This document shows, piece after piece, positions 1 through 64,000 of a DNA stretch of 64,000 nucleotides (its first letter is position 1; every line of letters begins with the position of its first letter). The position numbers were made by a program, and so were the translations under genes. Source of the stretch: Candidatus Chloroploca asiatica. GTDB taxonomy: Bacteria; Chloroflexota; Chloroflexia; Chloroflexales; Chloroflexaceae. The notes under the pieces are model-generated. The model was not told the DNA's origin and did not search any database. It saw only the letters and a program-made list of their open reading frames with translations. The stretch is from positions 62,001-126,000 of the forward strand of contig NZ_LYXE01000182.1 of the NCBI RefSeq assembly GCF_002532075.1, given 5' to 3'.

Positions 1-1272
1 AAGGATCAGCACACTACAGAGCGTAACCAAGCCAAGCTGTTGCCTGGATGGTCGTCGTGCGATCAGGCGCCCCAGGCTTAGTGCAGCAAGTGGTGCAAGC
101 GCAAGCAACGCGATCAACCCCCAGCGCGACGGTACGCGCATCGCACCAAACCCGGGGATCATCTGGTACAACAACGGGTAGGGTGTCGGCACCGGCAAAG
201 GCGGATCGCCACGTTCCCAGCGCAACCCAGTGCCAAAACTGAGCAAGACCGCGACGACCAACGTCAGCCACCAGAAGCCCGTCTGCCACGAACGCCGTAC
301 GAGCAAGGGGCTCAGCAAGGCAAGCCCGAGGGTGACAAAACCCGCAAAGAGCGCGAGTTCGTGCGGTGCCTGCGGCAACAACCCGGTGCGCCCATAGAGC
401 CAGTTCTCGGGCAGAACAGCAAAAAAGGCCGACAAGGGGGCTGACCAGTGATCAAGCTCACGGATGGTGCGGACGATCCCCAGAGTACGATAGATTGCGA
501 GATAGGGCAGCAAGAAGGGCACACACACAAGCAGCGCAAGCACGCCCCCGGCGCTGAGCCGACCGAGATACCTCCACGGGAACGCCGTGCCCGTCCGCAC
601 CTGTGCCCAGAGCGCAGCAAGCACCCAGAGCCCTATATACCCAAGGATCAAAGGGGCCAGAAAAAAGCCATAGTAAAACGCATTTGCCGCTTGCAACCCT
701 GACCAGAACCCGACCCTCAACGCATCGCGCCAACTTCCCCCACCGGCTTCCTCGGGCTGCAAAAAGCGCACCAACGCCGCCATCGCAAGAGCCATCCAGC
801 CACTCTGCAACAAATTCAGTTGCATAATATGGGCGAAGCGATAGGTCGAAAAGGCAAAAATAAGGCCACCGACAAACGCAACCCCGGGCTGCGCCCCAAG
901 GGCGCGGCTCAACGTGTACCCACCCCACCCGGCTACCACAAAACTCAGCAACACCAGCAGATTATGCGCCAGCACAGGATTATTGCTCAGCCAGATCACC
1001 GGAGCGGCCAGCAGCGAAAGGATCAAATGATGGTCGTGGTACGCCGCCGTCGAGGGATAAGGATAAAAAATTGGCGCATGCCAGACCTGCAACGGATCAT
1101 GCGCCAGGGCATGCGCATTCCAGGCCAGAATCCAGGTTTGCTGCAGCGTATCAGCATTCTCGGTGAGCGCACTATCGAGGTGCAACGCCAGCGGCCAGGT
1201 CATCCCAATGGCGATCACCACATAGAGCAGGGACATCAACCAGAATTGATGAGAGAAAGAAAAATGTTTCAT
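1..1272 (-). CDS. Multi-pass membrane protein, GT-C glycosyltransferase-like (3' end off window)
   Basis: The frame is open from an ATG at 1272 to the left edge, 424 codons without a stop, so the C-terminus is missing. The protein is strongly hydrophobic, with about eight to ten predicted membrane segments. After the first helix comes a luminal-type segment with acidic residues (LDSALTENADTLQQTWILAW) followed by an aromatic stretch (PIFYPYPSTAAYHDHHL). The same layout is seen in uncharacterised Chloroflexi proteins related to dolichyl-phosphate-mannose mannosyltransferases and YfhO-like GT-C enzymes. A GFGAMRVPSRW motif lies near the edge. By family it would act in the membrane on lipid-linked sugars, but no donor or acceptor can be inferred. 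No strong ribosome site precedes the ATG; Met13 is an alternative start. Confidence 0.7.
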   Translation of the reverse strand, partial: MKHFSFSHQFWLMSLLYVVIAIGMTWPLALHLDSALTENADTLQQTWILAWNAHALAHDPLQVWHAPIFYPYPSTAAYHDHHLILSLLAAPVIWLSNNPVLAHNLLVLLSFVVAGWGGYTLSRALGAQPGVAFVGGLIFAFSTYRFAHIMQLNLLQSGWMALAMAALVRFLQPEEAGGGSWRDALRVGFWSGLQAANAFYYGFFLAPLILGYIGLWVLAALWAQVRTGTAFPWRYLGRLSAGGVLALLVCVPFLLPYLAIYRTLGIVRTIRELDHWSAPLSAFFAVLPENWLYGRTGLLPQAPHELALFAGFVTLGLALLSPLLVRRSWQTGFWWLTLVVAVLLSFGTGLRWERGDPPLPVPTPYPLLYQMIPGFGAMRVPSRWGLIALLALAPLAALSLGRLIARRPSRQQLGLVTLCSVLIL

Positions 1273-1382
1273 GCCGAACGAGGCAGGTTAAAAAAGAGTA
1301 AAAGACGAGTATACCACATGACTCAAAAACCGCTGGGTGTGACCTAACGCCCCGTAAGGCCGAAGCACGCGCCCCCCAGCCT

Positions 1383-1536
1383 AGGGCGATTGCATCATAC
1401 GAAACCGGATACAAAAAGACGCTCTATCAGGGTACCCGCAAGGGGTGCCCCTACAGGCCGGGGGCCGAACCCGGTGTACGGGCACCCCTTGCGGGTGCCC
1501 TGGCGGGGTGCATACACGGAAGATGCAATTGCCCTG
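1383..1536. repeat. MITE-like palindromic element, family A, copy 1
   Basis: This is a 154-bp non-coding element. Its ends form a 14-bp inverted repeat with one mismatch (AGGGCGATTGCATC at 1383-1396, complement at 1522-1535). The interior is a large imperfect palindrome built from the arms ACCCGCAAGGGGTGCCC and GGGCACCCCTTGCGGGT around a GGCCGGGGGCCG core. Related copies lie at 2792-2910 (right end lost) and 25822-26318. Terminal inverted repeats, small size and lack of an ORF fit a miniature inverted-repeat transposable element. No target-site duplication was confirmed. Confidence 0.6.
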
Positions 1537-1664
1537 CCCCGCCAGGCGCGCGTCAACGGGCCAGCATGCATAGCGCGTGCTTCGGCCCACCCAGCGCGTG
1601 CTTCGGCCCACCCAGCGCACTGTTGATCTATAATGGAGCAGTAGCACAACAAAGGAGGAAGCTC

Positions 1665-2171
1665 TTGCCACCACCCCCCTACCTCATCAGCGACCTGCAC
1701 GATCCGGCGGCCCCCGACCAGTGGCGCGGGTTTAGTGATCGCGTCATGGGTGGCATCTCACGGGAAGAGATCACCATTGACACCATCGAAGGGCAGCGCT
1801 GTCTCCGCTTACGCGGCGAAGTTCGCCTCGAAAACCAGGGTGGCTTTGTGCAGATGGCCTTGCCCCTTGACGCAACAGGGCACCCGCTCGATGCACAGGC
1901 ATATACGGGCCTACGCCTGAGCGTATGGGGTAACGGCGAAACCTACCGGGTTCACCTGCGCACCAGTGCCTGCCGTCGGCCACAGCAATTCTACTGGGCC
2001 GAGTTTCGCGCCGTCGCAGAGTGGCACCTGGTGGACCTGCCCTTCACCGCCTTTGCCCCCAAATGGCTCGAAACGCCCCTCAACCCCGGTGCCCTGACCC
2101 GCCTCGGCATCGTCGCCTACGGGCGTCAGTTTCATGCCGACATCGCTATCGCACGCGTCGCATTGTGGTAG
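1665..2171 (+). CDS. CIA30-domain protein
   Basis: 168 residues if translation starts at the TTG at 1665, which sits just behind a near-consensus ribosome site (AAAGGAGG at 1651-1658). The frame is open further upstream, but that part runs into repeat sequence and is probably untranslated. The whole protein matches the CIA30 / complex I intermediate-associated family: FSDRVMGGIS near residue 20 is the family hallmark, followed by an alternating beta-strand pattern (GFVQMALPLD, YTGLRLSVWGNG, YRVHLRT) ending in LGIVAYGRQ. The fold is a galactose-binding-like jelly roll. In mitochondria the family helps assemble complex I; bacterial members are uncharacterised. No nuo genes are nearby, so a link to complex I is not supported by context. 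Confidence 0.8.
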   Translation: MPPPPYLISDLHDPAAPDQWRGFSDRVMGGISREEITIDTIEGQRCLRLRGEVRLENQGGFVQMALPLDATGHPLDAQAYTGLRLSVWGNGETYRVHLRTSACRRPQQFYWAEFRAVAEWHLVDLPFTAFAPKWLETPLNPGALTRLGIVAYGRQFHADIAIARVALW

Positions 2172-2199
2172 GGATGCTTGCTCTCATACCCCCCATCAT

Positions 2200-2240
2200 T
2201 TTTGCTGAAAAAGCCAGCTTTGCTGGCTTTTTCAGCAAAA
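2200..2240. terminator. Bidirectional hairpin terminator, 19-bp stem
   Basis: A perfect 19-bp stem (2200-2218 with 2222-2240) and a TTT loop lie between two convergent genes. The stem ends in T-rich sequence on both strands, so it can terminate both the CIA30 gene and the opposing thioredoxin-like gene. Confidence 0.8.
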
Positions 2241-2246
2241 GAAAGC

Positions 2247-2708
2247 CTACCCTAAGGCACGCTCGAGTAACGTAGCACGAGCCGGGCTATACGCCCCACT
2301 CTCGCGCCAGAAAATCGTGCCCTCGCGGTCAACCAGCAACAGCGTAATTGACGCTGTTGACTTGATCTGCAGCGCCGAACGAATCCGATTGACATCGGTA
2401 TAGATCGTCAGTGTACGGTCACGGACGGCTGCATTGGCAATCGTGGAAGCCATGCCTCCATCAATAAAGGGACGGGCAAGGTTATAAAAGTTGCTAATAA
2501 TTGGCAACTCGTAGACACGCAAATCCGGGTAAGCGGCCATTTGCTGATCAAGATAAGGAAACCAGGAATCAACCTGGCCCTGATGCCAACGCTGAAAGGC
2601 AACGAGCACCAGGTTGCGCTCACCACCAAAACCGGAGGGCAGCGTGAGCGTGCGCCCATTCAGATTACGAGCCTCAACAATGGGAAAGCTTGCATTATTC
2701 AAGGTCAT
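2247..2708 (-). CDS. Thioredoxin-fold protein lacking catalytic cysteines
   Basis: 153 residues. The start is the ATG at 2708, with a GGAG-type ribosome site; the longer open frame upstream runs into family A repeat sequence. The order of elements resembles the AhpC/TSA or thioredoxin-like fold: a first strand ending NLVLVAFQRW, a long helix (VDSWFPYLDQQMAAYP), the strand LRVYELPII, and a late strand pair (ITLLLVDREGTIFWRESG). Where peroxiredoxins or thioredoxins carry their redox cysteine, this protein reads RWHQGQVDSW, and it has no cysteine at all. It is therefore unlikely to be a thiol redox enzyme. Similar cysteine-free proteins with the RWHQ motif occur as hypotheticals in Chloroflexi, and the ATP10 assembly-factor fold is a distant possibility. 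It is convergent with the CIA30 gene. Confidence 0.65.
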   Translation of the reverse strand: MTLNNASFPIVEARNLNGRTLTLPSGFGGERNLVLVAFQRWHQGQVDSWFPYLDQQMAAYPDLRVYELPIISNFYNLARPFIDGGMASTIANAAVRDRTLTIYTDVNRIRSALQIKSTASITLLLVDREGTIFWRESGAYSPARATLLERALG

Positions 2709-2791
2709 TTTTCTCTCCATTCTGTCCCATATCTTTATTGTACCCTGGTTTCGCCTGTTCTGTGTAGGGGTTTTACCTGTTCTCTGTAGGC

Positions 2792-2910
2792 AGGGCGATT
2801 GCATCTTCCGTGTATGCACCCCGCCAAGGCACCCGCAAGGGCACCCGCAAGGGGTGCCCGTACCGGGGCGAGGCCGAATCCGGTGTACGGGCACCCCTTG
2901 CGGGTGCCCC
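2792..2910. repeat. Family A palindromic element, copy 2 (right end lost)
   Basis: It begins with the family A terminal sequence AGGGCGATTGCATC and carries the same CACCCGCAAGG / CCTTGCGGGTG palindrome. It runs directly into a CGCCTTTGCGTC-type repeat without the matching right terminus. The 180 bp from here to the next gene hold nothing else recognisable. Confidence 0.55.
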
Positions 2911-3090
2911 GTTACGCCTTCGCGCCTTGGCGCCTTTGCGTCAAAAACCCTGCCTTATTTGCAAGGTATTGCGTCTAAGACGACTCACCTGGTCACTAAT
3001 CGGCCCTAAGACTCACGGTATAGAGGGGTGCCCATATAGTATCATAGCCTTGTGGCGATCAGAGCAGAACGTGTGAGGAGCGTTACGCCT

Positions 3091-4350
3091 ATGACGCACT
3101 ATGATTTCATTATTGCGGGTGGTGGAGCGGCCGGATTGAGTCTCGCGTACCAGTTGATCAATAGTTCCCTCCGTGACTACTCGATCCTGGTCATTGACAA
3201 GGGCAACAAGCAGGACAATGACCGTACCTGGGCCTTCTGGACCGACCAACCCACCCCGTTTGAACCGATTGTCTATCGGTCGTGGGAACAGTTGCATCTG
3301 GCTGATGACGAACGTGGTCAGGTCCTTGACTTGCACAACTATCGCTATCAGATGATCCGCGGCATCGATTTTTATCAGTTTGTTCATGCCGCGTTGCACG
3401 CTTGCCCGCATGTGACGTTGCTGCAAGGCAAGGTCGAGCAGATCATTGATGGCCCCCGGGTTGCGCAGGTCATTGTTGGCGATCAGACCTACACAGGCAC
3501 ATGGGTTTTTGATAGCATTTTCCGCCCGAATGAACGCCTGAATGATGAGCGCTACCAGTACCTCCAGCTCCATTTCAAGGGCTGGGAGATCGAGACGGCG
3601 ACCGATGTCTTTCGGCCCGAAGCAGCGACGTTAATGGACTTCCGCACCCCACAGGCGGGTGAAACGCGTTTCTTCTACGTCTTGCCCTTCTCGCCGCGTC
3701 GTGCGCTGGTCGAATTCACCGTCTTCTCTGATCAGCGCTTTAGCAATCAGGCCTATGCAGAGGCCTTGCATGAATACCTGGCGCATGTCCTGGATGTCAC
3801 TGCCTACCAGATTGTCGCCGAAGAACAGGGAGTCATTCCTGCAACCGATCAGCCCTTCCCGCGGCGCATTGGTGAACGTGTGATGACCATTGGCACCAAA
3901 GGTGGGCGTGTCAAGCCAACGACCGGGTATGCCTTTGTGCGCATTCAGCAAGACACTGCCGCGATTATCCAGTCCCTCATCTACTATGGGCATCCCTTTG
4001 ATGTGCCTGAAGATGCCCGCCGCTATCGCATCCTCGATACTATTATGCTCGAAATGATGGATCACTATGGTGAAGAACTGAAACCGGTCTTTACTACCAT
4101 GTTCGAGCGTAACCCGATTCAACGGATCTTGCGTTTCCTGGATGAAGAAGCCACCCCGCTCGAAAATCTGCAACTGATTGCCACTATGCCGCCTTGGCAA
4201 TTTATTCAAGTTGCCATTCAATGGCAATGGACGCATAACAAGCACATGCACCCCTTTGCCCGGCTGATTCAGCCCCCGCCTGATCCCCATCCCGAACACT
4301 ATGATAGCGAAGGCGATGGGTGGTTACACAACGCGGTGCGGATGTTTTAA
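3091..4350 (+). CDS. CrtY-type lycopene cyclase family protein, paralogue 1
   Basis: 419 residues, starting at the ATG at 3091 with a GAGGAG ribosome site 10 bases upstream; the frame opens 39 bases earlier without a better start. A flavoprotein Rossmann motif is present at the N-terminus (DFIIAGGGAAGLSLAYQL, residues 5-22), followed by the lycopene cyclase signature DRTWAFW and a YRYQMIRGIDFYQF block. Near the middle, IGTKGGRVKPTTGYAF is the second FAD-contacting motif. The family cyclises the psi ends of lycopene to beta or related rings, giving gamma- or beta-carotene at the membrane. A second, clearly homologous copy lies at 6099, with rho between them. Which of the two acts on which end of lycopene cannot be told from sequence. 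Confidence 0.8.
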   Translation: MTHYDFIIAGGGAAGLSLAYQLINSSLRDYSILVIDKGNKQDNDRTWAFWTDQPTPFEPIVYRSWEQLHLADDERGQVLDLHNYRYQMIRGIDFYQFVHAALHACPHVTLLQGKVEQIIDGPRVAQVIVGDQTYTGTWVFDSIFRPNERLNDERYQYLQLHFKGWEIETATDVFRPEAATLMDFRTPQAGETRFFYVLPFSPRRALVEFTVFSDQRFSNQAYAEALHEYLAHVLDVTAYQIVAEEQGVIPATDQPFPRRIGERVMTIGTKGGRVKPTTGYAFVRIQQDTAAIIQSLIYYGHPFDVPEDARRYRILDTIMLEMMDHYGEELKPVFTTMFERNPIQRILRFLDEEATPLENLQLIATMPPWQFIQVAIQWQWTHNKHMHPFARLIQPPPDPHPEHYDSEGDGWLHNAVRMF

Positions 4351-4381
4351 GCGGCGAATCCGTCGCTTAAAACATCCGCAC
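4336..4381. terminator. Hairpin overlapping the stop codon of the first cyclase
   Basis: A perfect 18-bp stem (4336-4353 with 4364-4381) and a 10-base loop. The left arm contains the last codons and the TAA of the upstream gene, so the terminator is partly coding. The stem extends imperfectly outward. No T run follows the right arm. Confidence 0.6.
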
Positions 4382-4419
4382 TGTGTTGCGCAAACGAGCC
4401 CAAATGACGCAATATCCTA

Positions 4420-4448
4420 TTGCGCAATGTTCACACCTATGCTATACT
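4420..4448 (+). promoter_or_regulatory. Predicted sigma-A promoter of rho, long leader
   Basis: TTGCGC (4420-4425), a 17-base spacer and TATACT (4443-4448) preceded by TGC, an extended -10 element. Transcription would begin near 4455, leaving a leader of about 370 bases before rho. In many bacteria rho is autoregulated through its leader; here that is inferred only from the leader's length. No conserved riboswitch was recognised in 4455-4822. Confidence 0.5.
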
Positions 4449-4822
4449 ATGCCCAGAAATCAGACTGCCCGATGCTTGTTCTGTTGTTCTGTCTATGCAC
4501 CGGGAGAATCCTGGTAAACTGGCAGCCTCGATTGTCCCCCATTGGTTCCCTTATTCCCTTGGCTTTTGTGTGCAATCAGATAACCTCTGTAGCTGGTTAC
4601 GTGTATGTGTAGAGCCATACTACGGCTCTTGAGCCTTTGTGTCTCCACTCTGTTCGCTGGGGTCTATCGCCCCTGTGCCTCTGGCGCACCCGCAGGTGAC
4701 GCGGCGCGCTCTCACGCCACGGTGCCTGTGCGTTTCTTCGTGTGTGGTGCGACATCCTCGCCCGATCTTCTTCCTGCCCAATCTATGTGATGCATGTGAC
4801 CAACTCCAAGGAGAGCACGATC

Positions 4823-6070
4823 GTGAACGTTGGTGAATTAGAGCTGAAAACGCTGCATGATCTGCGTGAAATGGCGCGCAAGCTTGATATTACAGGCTAT
4901 AGCGGTCTCAAAAAGCAGGATCTTATCTTCAAGTTGCTCCAGGCTCAATCAGAAGAGCAGGGCAATACGTTTAGTGATGGTATTCTTGATGTTGTGTCCG
5001 ATGGCTTTGGCTTTCTGCGTGGCGAACGGATGCTGCCGGGCGCGGATGATGTCTATGTCTCGCAATCACAGATTCGGCGCTTTGGGCTGCGTACCGGCGA
5101 TCGCATCTGGGGCCAGATTCGCCCTCCCAAAGAGAGTGAGCGCTTCTATTCGCTCCTCCGGGTTGAATTGATCAATGGCGTTGATCCTGAGACAGCGCGC
5201 AAACGCCCCCTGTTTGATCAGTTGACCCCCATCTTCCCCAATCAGCAGATGAAGCTTGAAACCGAGCCGAATTTGTTGCAAACACGCCTGGTTGACCTGA
5301 TTGCCCCGATTGGGCGCGGTCAACGTGGCTTGATTGTGTCACCCCCCAAAGCCGGCAAGACGATGTTGCTCAAGGCGATCGCGAATGGCATCTCGACCAA
5401 TTATGCCGATTGCCATTTGATGGTGCTCCTCATCGGCGAACGCCCCGAAGAGGTGACTGATATGCGTCGCTCGGTCAAGGGCGATGTGATCTCTTCGACG
5501 TTTGATGAGCCAGTTGAGGATCATACCAAGGTCGCCGAGATGACCCTCGAACGGGCAAAACGCCTCGTCGAAGGCGGCCAGGATGTCGTGATTTTGATGG
5601 ACTCGATTACCCGCCTCGCCCGAGCCTATAACCTCGATATGCCCCCCAGTGGTCGCACCCTCTCTGGTGGTATCGATCCGGTCGCGCTCTATCCGCCCAA
5701 ACGCTTCTTTGGGGCCGCACGTAATATCGAGGATGGTGGCTCGCTGACGATTATTGCCACCTGTCTGGTCGATACCGGTAGTCGCATGGACGATGTCATC
5801 TACGAAGAGTTTAAAGGCACCGGCAATATGGAGCTGCACCTCGACCGCAAGCTCGCCGAGAAACGGATCTTCCCCGCACTCGATATTCAGCGCTCGAGTA
5901 CGCGCCGCGAAGAGTTGTTGCTGCCGCCCGATGCTCTCCGCCAGGTCTGGACGCTGCGCCGGATGGTAAGTATGCTCGGTGATAACGAAGGCACTGAGTT
6001 GATGCTGACCCGGATGTCCAAAACCAAGACGAATATCGAATTTCTTGCTACACTAAGTAAAGGCGGATAA
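4823..6070 (+). CDS. rho: Transcription termination factor Rho
   Basis: 415 residues from the GTG at 4823, chosen for the AAGGAG site at 4808-4813; an in-frame ATG at 4790 is an alternative. All Rho parts are visible: the N-terminal helical domain ([27 protein letters not shown], residues 8-40), the RNA-binding cold-shock-like domain ([33 protein letters not shown], residues 54-95), Walker A SPPKAGKT (173-180), the RPEEVTDM segment, Walker [17 protein letters not shown], and the R-loop region [19 protein letters not shown]. The N-terminus has no long insertion. Rho is a hexameric RNA helicase that releases nascent transcripts. Its location between two carotenoid cyclase genes is unusual. Confidence 0.97.
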
Positions 6071-6098
6071 GACATGATGCTGAAATGAGGCTTCTTCT

Positions 6099-7301
6099 GT
6101 GCAACGTTTTGACTCTATTATCGCTGGCGGTGGTGCGTCAGGCCTGAGCCTGGCGTACCACCTTGGTAAAGCAGGTTTGCATAATCACCGTATCCTTCTG
6201 GTTGATCGCGAGGTCAAGGTTCGCAACGACCGTACCTGGTGCTTCTGGGAGGTGGGGGACGGTGCCTTCGAGCCGGTGGTGTTCCGCAGTTGGGAACATC
6301 TCTGGTTTCATAGTGAGACGCATTCGCAGCGTCTCGCTATTGCGCCTTATCGCTACAAGATGATCCAGGGGCTCGATTTTTATCAGTTCCTCGAGCAGTG
6401 GCTGCAAACCCAGCCACAGATTACCCGTATTCACGGATCGGTGGATCGGATTGAAGATCAGCCCGATGGGGTGACGGTCTGGGTTGATGGTCAACCCTAT
6501 CACGGGAATTGGGCCTTCAATAGCATTATGCGCCCGCAACCCCAACTACCCGGTTATACCTATTGGCTTCAGCATTTCAAGGGGTGGGTCATTCGGACGC
6601 CTGCGCCGGCTTTTGAGCCAGCAGCGCCAACGTTTATGGATTTCCGTGTACCGCAAGAGCACGATGTGCGCTTTGTCTATGTGCTGCCTTTTGATCCCTA
6701 TACGGCCCTCGTTGAGTTTACCTATTTTTCGCCTACCCTGGTGCCACAAGAGGAGTATGACCGTCAACTCAAACACTATATCAGTGAACGCCTTGGCCTG
6801 ACCAGTTATGCGATTGAGCATTGCGAATTCGGGGTTATTCCGATGAGTGATGCGCCCTTGGTGCGCCGCCCTAGCCCCCATGTGCTCAATATTGGCACCG
6901 CCGGAGGGCAAACCAAGGCTTCGACCGGGTATACCTTCCAACGCATCCAGCGCCAGTCGGCCCGGATTGCCGCGAGTATGGCCTTGACGGGGCAGCCTTT
7001 CTACCGCGAACGCGCCTGGAATCGCCATGCGGCGATGGATAGTGTCTTGCTCAAGGTACTTGATACCGGGCGTGAGCGCGGGGCCGATTTCTTTAGCCAA
7101 CTCTTCTCGCGGAATGATCCTCGCCATGTGCTTCGTTTCCTCGATGAAGAGACGCTGCTGCTCGAAGATGTGATCTTGATGGGTACGGTCAATGTGCCCG
7201 CGTTTCTGGCTACAGCGATTGAGTTACTTGGGATCCGCCTCCGCGATCATTTCATTGATCCCTTGCGTCGCGGCGATGGGGCCTATCCCGTGCCAGATTA
7301 G
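6099..7301 (+). CDS. CrtY-type lycopene cyclase family protein, paralogue 2
   Basis: 400 residues from the GTG at 6099, preceded by a GAGG ribosome site; the gene begins 28 bases after the rho stop and is probably co-transcribed. It has the same architecture as the protein at 3091: DSIIAGGGASGLSLAYHL at the N-terminus, DRTWCFWE, YRYKMIQGLDFYQF, and IGTAGGQTKASTGYTF. The two align end to end and are clear paralogues. Known members use FAD in a non-redox role to form ionone rings on lycopene. Two copies could divide labour (monocyclic versus bicyclic product) or act under different conditions, but nothing here settles that. A 16-bp hairpin terminator follows. Confidence 0.8.
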   Translation: MQRFDSIIAGGGASGLSLAYHLGKAGLHNHRILLVDREVKVRNDRTWCFWEVGDGAFEPVVFRSWEHLWFHSETHSQRLAIAPYRYKMIQGLDFYQFLEQWLQTQPQITRIHGSVDRIEDQPDGVTVWVDGQPYHGNWAFNSIMRPQPQLPGYTYWLQHFKGWVIRTPAPAFEPAAPTFMDFRVPQEHDVRFVYVLPFDPYTALVEFTYFSPTLVPQEEYDRQLKHYISERLGLTSYAIEHCEFGVIPMSDAPLVRRPSPHVLNIGTAGGQTKASTGYTFQRIQRQSARIAASMALTGQPFYRERAWNRHAAMDSVLLKVLDTGRERGADFFSQLFSRNDPRHVLRFLDEETLLLEDVILMGTVNVPAFLATAIELLGIRLRDHFIDPLRRGDGAYPVPD

Positions 7302-7355
7302 GCGCTCATCTGCTTCGCGTGTTAGACAAGGTTCGCAGGCACTTGACAGTGTCTT

Positions 7356-7390
7356 AACCCGAACGGCCAGCATTGCTGGCCGTTCGGGTT
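7356..7390. terminator. Bidirectional hairpin terminator, 16-bp stem
   Basis: A perfect stem (7356-7371 with 7375-7390) and an ATT loop, with the core GGCCAGC/GCTGGCC. It lies between the convergent second cyclase gene and comEC. Confidence 0.75.
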
Positions 7391-7401
7391 GATAAACCCG
7401 C

Positions 7402-8883
7402 TCAAGGCACGCTACTTAGGCGACGCCGCCAACCTGCAAGAATGAGCCCATAGTAGCCGAGCATGATCCAGAGTGGAAAAGGTGGGATCTGGGTCGCCGC
7501 CCACGCGGGCATGGCAAGCACCCGCGCACCTTCGGTCAACCACGCGACCGGGAGCCACGCGAGCGGGCCAAGGAGTTGCCCCAGCGGGAGCCAGATCAAT
7601 CCGGCGAGCAGGGCCAGGGTGCAGGCGGCCATCGCATACGGCACGATCGGCACGAGCAGAATGTTGGCGAGCGGGGCGACGAGGCTCAGGTTGCCAAATT
7701 GGTAGAGGATCAAGGGTAAGGTCAGGACTTGTGCTGCCATGGTCGCGGTGAAAGCTTCGCTGATTGGGGCGAAGACGGCCCATCGAAAGGGTCGGTGACG
7801 GCTAAGGCGCTGCTCGATGGGGCGGGCAAAAGCAAAGAGGCTCGCCGTCGCCAGCGCTGAGAGTTGAAAGCCAACATCCCAGAGGGCATGCGGGTCGGCG
7901 ATGGTAAGCAGACCACACCCGCCAGCCAGCAGGTGCCACGGTTCGCGCTCACGATCCGCAGCTCGCCCAATTGCTGCCAGGCTTGCCATGACGGCGGCTC
8001 GTAAGACCGCCGCTGAGGCACCCGTGAAAAAGGCGTAGATCCACATCACGCTCAGGGCTAACCCCAGCGATGAACCACGCCCCAGACGGAGTCGTGTGGC
8101 GACGCCTGCAAGCAACGTGGCAACAATCGTGAAGTTCCAGCCCGAGACGACGAGAATGTGGCTGGTGCCGGTCACCGAAAAGGTGGTGTAGGTCTCGTCC
8201 GGGATGCTCGATTGAATGCCTAGCAGAATGCCGACTCCGATGGCCGCCTGTGGCTCAGGCAGCATGCGGATCATCAACTGGCGGCAATGCTCGCGAAATT
8301 GCAACAGCATGCGCAGTGGGGGCAACCCTGCGTCACCCTCGAGCACGGTAAGCTTCGCTGGTTGGTTGAGGATCGCAAAGATGCCCCGGTGCGCCAGATA
8401 GGCGCGGTAATCGAAGCTTCCTGGACGTTCGGCAAGCCGTGGTTGTTGCAGCGTTCCGGTGACGAGCAGGCGTTGCCCATAGCGGTAGGCAGGATACGGT
8501 GCCACCGTAAGTTGCACCAGGCCCTGTGCCCGGCGAGCCTCGTTTCCTACGCGGACTGCCTCTACCTGCAAGACAAGCCGTTGCCCATCATCGCTGCGCC
8601 GCGGATCAGCGGCAACCCAGCCGATCATCGTCTGCTCACCACGGCCAATCAGCATCGCAACATGATCCGCTCCAGGGGGTGGTATGGCCGTCTGGTAGCG
8701 AAGCCCGCCCAGGCTCCCCACCAGGGCCAGCAAAGCCATCAGGCGCAGGTTCGGCTGCCGGTGCAACAGACCCACGCAGAGCAACGCACACCCGGCAATG
8801 CTCCCCATCAACACGAGTGACGGGGTTAGGATGTCAGCAACAACAATGCCTAGCAACCAAGCTATCACAAGGCGGATCAGCAT
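7402..8883 (-). CDS. comEC: ComEC/Rec2-family DNA uptake channel, membrane part only
   Basis: 493 residues from the ATG at 8883, with an AGAGGTG ribosome site. The N-terminus has two or three membrane helices and a soluble OB-like segment of the DUF4131 type (about 25-200). The Competence domain follows with its diagnostic TGTSHILVVSGWNFTIVA stretch and many helices up to the C-terminus (GYYGLILAGWRRRL). In transformable bacteria ComEC is the inner-membrane pore for single-stranded DNA. Full-length proteins are usually 700-800 residues and end in a metallo-beta-lactamase-like nuclease domain. That domain is absent, and the end lies directly before a terminator, so the gene is naturally short rather than cut by a frameshift. 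No other competence genes are in the window. Confidence 0.85.
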   Translation of the reverse strand: MLIRLVIAWLLGIVVADILTPSLVLMGSIAGCALLCVGLLHRQPNLRLMALLALVGSLGGLRYQTAIPPPGADHVAMLIGRGEQTMIGWVAADPRRSDDGQRLVLQVEAVRVGNEARRAQGLVQLTVAPYPAYRYGQRLLVTGTLQQPRLAERPGSFDYRAYLAHRGIFAILNQPAKLTVLEGDAGLPPLRMLLQFREHCRQLMIRMLPEPQAAIGVGILLGIQSSIPDETYTTFSVTGTSHILVVSGWNFTIVATLLAGVATRLRLGRGSSLGLALSVMWIYAFFTGASAAVLRAAVMASLAAIGRAADREREPWHLLAGGCGLLTIADPHALWDVGFQLSALATASLFAFARPIEQRLSRHRPFRWAVFAPISEAFTATMAAQVLTLPLILYQFGNLSLVAPLANILLVPIVPYAMAACTLALLAGLIWLPLGQLLGPLAWLPVAWLTEGARVLAMPAWAATQIPPFPLWIMLGYYGLILAGWRRRLSSVP

Positions 8884-8947
8884 AACACCTCTTTCTACCT
8901 CTCAAGTGATCTACCGCTCGTAGGGGCAAAAAGATACGTTGAGGAAG

Positions 8948-9000
8948 CCTTCATTCGCGAAAAAAAGTCAGCGTAGCTGACTTTTTTTCGCGAATGAAGG
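8948..9000. other. Perfect 25-bp hairpin in a divergent intergenic region
   Basis: A 25-bp stem (8948-8972 with 8976-9000) and a GTA loop. It sits between the 5' ends of comEC (minus) and a lipoprotein gene (plus), so it follows neither gene. An internal A7/T7 run gives it terminator character on both strands. Confidence 0.7.
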
Positions 9001-9066
9001 CGGAACGAATCGCGGTGGCACAACGTCCTACCCTATGAAGAGAAGCATAGGAAAGGGAGGTCTGCT

Positions 9067-9573
9067 ATGCGTTTATTTAGTCTGATGCTTATCGCCCTGT
9101 TTGTGCTCACGGCATGTGGGAGTCTCGATGCCGGTACAGCACCGGGCGTGCCAACAATCGTTGCGCCTGAACCAGCGACAGGTACACCCATCCCTGAGGC
9201 CCTGCCTGTCCCCGAGGCAACGCTGCCACCACAACCACGCGCAACACCAGTCCCTGTGCCACCAACGGCCCCGCCGGTGACGGGTGAAGCCCCCGCCGAG
9301 TTGCTCGAGCGCCTGCTGGCCGATGTGATCGCACGGACGGGGGCTGAGCGCGACGAGATTGTTGTTGTCCGCGATGAAGCTGTCGTCTGGCCGGATGGCT
9401 CACTGGGCTGCCCCGAGCCAGGCATGATGTATACCCAGGCGCTTGTTGAGGGCTACCACGTTGTCTTTGATGTAGCCGGTGTTTTCTACGATTACCGCGT
9501 CGATAGCCGTGATGCCTTCCGGCTTTGTGAAAATCCCGTCGGCGAACCGCCAACCGTTGCACCCACCCGGTAG
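9067..9573 (+). CDS. Lipoprotein with a C-terminal WPDGSLGCP domain
   Basis: 168 residues with a GGGAGG ribosome site. A lipoprotein signal peptide is clear: MRLFSLMLIALFVLTAC, with the lipobox LTAC and the lipidated cysteine at residue 17. Residues 18-80 are a proline- and threonine-rich spacer of the type that reaches through a cell wall layer. The globular part (about 85-165) contains VVRDEAVVWPDGSLGCPEPG, then YTQALVEGYHVVFDVAG and YDYRVD. This pattern is shared by small secreted hypotheticals, and no enzymatic residues are apparent. A protein-binding or inhibitor-like role is possible but unproven. A 23-bp tandem repeat starts just after the stop. Confidence 0.75.
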   Translation: MRLFSLMLIALFVLTACGSLDAGTAPGVPTIVAPEPATGTPIPEALPVPEATLPPQPRATPVPVPPTAPPVTGEAPAELLERLLADVIARTGAERDEIVVVRDEAVVWPDGSLGCPEPGMMYTQALVEGYHVVFDVAGVFYDYRVDSRDAFRLCENPVGEPPTVAPTR

Positions 9574-9578
9574 GGGCA

Positions 9579-9693
9579 CGGCGGCGCCGTGCCCCGACCG
9601 ACGGCGGCGCCGTACCCCGACCGACGGCGGTGCCGTGCCCCGACCGACGGCGGTGCCGTGCCCCGACCGACGGCGGTGCCGTGCCTCAACTGG
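9579..9693. repeat. Tandem repeat, 23-bp unit, five copies
   Basis: Unit CGGCGGTGCCGTGCCCCGAC plus CGA, starting at 9579, 9602, 9625, 9648 and 9671; the last copy is partial and one copy carries a substitution. Each unit contains the palindrome GGCGGTGCC/GGCGGCGCC. No unique spacers are present, so it is not a CRISPR. An imperfect hairpin at 9690-9725 follows and may terminate the lipoprotein transcript. Confidence 0.85.
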
Positions 9694-9783
9694 GGCCAAC
9701 AACTAGCAAAACTGGTTGTTTGTCCCAGCATAAGCGTAAGTTTATAGGGCGACAGCCCTCAACATAAATGAGGAGAATCGATC

Positions 9784-10539
9784 ATGCAAACACGTTCAAC
9801 AACCCTGATTGGGGTTTTACTCGGGGCTGTGCTGGTCCTGGCCATTGCCGGCGGAGCCTTTGCCGCGATGAGTCTGCAACAGCCAGCCCCAGCCCAGGCG
9901 CAAGCCGGGGTTGCCGGGATGCGCCAGATTACAGTGATTGGCAATGGTGAAATCCGGGTGGCCCCCGATATGGCAACCGTCAATATTGGGGTCGAGACCA
10001 GCGCCCCAACAACCCAGGAGGCCCTGGCGCAGAATACGGCGCAGGCCCAGGCGATCATCGATCAGATGAAGCAGCTTGGCATTGAGGACAAAGATCTGCA
10101 GACGAGCGGCTTCTCGATTTCGCCAACCTATGATACCAATGCCCGTGCGGTGACCGGGTATCAAGTCAGCAACATGGTGATGGTGACGATCCGCGATCTG
10201 GATAATGCCGGCACGCTGCTCGATCAGGTTGTGCAGTCAGGGGCCAATCGAATCTACGGGATCAACTTTGGTCTGAGCGATCTCAAGAGCGCTCAAGCCC
10301 AGGCCCGTGATGCGGCCATCCTTGATGGGCGCGACCGGGCTGATCAGATGGCGCGTACCAGCGGTGCGACTCTCGGAACGGTGCTGGTCATCACCGAGAA
10401 TGTCGGCTCGGCCTCGCCCTTCCCGATGCTCGACATGGCGATGAGTGCCCGCGGCGAAGCTCTTGGTGCTCCAGTCCCGGTGCAACCCGGCGAGCAGGTG
10501 ATCACGGCGCAGGTGCAGTTGACGTATGAACTCCGTTAG
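9784..10539 (+). CDS. SIMPL-domain (DUF541) exported protein
   Basis: 251 residues with a GAGGAG ribosome site. The N-terminus is a signal peptide or anchor (LIGVLLGAVLVLAIAGGAFA) followed by an alanine/glutamine-rich linker. The SIMPL domain begins at ITVIGNGEIRVAPDMATVNI (about 49-68) and contains the family segments TAQAQAIIDQMKQLGI, LQTSGFSISPTY, GYQVSNMVMVTIRDLDNAG, and the later helix AQARDAAILDGRDRADQMA. Characterised relatives include the periplasmic E. coli YggE, linked to oxidative stress, and the mammalian SIMPL signalling protein. The molecular activity is unknown. It stands alone between an imperfect hairpin and a 25-bp terminator. Confidence 0.85.
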   Translation: MQTRSTTLIGVLLGAVLVLAIAGGAFAAMSLQQPAPAQAQAGVAGMRQITVIGNGEIRVAPDMATVNIGVETSAPTTQEALAQNTAQAQAIIDQMKQLGIEDKDLQTSGFSISPTYDTNARAVTGYQVSNMVMVTIRDLDNAGTLLDQVVQSGANRIYGINFGLSDLKSAQAQARDAAILDGRDRADQMARTSGATLGTVLVITENVGSASPFPMLDMAMSARGEALGAPVPVQPGEQVITAQVQLTYELR

Positions 10540-10549
10540 TTGACGCACC

Positions 10550-10602
10550 AGTTACAGTGTGCGCCCAGGCCAGCATAGCTGGCCTGGGCGCACACTGTAA
10601 CT
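10550..10602. terminator. Bidirectional hairpin terminator, 25-bp stem
   Basis: A perfect stem (10550-10574 with 10578-10602) and an ATA loop, with the GGCCAGC/GCTGGCC core, lying between the convergent SIMPL and ssnA genes. There is no T run, so termination would rely on the very stable stem. Confidence 0.7.
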
Positions 10603-10603
10603 G

Positions 10604-11941
10604 TTATAGGGATGCGACCCGCGCCCAGATCGCCGGGGCGAGGCGTTGGGCATGGGCGGCAATAGCAATTTCGTCCAGGGTAAGAAGCTCACGGTCACGC
10701 ATCAGCATCTGACCGCCACAGATGGTGTGGGTCACCTGGCTGCCGTCAAGGCCAAAGACGATCTGCCACGGGTAGTTGCCACTGGTGAGCGGTGTATAGG
10801 GGTAGTAGTCGAGCAAGATTAGATCGGCGGCGGCCCCCGGTGCCAGTACGCCGACCGCCTGTGGGAAGAAGCGTGCGGCAATCTGGGCGTTATGCGCCAC
10901 GGCCATCTGCAGCAGGCGATCCCCTGGCAAGGTGCGCGGATCGCCGCTACTGGCGCGGTGCAGCAAATAGGCGGCGTGGATTTCGGTGAACATGTTGTTT
11001 GTGAAGCCATCATTGCCAAGTCCGACGGTCAACCCCATTGCCAGCATCTGTTCGATGGCGGCGGTGCCAACCGCGTTATTCATATTGCTCCGCGGCTGAT
11101 GGCTCAGCATTGTGCCGGTAGCCTGCAACAATTCGAGTTCGCCCTGATCAACGTGGATGGCGTGAGCAGCCAAGGTCTTTGGCCCAAGCAAGCCATAGTC
11201 ATCGAGGCGGGCGGCGACCCGTTTGCCACAACGCGCCAGGCTATCGGCCTGATCCGCCGGATCTTCACCGAGATGAATATGCACACACGCCTCAAGCTCG
11301 TGTGCTGCCTCGGCACAGCGGGTGAGCGTTGCCTCATCCAGGGTAAACGAAGCGTGCAAACCCAGCGCGGCCCCAAGCTTTGGATCGGGTCGTTCGCGCA
11401 AGCGGCGCAGAAAGCGCACATTCTCGGCCAACCCGGCGGCGCTGCCCTCTGGTCCATTGCGATCAGTCACCTCATAACAGAGCGCCACCCGCAGCCCCGA
11501 CGCTGTCACCGCCTCGGCCAGCGCATCGAGCGAACCATCAATCGCCGACGGGCTGGCGTGGTGATCGATCAGCGTCGTTGTGCCGTGGCGGATCGCATCG
11601 ACTAGAGCAACGAGCGCACTATACTGGCAATCTTCGAGCGTCAACGCCCGATCCAGCTTCCACCAGAGCTGCGCGAGCACCTGCATAAAATTGGCCGGGG
11701 CTGGCCCTGGAATCGCCATACCACGGGCAAACGCCCCATAAAAATGGGTATGCGCACAGATCATCCCCGGCATCACCAGCTTGCCATGGGCATCAAGCCG
11801 CTCAGCCGCAGGATAGGCCGCCTCAAGCTCAGCCGTCGCACCCACCGCCACGATCAGATCATCTTCATAATAGACCGCACCAGCAGGAATCACCCGCTGA
11901 TCGGCATCGCATGTCACGACAGTCGCATTTGTAATGAGCAT
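10604..11941 (-). CDS. ssnA: SsnA-type amidohydrolase
   Basis: 445 residues from the ATG at 11941, with an AGGAAC ribosome-site-like sequence; seven more in-frame codons exist upstream. It belongs to the metal-dependent amidohydrolase superfamily. The composite beta domain is at the N-terminus (ITNATVVTCD), the metal ligands are in GMICAHTHFYGAF (HxH), further ligand candidates are in LIDHHASPSA and VHIHLGED, and the terminal catalytic region reads VGLGNDGF. SsnA accompanies the selenium-dependent molybdenum hydroxylase gene sets of enterobacteria and clostridia and is thought to deaminate or hydrolyse purine-derived compounds. It is the last gene of the long minus-strand purine group, about 100 bases after the xanthine dehydrogenase gene. 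Confidence 0.85.
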   Translation of the reverse strand: MLITNATVVTCDADQRVIPAGAVYYEDDLIVAVGATAELEAAYPAAERLDAHGKLVMPGMICAHTHFYGAFARGMAIPGPAPANFMQVLAQLWWKLDRALTLEDCQYSALVALVDAIRHGTTTLIDHHASPSAIDGSLDALAEAVTASGLRVALCYEVTDRNGPEGSAAGLAENVRFLRRLRERPDPKLGAALGLHASFTLDEATLTRCAEAAHELEACVHIHLGEDPADQADSLARCGKRVAARLDDYGLLGPKTLAAHAIHVDQGELELLQATGTMLSHQPRSNMNNAVGTAAIEQMLAMGLTVGLGNDGFTNNMFTEIHAAYLLHRASSGDPRTLPGDRLLQMAVAHNAQIAARFFPQAVGVLAPGAAADLILLDYYPYTPLTSGNYPWQIVFGLDGSQVTHTICGGQMLMRDRELLTLDEIAIAAHAQRLAPAIWARVASL

Positions 11942-12062
11942 ATGCTTGTTCCTGATGATCAACCCGCTGCTTCGCTAAGAAAAAAGCCAGGGTAGCTGGT
12001 TGGTGTTCCAGCGCAGCACAGGGCTTTGCGCCTTTGCGCCTTTGCGGCAACACGGGGCAACC

Positions 12063-14798
12063 TTATGGGCAAGGTGTTGCCGCTAACGCTGCTTTCAGCC
12101 AGGTTTTGTGCGCAGGCAGGCTGTAGCAGCGGATGCCGGTGGCGTTGTAGATGGCGTTGATGATCGCTGGCGCGGTCGGGATCGAGTTGAGTTCGCCGAC
12201 GCCTTTGGCTCCGTACGGGCCTTCCTGGGTTTCGTCTTCCACAAAGAAGAGGGTCACGTTCGGGGTCTGGTTGATCTGGGGGAGTTTGCATTTGTGCAGG
12301 GTGTCGGTTTTGACCTGGCCTGCTTCCATGATGAAGTTCTCTTGCAAGGCCATGCCCAGACCCATCGAGATGCTGCCTTCGATCTGGCCTTGCAAGCCCA
12401 ATGGGTTGATTGCGCGCCCAACGTCGCTGGCCGCAATCACGTCCAGAACCCGGGTTTCGCCGGTCTTGATGTCAACTTCAACAAGCACGGCCTGGGCGGC
12501 GAAGCCAAAGGCGACATGCTGGTACTGGGCGACCTTGGGGGCTACGTATTGGTAGGCGACTTTGGGGGTGCGCCCTTCGTGCCGGGCGACGCGCACAACT
12601 TCACTCAACGGGGCGCTACTTGTGCTGCTGCGTACGCATCCTTCGGCAAAGATCAGGCTGTCAGGGGCGGCATCAAGCATCTCGGCGGCAGTCCCGCGCA
12701 ACAGGGTGCGTAGTTCTTGACATGCGTGACGCACCGCATTGCCCGTCACGTAGGTCTGGCGTGAGGCGGTGGTCGCCTGGCCGTCGGGCGTCAGGTCGGT
12801 GTCGGCGAGCAAGACCTCAACCTGGTTATACGGTACACCGAGTTCTTCGGCGGCAATCTGGGCCAGCACGGTCGGCAAACCTTGCCCGATTTCCGCTGCG
12901 CCCGCCCGTACAATGGCGCGTCCGTCGGCAAAGAGTTCGACTTCGGCCCCGGCGGCATCGTAAGCGCCGCTGCCATAACCGGTGTTCTTGTAGGCACAAG
13001 CCAAGCCCCACGCACGCCGTTTGTCACCGTCGCTTGCCACGACAGGTCGCCGCGCGACCTCGGCGGCGACGAGTTCCAGGCATTCACCGAGGCCACAGCT
13101 TTCGGTGAGCACCTGGCCGGCCAGGGTCTGTTTGCCATAGGCTAGGATGTTTTTGCGCCTGATCTCAAGTGGCGCGAGGCCGAGTTCTTCGGCCAGCACA
13201 TCGAGTTGGCACTCCATGGCAAAGCCGCTTTGCGTGACCCCAAAGCCTCGGAAGGCTCCCGAGGGCACGTTGTTGGTGTACATCGCATAGGTGTTGACGC
13301 GTGCGTTCGCGACTTCATAGGGGCCGGCGGCGTGCGTCGTGGCGCGCAGCATCACGTGCCCGCTGAGGCTCGCGTAGGCGCCGCCGTCGCCATAGATCTC
13401 GACCTCGTGCGCGACCAGGGTGCCGTCATGTTTTGCCCCGGTCTTCATCCTGATGATCGTGGCGTGGCGTTTGGGATGCACCCGTAACGACTCTTCGCGG
13501 CTAAAGACCATTTTTACTGGGCGACCGGTGGCCTGTGCGCCCAGCGCCGCCAGGATCTGTACCGAGACGTCCTCTTTGCCGCCGAAGGCCCCGCCGATCA
13601 GACAATTGACCACGCGGATGCGTTCTTCGGGAAGATTGAGCGTCGCCGCGATCTGTTTGCGATCGTTGAAGGGGATCTGTCCACCACCGTAGACGGTGAT
13701 GCGCCCATTGGCATCGGGCGCCGCCAGGCCCGCCTCGGGTTCGATAAAAGCGTGTTCGACGGTCTGGGTACGATATTCGCGCTCGACGATGAGATCGGCG
13801 GCGACAAAGCCGGCCTCGACATCGCCGAGTTCAAGGTTGTAGTGCGCCAGGACATTGCCTTGTGCGCGGCCCTCGTGGATCTGCGGTGCGCCGGGGGCGG
13901 CGGCCTCTTTGGGGCCAGTGACAAGCGGCAAGGGTTCATAGGTCACGTCGATCAGGCCAAGGGCGGCTTCGGCGACCGCCTCGCTCTCGGCGATCACCAG
14001 CGCAAGCGCATCGCCAACATAGCGCACTTTGTCGTAACAGAGCACCGGCCAGTCGATTTCGTGGACACCGCAGTCTTTGCGCCCTGGGATATCGTCGGCA
14101 GTCAAAACGGCCACGACCCCGGGCAGATTGCGGGCGGCAGTTACATCGATCTGCACGATCCGCGCATGGGCTTCGCTACTCCGCAGCGTTTTCGCATGCA
14201 ACATGCCCTCGACAAAAAGATCGGCAGCATAGCGGCCAGTGCCATCCACTTTCGCTTCACCATCAGGGCGTGGCACATACTGGCTCACCACCTGCAGCGG
14301 TGCTTTGACGGGCGGTGGCGGCGGCAAGGGCTGCCCCGCAACCTGTTGCACGGCACGAATAATCGCATTGTAGCCCGTGCAACGACAGACGTTCCAGCGA
14401 TGCGCCGCGTAGATCTCCTCGAGGGTTGGCTCAGGCTTCTGTGCGAGCAGCGCTATACTTGACATAATAAAGCCAGGTGTACAGAAACCACACTGGGTCG
14501 CCCCCTGGTCAAGATAGGCTTGCTGCACGGGGTGGAGGCTGCCATCGGGCTGGCGCACCCCCTCAATCGTCGTAATCGTTGCGTTGTCAGCACGTCTCAT
14601 CGGCACCAGACACGAGCGTACCGGCTCGCCATCTTTCAGCACCATGCAACTGCCACAATGCCCGGTGGAGCAGCCATCTTTGGTTCCCGTCAGATGCAGC
14701 TGCTCACGGAGCACCTGCATCAACGTGGTTTTGGGCGTGACCGCAACCTCGCACGGGCGACCATTGACGATCAGGGTATAGGTTGTCGCTGGATCCAT
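12063..14798 (-). CDS. Fused [2Fe-2S]/molybdopterin xanthine dehydrogenase (selenium-dependent type)
   Basis: 911 residues with an AAGGAG ribosome site before the ATG. Residues 1-80 are a plant-type ferredoxin domain with ligands C43, C48, C51 and C63; 85-150 hold the second cluster (C103, C106, C138, C140). From about residue 165 to the end is the molybdopterin-binding large subunit (GTGRYAADLFVEGMLHAKTL, GGAFGGKEDV, SGAFRGFGVTQ), with the catalytic glutamate in GAKGVGELNS near the C-terminus. There is no FAD domain, unlike three-part xanthine dehydrogenases, so electrons must leave through a separate carrier. Similar fusions occur as aldehyde oxidoreductases and as the selenium-dependent XDH found beside ssnA, ygeW and ygeY, which fits the neighbours here. 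Purine hydroxylation is therefore the best guess, but the substrate is unproven. Confidence 0.85.
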   Translation of the reverse strand: MDPATTYTLIVNGRPCEVAVTPKTTLMQVLREQLHLTGTKDGCSTGHCGSCMVLKDGEPVRSCLVPMRRADNATITTIEGVRQPDGSLHPVQQAYLDQGATQCGFCTPGFIMSSIALLAQKPEPTLEEIYAAHRWNVCRCTGYNAIIRAVQQVAGQPLPPPPPVKAPLQVVSQYVPRPDGEAKVDGTGRYAADLFVEGMLHAKTLRSSEAHARIVQIDVTAARNLPGVVAVLTADDIPGRKDCGVHEIDWPVLCYDKVRYVGDALALVIAESEAVAEAALGLIDVTYEPLPLVTGPKEAAAPGAPQIHEGRAQGNVLAHYNLELGDVEAGFVAADLIVEREYRTQTVEHAFIEPEAGLAAPDANGRITVYGGGQIPFNDRKQIAATLNLPEERIRVVNCLIGGAFGGKEDVSVQILAALGAQATGRPVKMVFSREESLRVHPKRHATIIRMKTGAKHDGTLVAHEVEIYGDGGAYASLSGHVMLRATTHAAGPYEVANARVNTYAMYTNNVPSGAFRGFGVTQSGFAMECQLDVLAEELGLAPLEIRRKNILAYGKQTLAGQVLTESCGLGECLELVAAEVARRPVVASDGDKRRAWGLACAYKNTGYGSGAYDAAGAEVELFADGRAIVRAGAAEIGQGLPTVLAQIAAEELGVPYNQVEVLLADTDLTPDGQATTASRQTYVTGNAVRHACQELRTLLRGTAAEMLDAAPDSLIFAEGCVRSSTSSAPLSEVVRVARHEGRTPKVAYQYVAPKVAQYQHVAFGFAAQAVLVEVDIKTGETRVLDVIAASDVGRAINPLGLQGQIEGSISMGLGMALQENFIMEAGQVKTDTLHKCKLPQINQTPNVTLFFVEDETQEGPYGAKGVGELNSIPTAPAIINAIYNATGIRCYSLPAHKTWLKAALAATPCP

Positions 14799-15137
14799 CG
14801 ATTTCTCCTTGCTTGCGCCTTTGCGTCAAATCATCAGGGAGTTTCGTTCCCAGACTCCTCATGCGTCTGTGACTAACGTTTTCTGCCCGCACCGCCGACC
14901 ACGAATATGGGCGGTGCGCTCTTCGTTCATTCGTAGCCCCCATTCGTGGACGGCGAACGACCCCAGAAAACGTAGGGTACACACTCCTCATGCGTCTGTG
15001 ACTAACGTTTTCTGCCCGCACCGCCGACCACGAAGACTGATCACGAATACACGAAGAGGGGCGGGGCGGTGCGCTCTTCGTTTCTTCGTGGCCCCCATTC
15101 GTGGTCGGCGGCGCGACCGGGAAATGTCGTTCACAAA
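14799..15137. repeat. Gene-free region with 52-bp direct repeats
   Basis: Two near-identical 52-bp blocks at 14854-14905 and 14983-15034 (start ACTCCTCATGCGTCTGTGAC) are separated by 77 bases. Inverted sequences (CCGCCGACCACGAA near 15021, TTCGTGGTCGGCGG near 15098) could fold back. No ORF with coding character was seen. This gap separates the xanthine dehydrogenase gene from the upstream operon genes. Confidence 0.7.
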
Positions 15138-15467
15138 CTACTCATGTTCCAACGCTGCCTCGGAAAAGGCGTGAAACCCTGCGCTATCAAAGGTTCCGTG
15201 GCCTGCGATGTTGATAGGATGGACGCCGTCGGCGAGGAAGGTGGAGAGGTTGAGGGTGGCGGTGAGCATGCGTCCGTCATCAGTGGCGAGGCGCACCCGG
15301 CGTGGGGCGGCGGCAAGCGCCTCGCGCAGCGCCTCAACGGGTGTCTCAGGCTCAAAGCAGCCACCCCAACCAGCGGGATCGGCCCAGATCACGGCGATGC
15401 CAGTGGCAAGCAGCGTGTCATCCTCTTCGGCAAACAGATGGGCAGGGACGCGCAGCGAGAGGGTCAT
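15138..15467 (-). CDS. Small unknown protein, translationally coupled to a PreA-like gene
   Basis: 109 residues. Its ATG overlaps the TGA of the preceding oxidoreductase gene (ATGA at 15464-15467), which strongly supports it as a real, coupled gene. It is soluble and acidic, with no signal or membrane segment. Blocks include LRVPAHLFAEEDDTLLATGI, CFEPETPVEALREALAAAP, RVRLATDDGRMLTATLNLS and HGTFDSAGFHAFSEAALEHE. No family was recognised. The position suggests a role tied to the purine or pyrimidine pathway, such as an accessory subunit, but this is inference from context only. Confidence 0.7.
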   Translation of the reverse strand: MTLSLRVPAHLFAEEDDTLLATGIAVIWADPAGWGGCFEPETPVEALREALAAAPRRVRLATDDGRMLTATLNLSTFLADGVHPINIAGHGTFDSAGFHAFSEAALEHE

Positions 15468-16735
15468 ACCTGTCTCCCTGTGGTTTCAACGATATGTCCA
15501 GCGCCACCGCGTCCGGCTTCCACCGACGTGCCTAACAGCGGATGCAGCACCCCGCTCTGGGTCACCTGCGGCATCAACAGCGCATCGGTTGGGCAGCGTG
15601 TCACACAGAGGCCACAGCCAAAACACCGTTCAGGGTTGAATTCGGCAAGTTTATCAACCATATAGATAGCATCATAATGACAGCTACGTTCACAGAGCTT
15701 ACAGCCAATGCACTCCTCCTCTTGGTAGAGCACAGGCATGCTCTGGCGATGGGCAACGAGGGTGCGCCAGCGCTTCACCCCGAGGCCGACAATGGCTTGC
15801 ACCGAGGCATAGCCACGTTGATCAAGCCAAGCCTCAACGCCAGCAGCGAGGTTGCCATAGATCATTGGCCCGCGCTGGAGTGCAGCCGTGCAGACTTGTA
15901 CGGCACTGGCGCCAGCCATCAGCATTTCAACCGCATCTTCGGGGCGACTGACCCCGCCACAGCCGATGATGGGCAGCGAGACGGCGCGGGCAAGATCAAA
16001 GATGCAACGTAAAGCGAGCGGCTTGAGCGCCTGCCCTGACAACCAACCCATCCCGTCGCCAGTCAGCACCGGCTCGGCAGTCTCAATATCAATGCTCATA
16101 CATGGGCCAAAGGCATTGACGGCGACAATGGCATCAGCTCCTGCTTCTTCGCATGCCCGTGCCACGGCCACCAGTTCGTTGCCGAGGATGGGGAGTTTGA
16201 CGAAGAGGGGGAGCGGGGCAAGGCGTTTTGCCATACGGATCGTCTCAAAGAGCATCTCGGGGCTGCGGCTCAGATAATCGGCGGGTTGATGCGCAGCGGC
16301 ATAGGCTGCCGTAGCCGGATCGGTCATCAGATCGCCCGAGGTACGTGCATAGTGGAGTGACAGCTCAAGCGCATCGGCAAAACGAGCGACTTTTGGGGTC
16401 AGCGCGGTGATTTCGGCGGTAGTATACCCGATGTTGATGATGAGCGGAATGCCAGCCGCGTGCGCGGCCTCACGGGCCTCACCGTAGTCACGATCAATCC
16501 AGCGTTCAACGGGGTGGGCTGACCAGAGTTGATTATTGAGCATCCCGCCGCGCACCTCGCGGTAGGGCGTTAACGCGGGGGCTGGCAACGTCGAAACGGT
16601 ATGGGTTACGAGCGCACCTGCCCCACCCTCGGCAGCAGCCCGCAATAGTGTCCCATCGGCCACATTCGGCCCCGAACCGGGCATAATTGGCGTGCGAAAG
16701 GTGAGCCCACAGAGTTCAACCGAAAGATCGGCCAT
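15464..16735 (-). CDS. PreA-like dihydropyrimidine/dihydroorotate dehydrogenase with two [4Fe-4S] sites
   Basis: 423 residues from the ATG at 16735, which has a strong GGAGGAG ribosome site. Residues 1-310 form an FMN-binding TIM barrel of the dihydroorotate dehydrogenase family (VELCGLTFRTPIMPGSGPNV at the start; LPLFVKLPILGNE; ADAIVAVNAFGPC; LPIIGCGGVSRPEDAVEMLM). The C-terminus carries a bacterial ferredoxin-type pair of clusters (CIGCKLCERSCHYDAIY and CFGCGLCVTRCPTDAL). This is the layout of PreA, which with PreT reduces uracil and thymine. No PreT-like FAD/NAD subunit is in the window. Within this purine-type gene set it may act on a purine breakdown product instead. Confidence 0.8.
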   Translation of the reverse strand: MADLSVELCGLTFRTPIMPGSGPNVADGTLLRAAAEGGAGALVTHTVSTLPAPALTPYREVRGGMLNNQLWSAHPVERWIDRDYGEAREAAHAAGIPLIINIGYTTAEITALTPKVARFADALELSLHYARTSGDLMTDPATAAYAAAHQPADYLSRSPEMLFETIRMAKRLAPLPLFVKLPILGNELVAVARACEEAGADAIVAVNAFGPCMSIDIETAEPVLTGDGMGWLSGQALKPLALRCIFDLARAVSLPIIGCGGVSRPEDAVEMLMAGASAVQVCTAALQRGPMIYGNLAAGVEAWLDQRGYASVQAIVGLGVKRWRTLVAHRQSMPVLYQEEECIGCKLCERSCHYDAIYMVDKLAEFNPERCFGCGLCVTRCPTDALLMPQVTQSGVLHPLLGTSVEAGRGGAGHIVETTGRQV

Positions 16736-16996
16736 TGTCTGGCTCCTCCACAATGTCAGGGCAGTCGCCCTCACGCGTATTCTTGGTGAGAGCGACTGCC
16801 CTCACCCCCCACTGCTTCGCTGGTAAGCAAGCCAGCAAAGGAACGATGACGGTTTCCGGTCTTGCGCCGCCCTGTGGGTGTGTTCGAGGGCGGGACGCCC
16901 TCGCTCCCGGGAATGCCAGCACACGTCCGTTCACAGACGCCAGACATTGCGCCTTTGCGTCTTTGCGTCACATCATCAGCACACGTCGTTCACACC
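16736..16996. other. Intergenic region without a gene
   Basis: 260 bases between the two PreA-like genes. It holds GCGCCTTTGCGTCTTTGCG-type repeat DNA near 16950 and an imperfect repeat of GAGAGCGACTGCCCTCAC-like sequence near 16755-16815. No coding potential or promoter was recognised. Confidence 0.6.
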
Positions 16997-17905
16997 CTAC
17001 GGAACAGTTTTTTTAATCGCCAGGCCGCGAATAGCATGAGGTGATGGATAGCCGTGCTGGTCAAGCCAGTCGCCAAGTTGGCTCGCAATTTTGCCATAGA
17101 CGGTCGAGCCACGGATGATGGCGGCGGTACAGACCTGCACGAGACTCGCGCCGGCCATGAGGAATTCGACTGCGTCTTCACCACGATTGACGCCTCCAAC
17201 ACCAATAATTGGCAGGTCAACCGCTTGCGCAATGTCATAGACACAGCGCACCGACAGAGGCTTGATCGCTGGCCCCGAGAGCCAGCCGTAGCCATCGCTG
17301 CCCCCCAGCAAGGGGTAGCCCGTCTCGATATCGAGCCCGAAGGCCGGGCCAAGCGAATTGGTCGCCACAATCGCGTCGGCCCCGGCGTCCTGGGCCGCCC
17401 GTGCGGCCGCCCGCATCTCGCGCCCAAGCGGGCTCATCTTTACAAAAACAGGGACATCAAGGGCGGCTTTGGCGGCGGCAATCGCCTGGATCATCGGCGT
17501 GGCATCCTCGCCGAGATAGTGGGTCGAAAGCTCAACCGCGTCGGCCCAGGGGCGCACCAGCGGCGCAAGCTGGGCGATCTCCTCGCCACTATAGCCGAGG
17601 CTCAGGATCAACGGAATCCCCGCCTCGTCGGCGGCGCGACGGGCCACCGCGTATTCATAGGAGAGCCAGCGTTCGGGGGGCATTTCCGACCAGAGCTCGG
17701 TATTGAGCATGCTGCCGCGTACTTCGGCCATATGCGGCATCGGCACGGGGGCCGCATCAACCGAGATCGTCTTGGCAACGAGCCCGCCCGCGCCACCGTG
17801 CGCTGCTTCGGTCAGCATGCGCCCATCGCGCACATTTGGCCCTGCCGCCGGCAAGACCGGATTGCGAAAGCGGAGGCCGCAGACTTCAACGGTAAGATCG
17901 GCCAT
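16997..17905 (-). CDS. Dihydroorotate dehydrogenase family protein, second PreA-like paralogue, no Fe-S domain
   Basis: 302 residues. It aligns with the barrel of the 15464-16735 protein along its full length (VEVCGLRFRNPVLPAAGPNV, VPVFVKMSPLGRE, ADAIVATNSLGPA, LPIIGVGGVNRGEDAVEFLM), but ends at the barrel and lacks the ferredoxin-like tail. The FMN phosphate-binding GVGGVNRGEDA and the lysine in VFVKMS are kept. It could form a complex with the longer paralogue, as DHOD-family subunits often do, or use another electron acceptor. It starts 16 bases downstream of ygeW, so the two are almost certainly co-transcribed. Confidence 0.8.
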   Translation of the reverse strand: MADLTVEVCGLRFRNPVLPAAGPNVRDGRMLTEAAHGGAGGLVAKTISVDAAPVPMPHMAEVRGSMLNTELWSEMPPERWLSYEYAVARRAADEAGIPLILSLGYSGEEIAQLAPLVRPWADAVELSTHYLGEDATPMIQAIAAAKAALDVPVFVKMSPLGREMRAAARAAQDAGADAIVATNSLGPAFGLDIETGYPLLGGSDGYGWLSGPAIKPLSVRCVYDIAQAVDLPIIGVGGVNRGEDAVEFLMAGASLVQVCTAAIIRGSTVYGKIASQLGDWLDQHGYPSPHAIRGLAIKKTVP

Positions 17906-17921
17906 AACGAGATCCCTTCGG

Positions 17922-18899
17922 CTAGCGCATTGTCAGGGCCATCACGGCTTTCTGCACATGCAGGCGATTTTCAGCCTCGTCATACACCACCGATTGTGGC
18001 CCATCAAGTAGCGCATCGGTAACCTCAATATTGCGGTCGGCGGGGAGGCAGTGCATATAGATCGCATCGGATTGGGCGAGGGCCATCCGTCGTTCGTCGG
18101 CGATCCAGTCGGTATACTTGTGCCCAATCGTCGCACTGGTCGCAGTATCTTCGGTCGTCAGCCAGCACCCCCAGCTCTTGGGGTAGACAATATCGGCTCC
18201 GGCAAAGCCATCATCCATATTGTCCATGATTTGGAAGCTTCCGCCAGCCCGTCGCGCATTTTCACGGGCCTGGTCGACAATCTCAGGCATGAGCGCATAC
18301 TCAGGCGGATGCACAAGGCGCACATTCATCCCATACCGGCCCATCAGCAGGATGAGATCCTGGGGCACGCTGAGCGGCTTCTGGTAGCTACTGGCATAGG
18401 CCCAACTGACGGCAATCGTCTTGCCGCGTGGATCGCCTTTTTTCTCGATGATCGTCAGCAGATCGGCCAGGATCTGAAAGGGGTGATAGATATCGCACTG
18501 CATATTCAAGACCGGAACTCGACTTGCTGCGGCGACCTCACGGATATAGGCATTGCCAACGCCCCAGTCACACTGGCGAATCGCAATGCCATCGAAGTAG
18601 CGCCCATAGATCTCGCCGATTTCACGGGCCGTATCGCCGTGGCTGATCTGCGTGGTGACGCTATCAATGAAAGCCCCGTGGCCGCCGAGCTGGGCAATGC
18701 CCGCCTCGAAACTCGCCCGGGTGCGGGTGCTGCTAAAGAAGAAGAGCATCCCGAGCACTTTGTCGCGCAGGTAGCTATGCTCGCGCCCGACAGCCCGGGC
18801 GCGCTTGAGATCCATCGCCAGCTCGATGATCGTATCAATTTCGTCTTTCGTCCATTCCTGAGTCGTGATCAGGTCGCGTCCGCGTAGGTTCGTTTGCAT
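17922..18899 (-). CDS. ygeW: YgeW-type knotted carbamoyltransferase
   Basis: 325 residues. It has the aspartate/ornithine carbamoyltransferase fold: the carbamoyl-phosphate loop is FFFSSTRTRASFEAG (SSTRT at 56-60), the second contact region is QCDIYHPFQILADLL, and the C-terminal substrate loop is HCLPADRNIEV. Members of the YgeW group differ from OTC and ATC in the substrate loop and are found with ssnA, xdh and ygeY in purine catabolism gene sets. Their natural substrate is a carbamoylated product of purine breakdown (for the E. coli pathway, 2,3-diureidopropionate has been proposed). The neighbours here match that group closely. Confidence 0.87.
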   Translation of the reverse strand: MQTNLRGRDLITTQEWTKDEIDTIIELAMDLKRARAVGREHSYLRDKVLGMLFFFSSTRTRASFEAGIAQLGGHGAFIDSVTTQISHGDTAREIGEIYGRYFDGIAIRQCDWGVGNAYIREVAAASRVPVLNMQCDIYHPFQILADLLTIIEKKGDPRGKTIAVSWAYASSYQKPLSVPQDLILLMGRYGMNVRLVHPPEYALMPEIVDQARENARRAGGSFQIMDNMDDGFAGADIVYPKSWGCWLTTEDTATSATIGHKYTDWIADERRMALAQSDAIYMHCLPADRNIEVTDALLDGPQSVVYDEAENRLHVQKAVMALTMR

Positions 18900-18965
18900 T
18901 GCTTGTCATTCTCCTGGATCTGCGGCTGTCGCCTGCTGAGACCTTGCCAAGAAGCCTGATTGGTT

Positions 18966-19034
18966 GACGCAAAGACGCAAAGGCGCAAAGCTGTACATTC
19001 AGATCCATCAAACCTTCGCGCCTTTGCGCCAAAA
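18966..19034. repeat. Dispersed GACGCAAAGGCGCAAAG-type repeat pair
   Basis: A plus-oriented copy (about 18966-18988) faces a minus-oriented copy (about 19012-19034), making an inverted pair. The same short repeat recurs throughout the window, for example near 2915, 12025, 14813, 16950, 25098, 25796, 31516, 31577, 31906, 32085 and 61850, almost always between genes. Confidence 0.65.
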
Positions 19035-19062
19035 CAACCGCCTTATATGCAAGGTATTGGTC

Positions 19063-20271
19063 TTAGAGCAAAGCTGGCAACAGAGCATAAAAGGCCGTTG
19101 CCTGCACCACTTCATCGAGGCTGACGCTATCGTTGGTGGTATGGGCCGTAACTTCGTCACCAGGGCCAAAGCCGATCGAGGGAATGCCGGCCTTGCCCGC
19201 CCAGTAGATGCCGTTGGTGCTAAAGTTCCATTTGCCTGCCGGTGCGGCGGGCAACCCAATGGCTTCGCGGGCGTGTAGGCCGGCCTGTACCAGGGGATGT
19301 TCTTCTTCGATCGCCCACGCCGGGAAATATTTGTCGACGGGAAAAACAAAACCGGTGTAGCTCGGCTCGTCATAGAAGAGTTCTTCGATGACGATGCTGT
19401 CGCGCTGCTCGGCAGGGATCAGCGCTTCGAGCTGCGCAACGACCATCGCTTTGGTTTCGCCAAAGGTCATGCGCCGGTCAATGAAGATCGTTGCTTCGTC
19501 GGGGACGGCGTTGAGCGAAGGGGTTTTGACGTGCATGTCGCTGACGGTGATTTTGCCGTGCCCGAGGAAGGGGTGATCGCCGAGTTCAGGTTCGAGGGTG
19601 CTGATCGCCTGGATGATCGGGAGCAACTTGTAGATCGCGTTGTCGCCAAGGTGGTTCGAGGCGGCGTGGGCACTCTTGCCGCGCGCGGTGATCTTTAGTT
19701 CGAGTCGCCCTTTGTGGCCGCGGTAGACCTGCATACAGGTTGGCTCGCCGATGACAACAAAATCAGGGCGGATCTTGGGGTCAACTTCGACAAAGCTATT
19801 GGGGGCAATGCCGTCGCACCACTCTTCCATGTTGCCAAAGTAGTACATGGTAAAGCGGTCAGGATCAATGAGGCCGAGTTCCACCCCCAGGGCAATGCCA
19901 TAGATCATCCCAGGGGTCGAACCCTTCTCGTCGCAGGCCCCGCGTGCATAGAGCACGCCGTCCTCGATCTTGCCCTCAAAAGGATCCCATTGCCATGCGT
20001 TCGGGTCGCCGATACCAACCGTATCAAGGTGGCTATCATAGACAATCACGGTTGGCCCGTGCCCCATGCGCCCGAGGATGTTGCCCATCACATCAAAACG
20101 CACGTCTGCGAAGCCGAGGGCGCGCATTTCAGCGGCCACCCGTTCACCCACAGGCCCGATCTGACTTTCCATGCTTGGAATGGCACAGAGTTCACGTAAA
20201 AAACCGATCAAGGTCTCACGTCGTGCTGTCACTGCCGCGTGCAGTTGGGCGAGTTGGGAAGGGGAAGGCAT
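19063..20271 (-). CDS. ygeY: YgeY-type selenium-metabolism-linked M20 hydrolase
   Basis: 402 residues from the ATG at 20271, with an AAAGGAA ribosome site. It is a zinc-dependent M20/ArgE-type amidohydrolase: metal ligands in VYDSHLDTVG, the next ligand region at GACDEKGSTPG, MEEWCDGI carrying the catalytic/ligand glutamates, and the dimerisation lid (GKITVSDMHVKTPSLNAVPD). YgeY proteins hydrolyse a ureido or peptide-like bond in the selenium-linked purine pathway, and the neighbours ygeW, ssnA and the fused dehydrogenase support this assignment. The gene begins 11 bases after the esterase gene stop. Confidence 0.85.
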   Translation of the reverse strand: MPSPSQLAQLHAAVTARRETLIGFLRELCAIPSMESQIGPVGERVAAEMRALGFADVRFDVMGNILGRMGHGPTVIVYDSHLDTVGIGDPNAWQWDPFEGKIEDGVLYARGACDEKGSTPGMIYGIALGVELGLIDPDRFTMYYFGNMEEWCDGIAPNSFVEVDPKIRPDFVVIGEPTCMQVYRGHKGRLELKITARGKSAHAASNHLGDNAIYKLLPIIQAISTLEPELGDHPFLGHGKITVSDMHVKTPSLNAVPDEATIFIDRRMTFGETKAMVVAQLEALIPAEQRDSIVIEELFYDEPSYTGFVFPVDKYFPAWAIEEEHPLVQAGLHAREAIGLPAAPAGKWNFSTNGIYWAGKAGIPSIGFGPGDEVTAHTTNDSVSLDEVVQATAFYALLPALL

Positions 20272-20281
20272 AGGCGTTCCT

Positions 20282-20998
20282 TTAGGGATGACCACCAATA
20301 TACCGATTGATCATCTGCATCCAGTACGGCCAGTCGTGGCACCAGCCATCCCAGAGCCGGAGCGCATTGCCGATGCCGCGCTCCCAGAGTTGCCTTGAGA
20401 GCAATTCGTTCGACCAGGCATTGGGGTCGTCGCGCCCGGTCACCAGGATAATCTCAGTCGAGCGCAGGCGATCCAGTGTCCAGCTATCACCGATATTCGG
20501 CACAAAATCAACCGGATTATGAAAATAGAGGCCCTGGGTATAGTGGCTAAAGAAGCGACGCAGGTCATAGAGCCCACTCATGCCAATGACGCGATTGACC
20601 ACGCCAGGGTGACGCAGGGCAAAAATGACGGCTTCGGTCGCCCCAAACGAACATCCGGTGGCGATCAAGAAATGATTCGGATTCAGCGCACGAATCAACG
20701 GCAGCAACTCGGTCAACAAATAGTGTTCGTACTGCTCTTCGCGCCACATCCGCGCATCAGTATCAACCGCATAATTGTACCAACTCTCCCCAAAAACACT
20801 ATCAACACAGAAGAGTTGAAACCAACCTGCGTTGATCTGATACTCAAGCGCAGCGACCATCTGACGATCTTCGAACTCATAGAAACGCCCGTGTGAGGTC
20901 GGAAAGACAATGACCGGTGCCCCACCATGCCCAAATACGACCAGTTCCATGTCACGCCCAAGTGACGGACTGTACCAACGATGATACGTGCGCTGCAA
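20282..20998 (-). CDS. Putative alpha/beta-hydrolase esterase
   Basis: 238 residues from a TTG at 20998, favoured by a GGAGG site eight bases upstream. The fold is of the esterase D / mycolyltransferase-like type: an early strand APVIVFPTSHGRFYEF, a nucleophile elbow at ATGCSFGATEAVIFA (GCSFGA, serine as nucleophile), an acid candidate in LVTGRDDPN and a histidine in WDGWCHDWPYW. No signal peptide is present, so it is probably cytoplasmic. Neighbours suggest involvement in the purine-catabolic operon or a hydrolysis step next to it, but the substrate is unknown. Confidence 0.75.
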   Translation of the reverse strand: MQRTYHRWYSPSLGRDMELVVFGHGGAPVIVFPTSHGRFYEFEDRQMVAALEYQINAGWFQLFCVDSVFGESWYNYAVDTDARMWREEQYEHYLLTELLPLIRALNPNHFLIATGCSFGATEAVIFALRHPGVVNRVIGMSGLYDLRRFFSHYTQGLYFHNPVDFVPNIGDSWTLDRLRSTEIILVTGRDDPNAWSNELLSRQLWERGIGNALRLWDGWCHDWPYWMQMINRYIGGHP

Positions 20999-21031
20999 GC
21001 TCCTACCTCCCGCAAGCTACTCAAACACATC

Positions 21032-21322
21032 CTAATACGGAAAGAAATCTTCGGGCAACAGGTGCGCCCCTATAAGGCGCACCCGCACGGCTTCAGGCTC
21101 ACGCGAGACAGCTTGAATGACGGCTTCCATAAAACGTTCTTCATGTTTCCAGCGCACGAGATCACCAGGGCGGAGATCATAATGCGTGGGACGGGTATAG
21201 TTGCCGGTACAATCAATCAGCACGTCGTGCTCGTCACGGTGATCCACGGGCAAATCCGTATACCGCAACCCATAGTTGCGGCGAAAGACGCTGATCGTTG
21301 TTAACGGAGGGATCGGGAGCAT
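21032..21322 (-). CDS. Small unknown protein, 96 residues
   Basis: It starts 5 bases after the stop of the cyclophilin gene, with a GAGTGAG-like ribosome site inside that gene's end, so it is probably in the same operon. It is soluble, with no membrane helix. Features are LPVDHRDEHDVLIDCTGNY, a short basic/aromatic block LVRWKHEERFMEAVIQAV, and VRVRLIGAHLLPEDFFPY at the end. It may form a small beta barrel. No family was recognised. Confidence 0.6.
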   Translation of the reverse strand: MLPIPPLTTISVFRRNYGLRYTDLPVDHRDEHDVLIDCTGNYTRPTHYDLRPGDLVRWKHEERFMEAVIQAVSREPEAVRVRLIGAHLLPEDFFPY

Positions 21323-21326
21323 CGGC

Positions 21327-22052
21327 TCACTCTTCGCTAATCGTTACCCCGAGGATCATCTCACCGGGCCGGCTGAGGTCGGCAGGGTTCTGCGGGTCAC
21401 GGAGCGGAATGCCATTGACGATCTCCTGGCCTTCAATGACGCGCCCAAAGATTGTATACTGACTATTAAGGTGTGGCGCAGCACCGGTCGTGATAAAGAA
21501 CTGCGAGCCAGCACTATTGGGATCAGCCGAGCGAGCCATGGCAAGAAGCCCTGGCTGATCAAAGAGAATCTGATCGGTGAATTCAGCGGGAATGCTATAC
21601 CCCGGGCCACCTGTCCCATCACCCGAAGGGTCGCCGCCCTGGGCCATAAAGCCAGGCAAAACACGGTGCCAGGTCAGTCCATTATAGAAGTCATTGCGGG
21701 CTAGAAAGACAAAGTTATTGACCGTCTGCGGCGCAATATCGGGCAAGAGTTCAACCACAATTGCACCACGTGGCGTAATGATCGTCGCCAGATAATTGCC
21801 GGCAGGATCGATGGTCAAGGGTGGCGGCGCACTGAAGGTGTAGGTGGTAGCCGTTGGCAGCGTTGCCTGAACCTCGCCAGGAACAGAGGGTTCAGCCGTG
21901 GGTGCGACTGAAGCGGCCCCGCCACCAGAACGGTTGAGCAGAACCGCGCCAACCAAAATGAGGACAAGAACCACAATAACTGCCGAGAAGACACCGGGCA
22001 GGCGATTCGCCGGTCGTTGAGGGGCAGAGTTTTTGGAACGTGACTGACTCAT
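21327..22052 (-). CDS. Membrane-anchored cyclophilin-type peptidyl-prolyl isomerase
   Basis: 241 residues. There is a basic N-terminus, one membrane helix (VFSAVIVVLVLILVGAVLL, about 21-39), a Ser/Ala/Pro linker, then a complete bacterial cyclophilin domain (about 85-240): ITPRGAIVVELLPDIAPQTV, YNGLTWHRVLPGFMAQGGDP, and SAGSQFFITTG. The catalytic arginine and QGGDP loop are intact. It would fold proteins on the outer face of the cytoplasmic membrane. It shares a short, probably bidirectional upstream region with the divergent LLM oxidoreductase gene. Confidence 0.88.
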   Translation of the reverse strand: MSQSRSKNSAPQRPANRLPGVFSAVIVVLVLILVGAVLLNRSGGGAASVAPTAEPSVPGEVQATLPTATTYTFSAPPPLTIDPAGNYLATIITPRGAIVVELLPDIAPQTVNNFVFLARNDFYNGLTWHRVLPGFMAQGGDPSGDGTGGPGYSIPAEFTDQILFDQPGLLAMARSADPNSAGSQFFITTGAAPHLNSQYTIFGRVIEGQEIVNGIPLRDPQNPADLSRPGEMILGVTISEE

Positions 22053-22163
22053 AAGTTTCCTTCGTTACCTTTGTTACCTTTCGCTGGATGCGCGAATACC
22101 GCTGCGGCTAGACGTAGCACAGCATTGATGAGTATAACACATACACGTACGCAAGGAGCGCAT

Positions 22164-22967
22164 ATGTTACCTCTGGGCTTTTGTCTTCCCACGTTTGGTG
22201 TCCGGTACGTAGAACTCCGTTCGGCAGCCCTGGCCGCCGAGTCGCTTGGCTGCGATTCGCTCTGGGTCTGGGATCACTATGTATCGTGGAATGATCCGCG
22301 TGAGGCGGTACTCGAGGGCTGGACGACGCTCGCCGGGCTGGCCGAAGCGACGCGCTCGATCCGCCTCGGGCCGCTGGTCGCCAATAATACCAACCGCCAC
22401 CCGGCGCGCCTGGCAAAGGTAGCCGCGACGCTTCACGAGCTCGCCGCTGGCCGCCTCGAACTCGGCCTCGGCGCGGGTGGTCTTGCCGCCGAACAAATTC
22501 CGTTTGGCATTGACCAGGGTGATCGGGCGAGCCGGACGGGCCGTCTCGAAGAGGCCCTCCAGATCATTCCGGCGCTCTGGACGGGCGAGCCGGTGGATTT
22601 TGCCGGGCAACACTATCAATTAAGTGGTGCCATTGCGTCGCCCCGGCTCGATACGCCGCCGCGCATTATTGTGGGCGGACGCAGCCCAGCGTTGACCCGC
22701 CTGGCCGCACGGTACGCGGGCGGGCTCAACCTGCAATGGCGCTTCCGCGACAATTTTTCGCAGTTGCTGACAATTCTCGAGGCAACGCTGGCCGACGTGG
22801 GGCGCAGCCGGGCTGACTTTGACCTGTCGATCTATGCGTACTGGCATGATCTGGCTGAAGCACCGGACGCAACGCTCGAAACCTGGGCGAACCTTGGCTT
22901 CAACCGCGCCATCGTGATGATGCCGCTACCCTTGCCGATCAAAGCATTGCAACGACTGTTGCGTTGA
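22164..22967 (+). CDS. LLM-class flavin/F420-dependent oxidoreductase
   Basis: 267 residues from the ATG at 22164, which follows an AAGGAG site; upstream in-frame sequence lacks a ribosome site. It is a luciferase-like TIM barrel: CLPTFGVRYVELRSAALAAE, LGCDSLWVWDHYV, SIRLGPLVANNTNRHPARLA, AAGRLELGLGAG, and PPRIIVGGRSPALTRLAARY. The LGxGAG and GGRSP motifs bind the cofactor phosphate. Members use FMN or F420; neither can be chosen from this sequence. The last 29 bases overlap the end of the convergent epimerase gene. Confidence 0.83.
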   Translation: MLPLGFCLPTFGVRYVELRSAALAAESLGCDSLWVWDHYVSWNDPREAVLEGWTTLAGLAEATRSIRLGPLVANNTNRHPARLAKVAATLHELAAGRLELGLGAGGLAAEQIPFGIDQGDRASRTGRLEEALQIIPALWTGEPVDFAGQHYQLSGAIASPRLDTPPRIIVGGRSPALTRLAARYAGGLNLQWRFRDNFSQLLTILEATLADVGRSRADFDLSIYAYWHDLAEAPDATLETWANLGFNRAIVMMPLPLPIKALQRLLR

Positions 22968-23862
22968 GGCCCTCGGCCAGCGTGGTGGTCGCATGGTAGC
23001 CCGTGCGTTCCGCGAAGAGCGTTACATCGGCCCGCGAGTGGCGCACTTCGCCGGGACGTGGCGGCAACAAGATCGGCTCGACCTTGACCTGCAATGCAGC
23101 GCCGATCAACGAAGCCAGTTCACGCACACTCGCCTGGCGTCCGGTGCCAATATTAAAGACGCCCCCGGCCACATGATCACTGCGTGCCGCCGTCCAGAGC
23201 GCCTGCACGACATCGCCGACAAAAACGAAATCGCGTGATTGCAAACCATCGCCAAAGATACGTGGCTGCTCGCCAGCCCGAAGCGCAGCGACAAAGCGGG
23301 GCACCACGGCCGCATAGGGTGAGGCCGGATCTTGCCCCGGCCCATAGACATTGAAAAAGCGCAGCGCGACGGTCGCTAGCCCATAGAGATGGTGGTACAA
23401 CTGACCGACCTGTTCGGCGGCGAGCTTGGTACTGGCATACGGTGAGAGCGGCTGCACCGGGGTTTGCTCGCTCACCGGCAACTGCTCGGTATTGCCATAG
23501 ACGGCACAGGTCGAAGCCTGCACCACCCGTTGCACCCCGTGACGACGGGCCGCTTCGATCACATGCACTGTTCCCAGCACATTGGTCGCATAGGCCTGGG
23601 GCGGATGTTCGACCGACTCGACCACCGAGACCATCGCGGCGAGGTGAAAAACCAGGTCAGCCCCGTGCATCGCCGCTGTGACCGCCTCGGCATCGCGGAC
23701 ATCGCCTCGTGTAAACTGGACGGCCTCGCCATACCCGCTGATCCGCTCGGAACGACCACTGCTCAGATCGTCAAAGACATGCACCGTATGGCCCTGCTGG
23801 ACAAGAAGCTTGACGAGATGTGAGCCAATGAAACCGGCCCCGCCAGTAACGAAGATCTGCAT
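22939..23862 (-). CDS. NAD-dependent epimerase/dehydratase (UDP-sugar 4-epimerase-like), copy 1
   Basis: 307 residues. It is an extended short-chain dehydrogenase with the NAD motif TGGAGFIGSHL at the N-terminus, the HLAAMVSVVES segment, a YxxxK catalytic pair in SPYASTKLAAEQ, and RFFNVYGPGQDP plus FNIGTGRQASVRELASLI in the C-terminal sugar-binding part. This fits UDP-glucose/UDP-GlcNAc 4-epimerases and related enzymes that supply exopolysaccharide precursors. It starts 9 bases after the stop of a second epimerase gene and is co-transcribed with it. The 3' end overlaps the opposing LLM gene by 29 bases. Confidence 0.85.
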   Translation of the reverse strand: MQIFVTGGAGFIGSHLVKLLVQQGHTVHVFDDLSSGRSERISGYGEAVQFTRGDVRDAEAVTAAMHGADLVFHLAAMVSVVESVEHPPQAYATNVLGTVHVIEAARRHGVQRVVQASTCAVYGNTEQLPVSEQTPVQPLSPYASTKLAAEQVGQLYHHLYGLATVALRFFNVYGPGQDPASPYAAVVPRFVAALRAGEQPRIFGDGLQSRDFVFVGDVVQALWTAARSDHVAGGVFNIGTGRQASVRELASLIGAALQVKVEPILLPPRPGEVRHSRADVTLFAERTGYHATTTLAEGLNATVVAML

Positions 23863-23871
23863 AGAGCCTTC

Positions 23872-24825
23872 CTAAAGGACAACCTCACGATACCAGTGCC
23901 AAAAGCGTTCGAGTCCGGTCTCGACGCTCGTGCTACTGGCATAGCCAAGCAGGCAAGCGGCCTTGCTCGTGTCGGCAAAGGTCAGGGGCGGCTCGGTCGC
24001 GGGCAACGGGCGCACCTCGATCTGCGCTTGCAAGCCAGTAATTGTTTCGAGCAAGCGCACAAACTGCTGCATCTCGACGGGGCTCGCATTGCCGAGATTG
24101 AAGATCTCGTAGGGATGCGGCCGGTCGAGCGCAGCCAGGATGCCGCCAACGATATCATCAATATACGTATAATCGCGAAAGAGCTGCACCCCACCATTGA
24201 AGAGCACGAAGGGTTGCTGGCGCACCATCTTCTCGACAAAAAGATAAGGTGTCATATCGGGACGACCCCGCGGCCCATAGACGGTAAAAAAGCGCACAAC
24301 CGAGACCGGCAACCCATAGAGGCTATGGAACGTATAGGCCAGCACCTCGGCGGCTTTTTTCGTTGCCGCATAGGGTGAAAGGGGGCGATCGGTTGCATCG
24401 CTCTCGACAAACGGGATCTTCTCGGTCTTGCCATAGACCGACGAGGTTGACGCGAGCACAAGATTCTTGACCTGGTAGCGACACGCAAGTTGCAACAGAT
24501 TGACCGTTCCCCCGACATTGACCTGCTCGTAAAGGGGCGGATTCTCAATCGAAGGGCGTGGCCCAGGGAGCGCGGCCAAATGGACGATCCGCGAGGGTGC
24601 ATAGCGCGCAAAGAGCGCCGCGAGTGCCGTTGCATCACGGAGATCGGCTTCGACCAGGGTAAAGTTAGGCTGTTGGCTGGCCCACTGGAGATTGTGGCGC
24701 TTGCGGGCGGGATCGTAGTAGGGCACAAAATTATCGAGACAGACAACCTGCTCACCACGTTGCAACAACGCATCGACCACGTGGCTCCCGATGAAACCGG
24801 CCCCGCCGGTGACAAGAATCGTCAT
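23872..24825 (-). CDS. NAD-dependent epimerase/dehydratase (UDP-glucuronate epimerase-like), copy 2
   Basis: 317 residues from the ATG at 24825; the longer frame upstream runs through a hairpin and is not used. It has the same superfamily motifs as its neighbour: LVTGGAGFIGSHVVDALL, VCLDNFVPYYDPARKRHNL, VHLAALPGPRPSIENP, the catalytic SPYAATKKAAEVLAYTF, and VVRFFTVYGPRGRPDM. The FVPYYDPARK loop after the Rossmann fold is typical of UDP-glucuronate 4-epimerases, so galacturonate supply for polysaccharide is likely. Without biochemical data this remains a family-level call. Confidence 0.85.
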   Translation of the reverse strand: MTILVTGGAGFIGSHVVDALLQRGEQVVCLDNFVPYYDPARKRHNLQWASQQPNFTLVEADLRDATALAALFARYAPSRIVHLAALPGPRPSIENPPLYEQVNVGGTVNLLQLACRYQVKNLVLASTSSVYGKTEKIPFVESDATDRPLSPYAATKKAAEVLAYTFHSLYGLPVSVVRFFTVYGPRGRPDMTPYLFVEKMVRQQPFVLFNGGVQLFRDYTYIDDIVGGILAALDRPHPYEIFNLGNASPVEMQQFVRLLETITGLQAQIEVRPLPATEPPLTFADTSKAACLLGYASSTSVETGLERFWHWYREVVL

Positions 24826-24847
24826 GTGATTGCACCTGAGATAGTGA

Positions 24848-24896
24848 GGGGCGAAGGAGGGTTGCACCTGGCTTGCCTGCAACCCTCCTTCGCCCC
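24848..24896 (-). terminator. Hairpin downstream of tRNA-Leu, 19-bp stem
   Basis: A stem at 24848-24866 pairs with 24878-24896 around an 11-base loop. On the minus strand it lies 51 bases beyond the tRNA-Leu 3' end and just before the epimerase start, so it may separate the two transcripts. No T run follows. Confidence 0.5.
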
Positions 24897-24947
24897 ACGA
24901 TCAACATCTGCAAGCCACCCCAGAGGCGCAGTGGCCCAGGTTTGCTA

Positions 24948-25032
24948 TGGTGGGGACAGCGGGAGTTGAACCCGCACGCCTTGCGGCACATGATCCTAAG
25001 TCATGCGCGTCTGCCAATTCCGCCACGTCCCC
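24948..25032 (-). tRNA. tRNA-Leu (anticodon UAG)
   Basis: 85 nucleotides including the encoded CCA. The acceptor GGGGACG pairs with TGTCCCC, and the D arm contains GGCGGAATTGGCAGACGC. The anticodon loop CTTAGGA gives anticodon TAG (leucine, CUN codons). A variable arm (GTGCCGCAAGGCGT region) follows, then the T loop GGGTTCAACTCCC. The long variable arm marks it as a class II tRNA, as expected for leucine. Confidence 0.95.
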
Positions 25033-25171
25033 ATGAATATCGAGGTGAGTATACCATGCCGTGTTGTTGTCCGCAACACGACCGGAAGCCCGGGGTGTGA
25101 CGCAAAGGCGCAAAGGCGCAAAGTGCGGTATGATTACCCGGTGGGGTAGATTCAAGGAAGGGTGACGTAAG

Positions 25172-25690
25172 ATGAACAAAGAGCTACCGAACTGGGCACT
25201 CCGGGCGGCCACCGCGGAAGATTGGGATTTTGCCCAGGCAGCGCATCGTCACGGCCACATGCACATCACGTGGCCGCCTGCGCAAGCCTTACGCACCTGG
25301 GCAAAACAACAAGGATGGGCAACCCCATTCTTTGGTTTTGAAGAAGCCTTCATCGCGACCATGCTTGAAAGCAACGAGCATTTCGCGCTCGCCATGGCGA
25401 AAAGTGGCCTCGAGATCTCCATTCCCAGGCAGGATTACGCGCTTTCAGATGAATATATCCGTGAACTTGATGCATTATATGAGGAGCGATCATCGATGGG
25501 ATACCCGAATAACTGGGGGATCCTCGTCGAAAAACTCCGAGCGATACGCCGGGCGGTCGAAGCGGGCGTTGTGGTGCATATTGATGGCGAGCAGCCCATG
25601 GTGAACTGGCAGCATTTTTACCAGTGGGCGCACGGTCGGTATCACATGCTTGAAGATGGCTACGACAAATGGATTGGTGACGACGCGTGA
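25172..25690 (+). CDS. Unknown protein, 172 residues
   Basis: There is an AAGGAAGG ribosome site 13 bases ahead of the ATG. The protein is acidic and soluble, without signal or membrane segments. Visible blocks are WDFAQAAHRHGHMHITWPP, MLESNEHFALAMAKSGLEIS, an acidic helix YIRELDALYEERSSMGYPN, VEKLRAIRRAVEAGVVVHID and a tryptophan/tyrosine-rich end (WQHFYQWAHGRYHMLEDGYD). No family was recognised. It stands alone, with its own upstream repeat DNA and a family A element starting 130 bases downstream. Confidence 0.65.
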   Translation: MNKELPNWALRAATAEDWDFAQAAHRHGHMHITWPPAQALRTWAKQQGWATPFFGFEEAFIATMLESNEHFALAMAKSGLEISIPRQDYALSDEYIRELDALYEERSSMGYPNNWGILVEKLRAIRRAVEAGVVVHIDGEQPMVNWQHFYQWAHGRYHMLEDGYDKWIGDDA

Positions 25691-25891
25691 AACATATCCG
25701 TGGCAGCGTCTTTGCCAAGGATCGGCCCCATCCATCCCTGTCGCCGACAATCCCCCCCGGTGCTTCGCGCCTTCGCGTGACACACCCCCGTTTTTGACGC
25801 AAAGACGCAAAGGCGCAACGTCAGGGCGATTGTATCTTCCGTGTATGCATCCGCCAGGGCACCCGCAAGGGCACCCGCAAGGGGTGCCCCT

Positions 25892-26044
25892 TCAAAGGGT
25901 TTCACTAAGTAGGGTCAAACGACCGCTTTTCGTGAGACACAGCCCCGGTTTAACTCGTCCCAATGCGGTATATATGTTGGCACGCACCCATGAGGCGTTT
26001 TACTGCATTGGGAAGCCCTTCCCAGAACAGGTGAAACCCTTTGA
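25892..26044. mobile_element. Second MITE-like element nested in copy 3
   Basis: A 153-bp segment bounded by a perfect 14-bp inverted repeat (TCAAAGGGTTTCAC at 25892-25905, its complement at 26031-26044). Its interior shares nothing with family A, and it interrupts the family A palindrome, so it inserted later. No ORF. Confidence 0.6.
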
Positions 26045-26057
26045 GAGGGGTGCCCCT

Positions 26058-26277
26058 ACAGGCCGGGGGCCGGATCCGGTGTAGGGGCACCCCTTGCGGG
26101 TGCCCTGACAGTACAGGCCGGGGGCCGGATCCGGTGTAGGGGCACCCCTTGCGGGTGCCCTGACAGTACAGGCCGGGGGCCGGATCCGGTGTAGGGGCAC
26201 CCCTTGCGGGTGCCCTGACAGTACAGGCCGGGGGCCGGATCCGGTGTAGGGGCACCCCTTGCGGGTGCCCTGATAGC
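26058..26277. repeat. Tandem repeat, 55-bp unit, four copies
   Basis: Near-identical units begin at 26058, 26113, 26168 and 26223. Each contains GGCCGGGGGCCGGATCCGGT and the arm GGGGCACCCCTTGCGGGTGC. The units are family A interior sequence that has expanded in tandem. The absence of unique spacers rules out a CRISPR. Confidence 0.9.
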
Positions 26278-26407
26278 GCGTCTTTTTGTATCCGGTTTCG
26301 TATGATGCAATCGCCCTGGGCGCAACGTTGCCTGCGGTGGATGGTGGTGGGGTATTGCGGTATGATTAGGCTTGGTTGGCTATCCATCTATCTATCCATG
26401 AGGCGCT

Positions 26408-29400
26408 ATGCGACACGATCTGCGTTGGGTGCTGGTTGTGGTTTCCGTTCTGGTCGTGCTGGGGCTGGGCGCGACGCTGGCGATGGCCCAGACGCAGGTA
26501 CCGAGCGAAGCGCCGGTGCCGACGGTGACCAGTGAGCCGGTGGTGCCGACGGCTACGCGCACACCTGCCGAGCTTGTTGGGGTTGATGAGATCACGACGA
26601 CCGGGGCTGAGTTGTTGCAACGCTTTGGGATCTGGGGTGCGGTGGGGTTGGGGGTGCTGGCTGCGGCTTTGTTTGTCCTGTACCGGGCTGTCGGCAAGGC
26701 GGGTGAGGGCCTCGGCGATTTTTTGTATCGGGTCTTTCTCGGGCGGTGGCTGAAGCGACGCGAAGAGACTATTGAAGCTAAAGATCAAAAAGCTGCGCAG
26801 GCAAAAGCTCGCCAGTCAGGGCTGACGGCCTATTTTGATTGGCTTGAAGAGGAGTTGAAGCATCTGCCCATCATTCCTATTCGGGCACGTGAGCGGCAAG
26901 AGCAGTTGCTGCTTGAGGATGTGTATGTGCCGTTGCGGGTGGTGGAGCGTGGGCAGATCGAGGGCTTCCTCAAGCTTATTCGGGGTGAATTTGACCCTGA
27001 GGATGAGTATCGTGTGCGTCCAGAGGCCTACCAGGCGCTGGATCGTAGCCAGGGTGTCTATCGGATGTTGAGCGAGCCGGCGTTGCTGCAACAACAAGCG
27101 AAGACGCAATCACGTGAACGCGCGCGCCGGGGTGAGTCTGCTGATGAAGTGCTGGTTGAGCCAACAAGTACGCGCTTGCTGCTAATCGGTGATGCAGGCA
27201 GCGGCAAAACGACCACGCTGCAATATGGTGCCCTGGTGCTGGCCTGTGATTGCCGTGAAGGCCGGGTGGACAAGGCACCTGAACTGCTTGATCTGCATGC
27301 GCCGACGCCCCTTGTGCCGTTTTATATTCGCCTGACGCTTGTTGCTACCTATGTGCGTGAGAAGTTTAAGCGCGCCCAGGGCGAGGCGTTGCCTAGACTA
27401 CAGGACGCACCGAGTAAATTGCTGCTTGATTGGCTTGATGGCTATATCTCGACCCAGATGGATAAACGGGGCGTGCGCCTGGCCGCTGATTTTCCGTCGC
27501 ATCAGCTTGCGAAGGGTGGGTGTTTGGTGATGCTGGACGGGCTGGATGAGACTGGGGATCGGCGTGAACGGGCCTATATGCAGCGCTTAATTGCCAATCT
27601 GATCCAGGATTGTGGCAAGAATCGCTACCTTGTCGCCAGTCGCCCGTTTGAGGATCTGCAACTGCCAGGCTTTGACGAGCGCCATCTGAGCCCGCTCAAG
27701 CGTGACGAGATTGAGCAATTGCTTGGTAACTGGTTTGGGGCTGTGCAAAAGACACGTTCACAGCGTGCCGTCGAGGTTGCCAATGATCACGTCGCGTACC
27801 TGGGCGGGCTGATTGATGCCAATGCGCGCCTCTTTGAAATGGCGACAAATCCCCTCTTGCTGACGAGCATGGCGCTGCTGGTTCATACCGGGGTCGGGTT
27901 GCCACGTGAACGCGCCGAACTCTACAGCCGCTTGATCGACCTGTTGCTGGAGACCTGGCGCACGCAACAGATCACGGGTGGACTGCCAGGCAATGACGAG
28001 GGCAAGACCCGTTATGGTGGCGAAGAGAGTGTGAAAGGGATTCGGCGCAGGCTTCAGGTTATCGCAGCGTGGATGCAAGAAGAGGGGCGGCGTGAATTAC
28101 GCCTGCGCGAGGCGCAAGCTATTTTGCGGCCTGTGTATAAGAAAAACAAATCCTGGGATAACGAAAAGGCCGACGATTATATTGCCAACCTGATCGAGTC
28201 GCTCTCGCTTGAGAGTGGCCTGCTGCAGCGGCGTGACGGCGGGTTTAGCTTTGCCCACTATACGCTGCAAGAGTATTTGACGGCCCTCGCCTATAATGAA
28301 CCTGAGCGAAGCATCGAAGAGCTCTACCAGCACTGGACGAACCGACGCTGGCGCGAGACAATCTTGCTGGCGGTGGGCAACTGGGCGACTGAGGGACCGA
28401 CCGACAAGGCGCATCAACTGATCGAGCGCCTGCTGACAACGCGTGACGAGGCGATCAATGCGGTGCTGCTGGCCGCCGACGCGCTCTATGATGCCGATGT
28501 TGATCGCGTGGTCGAACTCGCCCCCCTGCGGAGTGAGACGCTCAAGCGGTTGCACAGCTATGCGTTTGGCGAAGAAGTGCATCCTGACCCGGTCTTGCGC
28601 AACCGTGCCGCGATGATGCTTGACCGTTTTGGCGCCGACAATGAGCGGCCCGGGCTTGATCTGCGACGCAAAGACTACTGGGCAACTGCGATCAGTCCGG
28701 GCACGTTTCGTATGGGCGATGACGCAGGGAAATATGATGATGAAAAACCCGCGTTTGACTGCACGATCACCGCGAGTTACGCGCTGGCCCGTTTTCCGGT
28801 GACCAATCGCCAGTATCTTGTCTTTCTCGAAGCGCTGGCCGGGCGGGGAGAGGCTGAGGCGCTGGTTGCAGCCGAACGCCTGAAACCACGGCTGAACCGC
28901 CACGACCAGAAGCCTGAACGTTTTCGACCTCGTACTTGGCCGGGGTCACGCTATCTGGCTGGCACAGGGAACCACCCAGTCGTTGCGGTCACCTGGTATG
29001 CAGCAACCGCATTTGCCTGGTGGGCAAATGAATGGCTGCACCTCTGCGGCCTATTGCCGGCGCACGAGACGGTGCGGTTGCCCACAGAAGCCGAATGGGA
29101 GCGCGCAGCCGCCTATCCTGTGCATTTGCCTGGTGGAACGAGCGCGGATGGGCGGCGTACCTACCCCTGGGGCGTGTGGCCAGACTTGACAAGTGCAGGA
29201 GCACCCCGTATAACTAACACCATACCAGCCAACATTGATGCAAGCGGGATTGGCAGCACGTCAGTTGTCGGGCTCTTCCCACATGGACGGGCCGACTGTG
29301 AGGCGGAAGAACTGGCAGGCAATGTTTGGGAATGGTGTAGCACCCCGTACACCACGTATCCCTTCAAAGGCGAGATTAGGGCAGAAATGCTTTACAATGA

Positions 29401-29563
29401 GGGTAAAAAGGCAAGTGACGCATATGTTCTACGAGGCGGGTCGTACTACAACGATAAAGACGACGCCCGGTGCGTTGGCCGCAACGCGTACGACCCGTTC
29501 TACGTCGGCGTCAACTACGGTTTTCGTCTTGCCCGTTTGTTCTCCTCATCTTCGTCTTCTTGA
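26408..29563 (+). CDS. Membrane-anchored NACHT ATPase with C-terminal FGE-type domain; DGR target protein
   Basis: 1051 residues. The N-terminus has a signal-like helix (WVLVVVSVLVVLGLGATLAM, 7-26), a Pro/Thr-rich stretch (30-55) and a membrane helix (WGAVGLGVLAAALFVLY, 76-92), placing the rest in the cytoplasm. A NACHT-type NTPase follows, with Walker A GDAGSGKTT (261-269) and Walker B LVMLDGLDE (about 373-381); a helical region extends to about 745. Residues 758-1045 are a formylglycine-generating-enzyme/C-type-lectin-fold domain (TFRMGDDAGKYDDEKPAF, FPVTNRQYLVFLEAL, LPTEAEWERAAAYP, AGNVWEWCSTPY, VLRGGSYY, YGFRLARLF). The variable repeat encodes residues 1008-1042, the ligand-facing end of this fold. 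STAND/NACHT proteins switch on oligomerisation after ligand sensing, so a diversified receptor is inferred. RT, Avd and template repeat follow downstream. Confidence 0.92.
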   Translation: MRHDLRWVLVVVSVLVVLGLGATLAMAQTQVPSEAPVPTVTSEPVVPTATRTPAELVGVDEITTTGAELLQRFGIWGAVGLGVLAAALFVLYRAVGKAGEGLGDFLYRVFLGRWLKRREETIEAKDQKAAQAKARQSGLTAYFDWLEEELKHLPIIPIRARERQEQLLLEDVYVPLRVVERGQIEGFLKLIRGEFDPEDEYRVRPEAYQALDRSQGVYRMLSEPALLQQQAKTQSRERARRGESADEVLVEPTSTRLLLIGDAGSGKTTTLQYGALVLACDCREGRVDKAPELLDLHAPTPLVPFYIRLTLVATYVREKFKRAQGEALPRLQDAPSKLLLDWLDGYISTQMDKRGVRLAADFPSHQLAKGGCLVMLDGLDETGDRRERAYMQRLIANLIQDCGKNRYLVASRPFEDLQLPGFDERHLSPLKRDEIEQLLGNWFGAVQKTRSQRAVEVANDHVAYLGGLIDANARLFEMATNPLLLTSMALLVHTGVGLPRERAELYSRLIDLLLETWRTQQITGGLPGNDEGKTRYGGEESVKGIRRRLQVIAAWMQEEGRRELRLREAQAILRPVYKKNKSWDNEKADDYIANLIESLSLESGLLQRRDGGFSFAHYTLQEYLTALAYNEPERSIEELYQHWTNRRWRETILLAVGNWATEGPTDKAHQLIERLLTTRDEAINAVLLAADALYDADVDRVVELAPLRSETLKRLHSYAFGEEVHPDPVLRNRAAMMLDRFGADNERPGLDLRRKDYWATAISPGTFRMGDDAGKYDDEKPAFDCTITASYALARFPVTNRQYLVFLEALAGRGEAEALVAAERLKPRLNRHDQKPERFRPRTWPGSRYLAGTGNHPVVAVTWYAATAFAWWANEWLHLCGLLPAHETVRLPTEAEWERAAAYPVHLPGGTSADGRRTYPWGVWPDLTSAGAPRITNTIPANIDASGIGSTSVVGLFPHGRADCEAEELAGNVWEWCSTPYTTYPFKGEIRAEMLYNEGKKASDAYVLRGGSYYNDKDDARCVGRNAYDPFYVGVNYGFRLARLFSSSSSS
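29431..29533 (+). repeat. DGR variable repeat (VR)
   Basis: Aligned without gaps to the template repeat at 31216-31318 (offset 1785). In the last 70 bp (29464-29533), 14 positions differ; 13 are template adenines and one is a C-to-G change. The invariant 3' end GGTTTTCGTCTTGCC is the likely initiation-of-homology site, 30 bases before the stop codon. Twelve template AAC/GAC codons correspond to VR codons for G, N, A, Y, D, F, Y, V, G, V, N and Y. The first 33 bp match less well (see findings). Confidence 0.93.
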
Positions 29564-29640
29564 CTTTTTGTCTTTTTGTCTTTTTGACACTGTAAAGGGT
29601 TTTGTAACCAGTTGAGGCTGAACGAGGGTGGATCTGGGGG

Positions 29641-29683
29641 TGCAGGGGGGCGAAGCATCCCCCTGCAACGCGCCGTAGGCGCG
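29641..29683 (+). promoter_or_regulatory. Paired hairpins between target gene and RT
   Basis: A 9-bp stem (29641-29649 with 29659-29667) and a GC-only 6-bp stem (29669-29674 with 29678-29683, GTA loop) lie 108-150 bases after the VR. Hairpins downstream of the VR are required for retrohoming in the Bordetella phage DGR; here the distance is larger, so they may instead limit transcription into the RT gene. The preceding 29570-29590 is a T-rich CTTTTTGT repeat. Confidence 0.4.
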
Positions 29684-29702
29684 AGGCGAATTTTTATTTT
29701 TT

Positions 29703-30776
29703 ATGAAAACCTATCGCAATTTCTACACCCAGATCTATAGTTTCGAGAACCTGTATGCAGCCTATCGCGCTGCACGTCGGGCGAAACGCGATCGTCCACA
29801 GGTTGCCCAATTCGAGGCACGGCTCGAAGACAACCTCTTGCGCCTGCAACACGAACTGCTGCATCAGACCTATCAGCCCGGTGGTTATCATCATTTCTAT
29901 ATCTTTGAGCCAAAAAAGCGGAAAATCAGTGCGGCACCGTTCCGCGACCGGGTTGTGCATCACGCGCTCGTCAGGGTTATTGAGCCGATCTTCGAACGGA
30001 AATTCATCGCCGACTCATACGCATGCCGTAAGCATAAAGGCACCCATCGTGCGCTTGATCGCTGTACGCATTTTGTGCGGCAGCACCGTTTTGTCTTGCA
30101 ATGTGACATTGCGAAATTCTTTCCGACGATTGACCATGCTGTTTTGAGTGCGATTCTACAACGTACCATTGCTGACCAGAACGTCTTGCAGCTCTGTGAA
30201 GCCATCATTGCCAGTGGCGCGGGGGTACTTGACAGTGAACGCGAACTGCGCTGGTTCCCTGGCGATGATCTCTTTGCCCCACTGCGTCCACAGGGGCTGC
30301 CCATCGGCAATCTGACCAGTCAATTCTGGGCCAATGTGGTGTTAAACGAACTAGATCAGTTTGTCAAGCGCGAGTTGAAATGTCGTGCCTATCTGCGCTA
30401 CGCTGACGATTTTCTGCTCTTTCACGATGACAAGAAGGTGTTGCAAGAGTGGCTGGACATCCTGCGCACCTTTACCGCACAACGGTTACGCCTTCATCTT
30501 CATGATACCAAATGCCAAGTCTTCCCAACCAGCAGTGGTGTACCATTTCTTGGCTTTCGCCACTTTGCCACCCATCGTCGGCTGAAACGACCGAGTGTCG
30601 TGCGTTTCCGTCGTCGGCTGCGCATGTTACAAGTAGCCTACGCGCAAGGTCAGATCAGCCTGGATAAAGCCGGTGCATCGATCCAGAGCTGGTGCGCCCA
30701 TGCGGCGCATGGCAAAACGTACCGTTTACGCAACCAGATCTTGCGCCAAACCCACTTTGGGCCGAGACACAGATGA
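29703..30776 (+). CDS. DGR-type reverse transcriptase
   Basis: 357 residues. RT motifs in order: the N-terminal DGR/group-II-like segment YHHFYIFEPKKRKISAAPFR (62-81), RDRVVHHALV (81-90), the first catalytic aspartate in LQCDIAKFFPTID (D135), PQGLPIGNLTSQFWANV (motif IGNLTSQ at 201-207, the [I/L]GxxxSQ signature that separates DGR enzymes from group II intron and retron RTs), and the catalytic YADD box RYADDFLLF (233-236). There is no maturase or endonuclease domain. It copies the template RNA with adenine-specific errors and the cDNA replaces the VR. No clear ribosome site precedes the ATG. The stop overlaps the Avd start (ATGA). Confidence 0.95.
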   Translation: MKTYRNFYTQIYSFENLYAAYRAARRAKRDRPQVAQFEARLEDNLLRLQHELLHQTYQPGGYHHFYIFEPKKRKISAAPFRDRVVHHALVRVIEPIFERKFIADSYACRKHKGTHRALDRCTHFVRQHRFVLQCDIAKFFPTIDHAVLSAILQRTIADQNVLQLCEAIIASGAGVLDSERELRWFPGDDLFAPLRPQGLPIGNLTSQFWANVVLNELDQFVKRELKCRAYLRYADDFLLFHDDKKVLQEWLDILRTFTAQRLRLHLHDTKCQVFPTSSGVPFLGFRHFATHRRLKRPSVVRFRRRLRMLQVAYAQGQISLDKAGASIQSWCAHAAHGKTYRLRNQILRQTHFGPRHR

Positions 30777-31129
30777 ACGAAATTCCCATCTTTGCGAAAA
30801 CGTATGATCTGTTATTGTGGCTTGTGCCAACTACACTGAAATACCCGCGTGAACACCGTTTTGCGCTGGCCTTGCGCACCCAACAAGCGGCCTTTGATTT
30901 CAACGAATTGATTATCCAGGCACGCAAGAGCCGTGACAAACGCGATATATTAATACGCGCTGACACGCATCTTGAGCAGCTACGGATCTATCTACGCCTT
31001 GCCCATGACCTGAAACTGATAACGTCGCGCCAGTATGAACATGTCAGCCGTGAAGTAAGCGCGATTGGCGCATTGCTCGGCGACTGGATGAAGCGTACTG
31101 GGACAACCCAGACCCGAAATGCTCCCTGA
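30773..31129 (+). CDS. avd: Avd, DGR accessory variability determinant (four-helix bundle)
   Basis: 118 residues, starting at the ATG at 30773 that overlaps the RT stop, so its translation is coupled to the RT. It is all-helical: IPIFAKTYDLLLWLVPTTLK, FALALRTQQAAFDFNELIIQ, LIRADTHLEQLRIYLRLAHD and SREVSAIGALLGDWMKRTG form four helices typical of the bAvd / 23S-intervening-sequence-like family. Avd forms a basic pentameric barrel that binds the RT and template RNA and is needed for mutagenesis. Arginine and lysine residues line helices 2 and 3. Confidence 0.93.
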   Translation: MNEIPIFAKTYDLLLWLVPTTLKYPREHRFALALRTQQAAFDFNELIIQARKSRDKRDILIRADTHLEQLRIYLRLAHDLKLITSRQYEHVSREVSAIGALLGDWMKRTGTTQTRNAP

Positions 31130-31215
31130 GGTGCCTCCTGGCGATCGATGCACAACGACGGAACAGCCGAGCAGCGCCCATGTTGACCAGAAGGAACTGA
31201 CCGCCATTCCACCTA

Positions 31216-31318
31216 ACGTGGTGGGTTGTGAGAGTCATCTCACAACAACGCCCGGTGCGTTAACCGCAACGACAACAACCCGAACAACGACAACGACAAC
31301 AACGGTTTTCGTCTTGCC
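31216..31318 (+). repeat. DGR template repeat (TR)
   Basis: Homologous to 29431-29533. The diversifying part reads AACGACAACAACCCGAACAA and continues with further AAC/GAC units to 31303, the adenine-rich codon pattern of DGR templates. It lies 86 bases after Avd, downstream of all DGR proteins. The 5' part (31225-31246) holds a perfect 9-bp inverted repeat (GTTGTGAGA, GTCA loop, TCTCACAAC) that has no counterpart in the VR. Confidence 0.92.
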
Positions 31319-32126
31319 ACTCGCGCTCCTTGCCCGCCGGAAATGTGTCGGAACGCCCTGATAAAGCCAGGGTCGGGAATGACGCCGAGGTTTTTGAGGA
31401 GAACGACAGGTCAGTTCCTGGTTCGTCACCTGATGAGCCAAACAAGCTCCGTGCCGCTCCCTGTGGTAAGCGCAACCCCGCTGAAGCCTGGAGCGGCGTC
31501 ACCTCCACCCCGTTTTTGACGCCAAGGCGCCAAGGCGCAAAGTTCCGTATAATAATACCCCAAACCTCCGCGCCTTTGCGTCAGATCTCTCTGCGCCTTT
31601 GCGTCACATTCACCCTGTTTTTGACGCAACGCTGCCTGGGGGCGCAGCAGCGATGACAGGGGCCTGTTGTTGACGGGCAGGCCATGGGCTGCTGCGCCCC
31701 TACATTCGCGCCCCGTCGCCGTTATCCATTGCGGTGCCCGTTGCCGTGGGCATGGAATTGGTCCGTCGCCGTCAACCACCCCGGTGCCGGCACATGTAGG
31801 GGCGCAGCAGCCCCTACGCAGCTTCTTCATCACAACGTCGCTTCATCGCTGCTGCGCCCTGCCGTGGGTATGGGATCGGTCCATTTGCCGTCATTCGCCC
31901 CGGTGCTTCGCGCCTTTGCGTGAAACAAGCCCGTTTTTGACGCCAAGACGCCACTGCCACCAACGCTGCCCGTGGGCGCAGCAGCGATGAGAGGGGCCGT
32001 TTACCAACGGGCGGGCCATGGGCTGCTGCGCCCCTACATTCGCGTGAAACCTCCCCCAAACCTCCTCATCCCTCTGTGCCTCCGCGCCTCCGCGCCTCTG
32101 CGTTAAAACCCCTCCGCGCCTCCGCC
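31319..32126. other. Gene-free repeat-rich region after the DGR
   Basis: 800 bases with no credible gene. It contains GACGCCAAGGCGCCAAGG-type repeats (31516, 31577, 31906-31950, 32085) and three copies of a second palindromic repeat, family B: 31617-31710, 31795-31825 and 31961-32044. The arms are GGGCGCAGCAG and CTGCTGCGCCCCTACA. A fourth family B copy is at 35616-35687. Confidence 0.7.
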
Positions 32127-35100
32127 TCACTTCCACCCATGCGTTGCCTCGGTCACTACGCGGTAGTTGGCGTCGAGCGCGGGTTCCAGCAGCAGGATGG
32201 CGGCGATGCGCCGGGCGATGTCGCGGACTTCGCGGGCTTCGTCGATGCTGAGGCTGCGTCCGAGTAGCGGGCGTTCGCGGTAGCTGAGCCATTTTTTGAG
32301 TACTTGGTAGCCGCCGATGGTGTAGGCCCAGATGGTTGGCGGGATGTTGCGCCAGTAGACGCGGTCGTTCAGGTAGATGTCGAGCGTTGTTCCGCCGGCG
32401 GCGCTGCCGAGCGCGGGGTTGACTTCGCCCTCGTTGGCGGCGCGTTCGACGACGCGGCCTTTGCCGGGCATGGTGATGCCGCCGCGTCCGGCGTAGCCCC
32501 AGCCTGCGGTGAGGTCGAGGTCGCCGGCGCTCGGGTTGATCTGCCCGCCTCCGATGATGCTTAGGATGCCGATGGGGCGCAGTTCGTCACGGGGTGCGCC
32601 GCTGGTGACGCCGGGCACCGGGCGTTCGCTGTCGAGCAGCGCTGCGATCTGTCGCCCGAGTTCCGCTGAGGCGAGCAGTGCTGCGCTCGTGGCTGGCAGC
32701 GGGATGCGCGGCCAGTCTTGGCGCAGTGCATCAGCATTCGCAACGAGGTATTCCTTGGAATAACCAATGGCTAAGGCGTGCATCCATAAGAGATCGCTGG
32801 CGTGAGGATGGGCAATTCCGAGATCGGCAAGGTATTGAATGGCTTGAGCCGAGAGGTTGGATCGCTCTGCTTCATCGTGAACATCATCGAGAAAGCTATG
32901 CTGTTTGGCACCCCAACCCTGCATTTTCAACGGAAAACAATCGCTTCCAGGTCGAGTTAGATGACGATCAGCAAGATTATTGACGGTAAAAAATGGCGTA
33001 CCTTCATTCTGGCGCTCGGCTTTTTGGCGCGCTATGAGGAACTTGTTCCCTGCCTGAGCCGCAGCAAAGAGATCTGGCCGTTTTTCATCCAGTAATTTGG
33101 TCTTTGGATGCCAGTAGACAAAGCGGGTATCAAAAGGTTGATAGGTGTAGCGGACAATAAAGCCACTATTTTTGCCCAGTGGTAGCAACTCCTGGCGGGT
33201 TTGGGCAGCATTGTATCGTGCTGATGAGCGCATGATCGATGGCAGCATTGTCAGCAGCGAATCATTACTTCGTGATGGATCGAAGTACATGTTGAGCTTT
33301 GCTTCAAGGACTTCACGATCAATAGCGACTAGGTCGGCATCACGGCTTGTATTCACCCCTGGGGATGAAACAGGAAACAACTTAGGCAGCAGCGGCCAGC
33401 CCAGGTAATCAGCCTGTACCTGCGCTGGCTGGAAGGGGAAGCCCAGCGGCGCGGGCGGGTCAAGCAGTTGGTAGGCAGTGGTGGTGTCTGGTTGCGTGGC
33501 TGCGGTGTCCAATTCGGTGCGTTTTTCGCGGCCCCAGAAGTTGCGAAAGGCGATCGCTGCCTCTTTGGGCTGCGGTCCTCGACGCACCATCAGCGCAATC
33601 GCCGTGCCGACCTGAATGCCTTCGCGGTTGAAGTCGGTCGAGAAGACGCTGGGATCGGGTTGGCCGTCGGGCGTCAGCTTGCCGGTGCGGTACTTGTCGC
33701 CGTTGAGCGAGTCGATCCAAATCCGATCAAAGACCTCCAGGTAGCGCTCGCGCATGCCGGTGAACGAGAGTCCGTCGAGCCAGGAGTAGTTCGAGATGTA
33801 GCAGACGACGCCGCGCCGACTGGTTTCGACGATTTGGCGTTCGGCCATGCGAAAGAAGCGCACATAGAGGTCGTTGAGCCCCTGGCCCTGCGGTGCCGGG
33901 GCGCGCTTGGTCGTGCGATAGGCATGGGAGAGATCGCGCTCCTCTTCGATGCGCGCAATGCCGGCGTAGCCAGAGTAGGGCGGGTTGCCGAGGATGACCA
34001 GGATGGGCGCCCCACGCTTGATCTGCTCGGCCTGGTCGCGCTCGTCCTGGAGTTCGGGGAGACCGGGGAAGCGCAACTGGACGGCCTGCTTCGGATCGTC
34101 GGGCGGCTCCCAGCCGGTGAGCGCGTTGGTCAAGTAGACGCCGACGCGCTCGTCGTCGGCGAGTGGCGCACCGAGTTGCTGCAGCAGCAAGCCAATCTGG
34201 AGGTGAGCAACGACAAAAGGCGCCGGCAGCAACTCAAAGCCAAAGACCCGGCTCAGCGCGGCGCGCTTGACATCCTGGCCCAGCAGCGCATCCTCGCCCC
34301 TGGCGCGCAACGTCGCCGCAATCTGGCGCAGCACCTCGGCGACATACGCCCCGGTGCCGGTGCAAGGGTCGAGCACGATCACACTGGGGTCAGCCAGACC
34401 ATCGGCCACCCCCAACTCGTCGCGCAGGGCGGCATCAACGCGGGCGACCATATAACGCACCACCTCGGGCGGCGTATACCAGACCCCCAGATCCTTGCGT
34501 AGCTCGGGGTCAAAGGCTTCGAGAAAGGGCTCGTAGAAGTACTGCACGGCGTGGCCGGTATCGAAGCGAGCGAAAAACGCGCCCCGCTCGACCCGATTGA
34601 GCGCCGCGCCGGTCCAGTCCAGCACCTCCATCAGACCAAGCGGCCTGAGGCGCTGAGGCGTCGAAATCTGGCTAAAGAGCGCCTGGAGCACCGGGACGTG
34701 CAGGTAGTACTGCGCCAGACGCCAATCGAAGCTATCGCTGCGCTCAGGATCCTCGTGGTGCCAGAGCACCCAGGCCGAGAAGACGCCATAAAAGAGCGTC
34801 TGGATCAGCGTCGAGCGAAAGAAATGGTCGCCGCGCTGCTCGTTGAAGCTAATGCCAAGCGCCTCCTCCAGCGCCTTGCGCACCTGCCGCAGGGCAGGCA
34901 ACTGCGAATGCTCAACGCGCATCCGGGCATCGCGGGCATACGAGGCGAGGAACCAAGCCACATCGGCGGGGCTCGTCAGCGGGGCGGCAGCAAGCAACAC
35001 CCGCTTGAGATACTCAACCAAACGCTCGCGGTGGGTCGCGGCAAACGCCACCGGATCAGCGACCTGCGCCCAGAACTCCGCCTCGTTCGCCGCGAGGCGA

Positions 35101-35522
35101 TAACGCTCCTGGGGCAGCGGGCGACCGTGGGCATCGCGCCCAACGAGCACAAAATCGCGATAATTCGTCACCAGCACCTGACCATACCCGTCGAGGTACT
35201 TCTGAACCTGCGGACTACGGGCAATCGTCGTCACATCATCGCCGGCCCCCTTCACCTCAAGCACCCCACGGGCAGGCAGCGGCGCGGGAAAAGCATCGGA
35301 AGGCGCGTGACGACCAATCTGATCAGCGGTAAAAAGACCGCCATCAGGGATGCCCGCACCGCGATTCTTCAGCGTAAGGACACAGCGCACCCGCGGACGC
35401 AACTCAGCGCCGACCGCATTGAGCAGCGTGCTAAGCGCCGGATAAAACGACGTCTCTTTGACCGCAGAGCCAGAAGAGCGAATATCACGGAGATCGCGGA
35501 GATAGGTGGCAACGATATCCAT
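32127..35522 (-). CDS. Single-chain restriction-modification enzyme (nuclease, adenine methylase and specificity, type ISP/IIG-like)
   Basis: 1131 residues from the ATG at 35522, with GAGG upstream. The N-terminus carries a PD-(D/E)xK-type nuclease pattern: E23 in KETSFYPAL, P59-D60 in GAGIPDGG and E89-V-K91 in GVLEVKG. Residues about 350-560 are a gamma-class N6-adenine methylase: motif I VLDPCTGTGAYVAEVL (about 383-398) and catalytic NPPY in ILGNPPYSGYAG (about 515). The C-terminal half resembles the type ISP specificity region (PFDTRFVYWHPKTKLLDEKR, IYLNDRVYWRNIPPTIWAYT, GYQVLKKWLSYRE). There is no helicase, unlike LlaBIII-type ISP enzymes, so it should cut near its site without translocation. 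No separate restriction subunit lies nearby. Confidence 0.85.
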   Translation of the reverse strand: MDIVATYLRDLRDIRSSGSAVKETSFYPALSTLLNAVGAELRPRVRCVLTLKNRGAGIPDGGLFTADQIGRHAPSDAFPAPLPARGVLEVKGAGDDVTTIARSPQVQKYLDGYGQVLVTNYRDFVLVGRDAHGRPLPQERYRLAANEAEFWAQVADPVAFAATHRERLVEYLKRVLLAAAPLTSPADVAWFLASYARDARMRVEHSQLPALRQVRKALEEALGISFNEQRGDHFFRSTLIQTLFYGVFSAWVLWHHEDPERSDSFDWRLAQYYLHVPVLQALFSQISTPQRLRPLGLMEVLDWTGAALNRVERGAFFARFDTGHAVQYFYEPFLEAFDPELRKDLGVWYTPPEVVRYMVARVDAALRDELGVADGLADPSVIVLDPCTGTGAYVAEVLRQIAATLRARGEDALLGQDVKRAALSRVFGFELLPAPFVVAHLQIGLLLQQLGAPLADDERVGVYLTNALTGWEPPDDPKQAVQLRFPGLPELQDERDQAEQIKRGAPILVILGNPPYSGYAGIARIEEERDLSHAYRTTKRAPAPQGQGLNDLYVRFFRMAERQIVETSRRGVVCYISNYSWLDGLSFTGMRERYLEVFDRIWIDSLNGDKYRTGKLTPDGQPDPSVFSTDFNREGIQVGTAIALMVRRGPQPKEAAIAFRNFWGREKRTELDTAATQPDTTTAYQLLDPPAPLGFPFQPAQVQADYLGWPLLPKLFPVSSPGVNTSRDADLVAIDREVLEAKLNMYFDPSRSNDSLLTMLPSIMRSSARYNAAQTRQELLPLGKNSGFIVRYTYQPFDTRFVYWHPKTKLLDEKRPDLFAAAQAGNKFLIARQKAERQNEGTPFFTVNNLADRHLTRPGSDCFPLKMQGWGAKQHSFLDDVHDEAERSNLSAQAIQYLADLGIAHPHASDLLWMHALAIGYSKEYLVANADALRQDWPRIPLPATSAALLASAELGRQIAALLDSERPVPGVTSGAPRDELRPIGILSIIGGGQINPSAGDLDLTAGWGYAGRGGITMPGKGRVVERAANEGEVNPALGSAAGGTTLDIYLNDRVYWRNIPPTIWAYTIGGYQVLKKWLSYRERPLLGRSLSIDEAREVRDIARRIAAILLLEPALDANYRVVTEATHGWK

Positions 35523-35704
35523 GCACGGCCTCGGGGACACAGTGCGACGCCTTGCTGCCAAGCGCGCCGGGAGCGGCGATCGATGGTGTTTCTGATGGCA
35601 AGTATAGCATACCCCGTTTTTGACGCAACGCTGCCTGGGGGCGCAGCTCGCTCCGGGCGGGCCATGGGTTGCGGCGCCCCTACACCCGGCCTGGTACCTG
35701 CTCC

Positions 35705-35733
35705 TTGCGGCCCCTCTTAAGAACGTGTATACT
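35705..35733 (+). promoter_or_regulatory. Predicted sigma-A promoter
   Basis: TTGCGG (35705-35710), a 17-base spacer and TATACT (35728-35733), giving a start near 35740 and a leader of about 60 bases for the sugar-nucleotide gene at 35799. Confidence 0.6.
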
Positions 35734-35798
35734 TCAGATACGGCAATCCTGCCGTCCGCATAACCTCGCAGAGTAACGGAATAGCCTGTGGAGGAGCC

Positions 35799-38297
35799 AT
35801 GAAAGCCGTCGTCATGGCAGGTGGCGAAGGCACCCGCCTGCGACCTCTGACCATTAATCGCCCCAAACCGATGGTCTCACTGGTAGATCGTCCGGTGATT
35901 CAGCATATTATCGAACTCCTCAAAATCCACGGCATTACCGATATTATCATTACGGTTCAATACCTCGCCAATGCAATTCAGGATTATTATGGCGATGGCA
36001 GCGCCTATGGCGTGAATATTACGTATTCACTCGAGGAGATGCCGCTTGGTACGGCTGGGAGCGTGAAGCATGCGGAGCATCTGCTTGACGAGCCTTTTCT
36101 GGTTATTTCTGGCGATGCGTTGACTGATTTCAATCTAACGAAGATTATTGACCATCATTTCACAACAAAATCACAAGCAACTATCACGCTGTATCGCGTT
36201 GACAACCCACTTGATTATGGGGTAGTGATTATTGATGAAGATGGCAATGTCCGCCAGTTTCTGGAAAAGCCGAGCTGGGGTGAAGTCTTTTCCGATACCG
36301 TCAATACCGGCGTCTATGTGCTTGATCCGTCGGTGCTGGCCTATATCGAACGCGGCAAACCATCGGACTGGTCAAAAGATGTCTTCCCGCACATGATCGA
36401 GCGTGGCGACCGCATTCAGGGCTTTGTGACGCAGGGCTATTGGACGGATGTTGGCACGATCGAAGAGTATATGCGCGCATGTGGCGATTACCTTGGTGGT
36501 AAAGTCAATCTGCCGCGTCTCGGGCACAATATTGGTGGTGATGTCTGGGTTGATGGCGACGCCGAAATAGCCCCTGATGCACAGCTTCATGGGCCGATCT
36601 ATCTTGGACATGGGGCGAAGATCAAGGGCGGGGTGATCATTCATGGTCCCTCGGTGATCCGTGATTATACGATTATTGACACACGGGCCAATATTGATCG
36701 TTCGATCATCTGGCGCAATTCGTATGTTGGGGAACGTGCCGAGTTGCGGGGCGCGATTGTCTTGCGCCAGTCCAATATTCGGCAACGGGCGATGCTCTTT
36801 GAAGGGGTCGTGATTGGTGATGGCGTGCAGATCGGGGCCGGGGCGGTGATCCAGCCCAATGTGAAGATCTGGCCGAGCAAAGAGGTTGACGAGGGTGCGA
36901 CGGTAAGCAGTAGCATTATCTGGGGCAGCCAGGGTCGTCGCGTGCTCTTTGGGCGCTATGGTGTGACCGGTCTAGTTAATATCGAGATCACTCCTGAATT
37001 ATGCGCCAAACTTGGTGCTGCGTTTGGTGCTACTTTGACCCGTGGTTCGATGGTGACGATCAACCGTGATGCGCACTACACCCCCCGGATGCTCAAACGG
37101 GCGATTGTCGCCGGGCTACCTTCGGCAGGGATTAATGTCTGTGACCTGCAAAACGTGCCCATCCCGGTGGCGCGTTATTACACCCGGGCGATCAATGCCT
37201 CTGGCGGCATCCATGTGCGGCTCTCCCCTTATGATAACCGGGTCGTTGAGGTCAAGTTCTTTGATGAGCATGGCCTCGATATTGCGTCAACCGTCGAGCG
37301 CAAAATTGAAAATACCTTCTTTCGTGAAGATTTTCGCCGGGCCTATCTTGATGAGATCGGACGGATTCGCTATGGCGACGCCATTGCCTCAACCTATACC
37401 TCTGCTTTTCTCAAGGCGCTGCGGCCTGATGCGCTCGAGATGATCGGGCGGAGTTTTCATCTGGTCATTGACTATGCCAATACCAGCGCCAGTATGGTTC
37501 TCTCGCCAATGCTGCGGCGCTATCGGGTTGACTCGGTTGAGTTGAATGTCAATCCCGATGAGCAGATGGTCTTTCAAACAACGGCGCAGTTTGAGGCAGC
37601 GGTGCAGCGTTTGACCCAGATTACGCCGATTGTCGGGGCGAGCATGGGGGTGCGGCTCGATAGTGGCGGCGAGAAGATTTTCCTCGTTGATGATAAGGGG
37701 GTGCGGCTGCATCCCTTGCGCGCCCTGGCGGCTGTTACCGCGATGGCTATGCAGGCCCACGGTGGGGGGACGGTCGCCGTGCCAGTGACGGCACCGCGCG
37801 CCTTCGAGAAGATTGCCGAACGGTATGGGGGGCGCATTCTGCGAACGCGGGCGACGATGGGGGCCTTGATGCAGACTGCCTCGCAGCAACCCAATCTGCT
37901 GATGCTTGGCGATGGCACCGGGGGCTATATCTTCCCTGCGTTTTATCCGATTACCGACGGTATGTTCGCGATTGTTAAACTCATGGAACTGTTGACGCTC
38001 ACCGAGGCGCGCCTCAGTGCGGTGCTCGCCGAGTTGCCACCCTATTACATGGCCCAGAGTCGCGTCCCGTGTCGCTGGGAATCGAAGGGCAAGGTGATGC
38101 GCATTCTCAATGAGCAGTACGCCGAACGCCGCGCCGAGCAGGTTGATGGCATTAAAATCGATCTCGGCAACGAGTGGGTGCTGATCTTGCCTGACCCCGA
38201 TGGGCCTTTTTTCCACGTTATCGCCGAAGGCTACAACGAAGAACAGGCCCGCGTCCTGGTCGAGAAGTATACGGGCCTGGTGACCAGTTTGCAGTAA
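35799..38297 (+). CDS. NDP-sugar pyrophosphorylase fused to a phosphomannomutase/phosphoglucomutase domain
   Basis: 832 residues with a GGAGGAG ribosome site. Residues 1-235 are a nucleotidyltransferase: [20 protein letters not shown] (3-22), then PKPM, the metal-binding aspartate in [11 protein letters not shown] and the sugar-binding [19 protein letters not shown]. Residues 245-360 form a left-handed beta-helix of hexapeptide repeats ([20 protein letters not shown]). From about 380 to the end lie the phosphohexomutase domains. The usual TASHNP phosphoserine loop is replaced by [11 protein letters not shown], and [17 protein letters not shown] is the metal-loop region. Such fusions are annotated as mannose-1-phosphate guanylyltransferase/phosphomannomutase and would make GDP-mannose or a related donor. 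The altered phosphoserine loop makes mutase activity uncertain. Confidence 0.9.
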
Positions 38298-38304
38298 TGA
38301 CGCC

Positions 38305-38354
38305 TTGCTTCGCACAAAAAAGCCAGCTTCGGCTGGCTTTTTTGTGCGAAGCAA
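38305..38354. terminator. Bidirectional hairpin terminator, 23-bp stem with UUCG loop
   Basis: A perfect stem (38305-38327 with 38332-38354) closed by a TTCG tetraloop on a C-G pair, between convergent genes. It contains A6/T6 runs, so it fits intrinsic termination on both strands. Confidence 0.85.
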
Positions 38355-38360
38355 GCAATG

Positions 38361-38795
38361 TTAATCAACTTCTCCAGGCAACCGGGTCGTCTGGCCTTCG
38401 TACAGGGCCGGGCCTTCGCTGGCGATGGGCAGTCGGATAATTTCGAGGTCGCCAAAGATGGTGGTGACATTGAGGTTGAGGCGTACTGAGGCGGTGTCGT
38501 AATTTTCGCTGATGTAGTCGGCCCCGCCACTTGCGCGGTCGTTACTGCTGATCTGTTCGACCTCGACATCGCCAAACAGTGCAAAGCCGTCGATCTTCAG
38601 GCCGACATCCTCCGAGAGACGCAACTGGACATCCCCAAAGATAGTCAACACGCGCATGGTATGCTCGCCATACTCAGCCGGTTTGCGCACGAGGTTTAAC
38701 CGCACATCCCCAAAGATCGTCGAGATATCTTCCTCTTCAAAACGCCCCGAGCGATGCGTCCGGTTGATATCGTGAAAAATGGTCAAACGAGCCAT
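38361..38795 (-). CDS. LiaF/YvqF-like cell-envelope response domain protein
   Basis: 144 residues. The protein is made of repeated beta units with the core IFGD: ISTIFGDVRLNL, VLTIFGDVQLRL, GFALFGDVEVEQ and VTTIFGDLEIIRL. That is the solenoid pattern of the LiaF C-terminal (cell wall-active antibiotics response) domain and also resembles bactofilin repeats. No membrane helix is present, unlike full-length LiaF, so it is a soluble stand-alone domain. In Firmicutes LiaF restrains the LiaRS envelope-stress system; no liaRS genes are nearby. Confidence 0.75.
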   Translation of the reverse strand: MARLTIFHDINRTHRSGRFEEEDISTIFGDVRLNLVRKPAEYGEHTMRVLTIFGDVQLRLSEDVGLKIDGFALFGDVEVEQISSNDRASGGADYISENYDTASVRLNLNVTTIFGDLEIIRLPIASEGPALYEGQTTRLPGEVD

Positions 38796-38880
38796 GGCTA
38801 TTCCTCCCTTATTTCCTCAAACCTAGATGATGCGACGCTTGCGAGGAAGGTTTTGTTGCACGAGAATTCCCTGACTACCT

Positions 38881-38919
38881 GGCTGAGAAAAAGTCCGCGT
38901 AGCGGACTTTTTCTCAGCC
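38881..38919. other. Perfect 18-bp hairpin in a divergent intergenic region
   Basis: Stem 38881-38898 with 38902-38919, GTA loop, A5/T5 runs. It lies between the 5' ends of the LiaF-like gene (minus) and the EEP gene (plus). An extended -10 (TGC TATAGT at 38930-38938) for the plus gene follows 11 bases later. Confidence 0.65.
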
Positions 38920-38982
38920 GATGAGGATCTGCTATAGTATAGGGGCTAGTAGCAAGAACTAAAACCGATTGGTCAGACGAGG

Positions 38983-40032
38983 ATGGCAGTGCAACGGCAG
39001 AAACAACGACAACGTGTGCTTGATGGTTTGCTGGCGCTCTACCCAGTAGGGCTGATCGGGTTGACCCTGGTTGCGCTGGTGGCGCCGCAGCGCACCGGGC
39101 TCATGGCGTTGACCCAGGTCTTTGCGCATTTTCTGTTTCTTCCGTTGCTGCTGTTGCTGCCGCTGGCGGTGCTGGTGCGCCTGTCACTCCTCCGGTTCGC
39201 CCTGGGAGCGGCGCTCGCAGTCTTTTTGATCGTCTATCCGCCTGCCTTCCATGTCGGTTCTGCACCACCTCCCGCCGCAACGGGCGTACAGGTGCGCATC
39301 ATGACCTGGAATCTTTTTTATGGGCGGGTATCGGCGGCGCAATTGCAGGCACGCCTAGAGACGTATGAGCCCGATATCGTGCTGGTGCAAGAGATGCTCG
39401 GTGAGGGCTTTGTGGTGAGCGAGTGGCTGACGACGCAGTATCCTTATCACTTGATCGGCTCGTATGCGACGGCACCAGGGATGGCGATCTTTAGCCGCTA
39501 CCCCATCGTTGAGGCGTCGGTGCCGCAATTCGCTGAGGCTCACTGGGATATGCCGCGGATCATTTGGGCGCGTCTGGACATCGAGGAGCATACGCTGAGC
39601 GTAGTCAATGCGCATCCTATTCCTCCACGAACCTTTGGCACCAACTGTGCGGTGCTGCGTTGTTATAATCAAGGGCCACGTGATGCCCAAATTGTTGATC
39701 TCCGTCGTTTTGTTGATGAGATCCGGGCGCAAATGGGCGATCCGCTGATCCTTGGTGGCGATATGAATGTGACGGAACGCGAAGAGGCTTATTTCGATCT
39801 GGCGCACGGGTTGGTTGATGTGCATCGGGCGGTTGGCCGTGGCTTTGGGGCTTCGTGGCGGCCAGGTATGCTGCAGGTGCCGTTTGGCTTGCTGCGCATT
39901 GACTATTTCTTTACCGCACCGGGTGTGCGTCCACTCAAGGTGATGACTGATTGTCGATGGTATGGCAGCGACCATTGTGTGCTGGTTGGGGATTTTGGGA
40001 TTGAAGAGCGAGGGATAGTAGGAAAGCCGTGA
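38983..40032 (+). CDS. Membrane-anchored endonuclease/exonuclease/phosphatase family protein
   Basis: 349 residues. Three hydrophobic segments fill residues 12-95, then an EEP-fold catalytic domain follows: MTWNLFYGRV (asparagine of motif 1), IVLVQEMLGEG (catalytic glutamate), VVNAHPIPPR (histidine), LILGGDMNVTE (GGDxN), and SDHCVLVGDF (terminal D-H pair). All catalytic positions of Mg-dependent phosphodiesterases are present. The domain would face outward if the third helix ends outside. Substrates of this superfamily range from DNA to sphingomyelin and phosphoinositides and cannot be guessed. The TGA overlaps the start of the next gene. Confidence 0.85.
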   Translation: MAVQRQKQRQRVLDGLLALYPVGLIGLTLVALVAPQRTGLMALTQVFAHFLFLPLLLLLPLAVLVRLSLLRFALGAALAVFLIVYPPAFHVGSAPPPAATGVQVRIMTWNLFYGRVSAAQLQARLETYEPDIVLVQEMLGEGFVVSEWLTTQYPYHLIGSYATAPGMAIFSRYPIVEASVPQFAEAHWDMPRIIWARLDIEEHTLSVVNAHPIPPRTFGTNCAVLRCYNQGPRDAQIVDLRRFVDEIRAQMGDPLILGGDMNVTEREEAYFDLAHGLVDVHRAVGRGFGASWRPGMLQVPFGLLRIDYFFTAPGVRPLKVMTDCRWYGSDHCVLVGDFGIEERGIVGKP

Positions 40033-40451
40033 TGCAATTGCCCTTTTTTGTCTATGGGACGCTCAAGCCGGGCGAGTCGAATTATGCGCGCTATTTGGTG
40101 GGCCAAACGATTGCGGAAGTGCCTGCATGGCTTGATCAGGGGACGCTCTTTACCGAAGGACCGTACCCGTTTCTGGTGTGTGAACCCGATCTCGCCCGCC
40201 CTGAGGAACGGGTGTTTGGGACGTTGATGACGTTACGCTCCTCGGTCTATGCGTTGGTGCTCCAGGATCTTGATCGGCTCGAAGGATATGTTGTGGGTGG
40301 CACCCAGAATCTCTACGAGCGTATTACGATGGACGTACAGACCGAGCACGGCCCCTTTCGCGCCTGGGTCTATGTTGTCGGCACCCAGATGCTGGCGCAG
40401 ATTCGGGCCGGGAATCTGCATAAAATCCCTGGGGGCAACTGGACATCATAA
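40032..40451 (+). CDS. Gamma-glutamylcyclotransferase-like protein
   Basis: 139 residues from the ATG at 40032 (a GTG three bases earlier overlaps the preceding stop and is equally possible), with an AGGAAAG site. It has the GGCT/AIG2 fold: the substrate-binding loop FFVYGTLKPGESNY at the N-terminus, the strand RVFGTLMTL, the catalytic glutamate region LQDLDRLEGY and the end WVYVVG. The YGTLKPG loop and the glutamate in DRLEGY are diagnostic. Members cleave gamma-glutamylamines or gamma-glutamyl peptides to 5-oxoproline. It is translationally coupled to the EEP gene. Confidence 0.88.
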   Translation: MQLPFFVYGTLKPGESNYARYLVGQTIAEVPAWLDQGTLFTEGPYPFLVCEPDLARPEERVFGTLMTLRSSVYALVLQDLDRLEGYVVGGTQNLYERITMDVQTEHGPFRAWVYVVGTQMLAQIRAGNLHKIPGGNWTS

Positions 40452-40505
40452 AATATGTCAGGTGTCAGAAGCCAGCTTTGCTGGCTTCTGACACCTGACA
40501 TATTT
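40451..40505. terminator. Bidirectional hairpin terminator, 26-bp stem
   Basis: A perfect stem (40451-40476 with 40480-40505) and TTT loop, between the convergent cyclotransferase and M14 peptidase genes; the left arm begins inside the TAA stop. Confidence 0.8.
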
Positions 40506-40516
40506 ATGGAAGAGAC

Positions 40517-41875
40517 TTACCGTGGCATGTGACGGGCAGGCAGGGCCAGGTGCTCAAGGGTTGCTTCACGCAGGCCGAGTGGTTCGAGGCGAACGCTGCC
40601 GTCTTCCGGGGCGTAGGCGAAGATCGCCCGTTCAAAGTATTGGATCGTGCGCGCTTGCCCATCGGCGGTAATGGTGCGAAACTCTTCCGAGAGCGGCAAC
40701 CCAAAGGCCATCAAGCCCCCTTCGCGTTGCCAGAAAGCGCGAAAGGCATCACGCAGGCGGTGGCCTGTCTCGGGGAAGACGAGGGCGTCGCCGGCTTCGG
40801 TCAGGGGCACAAGGGCGTCGGCGCCGCCATAGGCCCGACTCGTGGCGGCACGGCTGCCAAGGGGTGCTGGTTGCACATACCAGATCGTGTCACGTTGCTC
40901 GTTGTCGATCACGAGTTCAACTGTGGCAAAGCGCTGCCGTATCTGGTCGGCAGTCTGCCGCGCCGGACCCTGCGGCACGCCAAATTGAGCCTCGCCCCCG
41001 AGCGCACGCCAGTAGCGGTAAATGGGAGCGGGGATCGTTTCGCCAGCTACCTCGCCATCCTCGGGTAACGGCAACAGATTGTCGGGATCTTCTAGCACCG
41101 CCAGCAGACCTGCGAGATTCTGGGGGAATTCGCTGTCGGTACCAGTGATCAATTCGGGGGTGATCGCGGCAATGCCCATGCTCCCGGCCCAGTCGTGCAT
41201 GCCCCCGGTGATAGCGTAGAGCGGCCAGTAGCGGCTGTAGAGATAGCCGGCGGCATTGGCGTACCGTTCGGCCATCGCGATCGAAGGGGCGTGTTCACAC
41301 GAGGCGGGAAAGACCAGGCCGGCATTGGAGTGGAGAAAGATCGCCCCGGCTGCATCGAGGAGAAACGCACGCAAAAGGCGTACCTCGACCTGCGAGTCGG
41401 GATACGGTCCGCCGGTCTCGGCGATCAGCCCATACGCCCCAAAGACCGTTTGGCGCCAATCATTGTCGGGGCAAGCGTCGAGGTTGGTATTCATGTTGCG
41501 GTTGAGGTCAACCCCGGCCGCATCAAACCGCCAGCCGAGCGCAAGCCCATCGGGGTTGATCGAAGGAATGAGAAAGAGGCGCACCGACGATGGAACGAGC
41601 TCGGGATTGGCGGCAAGATGGGCGATCAATTCATTCGTCAGGCGATAGGTATTCGCCTCGGGTCCGCCATGCGTATTGCCGACCACCACGAGCTTGCGCG
41701 GCCCGTTACCGAACTGCACGGCCTCGATTGGGCGCCCCTGGGCTGATAAACCCAGGACAAAACGACGCTCGGACTGCTGCGGTGGGGTTGCCTGAGCTAA
41801 CGGCTGCCATGCGAGCAGAGGACTGGACAGCACCGTCAGCCAGAGCGTGGTAAGAACAAGCACAAAGAACTGCAA
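40517..41875 (-). CDS. Secreted M14-family zinc carboxypeptidase-like protein
   Basis: 452 residues with a signal peptide (FVLVLTTLWLTVLSSPLLAW). The zinc carboxypeptidase domain spans about 38-270: the HxxE motif in VVGNTHGGPEANTYRL, IPSINPDGLALGWRFDAAGV and DLNRNMNTN (substrate-binding Arg and Asn), the third zinc ligand in AIFLHSNAG, and the catalytic glutamate in AAITPELI. After about 290 a second domain follows that is rich in WYVQPA-, FGLPLSEEF- and RTIQYFERAIF-type motifs, as in secreted Chloroflexi proteins that recognise cell wall or peptide. It is followed 3 bases upstream by a TerB gene with which it is probably co-transcribed. Confidence 0.85.
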   Translation of the reverse strand: MQFFVLVLTTLWLTVLSSPLLAWQPLAQATPPQQSERRFVLGLSAQGRPIEAVQFGNGPRKLVVVGNTHGGPEANTYRLTNELIAHLAANPELVPSSVRLFLIPSINPDGLALGWRFDAAGVDLNRNMNTNLDACPDNDWRQTVFGAYGLIAETGGPYPDSQVEVRLLRAFLLDAAGAIFLHSNAGLVFPASCEHAPSIAMAERYANAAGYLYSRYWPLYAITGGMHDWAGSMGIAAITPELITGTDSEFPQNLAGLLAVLEDPDNLLPLPEDGEVAGETIPAPIYRYWRALGGEAQFGVPQGPARQTADQIRQRFATVELVIDNEQRDTIWYVQPAPLGSRAATSRAYGGADALVPLTEAGDALVFPETGHRLRDAFRAFWQREGGLMAFGLPLSEEFRTITADGQARTIQYFERAIFAYAPEDGSVRLEPLGLREATLEHLALPARHMPR

Positions 41876-41878
41876 CGT

Positions 41879-42811
41879 CTATCCCTCACCAAGCGCTTTG
41901 CGCTTTGCTTCAACAAAATGGCGTTGTTCCAGCCGGATGCTGTTGGTAAGGCGACTGATCGTCGCACTCTCTTCGCTGCTGATGCCGCCCTCGGCGGCGG
42001 CAACGGCAAAGAGCGCATCAAGAAAGCGGACACGCTCGGCAATCGTGGTACGCTGGGCAAATTCGTAGGTCATGACATAGGGGTCAAGTTGATCATCGGC
42101 GCTTTCAGCGAGGGCGACCTCGGCGACCAACTCGGCGCGTTCGTGGCTGATCTCCCAGCCATGCTTGAGGGCGGTCACGATCCGCGTGCGCTCGGCCTCG
42201 CTGACAGGGGTTTCGACGTGGGCAATGGTGGCGAGGATGCCCCCGGCAAGCGCTAGTTTGCGCGCCTCGTCGGGCGGAATGCCCAGGTCTTCTTCGGGGG
42301 CTTTGCCGAGGCGGACACGCACCCCATAATAGACACGATTGTTGAGAAACTCATCGAGATGCTGTTCGCGATTGGGGCCACGGGCTTTGATACCAAAGGT
42401 ACGCCGCAAGAGCGCCCCCATCCCGGCGAGCGGGCCGGCATCGGCTCGCATGACCGCCTGACGAATCTCATCGCCGACAGTTCGCTCTTCTTCGGTGACA
42501 ACCCGATCAGCGGCGAGCAGGCGATCAAGGGCCTCGAGCGCGAGCGTACGATCAGCCGGGCCACGCAGGTTGGCGGCGAGTTCTTCGAGCAAGCGGGTGC
42601 GCTCCTCGGCGCCAATCGGCGAATAGAGGTAGATATCGAGCTGCGCCCAGTCCTGCATCGTCAGACTCATCTCGTCGGAACCGACGTTCTGGCCCATTTC
42701 GGCCAGGAGATTTTTGAGGCTGTTGACCTCATCAAGCGCGAGTTCACCGTCGGCCCAGGCCGCAGCGATAATGACTTTGGCAAGCGCCATTGCCAGCGGA
42801 GATTTTGCCAT
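41879..42811 (-). CDS. TerB-family protein with two TerB-like domains
   Basis: 310 residues, all helical. An N-terminal TerB unit is seen at ALAKVIIAAAWADGELALDE through about residue 140, with the acidic metal-site helix DGELALDEVNSLKNLL. A second unit near the C-terminus contains ALFAVAAAEGGISSEESATI. TerB domains bind divalent metal through acidic residues and occur in tellurite-resistance and membrane-stress systems; their activity is unknown. No ter operon is present, and the neighbours are an acyl-CoA synthetase and an M14 peptidase. Soluble. Confidence 0.78.
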   Translation of the reverse strand: MAKSPLAMALAKVIIAAAWADGELALDEVNSLKNLLAEMGQNVGSDEMSLTMQDWAQLDIYLYSPIGAEERTRLLEELAANLRGPADRTLALEALDRLLAADRVVTEEERTVGDEIRQAVMRADAGPLAGMGALLRRTFGIKARGPNREQHLDEFLNNRVYYGVRVRLGKAPEEDLGIPPDEARKLALAGGILATIAHVETPVSEAERTRIVTALKHGWEISHERAELVAEVALAESADDQLDPYVMTYEFAQRTTIAERVRFLDALFAVAAAEGGISSEESATISRLTNSIRLEQRHFVEAKRKALGEG

Positions 42812-42821
42812 GCAACGTTCC

Positions 42822-44528
42822 TTATGCTGTCTTCATTGCGGCGGCGTCGAAAAGGCCGAGTTCCTCGATGCTTTGCCGTCGCATCAAGAATTTCTGGATC
42901 TTGCCGGTCACCGTCATCGGAAAGGTCTCAACAAACTTGACATAACGAGGGATCTTGAAGTGAGCAATCTGGCCCTGACAAAAGGCACGGATCTCTTCTT
43001 CATCAGCGGTCACACCGGGCTTCAGTTTCACCCAGGCCATGATCTCTTCGCCGTAGCGACGGTCGGGCACCCCGATCACCTGGACATCGCTGATCTTGGG
43101 ATGGGTATAGAGAAACTCTTCGATTTCGCGGGGATAGACATTCTCGCCGCCGCGAATGATCATATCCTTGATGCGCCCGACAATATTAATATACCCCTCT
43201 TCGTCCATGACCGCCAGATCGCCGGTATGCATCCAGCCAGCACGGTCAAGCGCTTTGTGCGTCGCCTCGTCGTTGTTCCAATACCCGAGCATCACACTAT
43301 ACCCACGGGTACAGAGCTCACCGGTCTCCCCACGCGGCACGATCCGCCCGCTACCGGGATCGATGATCTTGACTTCGACGTGCGGATGGACCTGCCCCAC
43401 GGTACTGACCTGTTTTTCGAGCGGGGCACCAATGCGGGTCTGCGTACTGACCGGACTGGTCTCGGTCATGCCGTAGCAGATCTCGACATCGTGCATATGC
43501 ATCACCGACTGCACCTGGCGCATCACTTCGACCGGGCAGGGCGACCCAGCCATCACCCCGGTGCGCAGGCTGGTGAGATCGAAGCGCTTGAAGTCGGGAT
43601 GCTCAAGCTCGGCGATGAACATCGTCGGCACGCCATAGAGCGCCGTCGCCCGCTCGGTCTCGACGGCCTGTAAAACGGCCAGCGGCTCGAAGCCTTCACT
43701 CGGATAGATCATCGTCGCCCCGTGGGTAAGACAGCCCAGGTTGCCCATTACCATGCCAAAACAGTGGTAAAGGGGCACTGGAATAACAAGGCGATCTTGC
43801 TCGGTGAAGCCCATCAATTCGGCGACAAAATAGCCGTTATTGAGGATATTGTGATGGCTCAGCGTGGCCCCTTTGGGGTAGCCAGTTGTCCCCGAGGTGT
43901 ACTGGATATTGATCGGATCGTCAAACTGCTGTTCGCCCTGACGGATCTGCAGGTCTTCGGGCCTAACCTGCTCAGCGGCAGCCAGCAGATCGGCCCAGGT
44001 CAGCATCCCAGGTGAGCGTTGGTCACCGAGGCGCACGACCATCTGAAGCTCGGGGAGGCGGGCCGCTTGCACCTGCCCTGGTGAAGCCTCATTCAATTCA
44101 GGCACCAGTTCATACATTATCGCAGCATAGTCACTGGTGCGAAACTGAGGCGCAATGATGATCATCCGACACCCGGACTGACTCAGGGCATATTCGAGCT
44201 CGTGGAGACGGTAGGACGGGTTGATATTGACCAGAATCAGGCCAGCTTTGGCCGTCGCAAACTGGGTAATCGCCCATTCGGCGCGATTCGGGGCCCAGAT
44301 CCCGACCCGATCACCTTTGACCAGGCCGAGCGCCATCAAGCCACGCGCACAACGATCAACCTCGGTTTTGAGCTCAGCATAGGTATACCGTAACCCCTGC
44401 GCACAGCAGACCAGGGCTTCGTTCGCGGGAAACCGCGCCGCAATGCGATCAAAACACGCCCCAATCGTCTCACCGAGCAGCGGCTGTGAACTCGTCCCAC
44501 TGACATAGCTCCCCTGCGTTGTCTCCAT
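42822..44528 (-). CDS. Acyl-CoA synthetase (AMP-binding, medium/long-chain type)
   Basis: 568 residues from the ATG at 44528, which has a GGAG ribosome site. It is of the ANL superfamily: P-loop-like motif [34 protein letters not shown], the adenine-binding [10 protein letters not shown], hinge aspartate region [40 protein letters not shown] and the C-terminal catalytic lysine in [14 protein letters not shown]. This is the fatty-acid activating subgroup: it forms acyl-AMP and then acyl-CoA for beta-oxidation or lipid synthesis. The start lies close to the end of the upstream coiled-coil gene. Confidence 0.93.
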
Positions 44529-44599
44529 AAGCTCCTCTGCTTGGCTCTTCTGACGTATACGGGCAACCCTGCCCCTCATCAGCCGCGTTCGACTTGTGT

Positions 44600-46369
44600 T
44601 TACCAACCGCCGCCGGAACGCCCACCACCAAAGCTACCGCCGGAACGCCCGCCACCAAAGCTGCCACCCGAACGCCCGCCGCTTCCCCAGCCGCTACTCC
44701 CGCGACTCGAGCTACTGCTCCAACTCCCCGAGCCACCCCAGCCACCGCGTCGGCCGGTGCCCATGATGATCACAGGGCCAAGACCACCACCGCCACCCGA
44801 GGGGCGTGAGGTATGTTTACGGATCTCATTGGCAGCTTCCCGGGCTTCTTGGGCAATCGCCTTGGCCTCCTCGATCGTTCGTTTCAGTTCTTCCTCGCCG
44901 GTAATCGGCAGGCGGATTTTATCAAAACGGGCACGGGCCTGCGTGACTTGCTTTTTTGCCCCCGATGGCGCACGCTTGCCAGCCTGTTGCGCCAGGCGTT
45001 CGGCTTCTTCCAACGCGGTGCGCGCCTCAGTCAGGGCGCTATTGAGATCGGTACGCAACTGTTCGAGGCGTTCGGTATCGGCGAGCGCCGCTTGATAGAC
45101 CACGCCACTCTCGGACTGGACATAACTATAGGCTTCAAGGGCCTCTTTGAAGGCTTGGCGACGTCGTTCTTCTTCCCAGGTTCCGGCCTGCTTATGGGCC
45201 TGCTGGGCCTTTTCAAAGCGTTGCACCAGGCCTTTGACAGACGCGGTGGTAGCAGGCTGAATATCATTGCCATGCAGATTGATAAAGCGAGCGATCTTAT
45301 TGATCTCGCCACTGACGAGTGGCCCGAGTTTCTCGACCTGTTGACGGAGTTTCTCCATCGACTCGGCCTCGCCGCGTGCGGCGGCGAGCGCTGCATCAGC
45401 CAGGCGATCGGCCGTGGTGGCGGCGGTCGCGAGGCGCAACCAATCTGGTTTCGCCTGGGCAGCCTCTTGCTGCGCCACGGCAAAGTGCTGCGAAGCCTCG
45501 TGCAACTGTTGCTCGGGGGCTTTGCTAACATCGGGATCGTTGGCCTTGACAAAGGCGAGGCCCGCCTCGATGCTGCGTTCGGCCTCTTCCAGCAACTCAC
45601 GCGCTGAAGCACGGGCCGTTTCGAGATCCTGCAGGCGAGTCATGATCGCCTCAATCAACTGATCGACATAGGTGAGTTCCTGATCGGCGGCATCAAGTTG
45701 CTCGCTAGCCGCCACAAACGCCTGCACCTCCATCGCATTCTGCTCTTGGGCGCGTTCCCAGTGTTCGTGGGCGCGGTCGGCAGCCGCCTCGGCCTCGCTG
45801 CCATTGCCCCGAATATCGCTCCAGCTACTTTCGGCGAATTCGTCCACCTGATCAAACGCCTCGTGGCCCTCGACAATCTTGCGGGCGGTCGCCTCACCAC
45901 GGGCCTGGATCGCCGTGAGACGGGCAGCATTGGCGGCCCGGAGCGCGGGTGCGCCGCTGCCCGAGGCAACGGCCTGGGTGAGTTTCGCCTGAGCCATGCC
46001 CAATTGATCGCGTGCAGTATCGTACTGCTGAGATTGGAGCGCATCGGCAGCTGAACCGAGCGCCGTTTCGGTCAACGCGAGCGCCTCGTGCATCAGATCG
46101 AGGCGATAGCCCGCGGCGAGCACCGCCTCGGCGGCAGTACGTTCAGCGGCCATATCGGCCAGAATACCGGCGAACTGGTTCACCAGCGCGATTAAAACGT
46201 GCGCTTGTTCCGACGCTACCCTAGCGGCTGCCGTCGCTTCTGGAGCCTGATACGACTTCATTGCGGCGGTTGCCCGTGCAACCTCTGTCCTAATCGGGGC
46301 GAGGGCGGCCTCAGGATCGGCAATCGCATCGCCCAGAATCGCAAGACGGTTGGTAGCGTCGGTCAGGCT
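44600..46369 (-). CDS. Coiled-coil, glycine/serine-tailed C-terminal part of a TPM-domain protein, -1 frame
   Basis: 589 codons that continue the TPM gene in the -1 frame. The first in-frame ATG is only at 46261 and has no ribosome site, while open, coil-like coding sequence ([18 protein letters not shown]) extends back to an A7 run at 46369-46375. Most of the region is long alpha-helical coiled coil with heptads rich in Ala, Glu and Gln. The last 60 residues are a low-complexity Gly/Ser/Arg tail ([14 protein letters not shown], then [12 protein letters not shown] repeats). Coils continue smoothly from the preceding frame (EQLRRDLDEQARLAQEELDR). A frameshift, transcriptional slippage or sequencing error at the A7 would give one 915-residue protein. 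Confidence 0.7.
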
Positions 46370-47346
46370 TTTTTTGCGCGGTCGAGTTCCTCCTGCGCCA
46401 GACGCGCCTGTTCATCGAGGTCACGGCGGAGCTGTTCAACGACAGCTAGTTCATCGCTAACCGTATCGCAGGCGACACTCACCTGATCGTATTGCACGGC
46501 AGCCTCTTCAAGCTGCGCATTGCTTGGTTTTTCGTGACGATCGAGTTGTTCACCGGTTTCTTTGAAGGTTTGCTGCGCCTTGACAAAATTGGCTACCACG
46601 GCTTTTTGGAGCGTCGCAAGGCGGTTGACATCCGCTTTGGCATAGGAGACCGCATCAAACTTCGCCTTATCGTCAGCGTTACGGAAGCGCTGGCCGAGAT
46701 CGGTGATCTTGAGACTAGCGGCCTCGCGGGCGTCCTTCAGCCGTTGCTGAGCAGCAGCACGGGCCTGCGCAGTACGACGGCGGCGCGTAAACGCAAAAGC
46801 CCCGGCCCCAGCAGCGGCGAGACCACCAACACCGAGCACAACTGGCGTTGGATCAAAATTGACGGTTGTGCCACCACCGGGTGTCGGCGGATTCACGATC
46901 GCATTCTCGATCGCCCCGAGCGCACTCACCACGCCACCGGTAAAATCGCCGGCCGAGAGACCAGGGTTTAGTTCAGTTCTGCGGATCGCATCAGCATTCT
47001 CATTGATCCCAAGCGCACGGGCCCAATCATCGCCATAGGCGATCTCGCTATACGGTGGGTTCTCGGCCACATAGATCGCGATCAACGCATTGAGCATCGT
47101 CCCATCGGGACGCCCAACACCATCATCGATCATGCGTTCGGTAAAATCGTCGGCGTCACCATTGGGCACAATATAGACCGCAACGGTAGCCCCGCGATTC
47201 AGCAATGGACGCGCTGCCTGCTCAACCTCGCCACGATTCAGGCGCCCGCCTGGATCGGTAATGAGCACGCGTCCTTGGGCAAAAGCTGGAACAGCAAGGA
47301 GCAGAAGCAAGGCAAGTACTGCTCCTAGCCGAAGAAAATGACGCAC
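46363..47346 (-). CDS. TPM-domain secreted/membrane protein, N-terminal part (zero frame)
   Basis: 327 residues from the GTG at 47346, chosen because a GGGAGG site lies 8 bases upstream and a clean signal peptide follows (LRLGAVLALLLLLAVPAFAQ). A TPM domain covers about 25-145: GGRLNRGEVEQAARPLLNRG, GDADDFTERMIDDGVGRPDG and ALIAIYVAENPPYSEIAYGD. A Pro/Gly linker, a membrane helix (VVLGVGGLAAAGAGAFAF) and a basic stop-transfer RRRR follow, then cytoplasmic coiled coil. TPM domains act in photosystem II repair in plants and are envelope proteins of unknown role in bacteria. The frame ends at a TGA directly after GCA AAA AAA GCC, which contains a slippery A AAA AAA heptamer. Confidence 0.8.
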   Translation of the reverse strand: MRHFLRLGAVLALLLLLAVPAFAQGRVLITDPGGRLNRGEVEQAARPLLNRGATVAVYIVPNGDADDFTERMIDDGVGRPDGTMLNALIAIYVAENPPYSEIAYGDDWARALGINENADAIRRTELNPGLSAGDFTGGVVSALGAIENAIVNPPTPGGGTTVNFDPTPVVLGVGGLAAAGAGAFAFTRRRRTAQARAAAQQRLKDAREAASLKITDLGQRFRNADDKAKFDAVSYAKADVNRLATLQKAVVANFVKAQQTFKETGEQLDRHEKPSNAQLEEAAVQYDQVSVACDTVSDELAVVEQLRRDLDEQARLAQEELDRAKKA

Positions 47347-47494
47347 AACACTATCCCTCCCCACAATGGCTACGACTTCTTTCTTGTGCATAAGATTATA
47401 GCATGGGGGGCTGGCCTCATCCGCATGATTAGTGGGCCAACATAAATCCGCAGCGATGCTTCGCTCAGCATGACAAGGTTGGGTAGGTATATGC

Positions 47495-47881
47495 TTAACG
47501 CTTGTCCTCGTCGTCCTCGTCGCCCTCGTCGTCCTCGTCGCCCTCGTCGCCCTCGTCGTCCTCGTCGTCGTCCTCGTCGCCCCAATACTCGGACTCATCT
47601 ACCATATTGTACTTTTCAGCGACCTTTGGGTCTGTGGTCACCAGCTGTGCGTAGTCGTCGCCGATGCCACCTTCGTCCTCAAGGACAACTCCATCCCTTC
47701 GCATTTGATCGAGCTCATCGGCTGCGGCTCGCAACATGTTAATCATGTCCTCAATGGTTTTCGCGTCAGCGGTTAGCCATTTATTGCGCCAGGTGGAAAT
47801 GTAGCGCTTCCTTGACGCTCCCCATAGCTCCTTGTCCCGATTCATGTTGTGCGGGTCAGAGTGGTCATGAATCTCGTTCAT
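47495..47881 (-). CDS. Small unknown protein with a long acidic tail
   Basis: 128 residues from the ATG at 47881, nine bases after a GGAG site. The first 90 residues are hydrophilic and probably helical (WRNKWLTADAKTIEDMINML, AADELDQMRRDGVVLED). The end is an Asp/Glu/Gly run encoded by an imperfect GAC-GAG trinucleotide repeat at 47497-47580, which could vary in length by slippage. No family was recognised. It lies between thyX and the TPM gene, both also on the minus strand. Confidence 0.55.
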   Translation of the reverse strand: MNEIHDHSDPHNMNRDKELWGASRKRYISTWRNKWLTADAKTIEDMINMLRAAADELDQMRRDGVVLEDEGGIGDDYAQLVTTDPKVAEKYNMVDESEYWGDEDDDEDDEGDEGDEDDEGDEDDEDKR

Positions 47882-47947
47882 GTTTACATTCTCCAAGAAT
47901 CAAACCTCGGCTGACGAACGTCTGCCTGTATCGACGACAAGAACACC

Positions 47948-49573
47948 CTACCCCTCCTGCGCCTGGCGTTTCTGATCGAGGCGCTGCTCGGCGGTGAGCC
48001 GCTCTAGGCCATAGTCGTTCTGATCGACAAAGTGCATGCCTTGGGCAAGCGCCGGGTGGACAGCGCTGATTTCGCGAAACATCGCCTGGGCGACCTGCCG
48101 ATAGGAGGGATGCCCCTGGCGTGCGCTCCGCAGTTCGATCAGGTGATAGGCCTCGCGCACATTCAATTTGATCCGCCAGCGCACGCGAAAGCTGAAAGGA
48201 ACCGCATACTGGGCTTCGTGCGGAAACTCGGCTTGCATGGCGACGCAGACCTCGGCGGCCTGTTGCAAGGCGGCCCGGTACGTAGCGGCCACCCCAACCG
48301 CTTCAAGCTCGGACGGCACGACAAACCCATGCGCTACCGTGAAGCGCTGGCGTTCCTGGGTCAGCACCCGGTGGCGCTGAAGATCGCGGTACGCACCGAT
48401 GTCCGCCAGGATATCAAAGCTGTAGTACGGCTCTTCAAACGCCCGTCCGGGACGATGAAAGCGGCTCGCACGCTCGCCGAGAGCGGCCTCAATCAGGGCA
48501 ACCCGCTCGGCCTCGGGCATTGCCTCAACTCGTTCCTGTATGGCCGTGAGTGGCAGATCCAGGTGAGGATAGAGGATCGCCGCCACGGTCTTCGCTTCAG
48601 CCTGGGGGTCATAGTCAACGAGCCGAACCGCCACATCGCCCTGGGATGCTTGAGGGAGATCGATGCGAGCGGCGATGGCGCCGACGCGCTCGCGGATCGC
48701 CGCCATGTAGTCTGCATAGGCGCGACCACGGTCGCCTTTAGAGCGCTTCACAAAGGCCGGAATCACCAGATCCAGCTCGGCCTGCATCGCCTGGCCGAGT
48801 TGCTGCGTCTCGGCGAACGGGGTGGCGGCAAGCTTGGTGAGCAGATACTCGAAGGCGCGGCCATTGCCAAAGAGCCCCACATTGGTGCGGGTCGCCATCG
48901 GCAGCAGGCCACGCAGCAGGTCGAAGGCTTTCGCCTGCGTCGCGCTGGCGTAGGCACGCTGCGACGTCGCCGGGTCACGAGGAAACTGGGTCTGCACCCA
49001 CGCCTGCACCGGGGCAAGCAGCGCACTGTAGGTGCGGAACAGATGATCCATCGCGTCGGTGAAGCGTGCGGCATAGGGTGAGGCCATCAGGGCTGGCTCG
49101 CGCAGGTAGGCGTAACCCTCAGGCCCCTGCTGATCGAAGCGGACATAACGGGTCGACTTTTCGAGCGGCGAGAGGCCAAGCCGACTATCTTCAAGCACCT
49201 TCGCAGCGATATTGCTCACGCCCTCGCAGGCAAGGTGGGCACCACCGAGTTCAGCGACCGAATCGTCACCGTAGCCGACCAGCACCCGCTCGTAGAAAGC
49301 CTCGGCCTGCTTGACGGCCACTAGTTGCGCCGCGGGGTCATTGTCGGCCCCGGCGACGATCAAATGGAAACCCGACTCGGGCGCGCTGATAAACTCATCA
49401 AGCAAGAGACGGCGCAGACTTTTGGTACTCCGACTATAGCGTGAGAAGAGCGCGCCCTTGACCACCTCGGGAAGATTGCGCAAGCAAAAGATGGGACGCT
49501 CGGTATTGGTTACAAAGGGCTGGAGCAGCGCGATCTCCTCTGCGGTAAAGCGCTCGGCATTAGGCTCAAACAT
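47948..49573 (-). CDS. Tandem-domain ThyX-like flavin-dependent thymidylate synthase
   Basis: 541 residues from the ATG at 49573, with a GGAG site. It is about twice the length of classical ThyX (220-260). The N-terminal half contains a ThyX-like domain with YSRSTKSLRRLLLDEF, GYGDDSVAELGGAHLA and SPLEKSTRYV. The C-terminal half contains a second domain with the diagnostic RHRxxTxxxxR motif in YRDLQRHRVLTQERQRF and LNVREAYHLIELRSARQGH. Only the second half has a good copy of the flavin/dUMP motif, so the first may be structural. ThyX makes dTMP from dUMP with FAD and methylene-tetrahydrofolate. Whether this form is active is not certain from sequence. Confidence 0.82.
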   Translation of the reverse strand: MFEPNAERFTAEEIALLQPFVTNTERPIFCLRNLPEVVKGALFSRYSRSTKSLRRLLLDEFISAPESGFHLIVAGADNDPAAQLVAVKQAEAFYERVLVGYGDDSVAELGGAHLACEGVSNIAAKVLEDSRLGLSPLEKSTRYVRFDQQGPEGYAYLREPALMASPYAARFTDAMDHLFRTYSALLAPVQAWVQTQFPRDPATSQRAYASATQAKAFDLLRGLLPMATRTNVGLFGNGRAFEYLLTKLAATPFAETQQLGQAMQAELDLVIPAFVKRSKGDRGRAYADYMAAIRERVGAIAARIDLPQASQGDVAVRLVDYDPQAEAKTVAAILYPHLDLPLTAIQERVEAMPEAERVALIEAALGERASRFHRPGRAFEEPYYSFDILADIGAYRDLQRHRVLTQERQRFTVAHGFVVPSELEAVGVAATYRAALQQAAEVCVAMQAEFPHEAQYAVPFSFRVRWRIKLNVREAYHLIELRSARQGHPSYRQVAQAMFREISAVHPALAQGMHFVDQNDYGLERLTAEQRLDQKRQAQEG

Positions 49574-49742
49574 CAAGTGGCTCCTGATATAGTCTGTCAA
49601 GGAAGTTTCCCGATAGTTTGTCACCCTGAGCGCAGCGAAGGGTCTCATGCGTTTAGATGGCAGAGATGCTTCGCTGCACTCAGCATGACACACGACTCAA
49701 GGTATTGACTCTAGAGCATTGTACCGCACCTGGGAATTGCGT

Positions 49743-49797
49743 CAGGGCTACGCTGAAAATGGGGGAACTTGGTTCCCCCATTTTCAGCGTAGCCCTG
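49743..49797. other. Perfect 26-bp hairpin in a divergent intergenic region
   Basis: Stem 49743-49768 with 49772-49797 and TTG loop. It lies between the thyX start (minus) and the promoter of the BCD leader (plus). The 49574-49742 stretch upstream contains GATGCTTCGCT/CAGCATGAC repeat copies that recur near 47455. Confidence 0.7.
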
Positions 49798-49822
49798 GGA
49801 AATGCGTACGAAGCACACAGAC

Positions 49823-49849
49823 TGGACATTGCAAAAAGTATGCTATAAT
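49823..49849 (+). promoter_or_regulatory. Predicted extended -10 promoter
   Basis: TATAAT (49844-49849) preceded by TGC, with a weak -35 TGGACA (49823-49828) at a 15-base spacing. The sequence TATGCTATAAT is identical to that of the tRNA-Asn promoter. The predicted start is near 49856. Confidence 0.55.
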
Positions 49850-49855
49850 CCACGC

Positions 49856-50006
49856 TATTGTCATCTGTACTTATTCAGCCCCGATAGTCTCGCGGTGACC
49901 CGCTGGCCTGGATGTCAGGGCGTAAAGTGCATGCCTCTGAGCACCCGTAGTCGCTTGGGCTGTAGGGTGTTGTCTAGCCCCGGTTCTCGCAAGAGACCGG
50001 TTTTTT
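49856..50006 (+). ncRNA. Structured leader or small RNA ending in an intrinsic terminator
   Basis: About 150 nucleotides from the predicted start to a T6 run. Visible stems: GCGG/CCGC (49892-49903), CCTG/CAGG (49907-49919), GTGC/GCAC (49927-49944), GGGCT/AGCCC (49957-49980), then a terminator stem with a GCAA loop (49980-50000) and TTTTTT. It ends 33 bases before the BCD transporter start. It could be an independent small RNA or an attenuator/riboswitch for the transporter operon. No known RNA family was recognised; cobalamin, TPP, SAM, c-di-GMP and SRP signatures are absent. Confidence 0.45.
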
Positions 50007-50038
50007 CCGATCTATTTGCAATCTATCATTGAGGAACA

Positions 50039-51511
50039 GTGCATCATGCCCGAAGAGTCACTCATCGGCTGCCTGATGCCTTGTTCTTCGCTGGGTACCT
50101 ACCATACATGGGTCGGATGGACACCGGCCCAAACTCCAAGAAATGGAGGGGTTCCGTGGGGTTTCTACGCTTCTGGTTCAAGACAATCCGCCTCTCGATC
50201 GCCCGTATTGGAGCAGGTTGGATGTTCGCCCTGCTGACGTTTAACTTCAACCGCGTTTCTATTGCCGATCTCGGTGCGCTTGCGGTTGTCGTTACGTCAC
50301 TGATCGGCTTGCATCACTTCATCTCCTTCTTTCAGGTCTACTGGGGTCGTTTTGCTGATCGCTATGCACTTTTTGGCTATCGGCGCACGCCCTACATCTT
50401 CCTCAGCGGCATGGGCGCTTCGCTCATCTTTCTCTTGCTTCCCTCAATTGCGGTTGGTCTTGGCGAGCGGAGCCTGGCGGCGACCTTCGAGGCCCTCCTC
50501 TTGATTGGTTTTTTTGGGGTTGCGATGGCAATGAATGGTAGTGCCTCGAATGCCCTGATGGCCGAAGTTACTACAGAAAAAGAGCGTGGCGGGGTTGTTG
50601 CCGTGGTCTGGGCCGCCATCATCCTGAGCGGAATCATCACGGCAGTGGTAGCGGGACAGATGATGCCCAACTATGACCCCGAGGCGATGCAGCGCCTTTA
50701 CAACCTCACGCCTGCGGTGGTCTTCATCACAACCTTTCTCGGTATCATTGGGATGGAGCGCCGCATTACACCGGAGGAGCAAGCCACATTGCTTGCTACG
50801 CAGCCTGACATGTCGGCCTCACCGCTGAGCACCTTCCGGATCGCACGTAATCTGATGAGTTCGAATCCGCATGTGCGGGCCTTCTTCTTTTTCGTGCTGC
50901 TTGCGGTGATGGGCATCTTCCTTCAGGACGCAATCCTTGAACCCTTCGGCGCGGAAGTCTTTGGGATGAACCAGAAGGAAACCGCCGCCTTCCAGCAGTC
51001 CTGGGGAGGTGGGGCCTTGCTTGGCATCTTCCTTATGGGGATCATTTCATCCTACACATCGCTCAGCAAAAAGACCATTGCGACGCTGGGTGGGCTGATG
51101 GTGGCGATCGGCTTGCTGGCGGTTGCTGGCGCTGGTCTAACGCACCAGGCTGCGCTGATCACCCCGGCGTTGCTGGTGATTGGTCTTGGCGTCGGCTTCT
51201 TTGATGTCGGTGCCCTCTCGATGATGATGGATATGACCATCGAGGGTCAGGCTGGGCTGTATATGGGCCTCTGGGGGATGGCGCAAGGCCTCGGAACCGG
51301 TTTTGCCAATATCCTCAGTGGGGCGTTGCATACCGGACTCATCGAGACGGGCCTACTTTCTGAGGCGATGGGCTATGCGGTTATCTTTGGCTTCGAAGCC
51401 GTTGCGATGCTACTTGCCATTGGCCTCTTGCGCAGCATTAGTATTCAGGAGTTCAAAGGCCTGACGCGATCTGATATTAGTGCCGCGCTGGCGATGGATA
51501 CGGCAGGATAA
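50039..51511 (+). CDS. BCD-family MFS transporter (PucC/LhaA-like)
   Basis: 490 residues from the GTG at 50039, which follows a GAGGAAC site. Homology proper begins near FLRFWFKTIRLSIARIGAGW, so ATG 50111 or 50120 may be the real start. There are twelve predicted membrane helices. Family marks are RIGAGWMFALLTFNFNRVSI, HHFISFFQVYWGRFADRY, GYRRTPYIFLSGMGASL and VGALSMMMDMTIEGQAGLYM. PucC/LhaA proteins aid assembly of light-harvesting and bacteriochlorophyll complexes in the membrane. This is the best evidence that the organism is phototrophic, but some relatives occur in non-phototrophs. A structured leader precedes it and a small membrane protein follows after 6 bases. Confidence 0.85.
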   Translation: MHHARRVTHRLPDALFFAGYLPYMGRMDTGPNSKKWRGSVGFLRFWFKTIRLSIARIGAGWMFALLTFNFNRVSIADLGALAVVVTSLIGLHHFISFFQVYWGRFADRYALFGYRRTPYIFLSGMGASLIFLLLPSIAVGLGERSLAATFEALLLIGFFGVAMAMNGSASNALMAEVTTEKERGGVVAVVWAAIILSGIITAVVAGQMMPNYDPEAMQRLYNLTPAVVFITTFLGIIGMERRITPEEQATLLATQPDMSASPLSTFRIARNLMSSNPHVRAFFFFVLLAVMGIFLQDAILEPFGAEVFGMNQKETAAFQQSWGGGALLGIFLMGIISSYTSLSKKTIATLGGLMVAIGLLAVAGAGLTHQAALITPALLVIGLGVGFFDVGALSMMMDMTIEGQAGLYMGLWGMAQGLGTGFANILSGALHTGLIETGLLSEAMGYAVIFGFEAVAMLLAIGLLRSISIQEFKGLTRSDISAALAMDTAG

Positions 51512-51517
51512 GCTCAA

Positions 51518-51958
51518 ATGTTCGTTTTTGCGTATCACGCTTTGCTCTTGATCCATGTCGCCTGCTTTGCCATCTGGATGGGCGCGATTGTGGCATCCTT
51601 GCTGGTCGTCCGAACTTTTGAGCCACGCCTGACCAAGCCAGATGGCCTGACCTCTGATGGCGAACTCCTGCGTGCCTATATTCGCCACGAGGTGAAGCTG
51701 GTTGATGTTGTCTTTCTTAGTTTGATGATCTCAGGGCTTGCCCTGGCTCAGTTCTATCTTGGTTGGAACACCTGGGTTTTTCTCAAGATCGGTCTTTTCA
51801 TTGCGCAATTTGCCGCTACAATGGGCTTCGTCTTCCTGCGCATCCGCCCGATCACCTACCCTTGTACCCCGGCGACTTATCGCCGCTGGTACCAACTTTT
51901 TGGCGTCTCGTTGAGCTTTTTTGCTGTGACCCTGTTGGTCGTCTACTTCGGAAGGTGA
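51518..51958 (+). CDS. Small four-helix membrane protein, CopD-like
   Basis: 146 residues, 6 bases after the BCD transporter stop and probably co-transcribed. It has four hydrophobic segments (ALLLIHVACFAIWMGAIVAS, VDVVFLSLMISGLALAQFYL, FLKIGLFIAQFAATMGFVFL, LFGVSLSFFAVTLLVVYF) with a conserved-type H in LLLIHVACF and an R/K pattern between helices. It resembles CopD/DUF2269 membrane proteins that may bind haem or copper, but only weakly. Its coupling to a pigment-related transporter is notable. Confidence 0.7.
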   Translation: MFVFAYHALLLIHVACFAIWMGAIVASLLVVRTFEPRLTKPDGLTSDGELLRAYIRHEVKLVDVVFLSLMISGLALAQFYLGWNTWVFLKIGLFIAQFAATMGFVFLRIRPITYPCTPATYRRWYQLFGVSLSFFAVTLLVVYFGR

Positions 51959-51998
51959 GCTTTGCCCTACGTGCTCCTTCGCCCCATCCATACGTCGC

Positions 51999-52892
51999 TT
52001 ATTGTGCTCCGGTGATGTCGCGGCGGGCAATGGTGCGCCAGGCCGTGTAGCCAAAGAGGAGGCTGTAGATGATGACGACGAGGGTGGCCTGGAAGGGGGC
52101 AGGGAGCACGGTTGGGTCGAGGGCATTCGTAAGTAACGACTGGTCGAGGCCAAAGAGTTGACCGTTTTGCATCACCAGGCTGTTGATGTTGGGTTGGAGC
52201 AGCAGGTTGATGACCTGGCGGATCAGTGGGTTGACAAGACCGAGTGAGGTGAGCGAGCCGGCCCCGATGTCGAAGATGAGGAAGACGATGCCGCCCGCAA
52301 TCCCGGCGAGTGTGGAGCGCCCCAGCGCGGCACTGGCAAGGGTAAGCAACAGGTAGGGCAGGATGATCAGCAGCGCTCGTGCGATGCCGATCGGCAAAAC
52401 AAGCAGATCACGTACGCTCAGTGTATGTGGCAGCCCGAGCCAGGCGCTGGCAATGAGCGCGATCAGCACGCCGACGAGCAGACCGAGCACGATCCCGATG
52501 AGCAGACCGAGTAGCAGGGCCATTGTTTTGGCGAGCAGATAGGCCCGGCGATCAGGGGCGCGACTCAGCAAACTCCGCAGCGTCCCCCAGCTATAATCGC
52601 CGCCGAGCGACCCGGCAGCGAGCAGAATCGCCAGGATGCCACCGGTGCTATTGACCTGCCCAAGCACCATGCCAAAGATGCCAGGGAGACTCAGTTGTCG
52701 CCGGATCTCGGCCACCTGTTCATCACGCAGCACCGTCAGGTTTATGCCAAGCACCCCCTCGTGCAGCGCCACCACGAGGGTCCAGAGGATCAACGAAAGC
52801 GCAAGCAACCCGAGAAAGATCGCCAGCATGGCCCAGGCCAGGGGGCGACGCCAGAGCTTGAGCCATTCAGCAGCAAAGAGACGAGTGAACAT
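51999..52892 (-). CDS. ABC exporter permease (ABC-2 type)
   Basis: 297 residues with six predicted membrane helices. The N-terminus FAAEWLKLWRRPLAWAMLAI is typical of ABC-2 permeases, followed by a large external loop (51-90) and an inner-face segment GDYSWGTLRSLLSRAPDRRA, the coupling-helix region. It starts 9 bases after the ATPase gene stop, so the two form one exporter. Substrate is unknown; similar pairs export lipids, antibiotics or bacitracin-like compounds. Confidence 0.88.
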   Translation of the reverse strand: MFTRLFAAEWLKLWRRPLAWAMLAIFLGLLALSLILWTLVVALHEGVLGINLTVLRDEQVAEIRRQLSLPGIFGMVLGQVNSTGGILAILLAAGSLGGDYSWGTLRSLLSRAPDRRAYLLAKTMALLLGLLIGIVLGLLVGVLIALIASAWLGLPHTLSVRDLLVLPIGIARALLIILPYLLLTLASAALGRSTLAGIAGGIVFLIFDIGAGSLTSLGLVNPLIRQVINLLLQPNINSLVMQNGQLFGLDQSLLTNALDPTVLPAPFQATLVVIIYSLLFGYTAWRTIARRDITGAQ

Positions 52893-52901
52893 AGTGTACC
52901 A

Positions 52902-53819
52902 TCATGTTTCGCCAGTCACCTCAAGGAAAAAGTCCTCGAGTGAACTGAGCTCCGGGGCGAGTTCGGCGACCGGCACTCCGGCGGAGGCAAGATAGGCATT
53001 GAGTTCAGCGGCCCGACTGGTGGGCGTCACCACGATCAGATGGTTAGCGGCAGTTTCAACATCCGTCACCCAGGGTAGCGCCTTGAGCAGAGCGATCGCC
53101 TTGCTTGCGTCGCCCTCGATGCGTACCCTGAGGCGTTGATCGCGCTGGAGCAACGCAGCCACCTGGCCCTCGGCGAGCAAGCGCCCAGCCTTGAGGATCG
53201 CCACGCGCTCGCAGACCTGTTCGACCTCGTGGAGTTGGTGGCTACAGAGGAAGATCGTCCGCCCGCGTGCGGCGAGGCTCCTGATCAACTGCCGGATCTC
53301 GGCCGTTCCCGCCGGATCGAGGCCATTGGTCGGCTCATCAAGCAGGATCAATTCAGGATCGGGCAGCAGCGTTGCGGCAAGCGCCAGGCGCTGCTTCATG
53401 CCCTGTGAATAGACGCGCACCCGCTCACGGGCGCGGCTCGTCATCTCGACAACCTCCAGCACCTCGGCAATGCGTGTCGCGGCAATCCCACCGGCCCGAC
53501 AGAGCACCCGCAAATTATCGTAGCCCGAAAGATAGGGATAAAACGCGGGGGCCTCAATCATCGCGCCGACGCGGGCCAGGGCTGTCACCGGGTTCGCTGC
53601 GACATCAACACCAAGCACCACGGCCCGCCCCGCCGACGGCCTGACCAGACCAAGCAGCATCGCCAGCGTCGTCGTCTTACCGGCCCCATTCGGCCCTAGA
53701 AAACCAAACACCTCGCCACGCTGCACCGTGAGCGTCAACGCATCAACCGCAACGCGCTCGCCATAGCGCTTGGTCAGGTGCTCGGTCGCAATCGCCACAT
53801 CGGGGGCTTGATTTGACAT
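52902..53819 (-). CDS. ABC transporter ATP-binding protein (CcmA/drug-export type)
   Basis: 305 residues from the ATG at 53819. Walker A GPNGAGKTTT (about 43-52), Q-loop RVGAMIEAP, signature motif YSQGMKQRLALAATLL, Walker B ELILLDEPTNGLDPAG and H-loop FLCSHQLHEVE are all intact. A C-terminal extension (about 225-305) with LRVRIEGDASKAIALLKALP is typical of ABC-2 exporters such as BcrA and NatA. It works with the adjacent permease. Confidence 0.93.
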   Translation of the reverse strand: MSNQAPDVAIATEHLTKRYGERVAVDALTLTVQRGEVFGFLGPNGAGKTTTLAMLLGLVRPSAGRAVVLGVDVAANPVTALARVGAMIEAPAFYPYLSGYDNLRVLCRAGGIAATRIAEVLEVVEMTSRARERVRVYSQGMKQRLALAATLLPDPELILLDEPTNGLDPAGTAEIRQLIRSLAARGRTIFLCSHQLHEVEQVCERVAILKAGRLLAEGQVAALLQRDQRLRVRIEGDASKAIALLKALPWVTDVETAANHLIVVTPTSRAAELNAYLASAGVPVAELAPELSSLEDFFLEVTGET

Positions 53820-53820
53820 A

Positions 53821-54587
53821 TCACGCTTCCTCACCCTGCCAGATCGTCACCCGGTTACGCCCAGCGCGTTTCGAGTGGTACAGAGCCTGATCCGCCTTGC
53901 TGATCAGTTGCTCGGCGTTGTTTCCGTGATCAGGATAGGTTGCGATGCCAAAGGAGATCGTTAGCATCACGGTTCCGTGTTCGGATTGGGTGCAAAGGAC
54001 TGCCGCCGCTTGCCTGATTTCTTCCGCCCGCTTCGCCGCATCGTCCAGTGCTGTATTGAAGAGGACAAGGAGGAATTCTTCGCCCCCATACCGACAAGCA
54101 ATATCCGATCCACGGACGTATTCTTTAAGAAGACGAGCGACTGCCACCAAAACAGTATCACCGGCCTGATGCCCATACGTGTCGTTGATCATTTTGAAGT
54201 GGTCAAGATCGGCGACGATGATGCTCAACGGGGCATGCTCACGCTCCGTTCGCACAAGTTCCCGTGCCAGGGCTTCGGTCAGATAGCGGCGGTTGTACAG
54301 ACCAGTCAGCGGATCGATCAGATATTGCTCGCGGAGTTCCGCCTGGAGGTGTTCAATTTCTTGCACATAGCGGCGTAAATCGGCGTTCGCGGCTTCCAGC
54401 AGTTGCTCGTTACGCTCACGCTTAGTAACTTCCTGCTCGGCACGCGTCAGGGCCTGTTGGAAAGCACCATGACAACAAGAAATAAAGCAGCGATCATCAT
54501 CATGTTCAGGAGATTAGCCCGGTGTGTTCGCTGGAGGTCACCTTCAAAGACGGGAGGCGCGAACCACTGTTTGAAGCGAGCTACCAT
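53821..54587 (-). pseudogene. Broken GGDEF (diguanylate cyclase) gene with a deleted membrane sensor
   Basis: The C-terminal part (53821 to about 54470) encodes a coiled-coil linker (ALTRAEQEVTKRERNEQLLE) and a complete GGDEF domain with DPLTGLYNRRYL, DLDHFKMINDTYGHQAGD, the active site YGGEEF and SFGIATYPDHG; synthesis of c-di-GMP would be possible. Upstream, in another frame, a start at 54587 encodes VARFKQWFAPPVFEGDLQRT and a first membrane helix (LLNMMMIAALFLVVMVL), then stops at 54447. The two halves match the ends of a normal multi-helix sensor-GGDEF protein, so several hundred bases of sensor were lost and the frame shifted at about 54455-54470. A GTG at 54366 could still express a soluble GGDEF fragment. 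Confidence 0.75.
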
Positions 54588-54647
54588 GATGATGGCTATC
54601 TCTATGCCGGATGGCACTTCGTATCGCTTGAACTGACACTACTCAGT

Positions 54648-54833
54648 TCATGCATAGTATAGCACACGAGCCTTCTCACCACGTTTCATGCGTGGTATCT
54701 CCCGAAGCTGCTGCTCGGTATGAATAGCATGGACAGGAACCAGGGCTTGCAGCGTGCTCCACGCTTGTGTTAATTGTTCGGGCGTTGCAGCGGCAACGGC
54801 TAACGATGTCACCGCCGCCGCCTGACAACTCAT
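54648..54833 (-). CDS. Possible 61-residue protein, doubtful
   Basis: An open frame with normal amino-acid composition (AATPEQLTQAWSTLQALVPV, then LREIPRMKRGEKARVLYYA) but no ribosome site. It could be a small gene or the tail of a decayed one next to the broken GGDEF gene. No family recognised. Confidence 0.25.
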   Translation of the reverse strand: MSCQAAAVTSLAVAAATPEQLTQAWSTLQALVPVHAIHTEQQLREIPRMKRGEKARVLYYA

Positions 54834-54859
54834 GCTTGCACCCGTTGCTTTAGGGCGAG

Positions 54860-54888
54860 TTGCAGAAAGCGAAAACCTATGCTATAAT
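54860..54888 (+). promoter_or_regulatory. Promoter of tRNA-Asn
   Basis: TTGCAG (54860-54865), a 17-base spacer and TATAAT (54883-54888) preceded by TGC; the tRNA begins 25 bases later. Confidence 0.75.
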
Positions 54889-54912
54889 CTGCCCTGTCCG
54901 TGAACGGAGTGA

Positions 54913-54987
54913 TCCCCGATAGCTCAACGGTAGAGCGGCTGACTGTTAATCAGTAGGTTCGTGGTTCGAATCCACGTCGGGGAGCCA
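54913..54987 (+). tRNA. tRNA-Asn (anticodon GUU)
   Basis: 75 nucleotides with encoded CCA. Acceptor TCCCCGA pairs with TCGGGGA; the D loop has AGCTCAACGGTAGAGC; the anticodon loop CTGTTAA gives GTT; the T arm is GTGGTTCGAATCCAC. A standard class I tRNA. Confidence 0.97.
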
Positions 54988-54997
54988 CGAGTGATAG

Positions 54998-55026
54998 GCC
55001 AGGTAGCAGAGCTACCTGGCTTCTTT
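54998..55026 (+). terminator. Intrinsic terminator after tRNA-Asn
   Basis: A 10-bp stem (54998-55007 with 55011-55020), AGA loop, then TTCTTT. It separates the tRNA from smpB. Confidence 0.8.
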
Positions 55027-55050
55027 GTTGAGGATGTTTGAGGTGATTCT

Positions 55051-55527
55051 ATGGCATCAAAGAAGCCTCCTGCCGGGGTGGTGGCCGATAATCGGAAGGC
55101 GCGCCACGATTATACAATTGAAGAGACCTTTGAGGCGGGGCTTGTCTTGACGGGCACCGAAATTAAGTCGGTGCGTGCGGGCAAGGTGAATCTGCGGGGG
55201 AGTTATGCCCGCGTTTTTCGTGACGAGGTCTTTTTGTATGAGGCGCATATTTCGCCGTATGAGCAGTCAGGCACGTATTTTAACCACGAGCCGACGCGCC
55301 CGCGTAAGTTGTTGCTGCATCGGCGTGAAATCCGGCGCATTGATGGGTTGATACGGCAGAAGGGGATGACCCTGGTGCCGCTGAAGATCTATTTTAAAGG
55401 GCGGCGTGCCAAGGTGGAGTTGGGCGTTGCCCGGGGCAAAAAGCTTTATGATAAGCGTGAGGATATTGCCAAGCGCGATGCGCAACGTGATATCGAGCGG
55501 GTGATGAAGTCGCGTTCACGAGACTAG
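55051..55527 (+). CDS. smpB: SsrA-binding protein SmpB
   Basis: 158 residues. The OB-fold core is complete: [55 protein letters not shown], and [20 protein letters not shown], followed by [20 protein letters not shown] and a basic C-terminal tail (KSRSRD) that enters the ribosomal mRNA channel. SmpB delivers tmRNA to stalled ribosomes. The ssrA (tmRNA) gene is not in the window. The MFS gene starts 2 bases after the stop. Confidence 0.96.
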
Positions 55528-55529
55528 CA

Positions 55530-56777
55530 ATGGCTGTTGGCTATCTGGAGTTGTTGCAACGCAACAAGCAGTTCCGTCGGCTCTGGTACGGGCAGATTGT
55601 GAGTCAGTTGGGCGATTGGCTTGATAGCATCGCCCTCTTTATTTTGCTTTTGAATTTGACTGGTTCGGGTCAGGCGCTGGGCTTGTTGTTGCTGGCCGAG
55701 TTTTTGCCAGGGGCGCTGGTCAGTCCATTTGCGGGCGTGGTGATTGATCGGCTACCGCGTAAGCTGGTTTTGATTGCGAGCGATCTTGGTCGGGCGGCAA
55801 TGGTCTTGCTCTTGCTGCTCGTCAATAGCCCGGCGGATCTCTGGTTGGTCTATGTGGCCGTGGTGCTGAAGGTCTCGATGGCGGCCTTTTTTGAGCCGGC
55901 CCGCTCAGCGATTCTGCCGAGTCTCTGTACACGTGAAGAGTTGGTGACGGCGAATGCGATCAGTGGGGCCACCTGGTCGGCCATGCTGGCGATTGGGGCG
56001 GCCCTGGGTGGCCTGGTTGCCGCTACTCTGGGCGTGCGGGCGGCTTTTCTGCTAGATGCGGCCTCCTTTCTACTATCGGCGGCCATTATTGCGACAGTGC
56101 AAGTGCGCCCGTCGGAGCGTTCCGGCGCTGATCAGGCGTCACGGGGGCGCTCGGTGTGGGCGCTGGCGGGGCAAGCCGGCGGTGAATTGCGTGATGGATT
56201 GCGCTATGTCATGCGCCATCGCGACGTCTTCTGGTTGACGTTCACGAAGGCGTTGTGGAGCATTGGGGGCGGGGTGTTGCTGTTGCTCACGCTGCTGGGG
56301 CGCGAGGTCTTTCCGCTGGGGCGCGATGGGGCGCTGAGCATTGGCTTGCTCTATGCGGCGCGGGGGCTTGGCACGGGCATTGGCCCGCTGCTGGCGCTGC
56401 GGCTGGGCGGCGACGGTCAACGCTTTCTGCGCCGCGCCATCGTCATCGGCTTCTTTGTAACGGCGGCGGGCTACCTTGCGCTCAGTGCGATGCCAACGCT
56501 GGCGTTGGCGGCACTGGCGGTGCTCTTTGCCCATCTTGGCGGCAGTGTGCAATGGGTCTTTAGCACGGCATTGTTGCAGACGAAGGTGCCAGATCAATTG
56601 CTTGGGCGCGTGTTTGCGACCGAATATGCGGCGCTCACATTGACGACCGCGCTCTCGGCGTATCTCACCGGCGTCATTGCCGATCAGGGCGTTAGTCCGT
56701 GGGCGCTATCACTTGGCCTTGGTGGCGTCTTTCTGGTAACAGGGACAATCATCGGGTTGGCGCTGTGGCGTGAATGA
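55530..56777 (+). CDS. MFS transporter
   Basis: 415 residues with twelve predicted helices. It is of the enterobactin-exporter/MFS_3 type: FRRLWYGQIVSQLGDWLDSI near the start, PGALVSPFAGVVIDRLPRKL between helices 2 and 3, and EPARSAILPSLCTREELVTA in the middle. Members export drugs, siderophores or are of unknown substrate. The start lies 2 bases after smpB, so the two may be co-transcribed. Confidence 0.87.
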   Translation: MAVGYLELLQRNKQFRRLWYGQIVSQLGDWLDSIALFILLLNLTGSGQALGLLLLAEFLPGALVSPFAGVVIDRLPRKLVLIASDLGRAAMVLLLLLVNSPADLWLVYVAVVLKVSMAAFFEPARSAILPSLCTREELVTANAISGATWSAMLAIGAALGGLVAATLGVRAAFLLDAASFLLSAAIIATVQVRPSERSGADQASRGRSVWALAGQAGGELRDGLRYVMRHRDVFWLTFTKALWSIGGGVLLLLTLLGREVFPLGRDGALSIGLLYAARGLGTGIGPLLALRLGGDGQRFLRRAIVIGFFVTAAGYLALSAMPTLALAALAVLFAHLGGSVQWVFSTALLQTKVPDQLLGRVFATEYAALTLTTALSAYLTGVIADQGVSPWALSLGLGGVFLVTGTIIGLALWRE

Positions 56778-56916
56778 GGAGATGCCGCGATGCCGCTCAG
56801 TTGGGGTTTGCCAGTTGTGGTCGGTGGCTTTATTTCCGGAGCCGCCGTCCGGCAACCTGGACAACCTGCGAGCAGCCGCTTGGTCGTCGCGACCACTACG
56901 TGACGTGCACCGGAAC

Positions 56917-57612
56917 CTACGGCGGATCCAACGGAGCCTGAAAGCGGTAGCCGATGCCTGGCTCATTGCGGATCAGGATGGGTTGCGCAGGGTTTGGCTC
57001 GATCTTCTTGCGCAGTTGCGTGATAAATACGCGGAGCGTCGGTACGTCATCGGCGGCACCCGGCCCCCAGATCGTGGTGAGAATGTGCTGGTGGGTCAGC
57101 ACTTTGCCCGCGCTCGCGGCAAGCAGCGTCAAGAGTTGGTACTCCGTCGGGGTCAGCCGAACCTCCTGTCCGGCGAGCGCGACGCGGCGGCGCGCCCGGT
57201 CGATGCACAGCGGACCGAAGACCACGACTGGCTCGTCGGCCCCCTGGCGCCAGGCCGCGTTCCGTAGCGCTACCCGCAAACGGGCCAGCAGTTCATCCAT
57301 CCCAAAGGGCTTGGTCAGGTAATCGTCGGCACCCAGATCGAGCGCGGCTACCTTGTCCTGCTCGGCCCCTCGCACCGTCAACACGATGATCGGCACCCGT
57401 GACCAGCTTCGCACCTGGCGCACGACCTCAAGTCCATCGAGTTGCGGTAGGCCCAGGTCGAGGATCATGACCTCTGGTTGCCAATTCGCCGCCTGCGCCA
57501 CCGCAGCAGCACCATCTGGCGCGATCGCGACCGTATGCCCATAAGCGCTCAGGACAGTCTGCAGCATGCGCCTGATTTGCGGCTCGTCATCCACCACCAG
57601 AATTCGCGCCAT
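56917..57612 (-). CDS. OmpR-family response regulator, KdpE-like
   Basis: 231 residues from the ATG at 57612, with GGAGGAG upstream. The receiver domain has the acidic pair in VDDEP, the phosphoacceptor D in MILDLGLPQLDG, the conserved threonine in IIVLTVRG and K in DDYLTKPFG. A winged-helix DNA-binding domain follows (EVRLTPTEYQLLTLLAASAG, LRVFITQLRKKIEPNP, RNEPGIGYRF). The sequence and its partner resemble KdpE, which activates potassium uptake genes, but no kdpFABC is present here. The gene starts just beyond the kinase stop. Confidence 0.9.
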   Translation of the reverse strand: MARILVVDDEPQIRRMLQTVLSAYGHTVAIAPDGAAAVAQAANWQPEVMILDLGLPQLDGLEVVRQVRSWSRVPIIVLTVRGAEQDKVAALDLGADDYLTKPFGMDELLARLRVALRNAAWRQGADEPVVVFGPLCIDRARRRVALAGQEVRLTPTEYQLLTLLAASAGKVLTHQHILTTIWGPGAADDVPTLRVFITQLRKKIEPNPAQPILIRNEPGIGYRFQAPLDPP

Positions 57613-57626
57613 GGCCGACTCCTCCA

Positions 57627-59099
57627 CTATGCGATTTCCGCCCGAGGCGGCGTGATTTGCCGGCTGGCGACCGGCAGTGTGAAGGCAAACACCGCCCCGC
57701 CACCGGGCCGCGCCTCCACCCAGATCGCTCCGCCGTGGGCCTCGACTAGCCCCTTGCAGATGGCCAGGCCCAAGCCGGTGCCCGCCGCATGGCGCTCGGC
57801 TGCCGCAGCGCGCACAAACTTCTCGAAGATGCGCTCGCGCAGCGCATCAGGTACCCCCGGCCCCCGATCGCGCACTTCCACGCGGATCTGCTGCCCCTCG
57901 ACCTGCGCCGCAACTTCGATCAAGCTCCCCACCGGAGCATAGGCGGCTGCATTCTCGAGCAGGTTCCGCAGCACGTGTTCGATCTGGCCATAGCTGATCC
58001 GCACCCAGGGCAGGTCGTCGGGCACCGCGAGGATCAACTGGGTGCCCGGATGCCGGGTGGCCAACTCCCCAGCCACGGTGCCGATCAACTCGTCAAGGTC
58101 GTGCAAAGACCGGGACTGAGGAATAGCCCCCGCCTCGATCTGTGACATCTCAAGCAGATCACCGACGATCCGGTTGAGCCGGTCGGTCTCGACGCTGATC
58201 GTGTCCAGCAACTCGCGGCGCTGGGCGTCGCTCCATAACACCGCCGGGTCGAGCAGGCTCGTCGCCAGGCCCTTAATGACGGCCAGGGGGGTGCGCAGAT
58301 CGTGCGAGACGAGCGAGAGCAGCGTCGACTTCAACCGGTCGGACTCTGCCAGGGCGCGGGCCTGCCCGGCCATCTCGCTCAGCCGTACCCGCTCGAGCAC
58401 CAGGCTCACCTGGGCAGCGATGGTGGCCAGCAACTCGTGCTCGCTTGCGTTGTAGGGGACACCGGTCACGGGGCGGCGCACGCGGAGCACGCCGATCTGA
58501 CGCTGTTCGGCGTACAACGGCACATCCTCGTACTCCCCGGCGCGGTCGAGCGGGGGCGGCGCATCGCCTGCCTCGGCGAGCAGCACCTGGCACGAAGGGA
58601 CAGCGAGGATCTGAGGCGTCATCTGGGCGACGATTGGTGGGATGCGCTCCTGCGTCAGTTCGGCGCTCAGAGCCTGACTGAGTTGGTAGAGGGCACTCAA
58701 TTCGCTCGTACGGCGTTCGGCAATGAGCGCCTGACGTCGGGCCGCACTCGCCAACCCGCTGACCAGCAGCGCGACGCTCAGAAAGAACCCGAGCCGCACG
58801 GCACTTTCGAGTGAGGTGAGGGCGAACCCACCATAGGGCGGAACAAAGAAGTAGCTAAAGGCTAGCGAGGCGAGCAGGGCACCGGGCAGGCTGGCGTGGA
58901 GCCCAAAGCGCATGGCACTCAATAGCACCACAAGCATATAGATCAGTGCCGCAGTGGCCGAGTGGATCACGTCCTGTTGTTGAAGCATCAGGATCGTGAT
59001 GAGACCAATCGCTGCGACACTGAGCACAACCTGGGCGAGCGGCGTGCGTACCATCGACGCGACCGCCCGCTCAAACGCGGGAAGACGAGGGATAGCCAT
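57627..59099 (-). CDS. Sensor histidine kinase, KdpD C-terminal-like
   Basis: 490 residues. Four close membrane helices of the DUF4118 type (VVLSVAAIGLITILMLQQQD, AALIYMLVVLLSAMRFGL, SLPGALLASLAFSYFFVPPY, LGFFLSVALLVSGLASAARR) lie at about 17-120, followed by a GAF-like sensor region (130-250), HisKA with the phosphohistidine in LLSLVSHDLRTPLAVIKGLA, and HATPase (N box LRNLLENAAAYAP, G boxes DRGPGVPDALRE and GTGLGLAICKGLVEAHGG). It lacks the N-terminal universal-stress/KdpD domain, so its signal probably differs from classical KdpD. It overlaps no gene and is coupled to the regulator. Confidence 0.9.
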   Translation of the reverse strand: MAIPRLPAFERAVASMVRTPLAQVVLSVAAIGLITILMLQQQDVIHSATAALIYMLVVLLSAMRFGLHASLPGALLASLAFSYFFVPPYGGFALTSLESAVRLGFFLSVALLVSGLASAARRQALIAERRTSELSALYQLSQALSAELTQERIPPIVAQMTPQILAVPSCQVLLAEAGDAPPPLDRAGEYEDVPLYAEQRQIGVLRVRRPVTGVPYNASEHELLATIAAQVSLVLERVRLSEMAGQARALAESDRLKSTLLSLVSHDLRTPLAVIKGLATSLLDPAVLWSDAQRRELLDTISVETDRLNRIVGDLLEMSQIEAGAIPQSRSLHDLDELIGTVAGELATRHPGTQLILAVPDDLPWVRISYGQIEHVLRNLLENAAAYAPVGSLIEVAAQVEGQQIRVEVRDRGPGVPDALRERIFEKFVRAAAAERHAAGTGLGLAICKGLVEAHGGAIWVEARPGGGAVFAFTLPVASRQITPPRAEIA

Positions 59100-59424
59100 A
59101 CTCCCTATTATACCGTCAGGCTGGTCTTCTTGAGTCCCACTGCATCGATCCTAGCGCTGTTGCAACGTCCACCTGACCGGAGCACCGTCGGGCTGAAGCC
59201 CTCGGCTCCGGGTCGCGAAGGCCGCCTGCGCGGCCTCATCCAGCCCGCGCAGGCGGGCTTGGCACGCAGTGGCCGAGGCGTTGACGCCGACGGTGACCCC
59301 GGAGAGCTGACGTTGCATCAGCCCTGGCATCGATCCGAGCCAGCGGAAGAAGCTGAGGCAGCGCCAGCACCTCCGCCTGGGTTCAGGATCATCTCATATG
59401 GTGCGCGTATATCTAGCCAAGGTC
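59100..59424. other. Gene-free region with dispersed repeat
   Basis: About 325 bases. It contains a GC-rich repeat with the inverted arms GAAGGCCGCCTGCGCGGCC and AGCCCGCGCAGGCGGGCT at 59216-59262, of a kind often dispersed in Chloroflexi genomes. No gene was recognised. Confidence 0.55.
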
Positions 59425-59574
59425 TCAGAGCGCGCGGAAGAGCAGATCCATCACGAATGCGGTGAGGCCAATCACGACCAACGTGATCGTGAGGGCCAGA
59501 ATGGTCAAGCCAAGATTGGAGCTTTTGCGGGCCTGACTGCGGCGACTAACCTGCTGCTGTTGCTGGATACGCAT
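59425..59574 (-). CDS. Small single-helix membrane protein, 49 residues
   Basis: From the ATG at 59574, with GGAAAGG upstream. A polar, glutamine-rich basic N-terminus (MRIQQQQQVSRRSQARK) precedes one strongly hydrophobic helix (LGLTILALTITLVVIGLTAF) and a short tail VMDLLFRAL. The longer open frame upstream is not coding-like. Likely a small inner-membrane protein of unknown role. Confidence 0.5.
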   Translation of the reverse strand: MRIQQQQQVSRRSQARKSSNLGLTILALTITLVVIGLTAFVMDLLFRAL

Positions 59575-59799
59575 ATGATCACCCTTTCCTGTCAATCGTT
59601 CGCGTATATTGTGCGTCGACCACGTTCCTACGGGTAACAAGGCCGATGGGCACGAAGTTCCTTTACGAGTATATATGTCTGGTGGCCTACCCAGTATTTG
59701 GGAACCATTTGGGCCTGCACGCCTTGGCAGCAAATGCTTTCCAAACGTCGAGCAGGGTGCGCTGGCTGTATACTTGGTGAGAGGCACGGCTGTGTCTAC

Positions 59800-60078
59800 A
59801 TGCCGATGTCACGCTTTCTGCTCTTCACAACGCTAGGCTCGCTGGTGTGGACGAGCGCCTTGACCGTTGGTGGGATGCTACTCGGCCTAGCCTGGACGCA
59901 GATGATCGCGTTTGTCGAGGTCTATCAACACCTGGTTCTCGTGGCAGTGGGCATCGGGTTGGTGAGTTTCGTGGCTATGCGCCTCCCAGGGCACCTGCGG
60001 CGACGCGGTCGATCCGTACCTGAATGGATGCGACGGTGCCGAGGCGATGCGCGCACCCGGCCCTGCTCCTACAAGTGA
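59800..60078 (+). pseudogene. DedA-family C-terminal remnant
   Basis: The 92 residues begin with MPMSRFLLFTTLGSLVWTSA, two hydrophobic helices and a basic end (LRRRGRSVPEWMRRCRGDA). This matches the last third of DedA/SNARE-associated membrane proteins, in which the segment normally follows RxPxxRF. The N-terminal two thirds, including the catalytic-like reentrant loop, are missing, and the preceding frame is non-homologous. It is therefore a truncated remnant, upstream of the CaCA antiporter gene whose ribosome site it overlaps. Confidence 0.7.
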
Positions 60079-60109
60079 ACGCGCGTCTAGATTGAAAGGA
60101 GACTTGAAT

Positions 60110-61360
60110 ATGGACTGGTTTACGATCCTGCTGATGCTGGTGACCGGGCTGGCATTGCTGGTAGCGGGCGGTGAGTTGCTGGTGCGGGGTGCGTCGAGTG
60201 TCGCCGCGGCCTTTGGTATCTCGCCCCTGGTGATCGGGCTGACCGTGGTGGCCTTTGGCACCAGTTCACCCGAACTGGCGGTGAGCATCCAGGCAGGCCT
60301 CGCGGGCAACCCCGACATCGCTGTTGGCAATGTGGTGGGTTCAAACATCTTCAACGTGCTGCTCATCCTCGGGGTCTGCACGCTGATCCTACCGCTGCTG
60401 GTCTCACGGCAACTGGTGCGCCGCGAAGTGCCGATCATGATCGGCATCTCCTTCCTGCTGCTGCTCCTGGCCTTCGACGGCAAGATCGGCCTGCTAGACG
60501 GCCTGCTGCTCTTCGCTGGCATCGTCGGCTATACTGGCTGGTCGGTGATCGCGAGCCGCAGGGAGACGGCGTCTGCGAAGGGCAACGAGGAGTCGGTGAC
60601 GATCGATACCATCGCCGCGAAGAGTCCCCTCTGGCTTGGTGGGGCAATGGCAGTGCTGGCTCTGGCCGTGGCGGGTTTCTTCTTCGGCTGGTTCAATGTT
60701 GCAGTGGTCGGCTTGCTCGCCGTAGGCACGGTGCTCTTCATCGCCGGTTCGCTCTTCGGCAAAAGTGGTACCACAAAGGGCGGCGACATCGCCCACCAGG
60801 TCGGCTTTATCACCGTAGGCCTCGGTACCCTGATGCTCGGCGCAGACTACCTGATCGACTCCTCAACGACGATCGCCCGCAGCCTTGGTGTCAGCAACCT
60901 GATCATCGGCCTGACGATCGTCGCCGCTGGCACCTCATTACCCGAGCTCGCCACCTCGATCATCGCCACCATTCGCAAGGAGCGCGACATCGCCATCGGC
61001 AACATTGTTGGCTCGAATATCTTCAACATTCTCGGCATTCTCGGCCTCTCGGCAATCGTGACGCCGGGCGGGTTAAACGTGAACCCACAGGTGATCAGCT
61101 TTGATCTGCCGATCATGATCGCCGTCGCGGTGGCCTGCCTGCCAATTTTCTTCACAGGGTTCACCATCGCCCGCTGGGAGGGCGTCTTCTTTCTGGGCAG
61201 CTACGTTGCGTACACCGCGTTCCTGATCCTGGTGGCAACCAACAACCCGGCCCGCGAAACCTTCCAGAACACGATGCTATTGGTGTTGTCCGTGGTCGCC
61301 GTGGCACTGCTCTGGACCAGTGTGCAGTTTTTTCGCAATACCGCAAAACTAACGCTGTGA
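60110..61360 (+). CDS. Calcium/sodium:cation antiporter (CaCA family, YrbG-like)
   Basis: 416 residues from the ATG at 60110, with AAAGGAG upstream. Both inverted alpha repeats are clear: VVAFGTSSPELAVSI (alpha-1) with GNVVGSNIFNVLLILG, and IVAAGTSLPELATSI (alpha-2) with GNIVGSNIFNILGILG. The two glutamates in SSPEL and SLPEL and the N in GSNIFN form the ion sites. About ten membrane helices plus an extra pair in the central loop (WLGGAMAVLALAVAGFFFGW, VVGLLAVGTVLFIAGSLF) make it longer than usual YrbG (about 325). It would exchange Na+ or H+ for Ca2+. Confidence 0.93.
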   Translation: MDWFTILLMLVTGLALLVAGGELLVRGASSVAAAFGISPLVIGLTVVAFGTSSPELAVSIQAGLAGNPDIAVGNVVGSNIFNVLLILGVCTLILPLLVSRQLVRREVPIMIGISFLLLLLAFDGKIGLLDGLLLFAGIVGYTGWSVIASRRETASAKGNEESVTIDTIAAKSPLWLGGAMAVLALAVAGFFFGWFNVAVVGLLAVGTVLFIAGSLFGKSGTTKGGDIAHQVGFITVGLGTLMLGADYLIDSSTTIARSLGVSNLIIGLTIVAAGTSLPELATSIIATIRKERDIAIGNIVGSNIFNILGILGLSAIVTPGGLNVNPQVISFDLPIMIAVAVACLPIFFTGFTIARWEGVFFLGSYVAYTAFLILVATNNPARETFQNTMLLVLSVVAVALLWTSVQFFRNTAKLTL

Positions 61361-61935
61361 GGTCTGGTCTATTTGTGTTATTGGCGGCGTTCGATCTGGC
61401 GGCGTGGCTCCTGGCTCGTCCCGTACAGCCGCTTATGGCGCTGATTGGGCAAACGCGGATGCGCGAACCCGAAGTGATGTTAACGGCAGCCGTTCGACAG
61501 GTAGTCGAGGGCACAACGGATGACCAAAGTGAACGATTATTGGCAGAATTATTGCTTCTATGCACTGACGAGGAGATAGCAGCAATGGCTGAACAGATTA
61601 TTATGCGCGATTACGGTTTGCCTGAGACTCCGATGATGCGCAAACTGCGTGAGCAGGGTCGCGAAGAGGGTCAGTTTGCCGTGTTGCTGCGCCTGTTGGA
61701 ACGTCGCTGTGGTGTCGTACCTGCGACATTATTGAACCAGGTAGAGCAACTGTACAAAGATGTGACCGTTGTGGCTGTTGATCCAGAGGTGGCACGGAGT
61801 GAACCAGCGGGCGGGGGCGATCTTTGGGAGCGTGCCCCATCCAAAGACGCTCACGCGAAGACGCTTACGCAAAGGTGCGCAGGGCGCGCAGGGCGCGCGC
61901 CCCTCCGCGAAAACCTTTGCGCCTTTGCGCCATGA
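61357..61935 (+). pseudogene. Rpn/PD-(D/E)XK transposase-type nuclease, C-terminal fragment
   Basis: 192 residues from a GTG overlapping the antiporter stop. The recognisable part (about 50-140) is the helical C-terminal region of Rpn/DUF4351 proteins: RLLAELLLLCTDEEIAAMAE, YGLPETPMMRKLREQGREEG, LLRLLERRCGVVPATLLNQV. The N-terminal nuclease core is absent, and the ORF runs into GACGCTCACGCGAAGACGC repeat DNA, so the end is spurious. It is probably a decayed mobile-type nuclease gene. Confidence 0.6.
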
Positions 61936-62298
61936 TCACCCGGGCGTTCCGGTAGCGGTGACTGGTGCATCCACCGCCACGGAAAAAGTTAATTGTGCAT
62001 AACCATACAAAAAAAGATCTTCACGCAGGGCTTCATCAACCTTCACTATCGCGGGTTCGCGGCTATGGTATGCTCAGACCAGGAGCCTCCCTGCATCATC
62101 GCCATGCTGACCGTGCGTTGGGTTGTTCCCGCGGTGGGTCGTGTCCACCTGATCCTTTTCCGTACGCCGGCGATGAAGCGTCGCGATGCGCAGGAGGCCG
62201 TCTTTGCCCACCCTGCGCCCGTGGCGCGCCCGTGGCCTCGCTGACGCCATCGTGTGCAGAGGCACGGCGGGTGGTGATGGTACGAAGGGAGACCCGTG
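61936..62298. other. Gene-free region before the RCC1-repeat gene
   Basis: About 360 bases. It begins in repeat DNA (GCGCCTTTGCGCC near 61918) and shows no coding frame or clear promoter. A GAAGGGAG ribosome site at its right end serves the next gene. Confidence 0.5.
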
Positions 62299-64000
62299 AT
62301 GCGTCGCATCTTCATGCTCTTGCTCATGATCGTCGGCCTCGGGGTTCCGCTGTTGTTGACCAGCCTCACGTCGCTGGCGGCGCCGCCAGTGCATGAACCG
62401 CTGGCATCGGCGGCGGCACAAACGGTGATCGATCTGCATTCGCACGCCATCCGCGATCTCAGCAGCACCGACCTGCCCCAGGTGAGCGCTGGCGGCGATC
62501 GTACGTGTGTCATCAACCGCGCCGGGCAGTTGTCTTGCTGGGGCGCATCTTCTGAGGTACCATCCGACCTTGGCGCAGTCAGTCAAGTCAGTGTGGGTGG
62601 TGGTCACATTTGTGCGGTGACGGCGAACGGGGCGTTGCGTTGCTGGGGGGCGAACGGAAACGGCCAGGCGGAGGTTCCAGGTCATCTGGGTGTTGTGAGC
62701 CAGGTCAATGCAGGTGGTGAGCACACCTGTGCGGTGACGATGGACGGGGCCTTGCGCTGCTGGGGGAGGAATAATGACGCTCAGGCGACTGTGCCGAGTG
62801 ACCTCAGCGCGGTCAGTCAGGTCAGCGCGGGTAATCGTCACACCTGTGCGGTGACGTTGGCGGGGGCGTTGCGCTGCTGGGGCTGGAACGAGTACGGCCA
62901 GGTGACCGTGCCGGGCGACCTCGGTGCCGTGAGCCAGGCCAGCGCGGGTTTTGGTCACACCTGTGCGGTGACTAGGTCGGGCACAGTGCGCTGTTGGGGC
63001 GCGAATGGGTTTGAACAGAGCAGCGTGCCGGTGAATCTTGGCCCAGTGGTGCAGGTCAACACAGGCGGCGGGCACACGTGTGCGGTGACCACCGAAGGTA
63101 TGCTGCGCTGCTGGGGCGGAGCCGGGTATGGTGAGAGTGCTGTCCCTGCCGACCTGGGGGTGGTTTTCCAGATGAGTACCGGTTCTTATCATACCTGTGC
63201 GCTGACTATTGACGGCAGTACACTAAGCTGTTGGGGGGCGAACGGAAGCGGCCAGGCAGCGATACCGGGAGATCTCGGCACGGTCAGCCAGGTCAGCGCG
63301 GGTGCTGCTCACACCTGTGCGGTGGCGGCAGATGGGTTACTGCACTGCTGGGGATGGAACAAGTACGGCCAGACAGAGGTACCAGATGACCTGGGCGCGG
63401 TGAGCCAGGTCAGCGCGGGGGGGACGTATACGTGCGCAGTGATGGCGCGCGGTACGGTGCGCTGCTGGGGGTACAACGAGTGGGGCCAGGCGGAGGTGCC
63501 GGGCGACCTGGGCGCGGTCAGCCAGATCAGCGCGGGTGGGTCGCACGCCTGTGCATTGACGACGACCGGGAATCTGCGCTGCTGGGGGAATAACTCGTAC
63601 GGCAAGGCGACGGTGCCATCCGACCTCGGCGCAGTCAGCCAGGTCAGCGCAGGTGCTCATCACACCTGTGCATTGACAGCGCGAGGGGCGCTGCGCTGCT
63701 GGGGGAGTAACTCTTACGGTAAGGTGACGGTACCGGATGACCTCGGTGCAGTCAGCCAGGTCAGTGTGGGGGCTAATCACACCTGTGCGATCGGGGCGAT
63801 CAGGACACTGCATTGTTGGGGGGAAAATACCCTCGGCCAGGCGACCGTGCCGACGGATCTCGGTCTGGTCAGCCAGGTCAGCGCAGGAGGTGGGCACACG
63901 GCCGCGGTGAAAGCCGATGGAACCTTGCGTTACTGGGGGCAAAACGAAGCTGGACAAGCGACAGTACCGGAAGACCTCGGTGCTATCAGTCAGGTTCGTG
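62299..64000 (+). CDS. Secreted RCC1-like beta-propeller protein with paired cysteines (3' end off window)
   Basis: 567 codons are visible and the frame is open at the right edge. Translation from the ATG at 62299 follows a GAAGGGAG site. A signal peptide is present (FMLLLMIVGLGVPLLLTSLT). From residue 61 on, thirteen RCC1/BNR-type repeats of about 39 residues run in series: VSAGGxHTCAVTxxGxLRCW followed by a turn and VPxDLGAVSQ. Twelve repeats have one cysteine in HTC and one in RCWG, as expected for a disulfide within each blade outside the cell. Repeat 13 has lost both at once (HTAAV, RYWG). The nucleotide repeat is 117 bp. Such propellers bind proteins or carbohydrates; the ligand is unknown. 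Confidence 0.9.
   Translation, partial: MRRIFMLLLMIVGLGVPLLLTSLTSLAAPPVHEPLASAAAQTVIDLHSHAIRDLSSTDLPQVSAGGDRTCVINRAGQLSCWGASSEVPSDLGAVSQVSVGGGHICAVTANGALRCWGANGNGQAEVPGHLGVVSQVNAGGEHTCAVTMDGALRCWGRNNDAQATVPSDLSAVSQVSAGNRHTCAVTLAGALRCWGWNEYGQVTVPGDLGAVSQASAGFGHTCAVTRSGTVRCWGANGFEQSSVPVNLGPVVQVNTGGGHTCAVTTEGMLRCWGGAGYGESAVPADLGVVFQMSTGSYHTCALTIDGSTLSCWGANGSGQAAIPGDLGTVSQVSAGAAHTCAVAADGLLHCWGWNKYGQTEVPDDLGAVSQVSAGGTYTCAVMARGTVRCWGYNEWGQAEVPGDLGAVSQISAGGSHACALTTTGNLRCWGNNSYGKATVPSDLGAVSQVSAGAHHTCALTARGALRCWGSNSYGKVTVPDDLGAVSQVSVGANHTCAIGAIRTLHCWGENTLGQATVPTDLGLVSQVSAGGGHTAAVKADGTLRYWGQNEAGQATVPEDLGAISQVR

Follow-up and report, generated by a model that had tools for sequence, protein, structure and literature searches.

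The window analysed here is a 64,000-nucleotide stretch (C181:62001-126000) of the 5.84-Mb draft genome of the filamentous phototroph Candidatus Chloroploca asiatica. Positions 26408–31505 of its plus strand carry a diversity-generating retroelement (DGR) whose parts run head to tail: the target gene (26408–29563), which contains the variable repeat (VR, 29457–29533), a reverse transcriptase (RT, 29703–30776), the accessory protein Avd (30773–31129, overlapping the RT gene by 4 nt), the template repeat (TR, 31242–31318) and a structured spacer RNA (31319–31505). By RT, the nearest named relatives are Candidatus Oscillochloris fontis, Candidatus Viridilinea halotolerans and Chloroflexus islandicus, all members of the Chloroflexales with RT identities of 76–82%. 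An earlier note on this DNA had described a complete DGR, and every part that it listed (target, VR, RT, Avd and TR) was recovered by Pfam and NCBIfam searches and by TR/VR comparison. The end given in the note, 31318, is that of the TR; the conserved DGR RNA runs on to about 31505.

Both proteins of the mutagenic machinery appear intact. The RT is recognized by Pfam as RVT_1 (E=2.8e-23), and its closest match among solved structures is to the ‘Reverse transcriptase’ chain of 8ub7 (E=1.7e-51). In the alignment with this chain, the D, G(L/I)PIG..TSQ and Y.DD motifs line up; the window RT has the latter two, intact, as GLPIGNLTSQ (annotated as LPIGNLTSQ) and YADD. Avd is identified by the Pfam family bAvd and by NCBIfam NF033474 (E=2e-31, above the cut-off), and the reading frames of RT and Avd are open. 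The genome has one RT of this DGR type and one VR. A second RT, on contig C85, was ruled out as an RT of the same type, being only about 30% identical. No third copy of the TR/VR sequence was found in the window, nor was any found genome-wide within 3 mismatches.

The target gene encodes a 1051-residue protein. Its N terminus is a hydrophobic, signal-peptide-like segment (residues 1–27; 26408–26488) that ends in AMA followed by Q, a cleavage site judged by eye. Hydropathy then places a Pro/Thr-rich linker and a single transmembrane (TM) helix (residues 73–91; 26624–26680), beyond which come a basic segment and, further on, the NACHT domain (residues 257–443; 27176–27736; Pfam E=7.5e-8) with Walker A (GDAGSGKTT) and Walker B (LVMLDGLDE) motifs also supported by conservation. 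The C-terminal FGE-fold domain of the FGE/CLec kind (residues 762–1043; 28691–29536; Pfam FGE-sulfatase E=4e-42) contains the VR. The combination of membrane anchor, NACHT and FGE proposed from the first reading of the sequence is thus borne out. The arrangement of signal peptide and TM helix recurs in six related loci (L009, L010, L012, L018, L098 and L093). As the TM helix is flanked on its C-terminal side by basic residues, we infer an orientation in which the NACHT and FGE domains lie in the cytosol and the hypervariable face points inward. A reading of the protein as a surface receptor was ruled out by this predicted topology.

The AlphaFold2 model of the target (mean pLDDT 71) matches NLRP3, NLRC4 and NOD2 with Z scores of 18–19, mostly over residues 132–750, defining an NLR-like module, and its FGE part matches PorK with a Z score of about 12. 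A model of the FGE domain alone has a mean pLDDT of 56, which is too poor to place the VR on the surface. Catalytic FGE enzymes such as SUMF1 have a pair of cysteines near the C terminus. The target FGE has one cysteine between LRGGS and GFR, within the segment rewritten by the DGR, and no catalytic pair. Since a single cysteine stands where the enzyme needs two, the domain is apparently non-catalytic and is most likely a binding fold. The protein might serve to tell self from non-self or to recognise kin, or might carry signals between the cells of filaments and mats, instead of defending against phages. Variable FGE/CLec folds bind many kinds of ligand, and the hosts are filamentous and related to Chloroflexus and Oscillochloris; against this, the variable face is predicted to be cytosolic and the NACHT/NLR architecture is tied to anti-phage defence (PMC10907252). 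We consider a recognition or signalling role improbable.

Comparison of the TR with the VR shows the expected signature of DGR mutagenesis. The 77-nt match between the two repeats is anchored at both ends and contains 15 mismatches at adenines of the TR and 2 at other bases, a concentration on A with a hypergeometric P of 5e-8. Every change at an A affects codon position 1 or 2. The TR contains 26 adenines and, in the VR frame, 14 AAC/GAC codons, which can give rise to about 10^15 DNA variants and about 5x10^14 proteins with zero stop codons. Most related loci yield a TR and its VR in an ungapped search for repeat pairs with mismatches biased to A, although this search favours A-only mismatches and its pooled rate is biased. 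The window TR, at about 77 nt, is shorter than the TRs of 95–110 nt in L009–L012 and L054, and its 5' part has lost its match to the VR, so that codons of the VR lying upstream of 29457 have probably become frozen. Short TRs are also found at three other loci (L013, L014 and L036).

At their 3' ends the two repeats share GGTTTTCGTCT(T/C)GCC; the VR closes with the anchor GGTTTTCGTCTTGCC (29519–29533). In 6/6 species compared, what follows this shared end is of the CGTTTGTTCTCC type at the VR and of the ACTCGCGCTCC type at the TR, a difference that, judged by sequence, is an IMH/IMH*-like asymmetry. The conserved VR 3' flank (29534–29600) consists of CGTTTGTTCTCC, putatively IMH-like in function, and a T-rich (GTCTTTTT)n block. 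In the BPP-1 phage DGR, a stem-loop inverted repeat stands immediately 3' of the IMH; here the T-rich block occupies that place. A perfect-stem hairpin, GTGCAGGGGG..CCCCCTGCA (29640–29667), lies about 105 nt downstream, between the target and RT genes, and is kept in most relatives.

Comparison of relatives, which the earlier note had put forward as a check, gave a positive result. Two congeneric genomes, G001 and G002, carry syntenic DNA around the target (about 95% and about 92% identity, respectively) and encode the target with 93% and 90–91% amino acid identity. Between the window and these congeners, 20/26 (G001) and 17/26 (G002) VR columns with an adenine in the TR differ, compared with 1/51 other columns; between G001 and G002 the numbers are 14/26 and 0/51. 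The congener VRs equal the window TR at every non-A column save one, at the 5' boundary. The ratio dN/dS between the window and the congeners is 17 and 6.5 in the VR and 0.26–0.30 in the rest of the target gene, which is under purifying selection outside the VR. On a wider scale, five orthologous loci (the window, L009, L011, L012 and L054, with L010 excluded for a 1-nt frameshift in its VR) show VR-VR differences at 112/197 shared TR-A sites and at 4/417 other shared sites. In the comparisons between congeneric species, made from draft assemblies, the VR segment, and no other, is hypervariable.

In contrast to the target, the RT-Avd-TR-spacer block (about 29650–31625 of the window) is absent from both congeners. 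No RT or Avd was found at the congener locus, and neither a TR nor a close DNA copy of the cassette was found elsewhere in G001 or G002. The congener stretches cross the cassette site without N, and the right breakpoint sits in dispersed repeats. From these sequences it seems that the receptor of the congeners was diversified first and that the retroelement was lost afterwards. That the window's lineage gained the cassette is less likely than that the congeners lost it, because a DGR with a window-type TR must have acted on the congener VRs. By dS, the window and G001 are the closest pair (0.10, compared with 0.15–0.16); thus, for both G001 and G002 to lack the cassette, there must have been either two losses or an exchange across lineages. 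Decayed copies are also seen further afield: L113 retains fragments of RT and Avd together with a full spacer, and in L093, which has no RT, the target is 47% identical and the spacer scores 167 bits. For the ‘self-evolving receptor’ suggested earlier, the hypermutated VR and the complete DGR stand, but the nearest relatives keep the receptor without the mutator.

These losses raise the question whether the DGR in the window is itself degenerating, so that a receptor diversified in the past is now effectively fixed, as in the sister species, and the 5'-shortened TR works poorly or not at all. The unmatched 5' part of the TR, the two congeners without a cassette and the decayed copies in L093 and L113 point in this direction. 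However, the open frames and intact motifs of RT and Avd, the spacer score of 181 bits (described below) and the TR/VR match anchored at both ends argue against it, and Chloroflexus loci with similarly short TRs retain RT, Avd and spacer. A degenerating element is therefore a minority possibility, and we favour an intact DGR, for which continuing activity is, we infer, not a must because both congeners lack the cassette.

The 190 nt 3' of the TR are strongly conserved among related loci. RNAalifold predicts 54 base pairs in the spacer, and 24 of these covary, both partners having changed. In the MAFFT alignment, pairing is possible in 94% of cells, compared with 33–45% when the partners are slid, and 0/500 shuffles reach as high a covariation score. 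Eight distant loci, each folded alone, show the same three domains. Two models were used: R1, built from the TR end and the spacer, and R2, built from the spacer without TR sequence. The window spacer scores 181 bits with R1. Matches to R1 and R2 were found at other Chloroflexota loci and at two Planctomycetota loci (L044 and L049); where the TR is mapped, strong matches mostly begin at its 3' end, and that in L016 lies about 100 nt past the mapped part. An R2 match in L095 (23.6 bits) falls in an apparent coding sequence and was taken as a false positive. Searching Rfam gave no match to the spacer, just weak miRNA-type matches at chance level, and a limited literature search found no description of covariation in a DGR RNA.

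The spacer of BPP-1 folds to recruit RT-Avd and contains the priming adenine (PMC12875486). With filters off, it does not match model R2, a result that sequence divergence may account for. By analogy with the BPP-1 spacer, the RNA described here is probably an RT-Avd loading and priming element. It could instead be mainly a transcription terminator or mRNA stabiliser, since the last hairpin is GC-rich and is followed in some relatives by a T-rich run. Several features make this very improbable: the two domains 5' of the last hairpin show independent covariation (helices 3, 5 and 7), single-stranded motifs (GAGAA..ACAG, GCCAAA and GTGGTA) are conserved, and the TR-free model R2 still lands at TR ends.

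DGR-diversified NACHT/nSTAND1-CLec targets have been published for multicellular bacteria, including filamentous Chloroflexi (PMC10907252), and wider NTP-dependent conflict systems with DGRs have also been described (PMC7159879). The likeness to diversified NTPase conflict systems noticed earlier holds, as the target joins a STAND NTPase to a C-terminal FGE/CLec domain carrying the VR. Placed by target architecture, the locus belongs to the published STAND-CLec DGR sensor kind, represented by clade 5D and by DGR 3 and DGR 6 of Thiohalocapsa PB-PSB1. They share the DGR, a central STAND NTPase, a C-terminal CLec/FGE domain ending in the VR, multicellular or filamentous hosts and, in some cases, membrane placement; in that study FGE is a CLec subtype and NACHT+CLec targets are predicted to be cytoplasmic or periplasmic (PMC10907252, DGR 3). 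A membrane-anchored form is therefore not the new departure it was first thought to be, membrane-placed NACHT-CLec DGR targets being already known (PMC10907252). The present locus differs in having a single target, whose N terminus is a signal peptide plus one TM helix, and no EAD or peptidase partner was found here. No effector domain was found in the target, and no model of PADLOC (2023 library) matches it. Of five neighbouring genes in the window, none was found in the examined loci of other genera, and the vWA and MoxR components of the vWA-MoxR ternary conflict system are absent from the target and the six neighbouring genes scanned (21.3–38.3 kb).

Two other systems invite comparison. 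With BPP-1 the element shares RT, Avd, A-specific TR/VR changes, the IMH/IMH*-like asymmetry and a structured spacer 3' of the TR, but the order is target-RT-Avd-TR-spacer instead of mtd-avd-TR-brt, and the target is a chromosomal host gene rather than a tail fibre. With Avs/bNACHT proteins and animal NLRs, the likeness, drawn from sequence and predicted fold, lies in the NACHT and helical-domain fold, the Walker A/B motifs and the layout of N-terminal extension, ATPase and C-terminal sensor. Here, however, the sensor is a DGR-mutated FGE domain, and a membrane anchor, with no known effector, forms the N terminus. New in this locus are the direct comparative evidence of hypermutation in the lineage, the spacer RNA family and the retention of the receptor without the mutator.

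Based on these observations, we think it likely that the DGR diversifies one host sensor, with RT-Avd-TR-spacer rewriting the FGE segment of a membrane-tethered, NLR-like NACHT target; the sensor and immune roles are suggested by analogy. Following the BPP-1 model, the TR-spacer transcript would fold 3' of the TR, RT-Avd would bind there, and mutagenic cDNA would be primed in the spacer. The cDNA would then replace the VR, with the shared GGTTTTCGTCTTGCC and, on the 5' side, GCCCGGTGCGTT as guides, and the template would be protected by the difference in flanking sequence (CGTTTG follows the VR, ACTCGC the TR). The target would act as an NLR-like ATPase of the NACHT class that is anchored in the inner membrane, and its sensor would lie on the cytosolic side, where the FGE face may bind a ligand, probably components of phages or other invaders. 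Binding would cause the NACHT domains to oligomerise at the membrane, leading to a response that protects or kills the cell. In the two sister species, the mutator would have been lost and the selected receptor kept. A broader proposal, to which we give somewhat less than even credence, is a joint one: that the 190-nt spacer represents an undescribed structured RNA family common to DGRs of Chloroflexota and Planctomycetota, and that the DGR of this lineage is a disposable mutator, by which a membrane-tethered NLR-like receptor was diversified before RT, Avd and TR were dropped and the selected receptor was retained under purifying selection.

NLR-like sensors tuned by DGRs are a proposed bacterial path to adaptive, antigen-sensor-like immunity. 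Several advantages come together in this lineage: the cassette is also present in cultured relatives from Chloroflexus and Oscillochloris, hypermutation shows unambiguously when genomes are compared, there is a defined RNA that can be mutated, and in sister species the receptor is fixed. It thereby becomes possible to test what role the spacer RNA plays in DGRs other than BPP-1 and for what reason a diversified receptor is retained by hosts that lose its mutator.

The diversity-generating retroelement (DGR) in the window has a single target, whereas five related DGRs from other genomes (L016, L021, L023, L038 and L049) carry a second variable repeat (VR), which lies across the reverse transcriptase (RT) and template repeat (TR) from the first. 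The target's own genome contains many further NACHT and/or FGE homologues, on contigs C117, C126, C147, C155 and C167, with 22 matches to the target genome-wide. Despite this abundance of homologues, no second VR or TR was found in the genome.

A short way upstream of the target start, a GC-rich unit of 55 bp is repeated head-to-tail in approximately four copies (26070–26275). Alignment with the congeneric genome G001 shows a lower copy number of this unit there. On the downstream side, about 0.6 kb beyond the DGR, we observe a Type ISP/IIG restriction-methylase gene on the minus strand (32127–35561; PF18135, E=1.6e-39; PADLOC REase_MTase_IIG, 1e-86), which is present in both congeners (2/2; G001 and G002).

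Among the related loci, a target homologue at L095 (G029:C1:3712036–3715125) occurs without a DGR, and its gene contains an in-frame TAG near the start. In Candidatus Oscillochloris fontis (L010), a 1-nt insertion in the VR, near 5508–5530 at the end of the target, shifts the C-terminal reading frame of the protein. The structured spacer RNA is found in near-consensus form beside decayed cassettes. Encoded on the minus strand, it lies near the target both at L093 (8029–8215, 167 bits), where the RT is gone, and at L113 (1695–1872, 156 bits), where the RT persists only in fragments.
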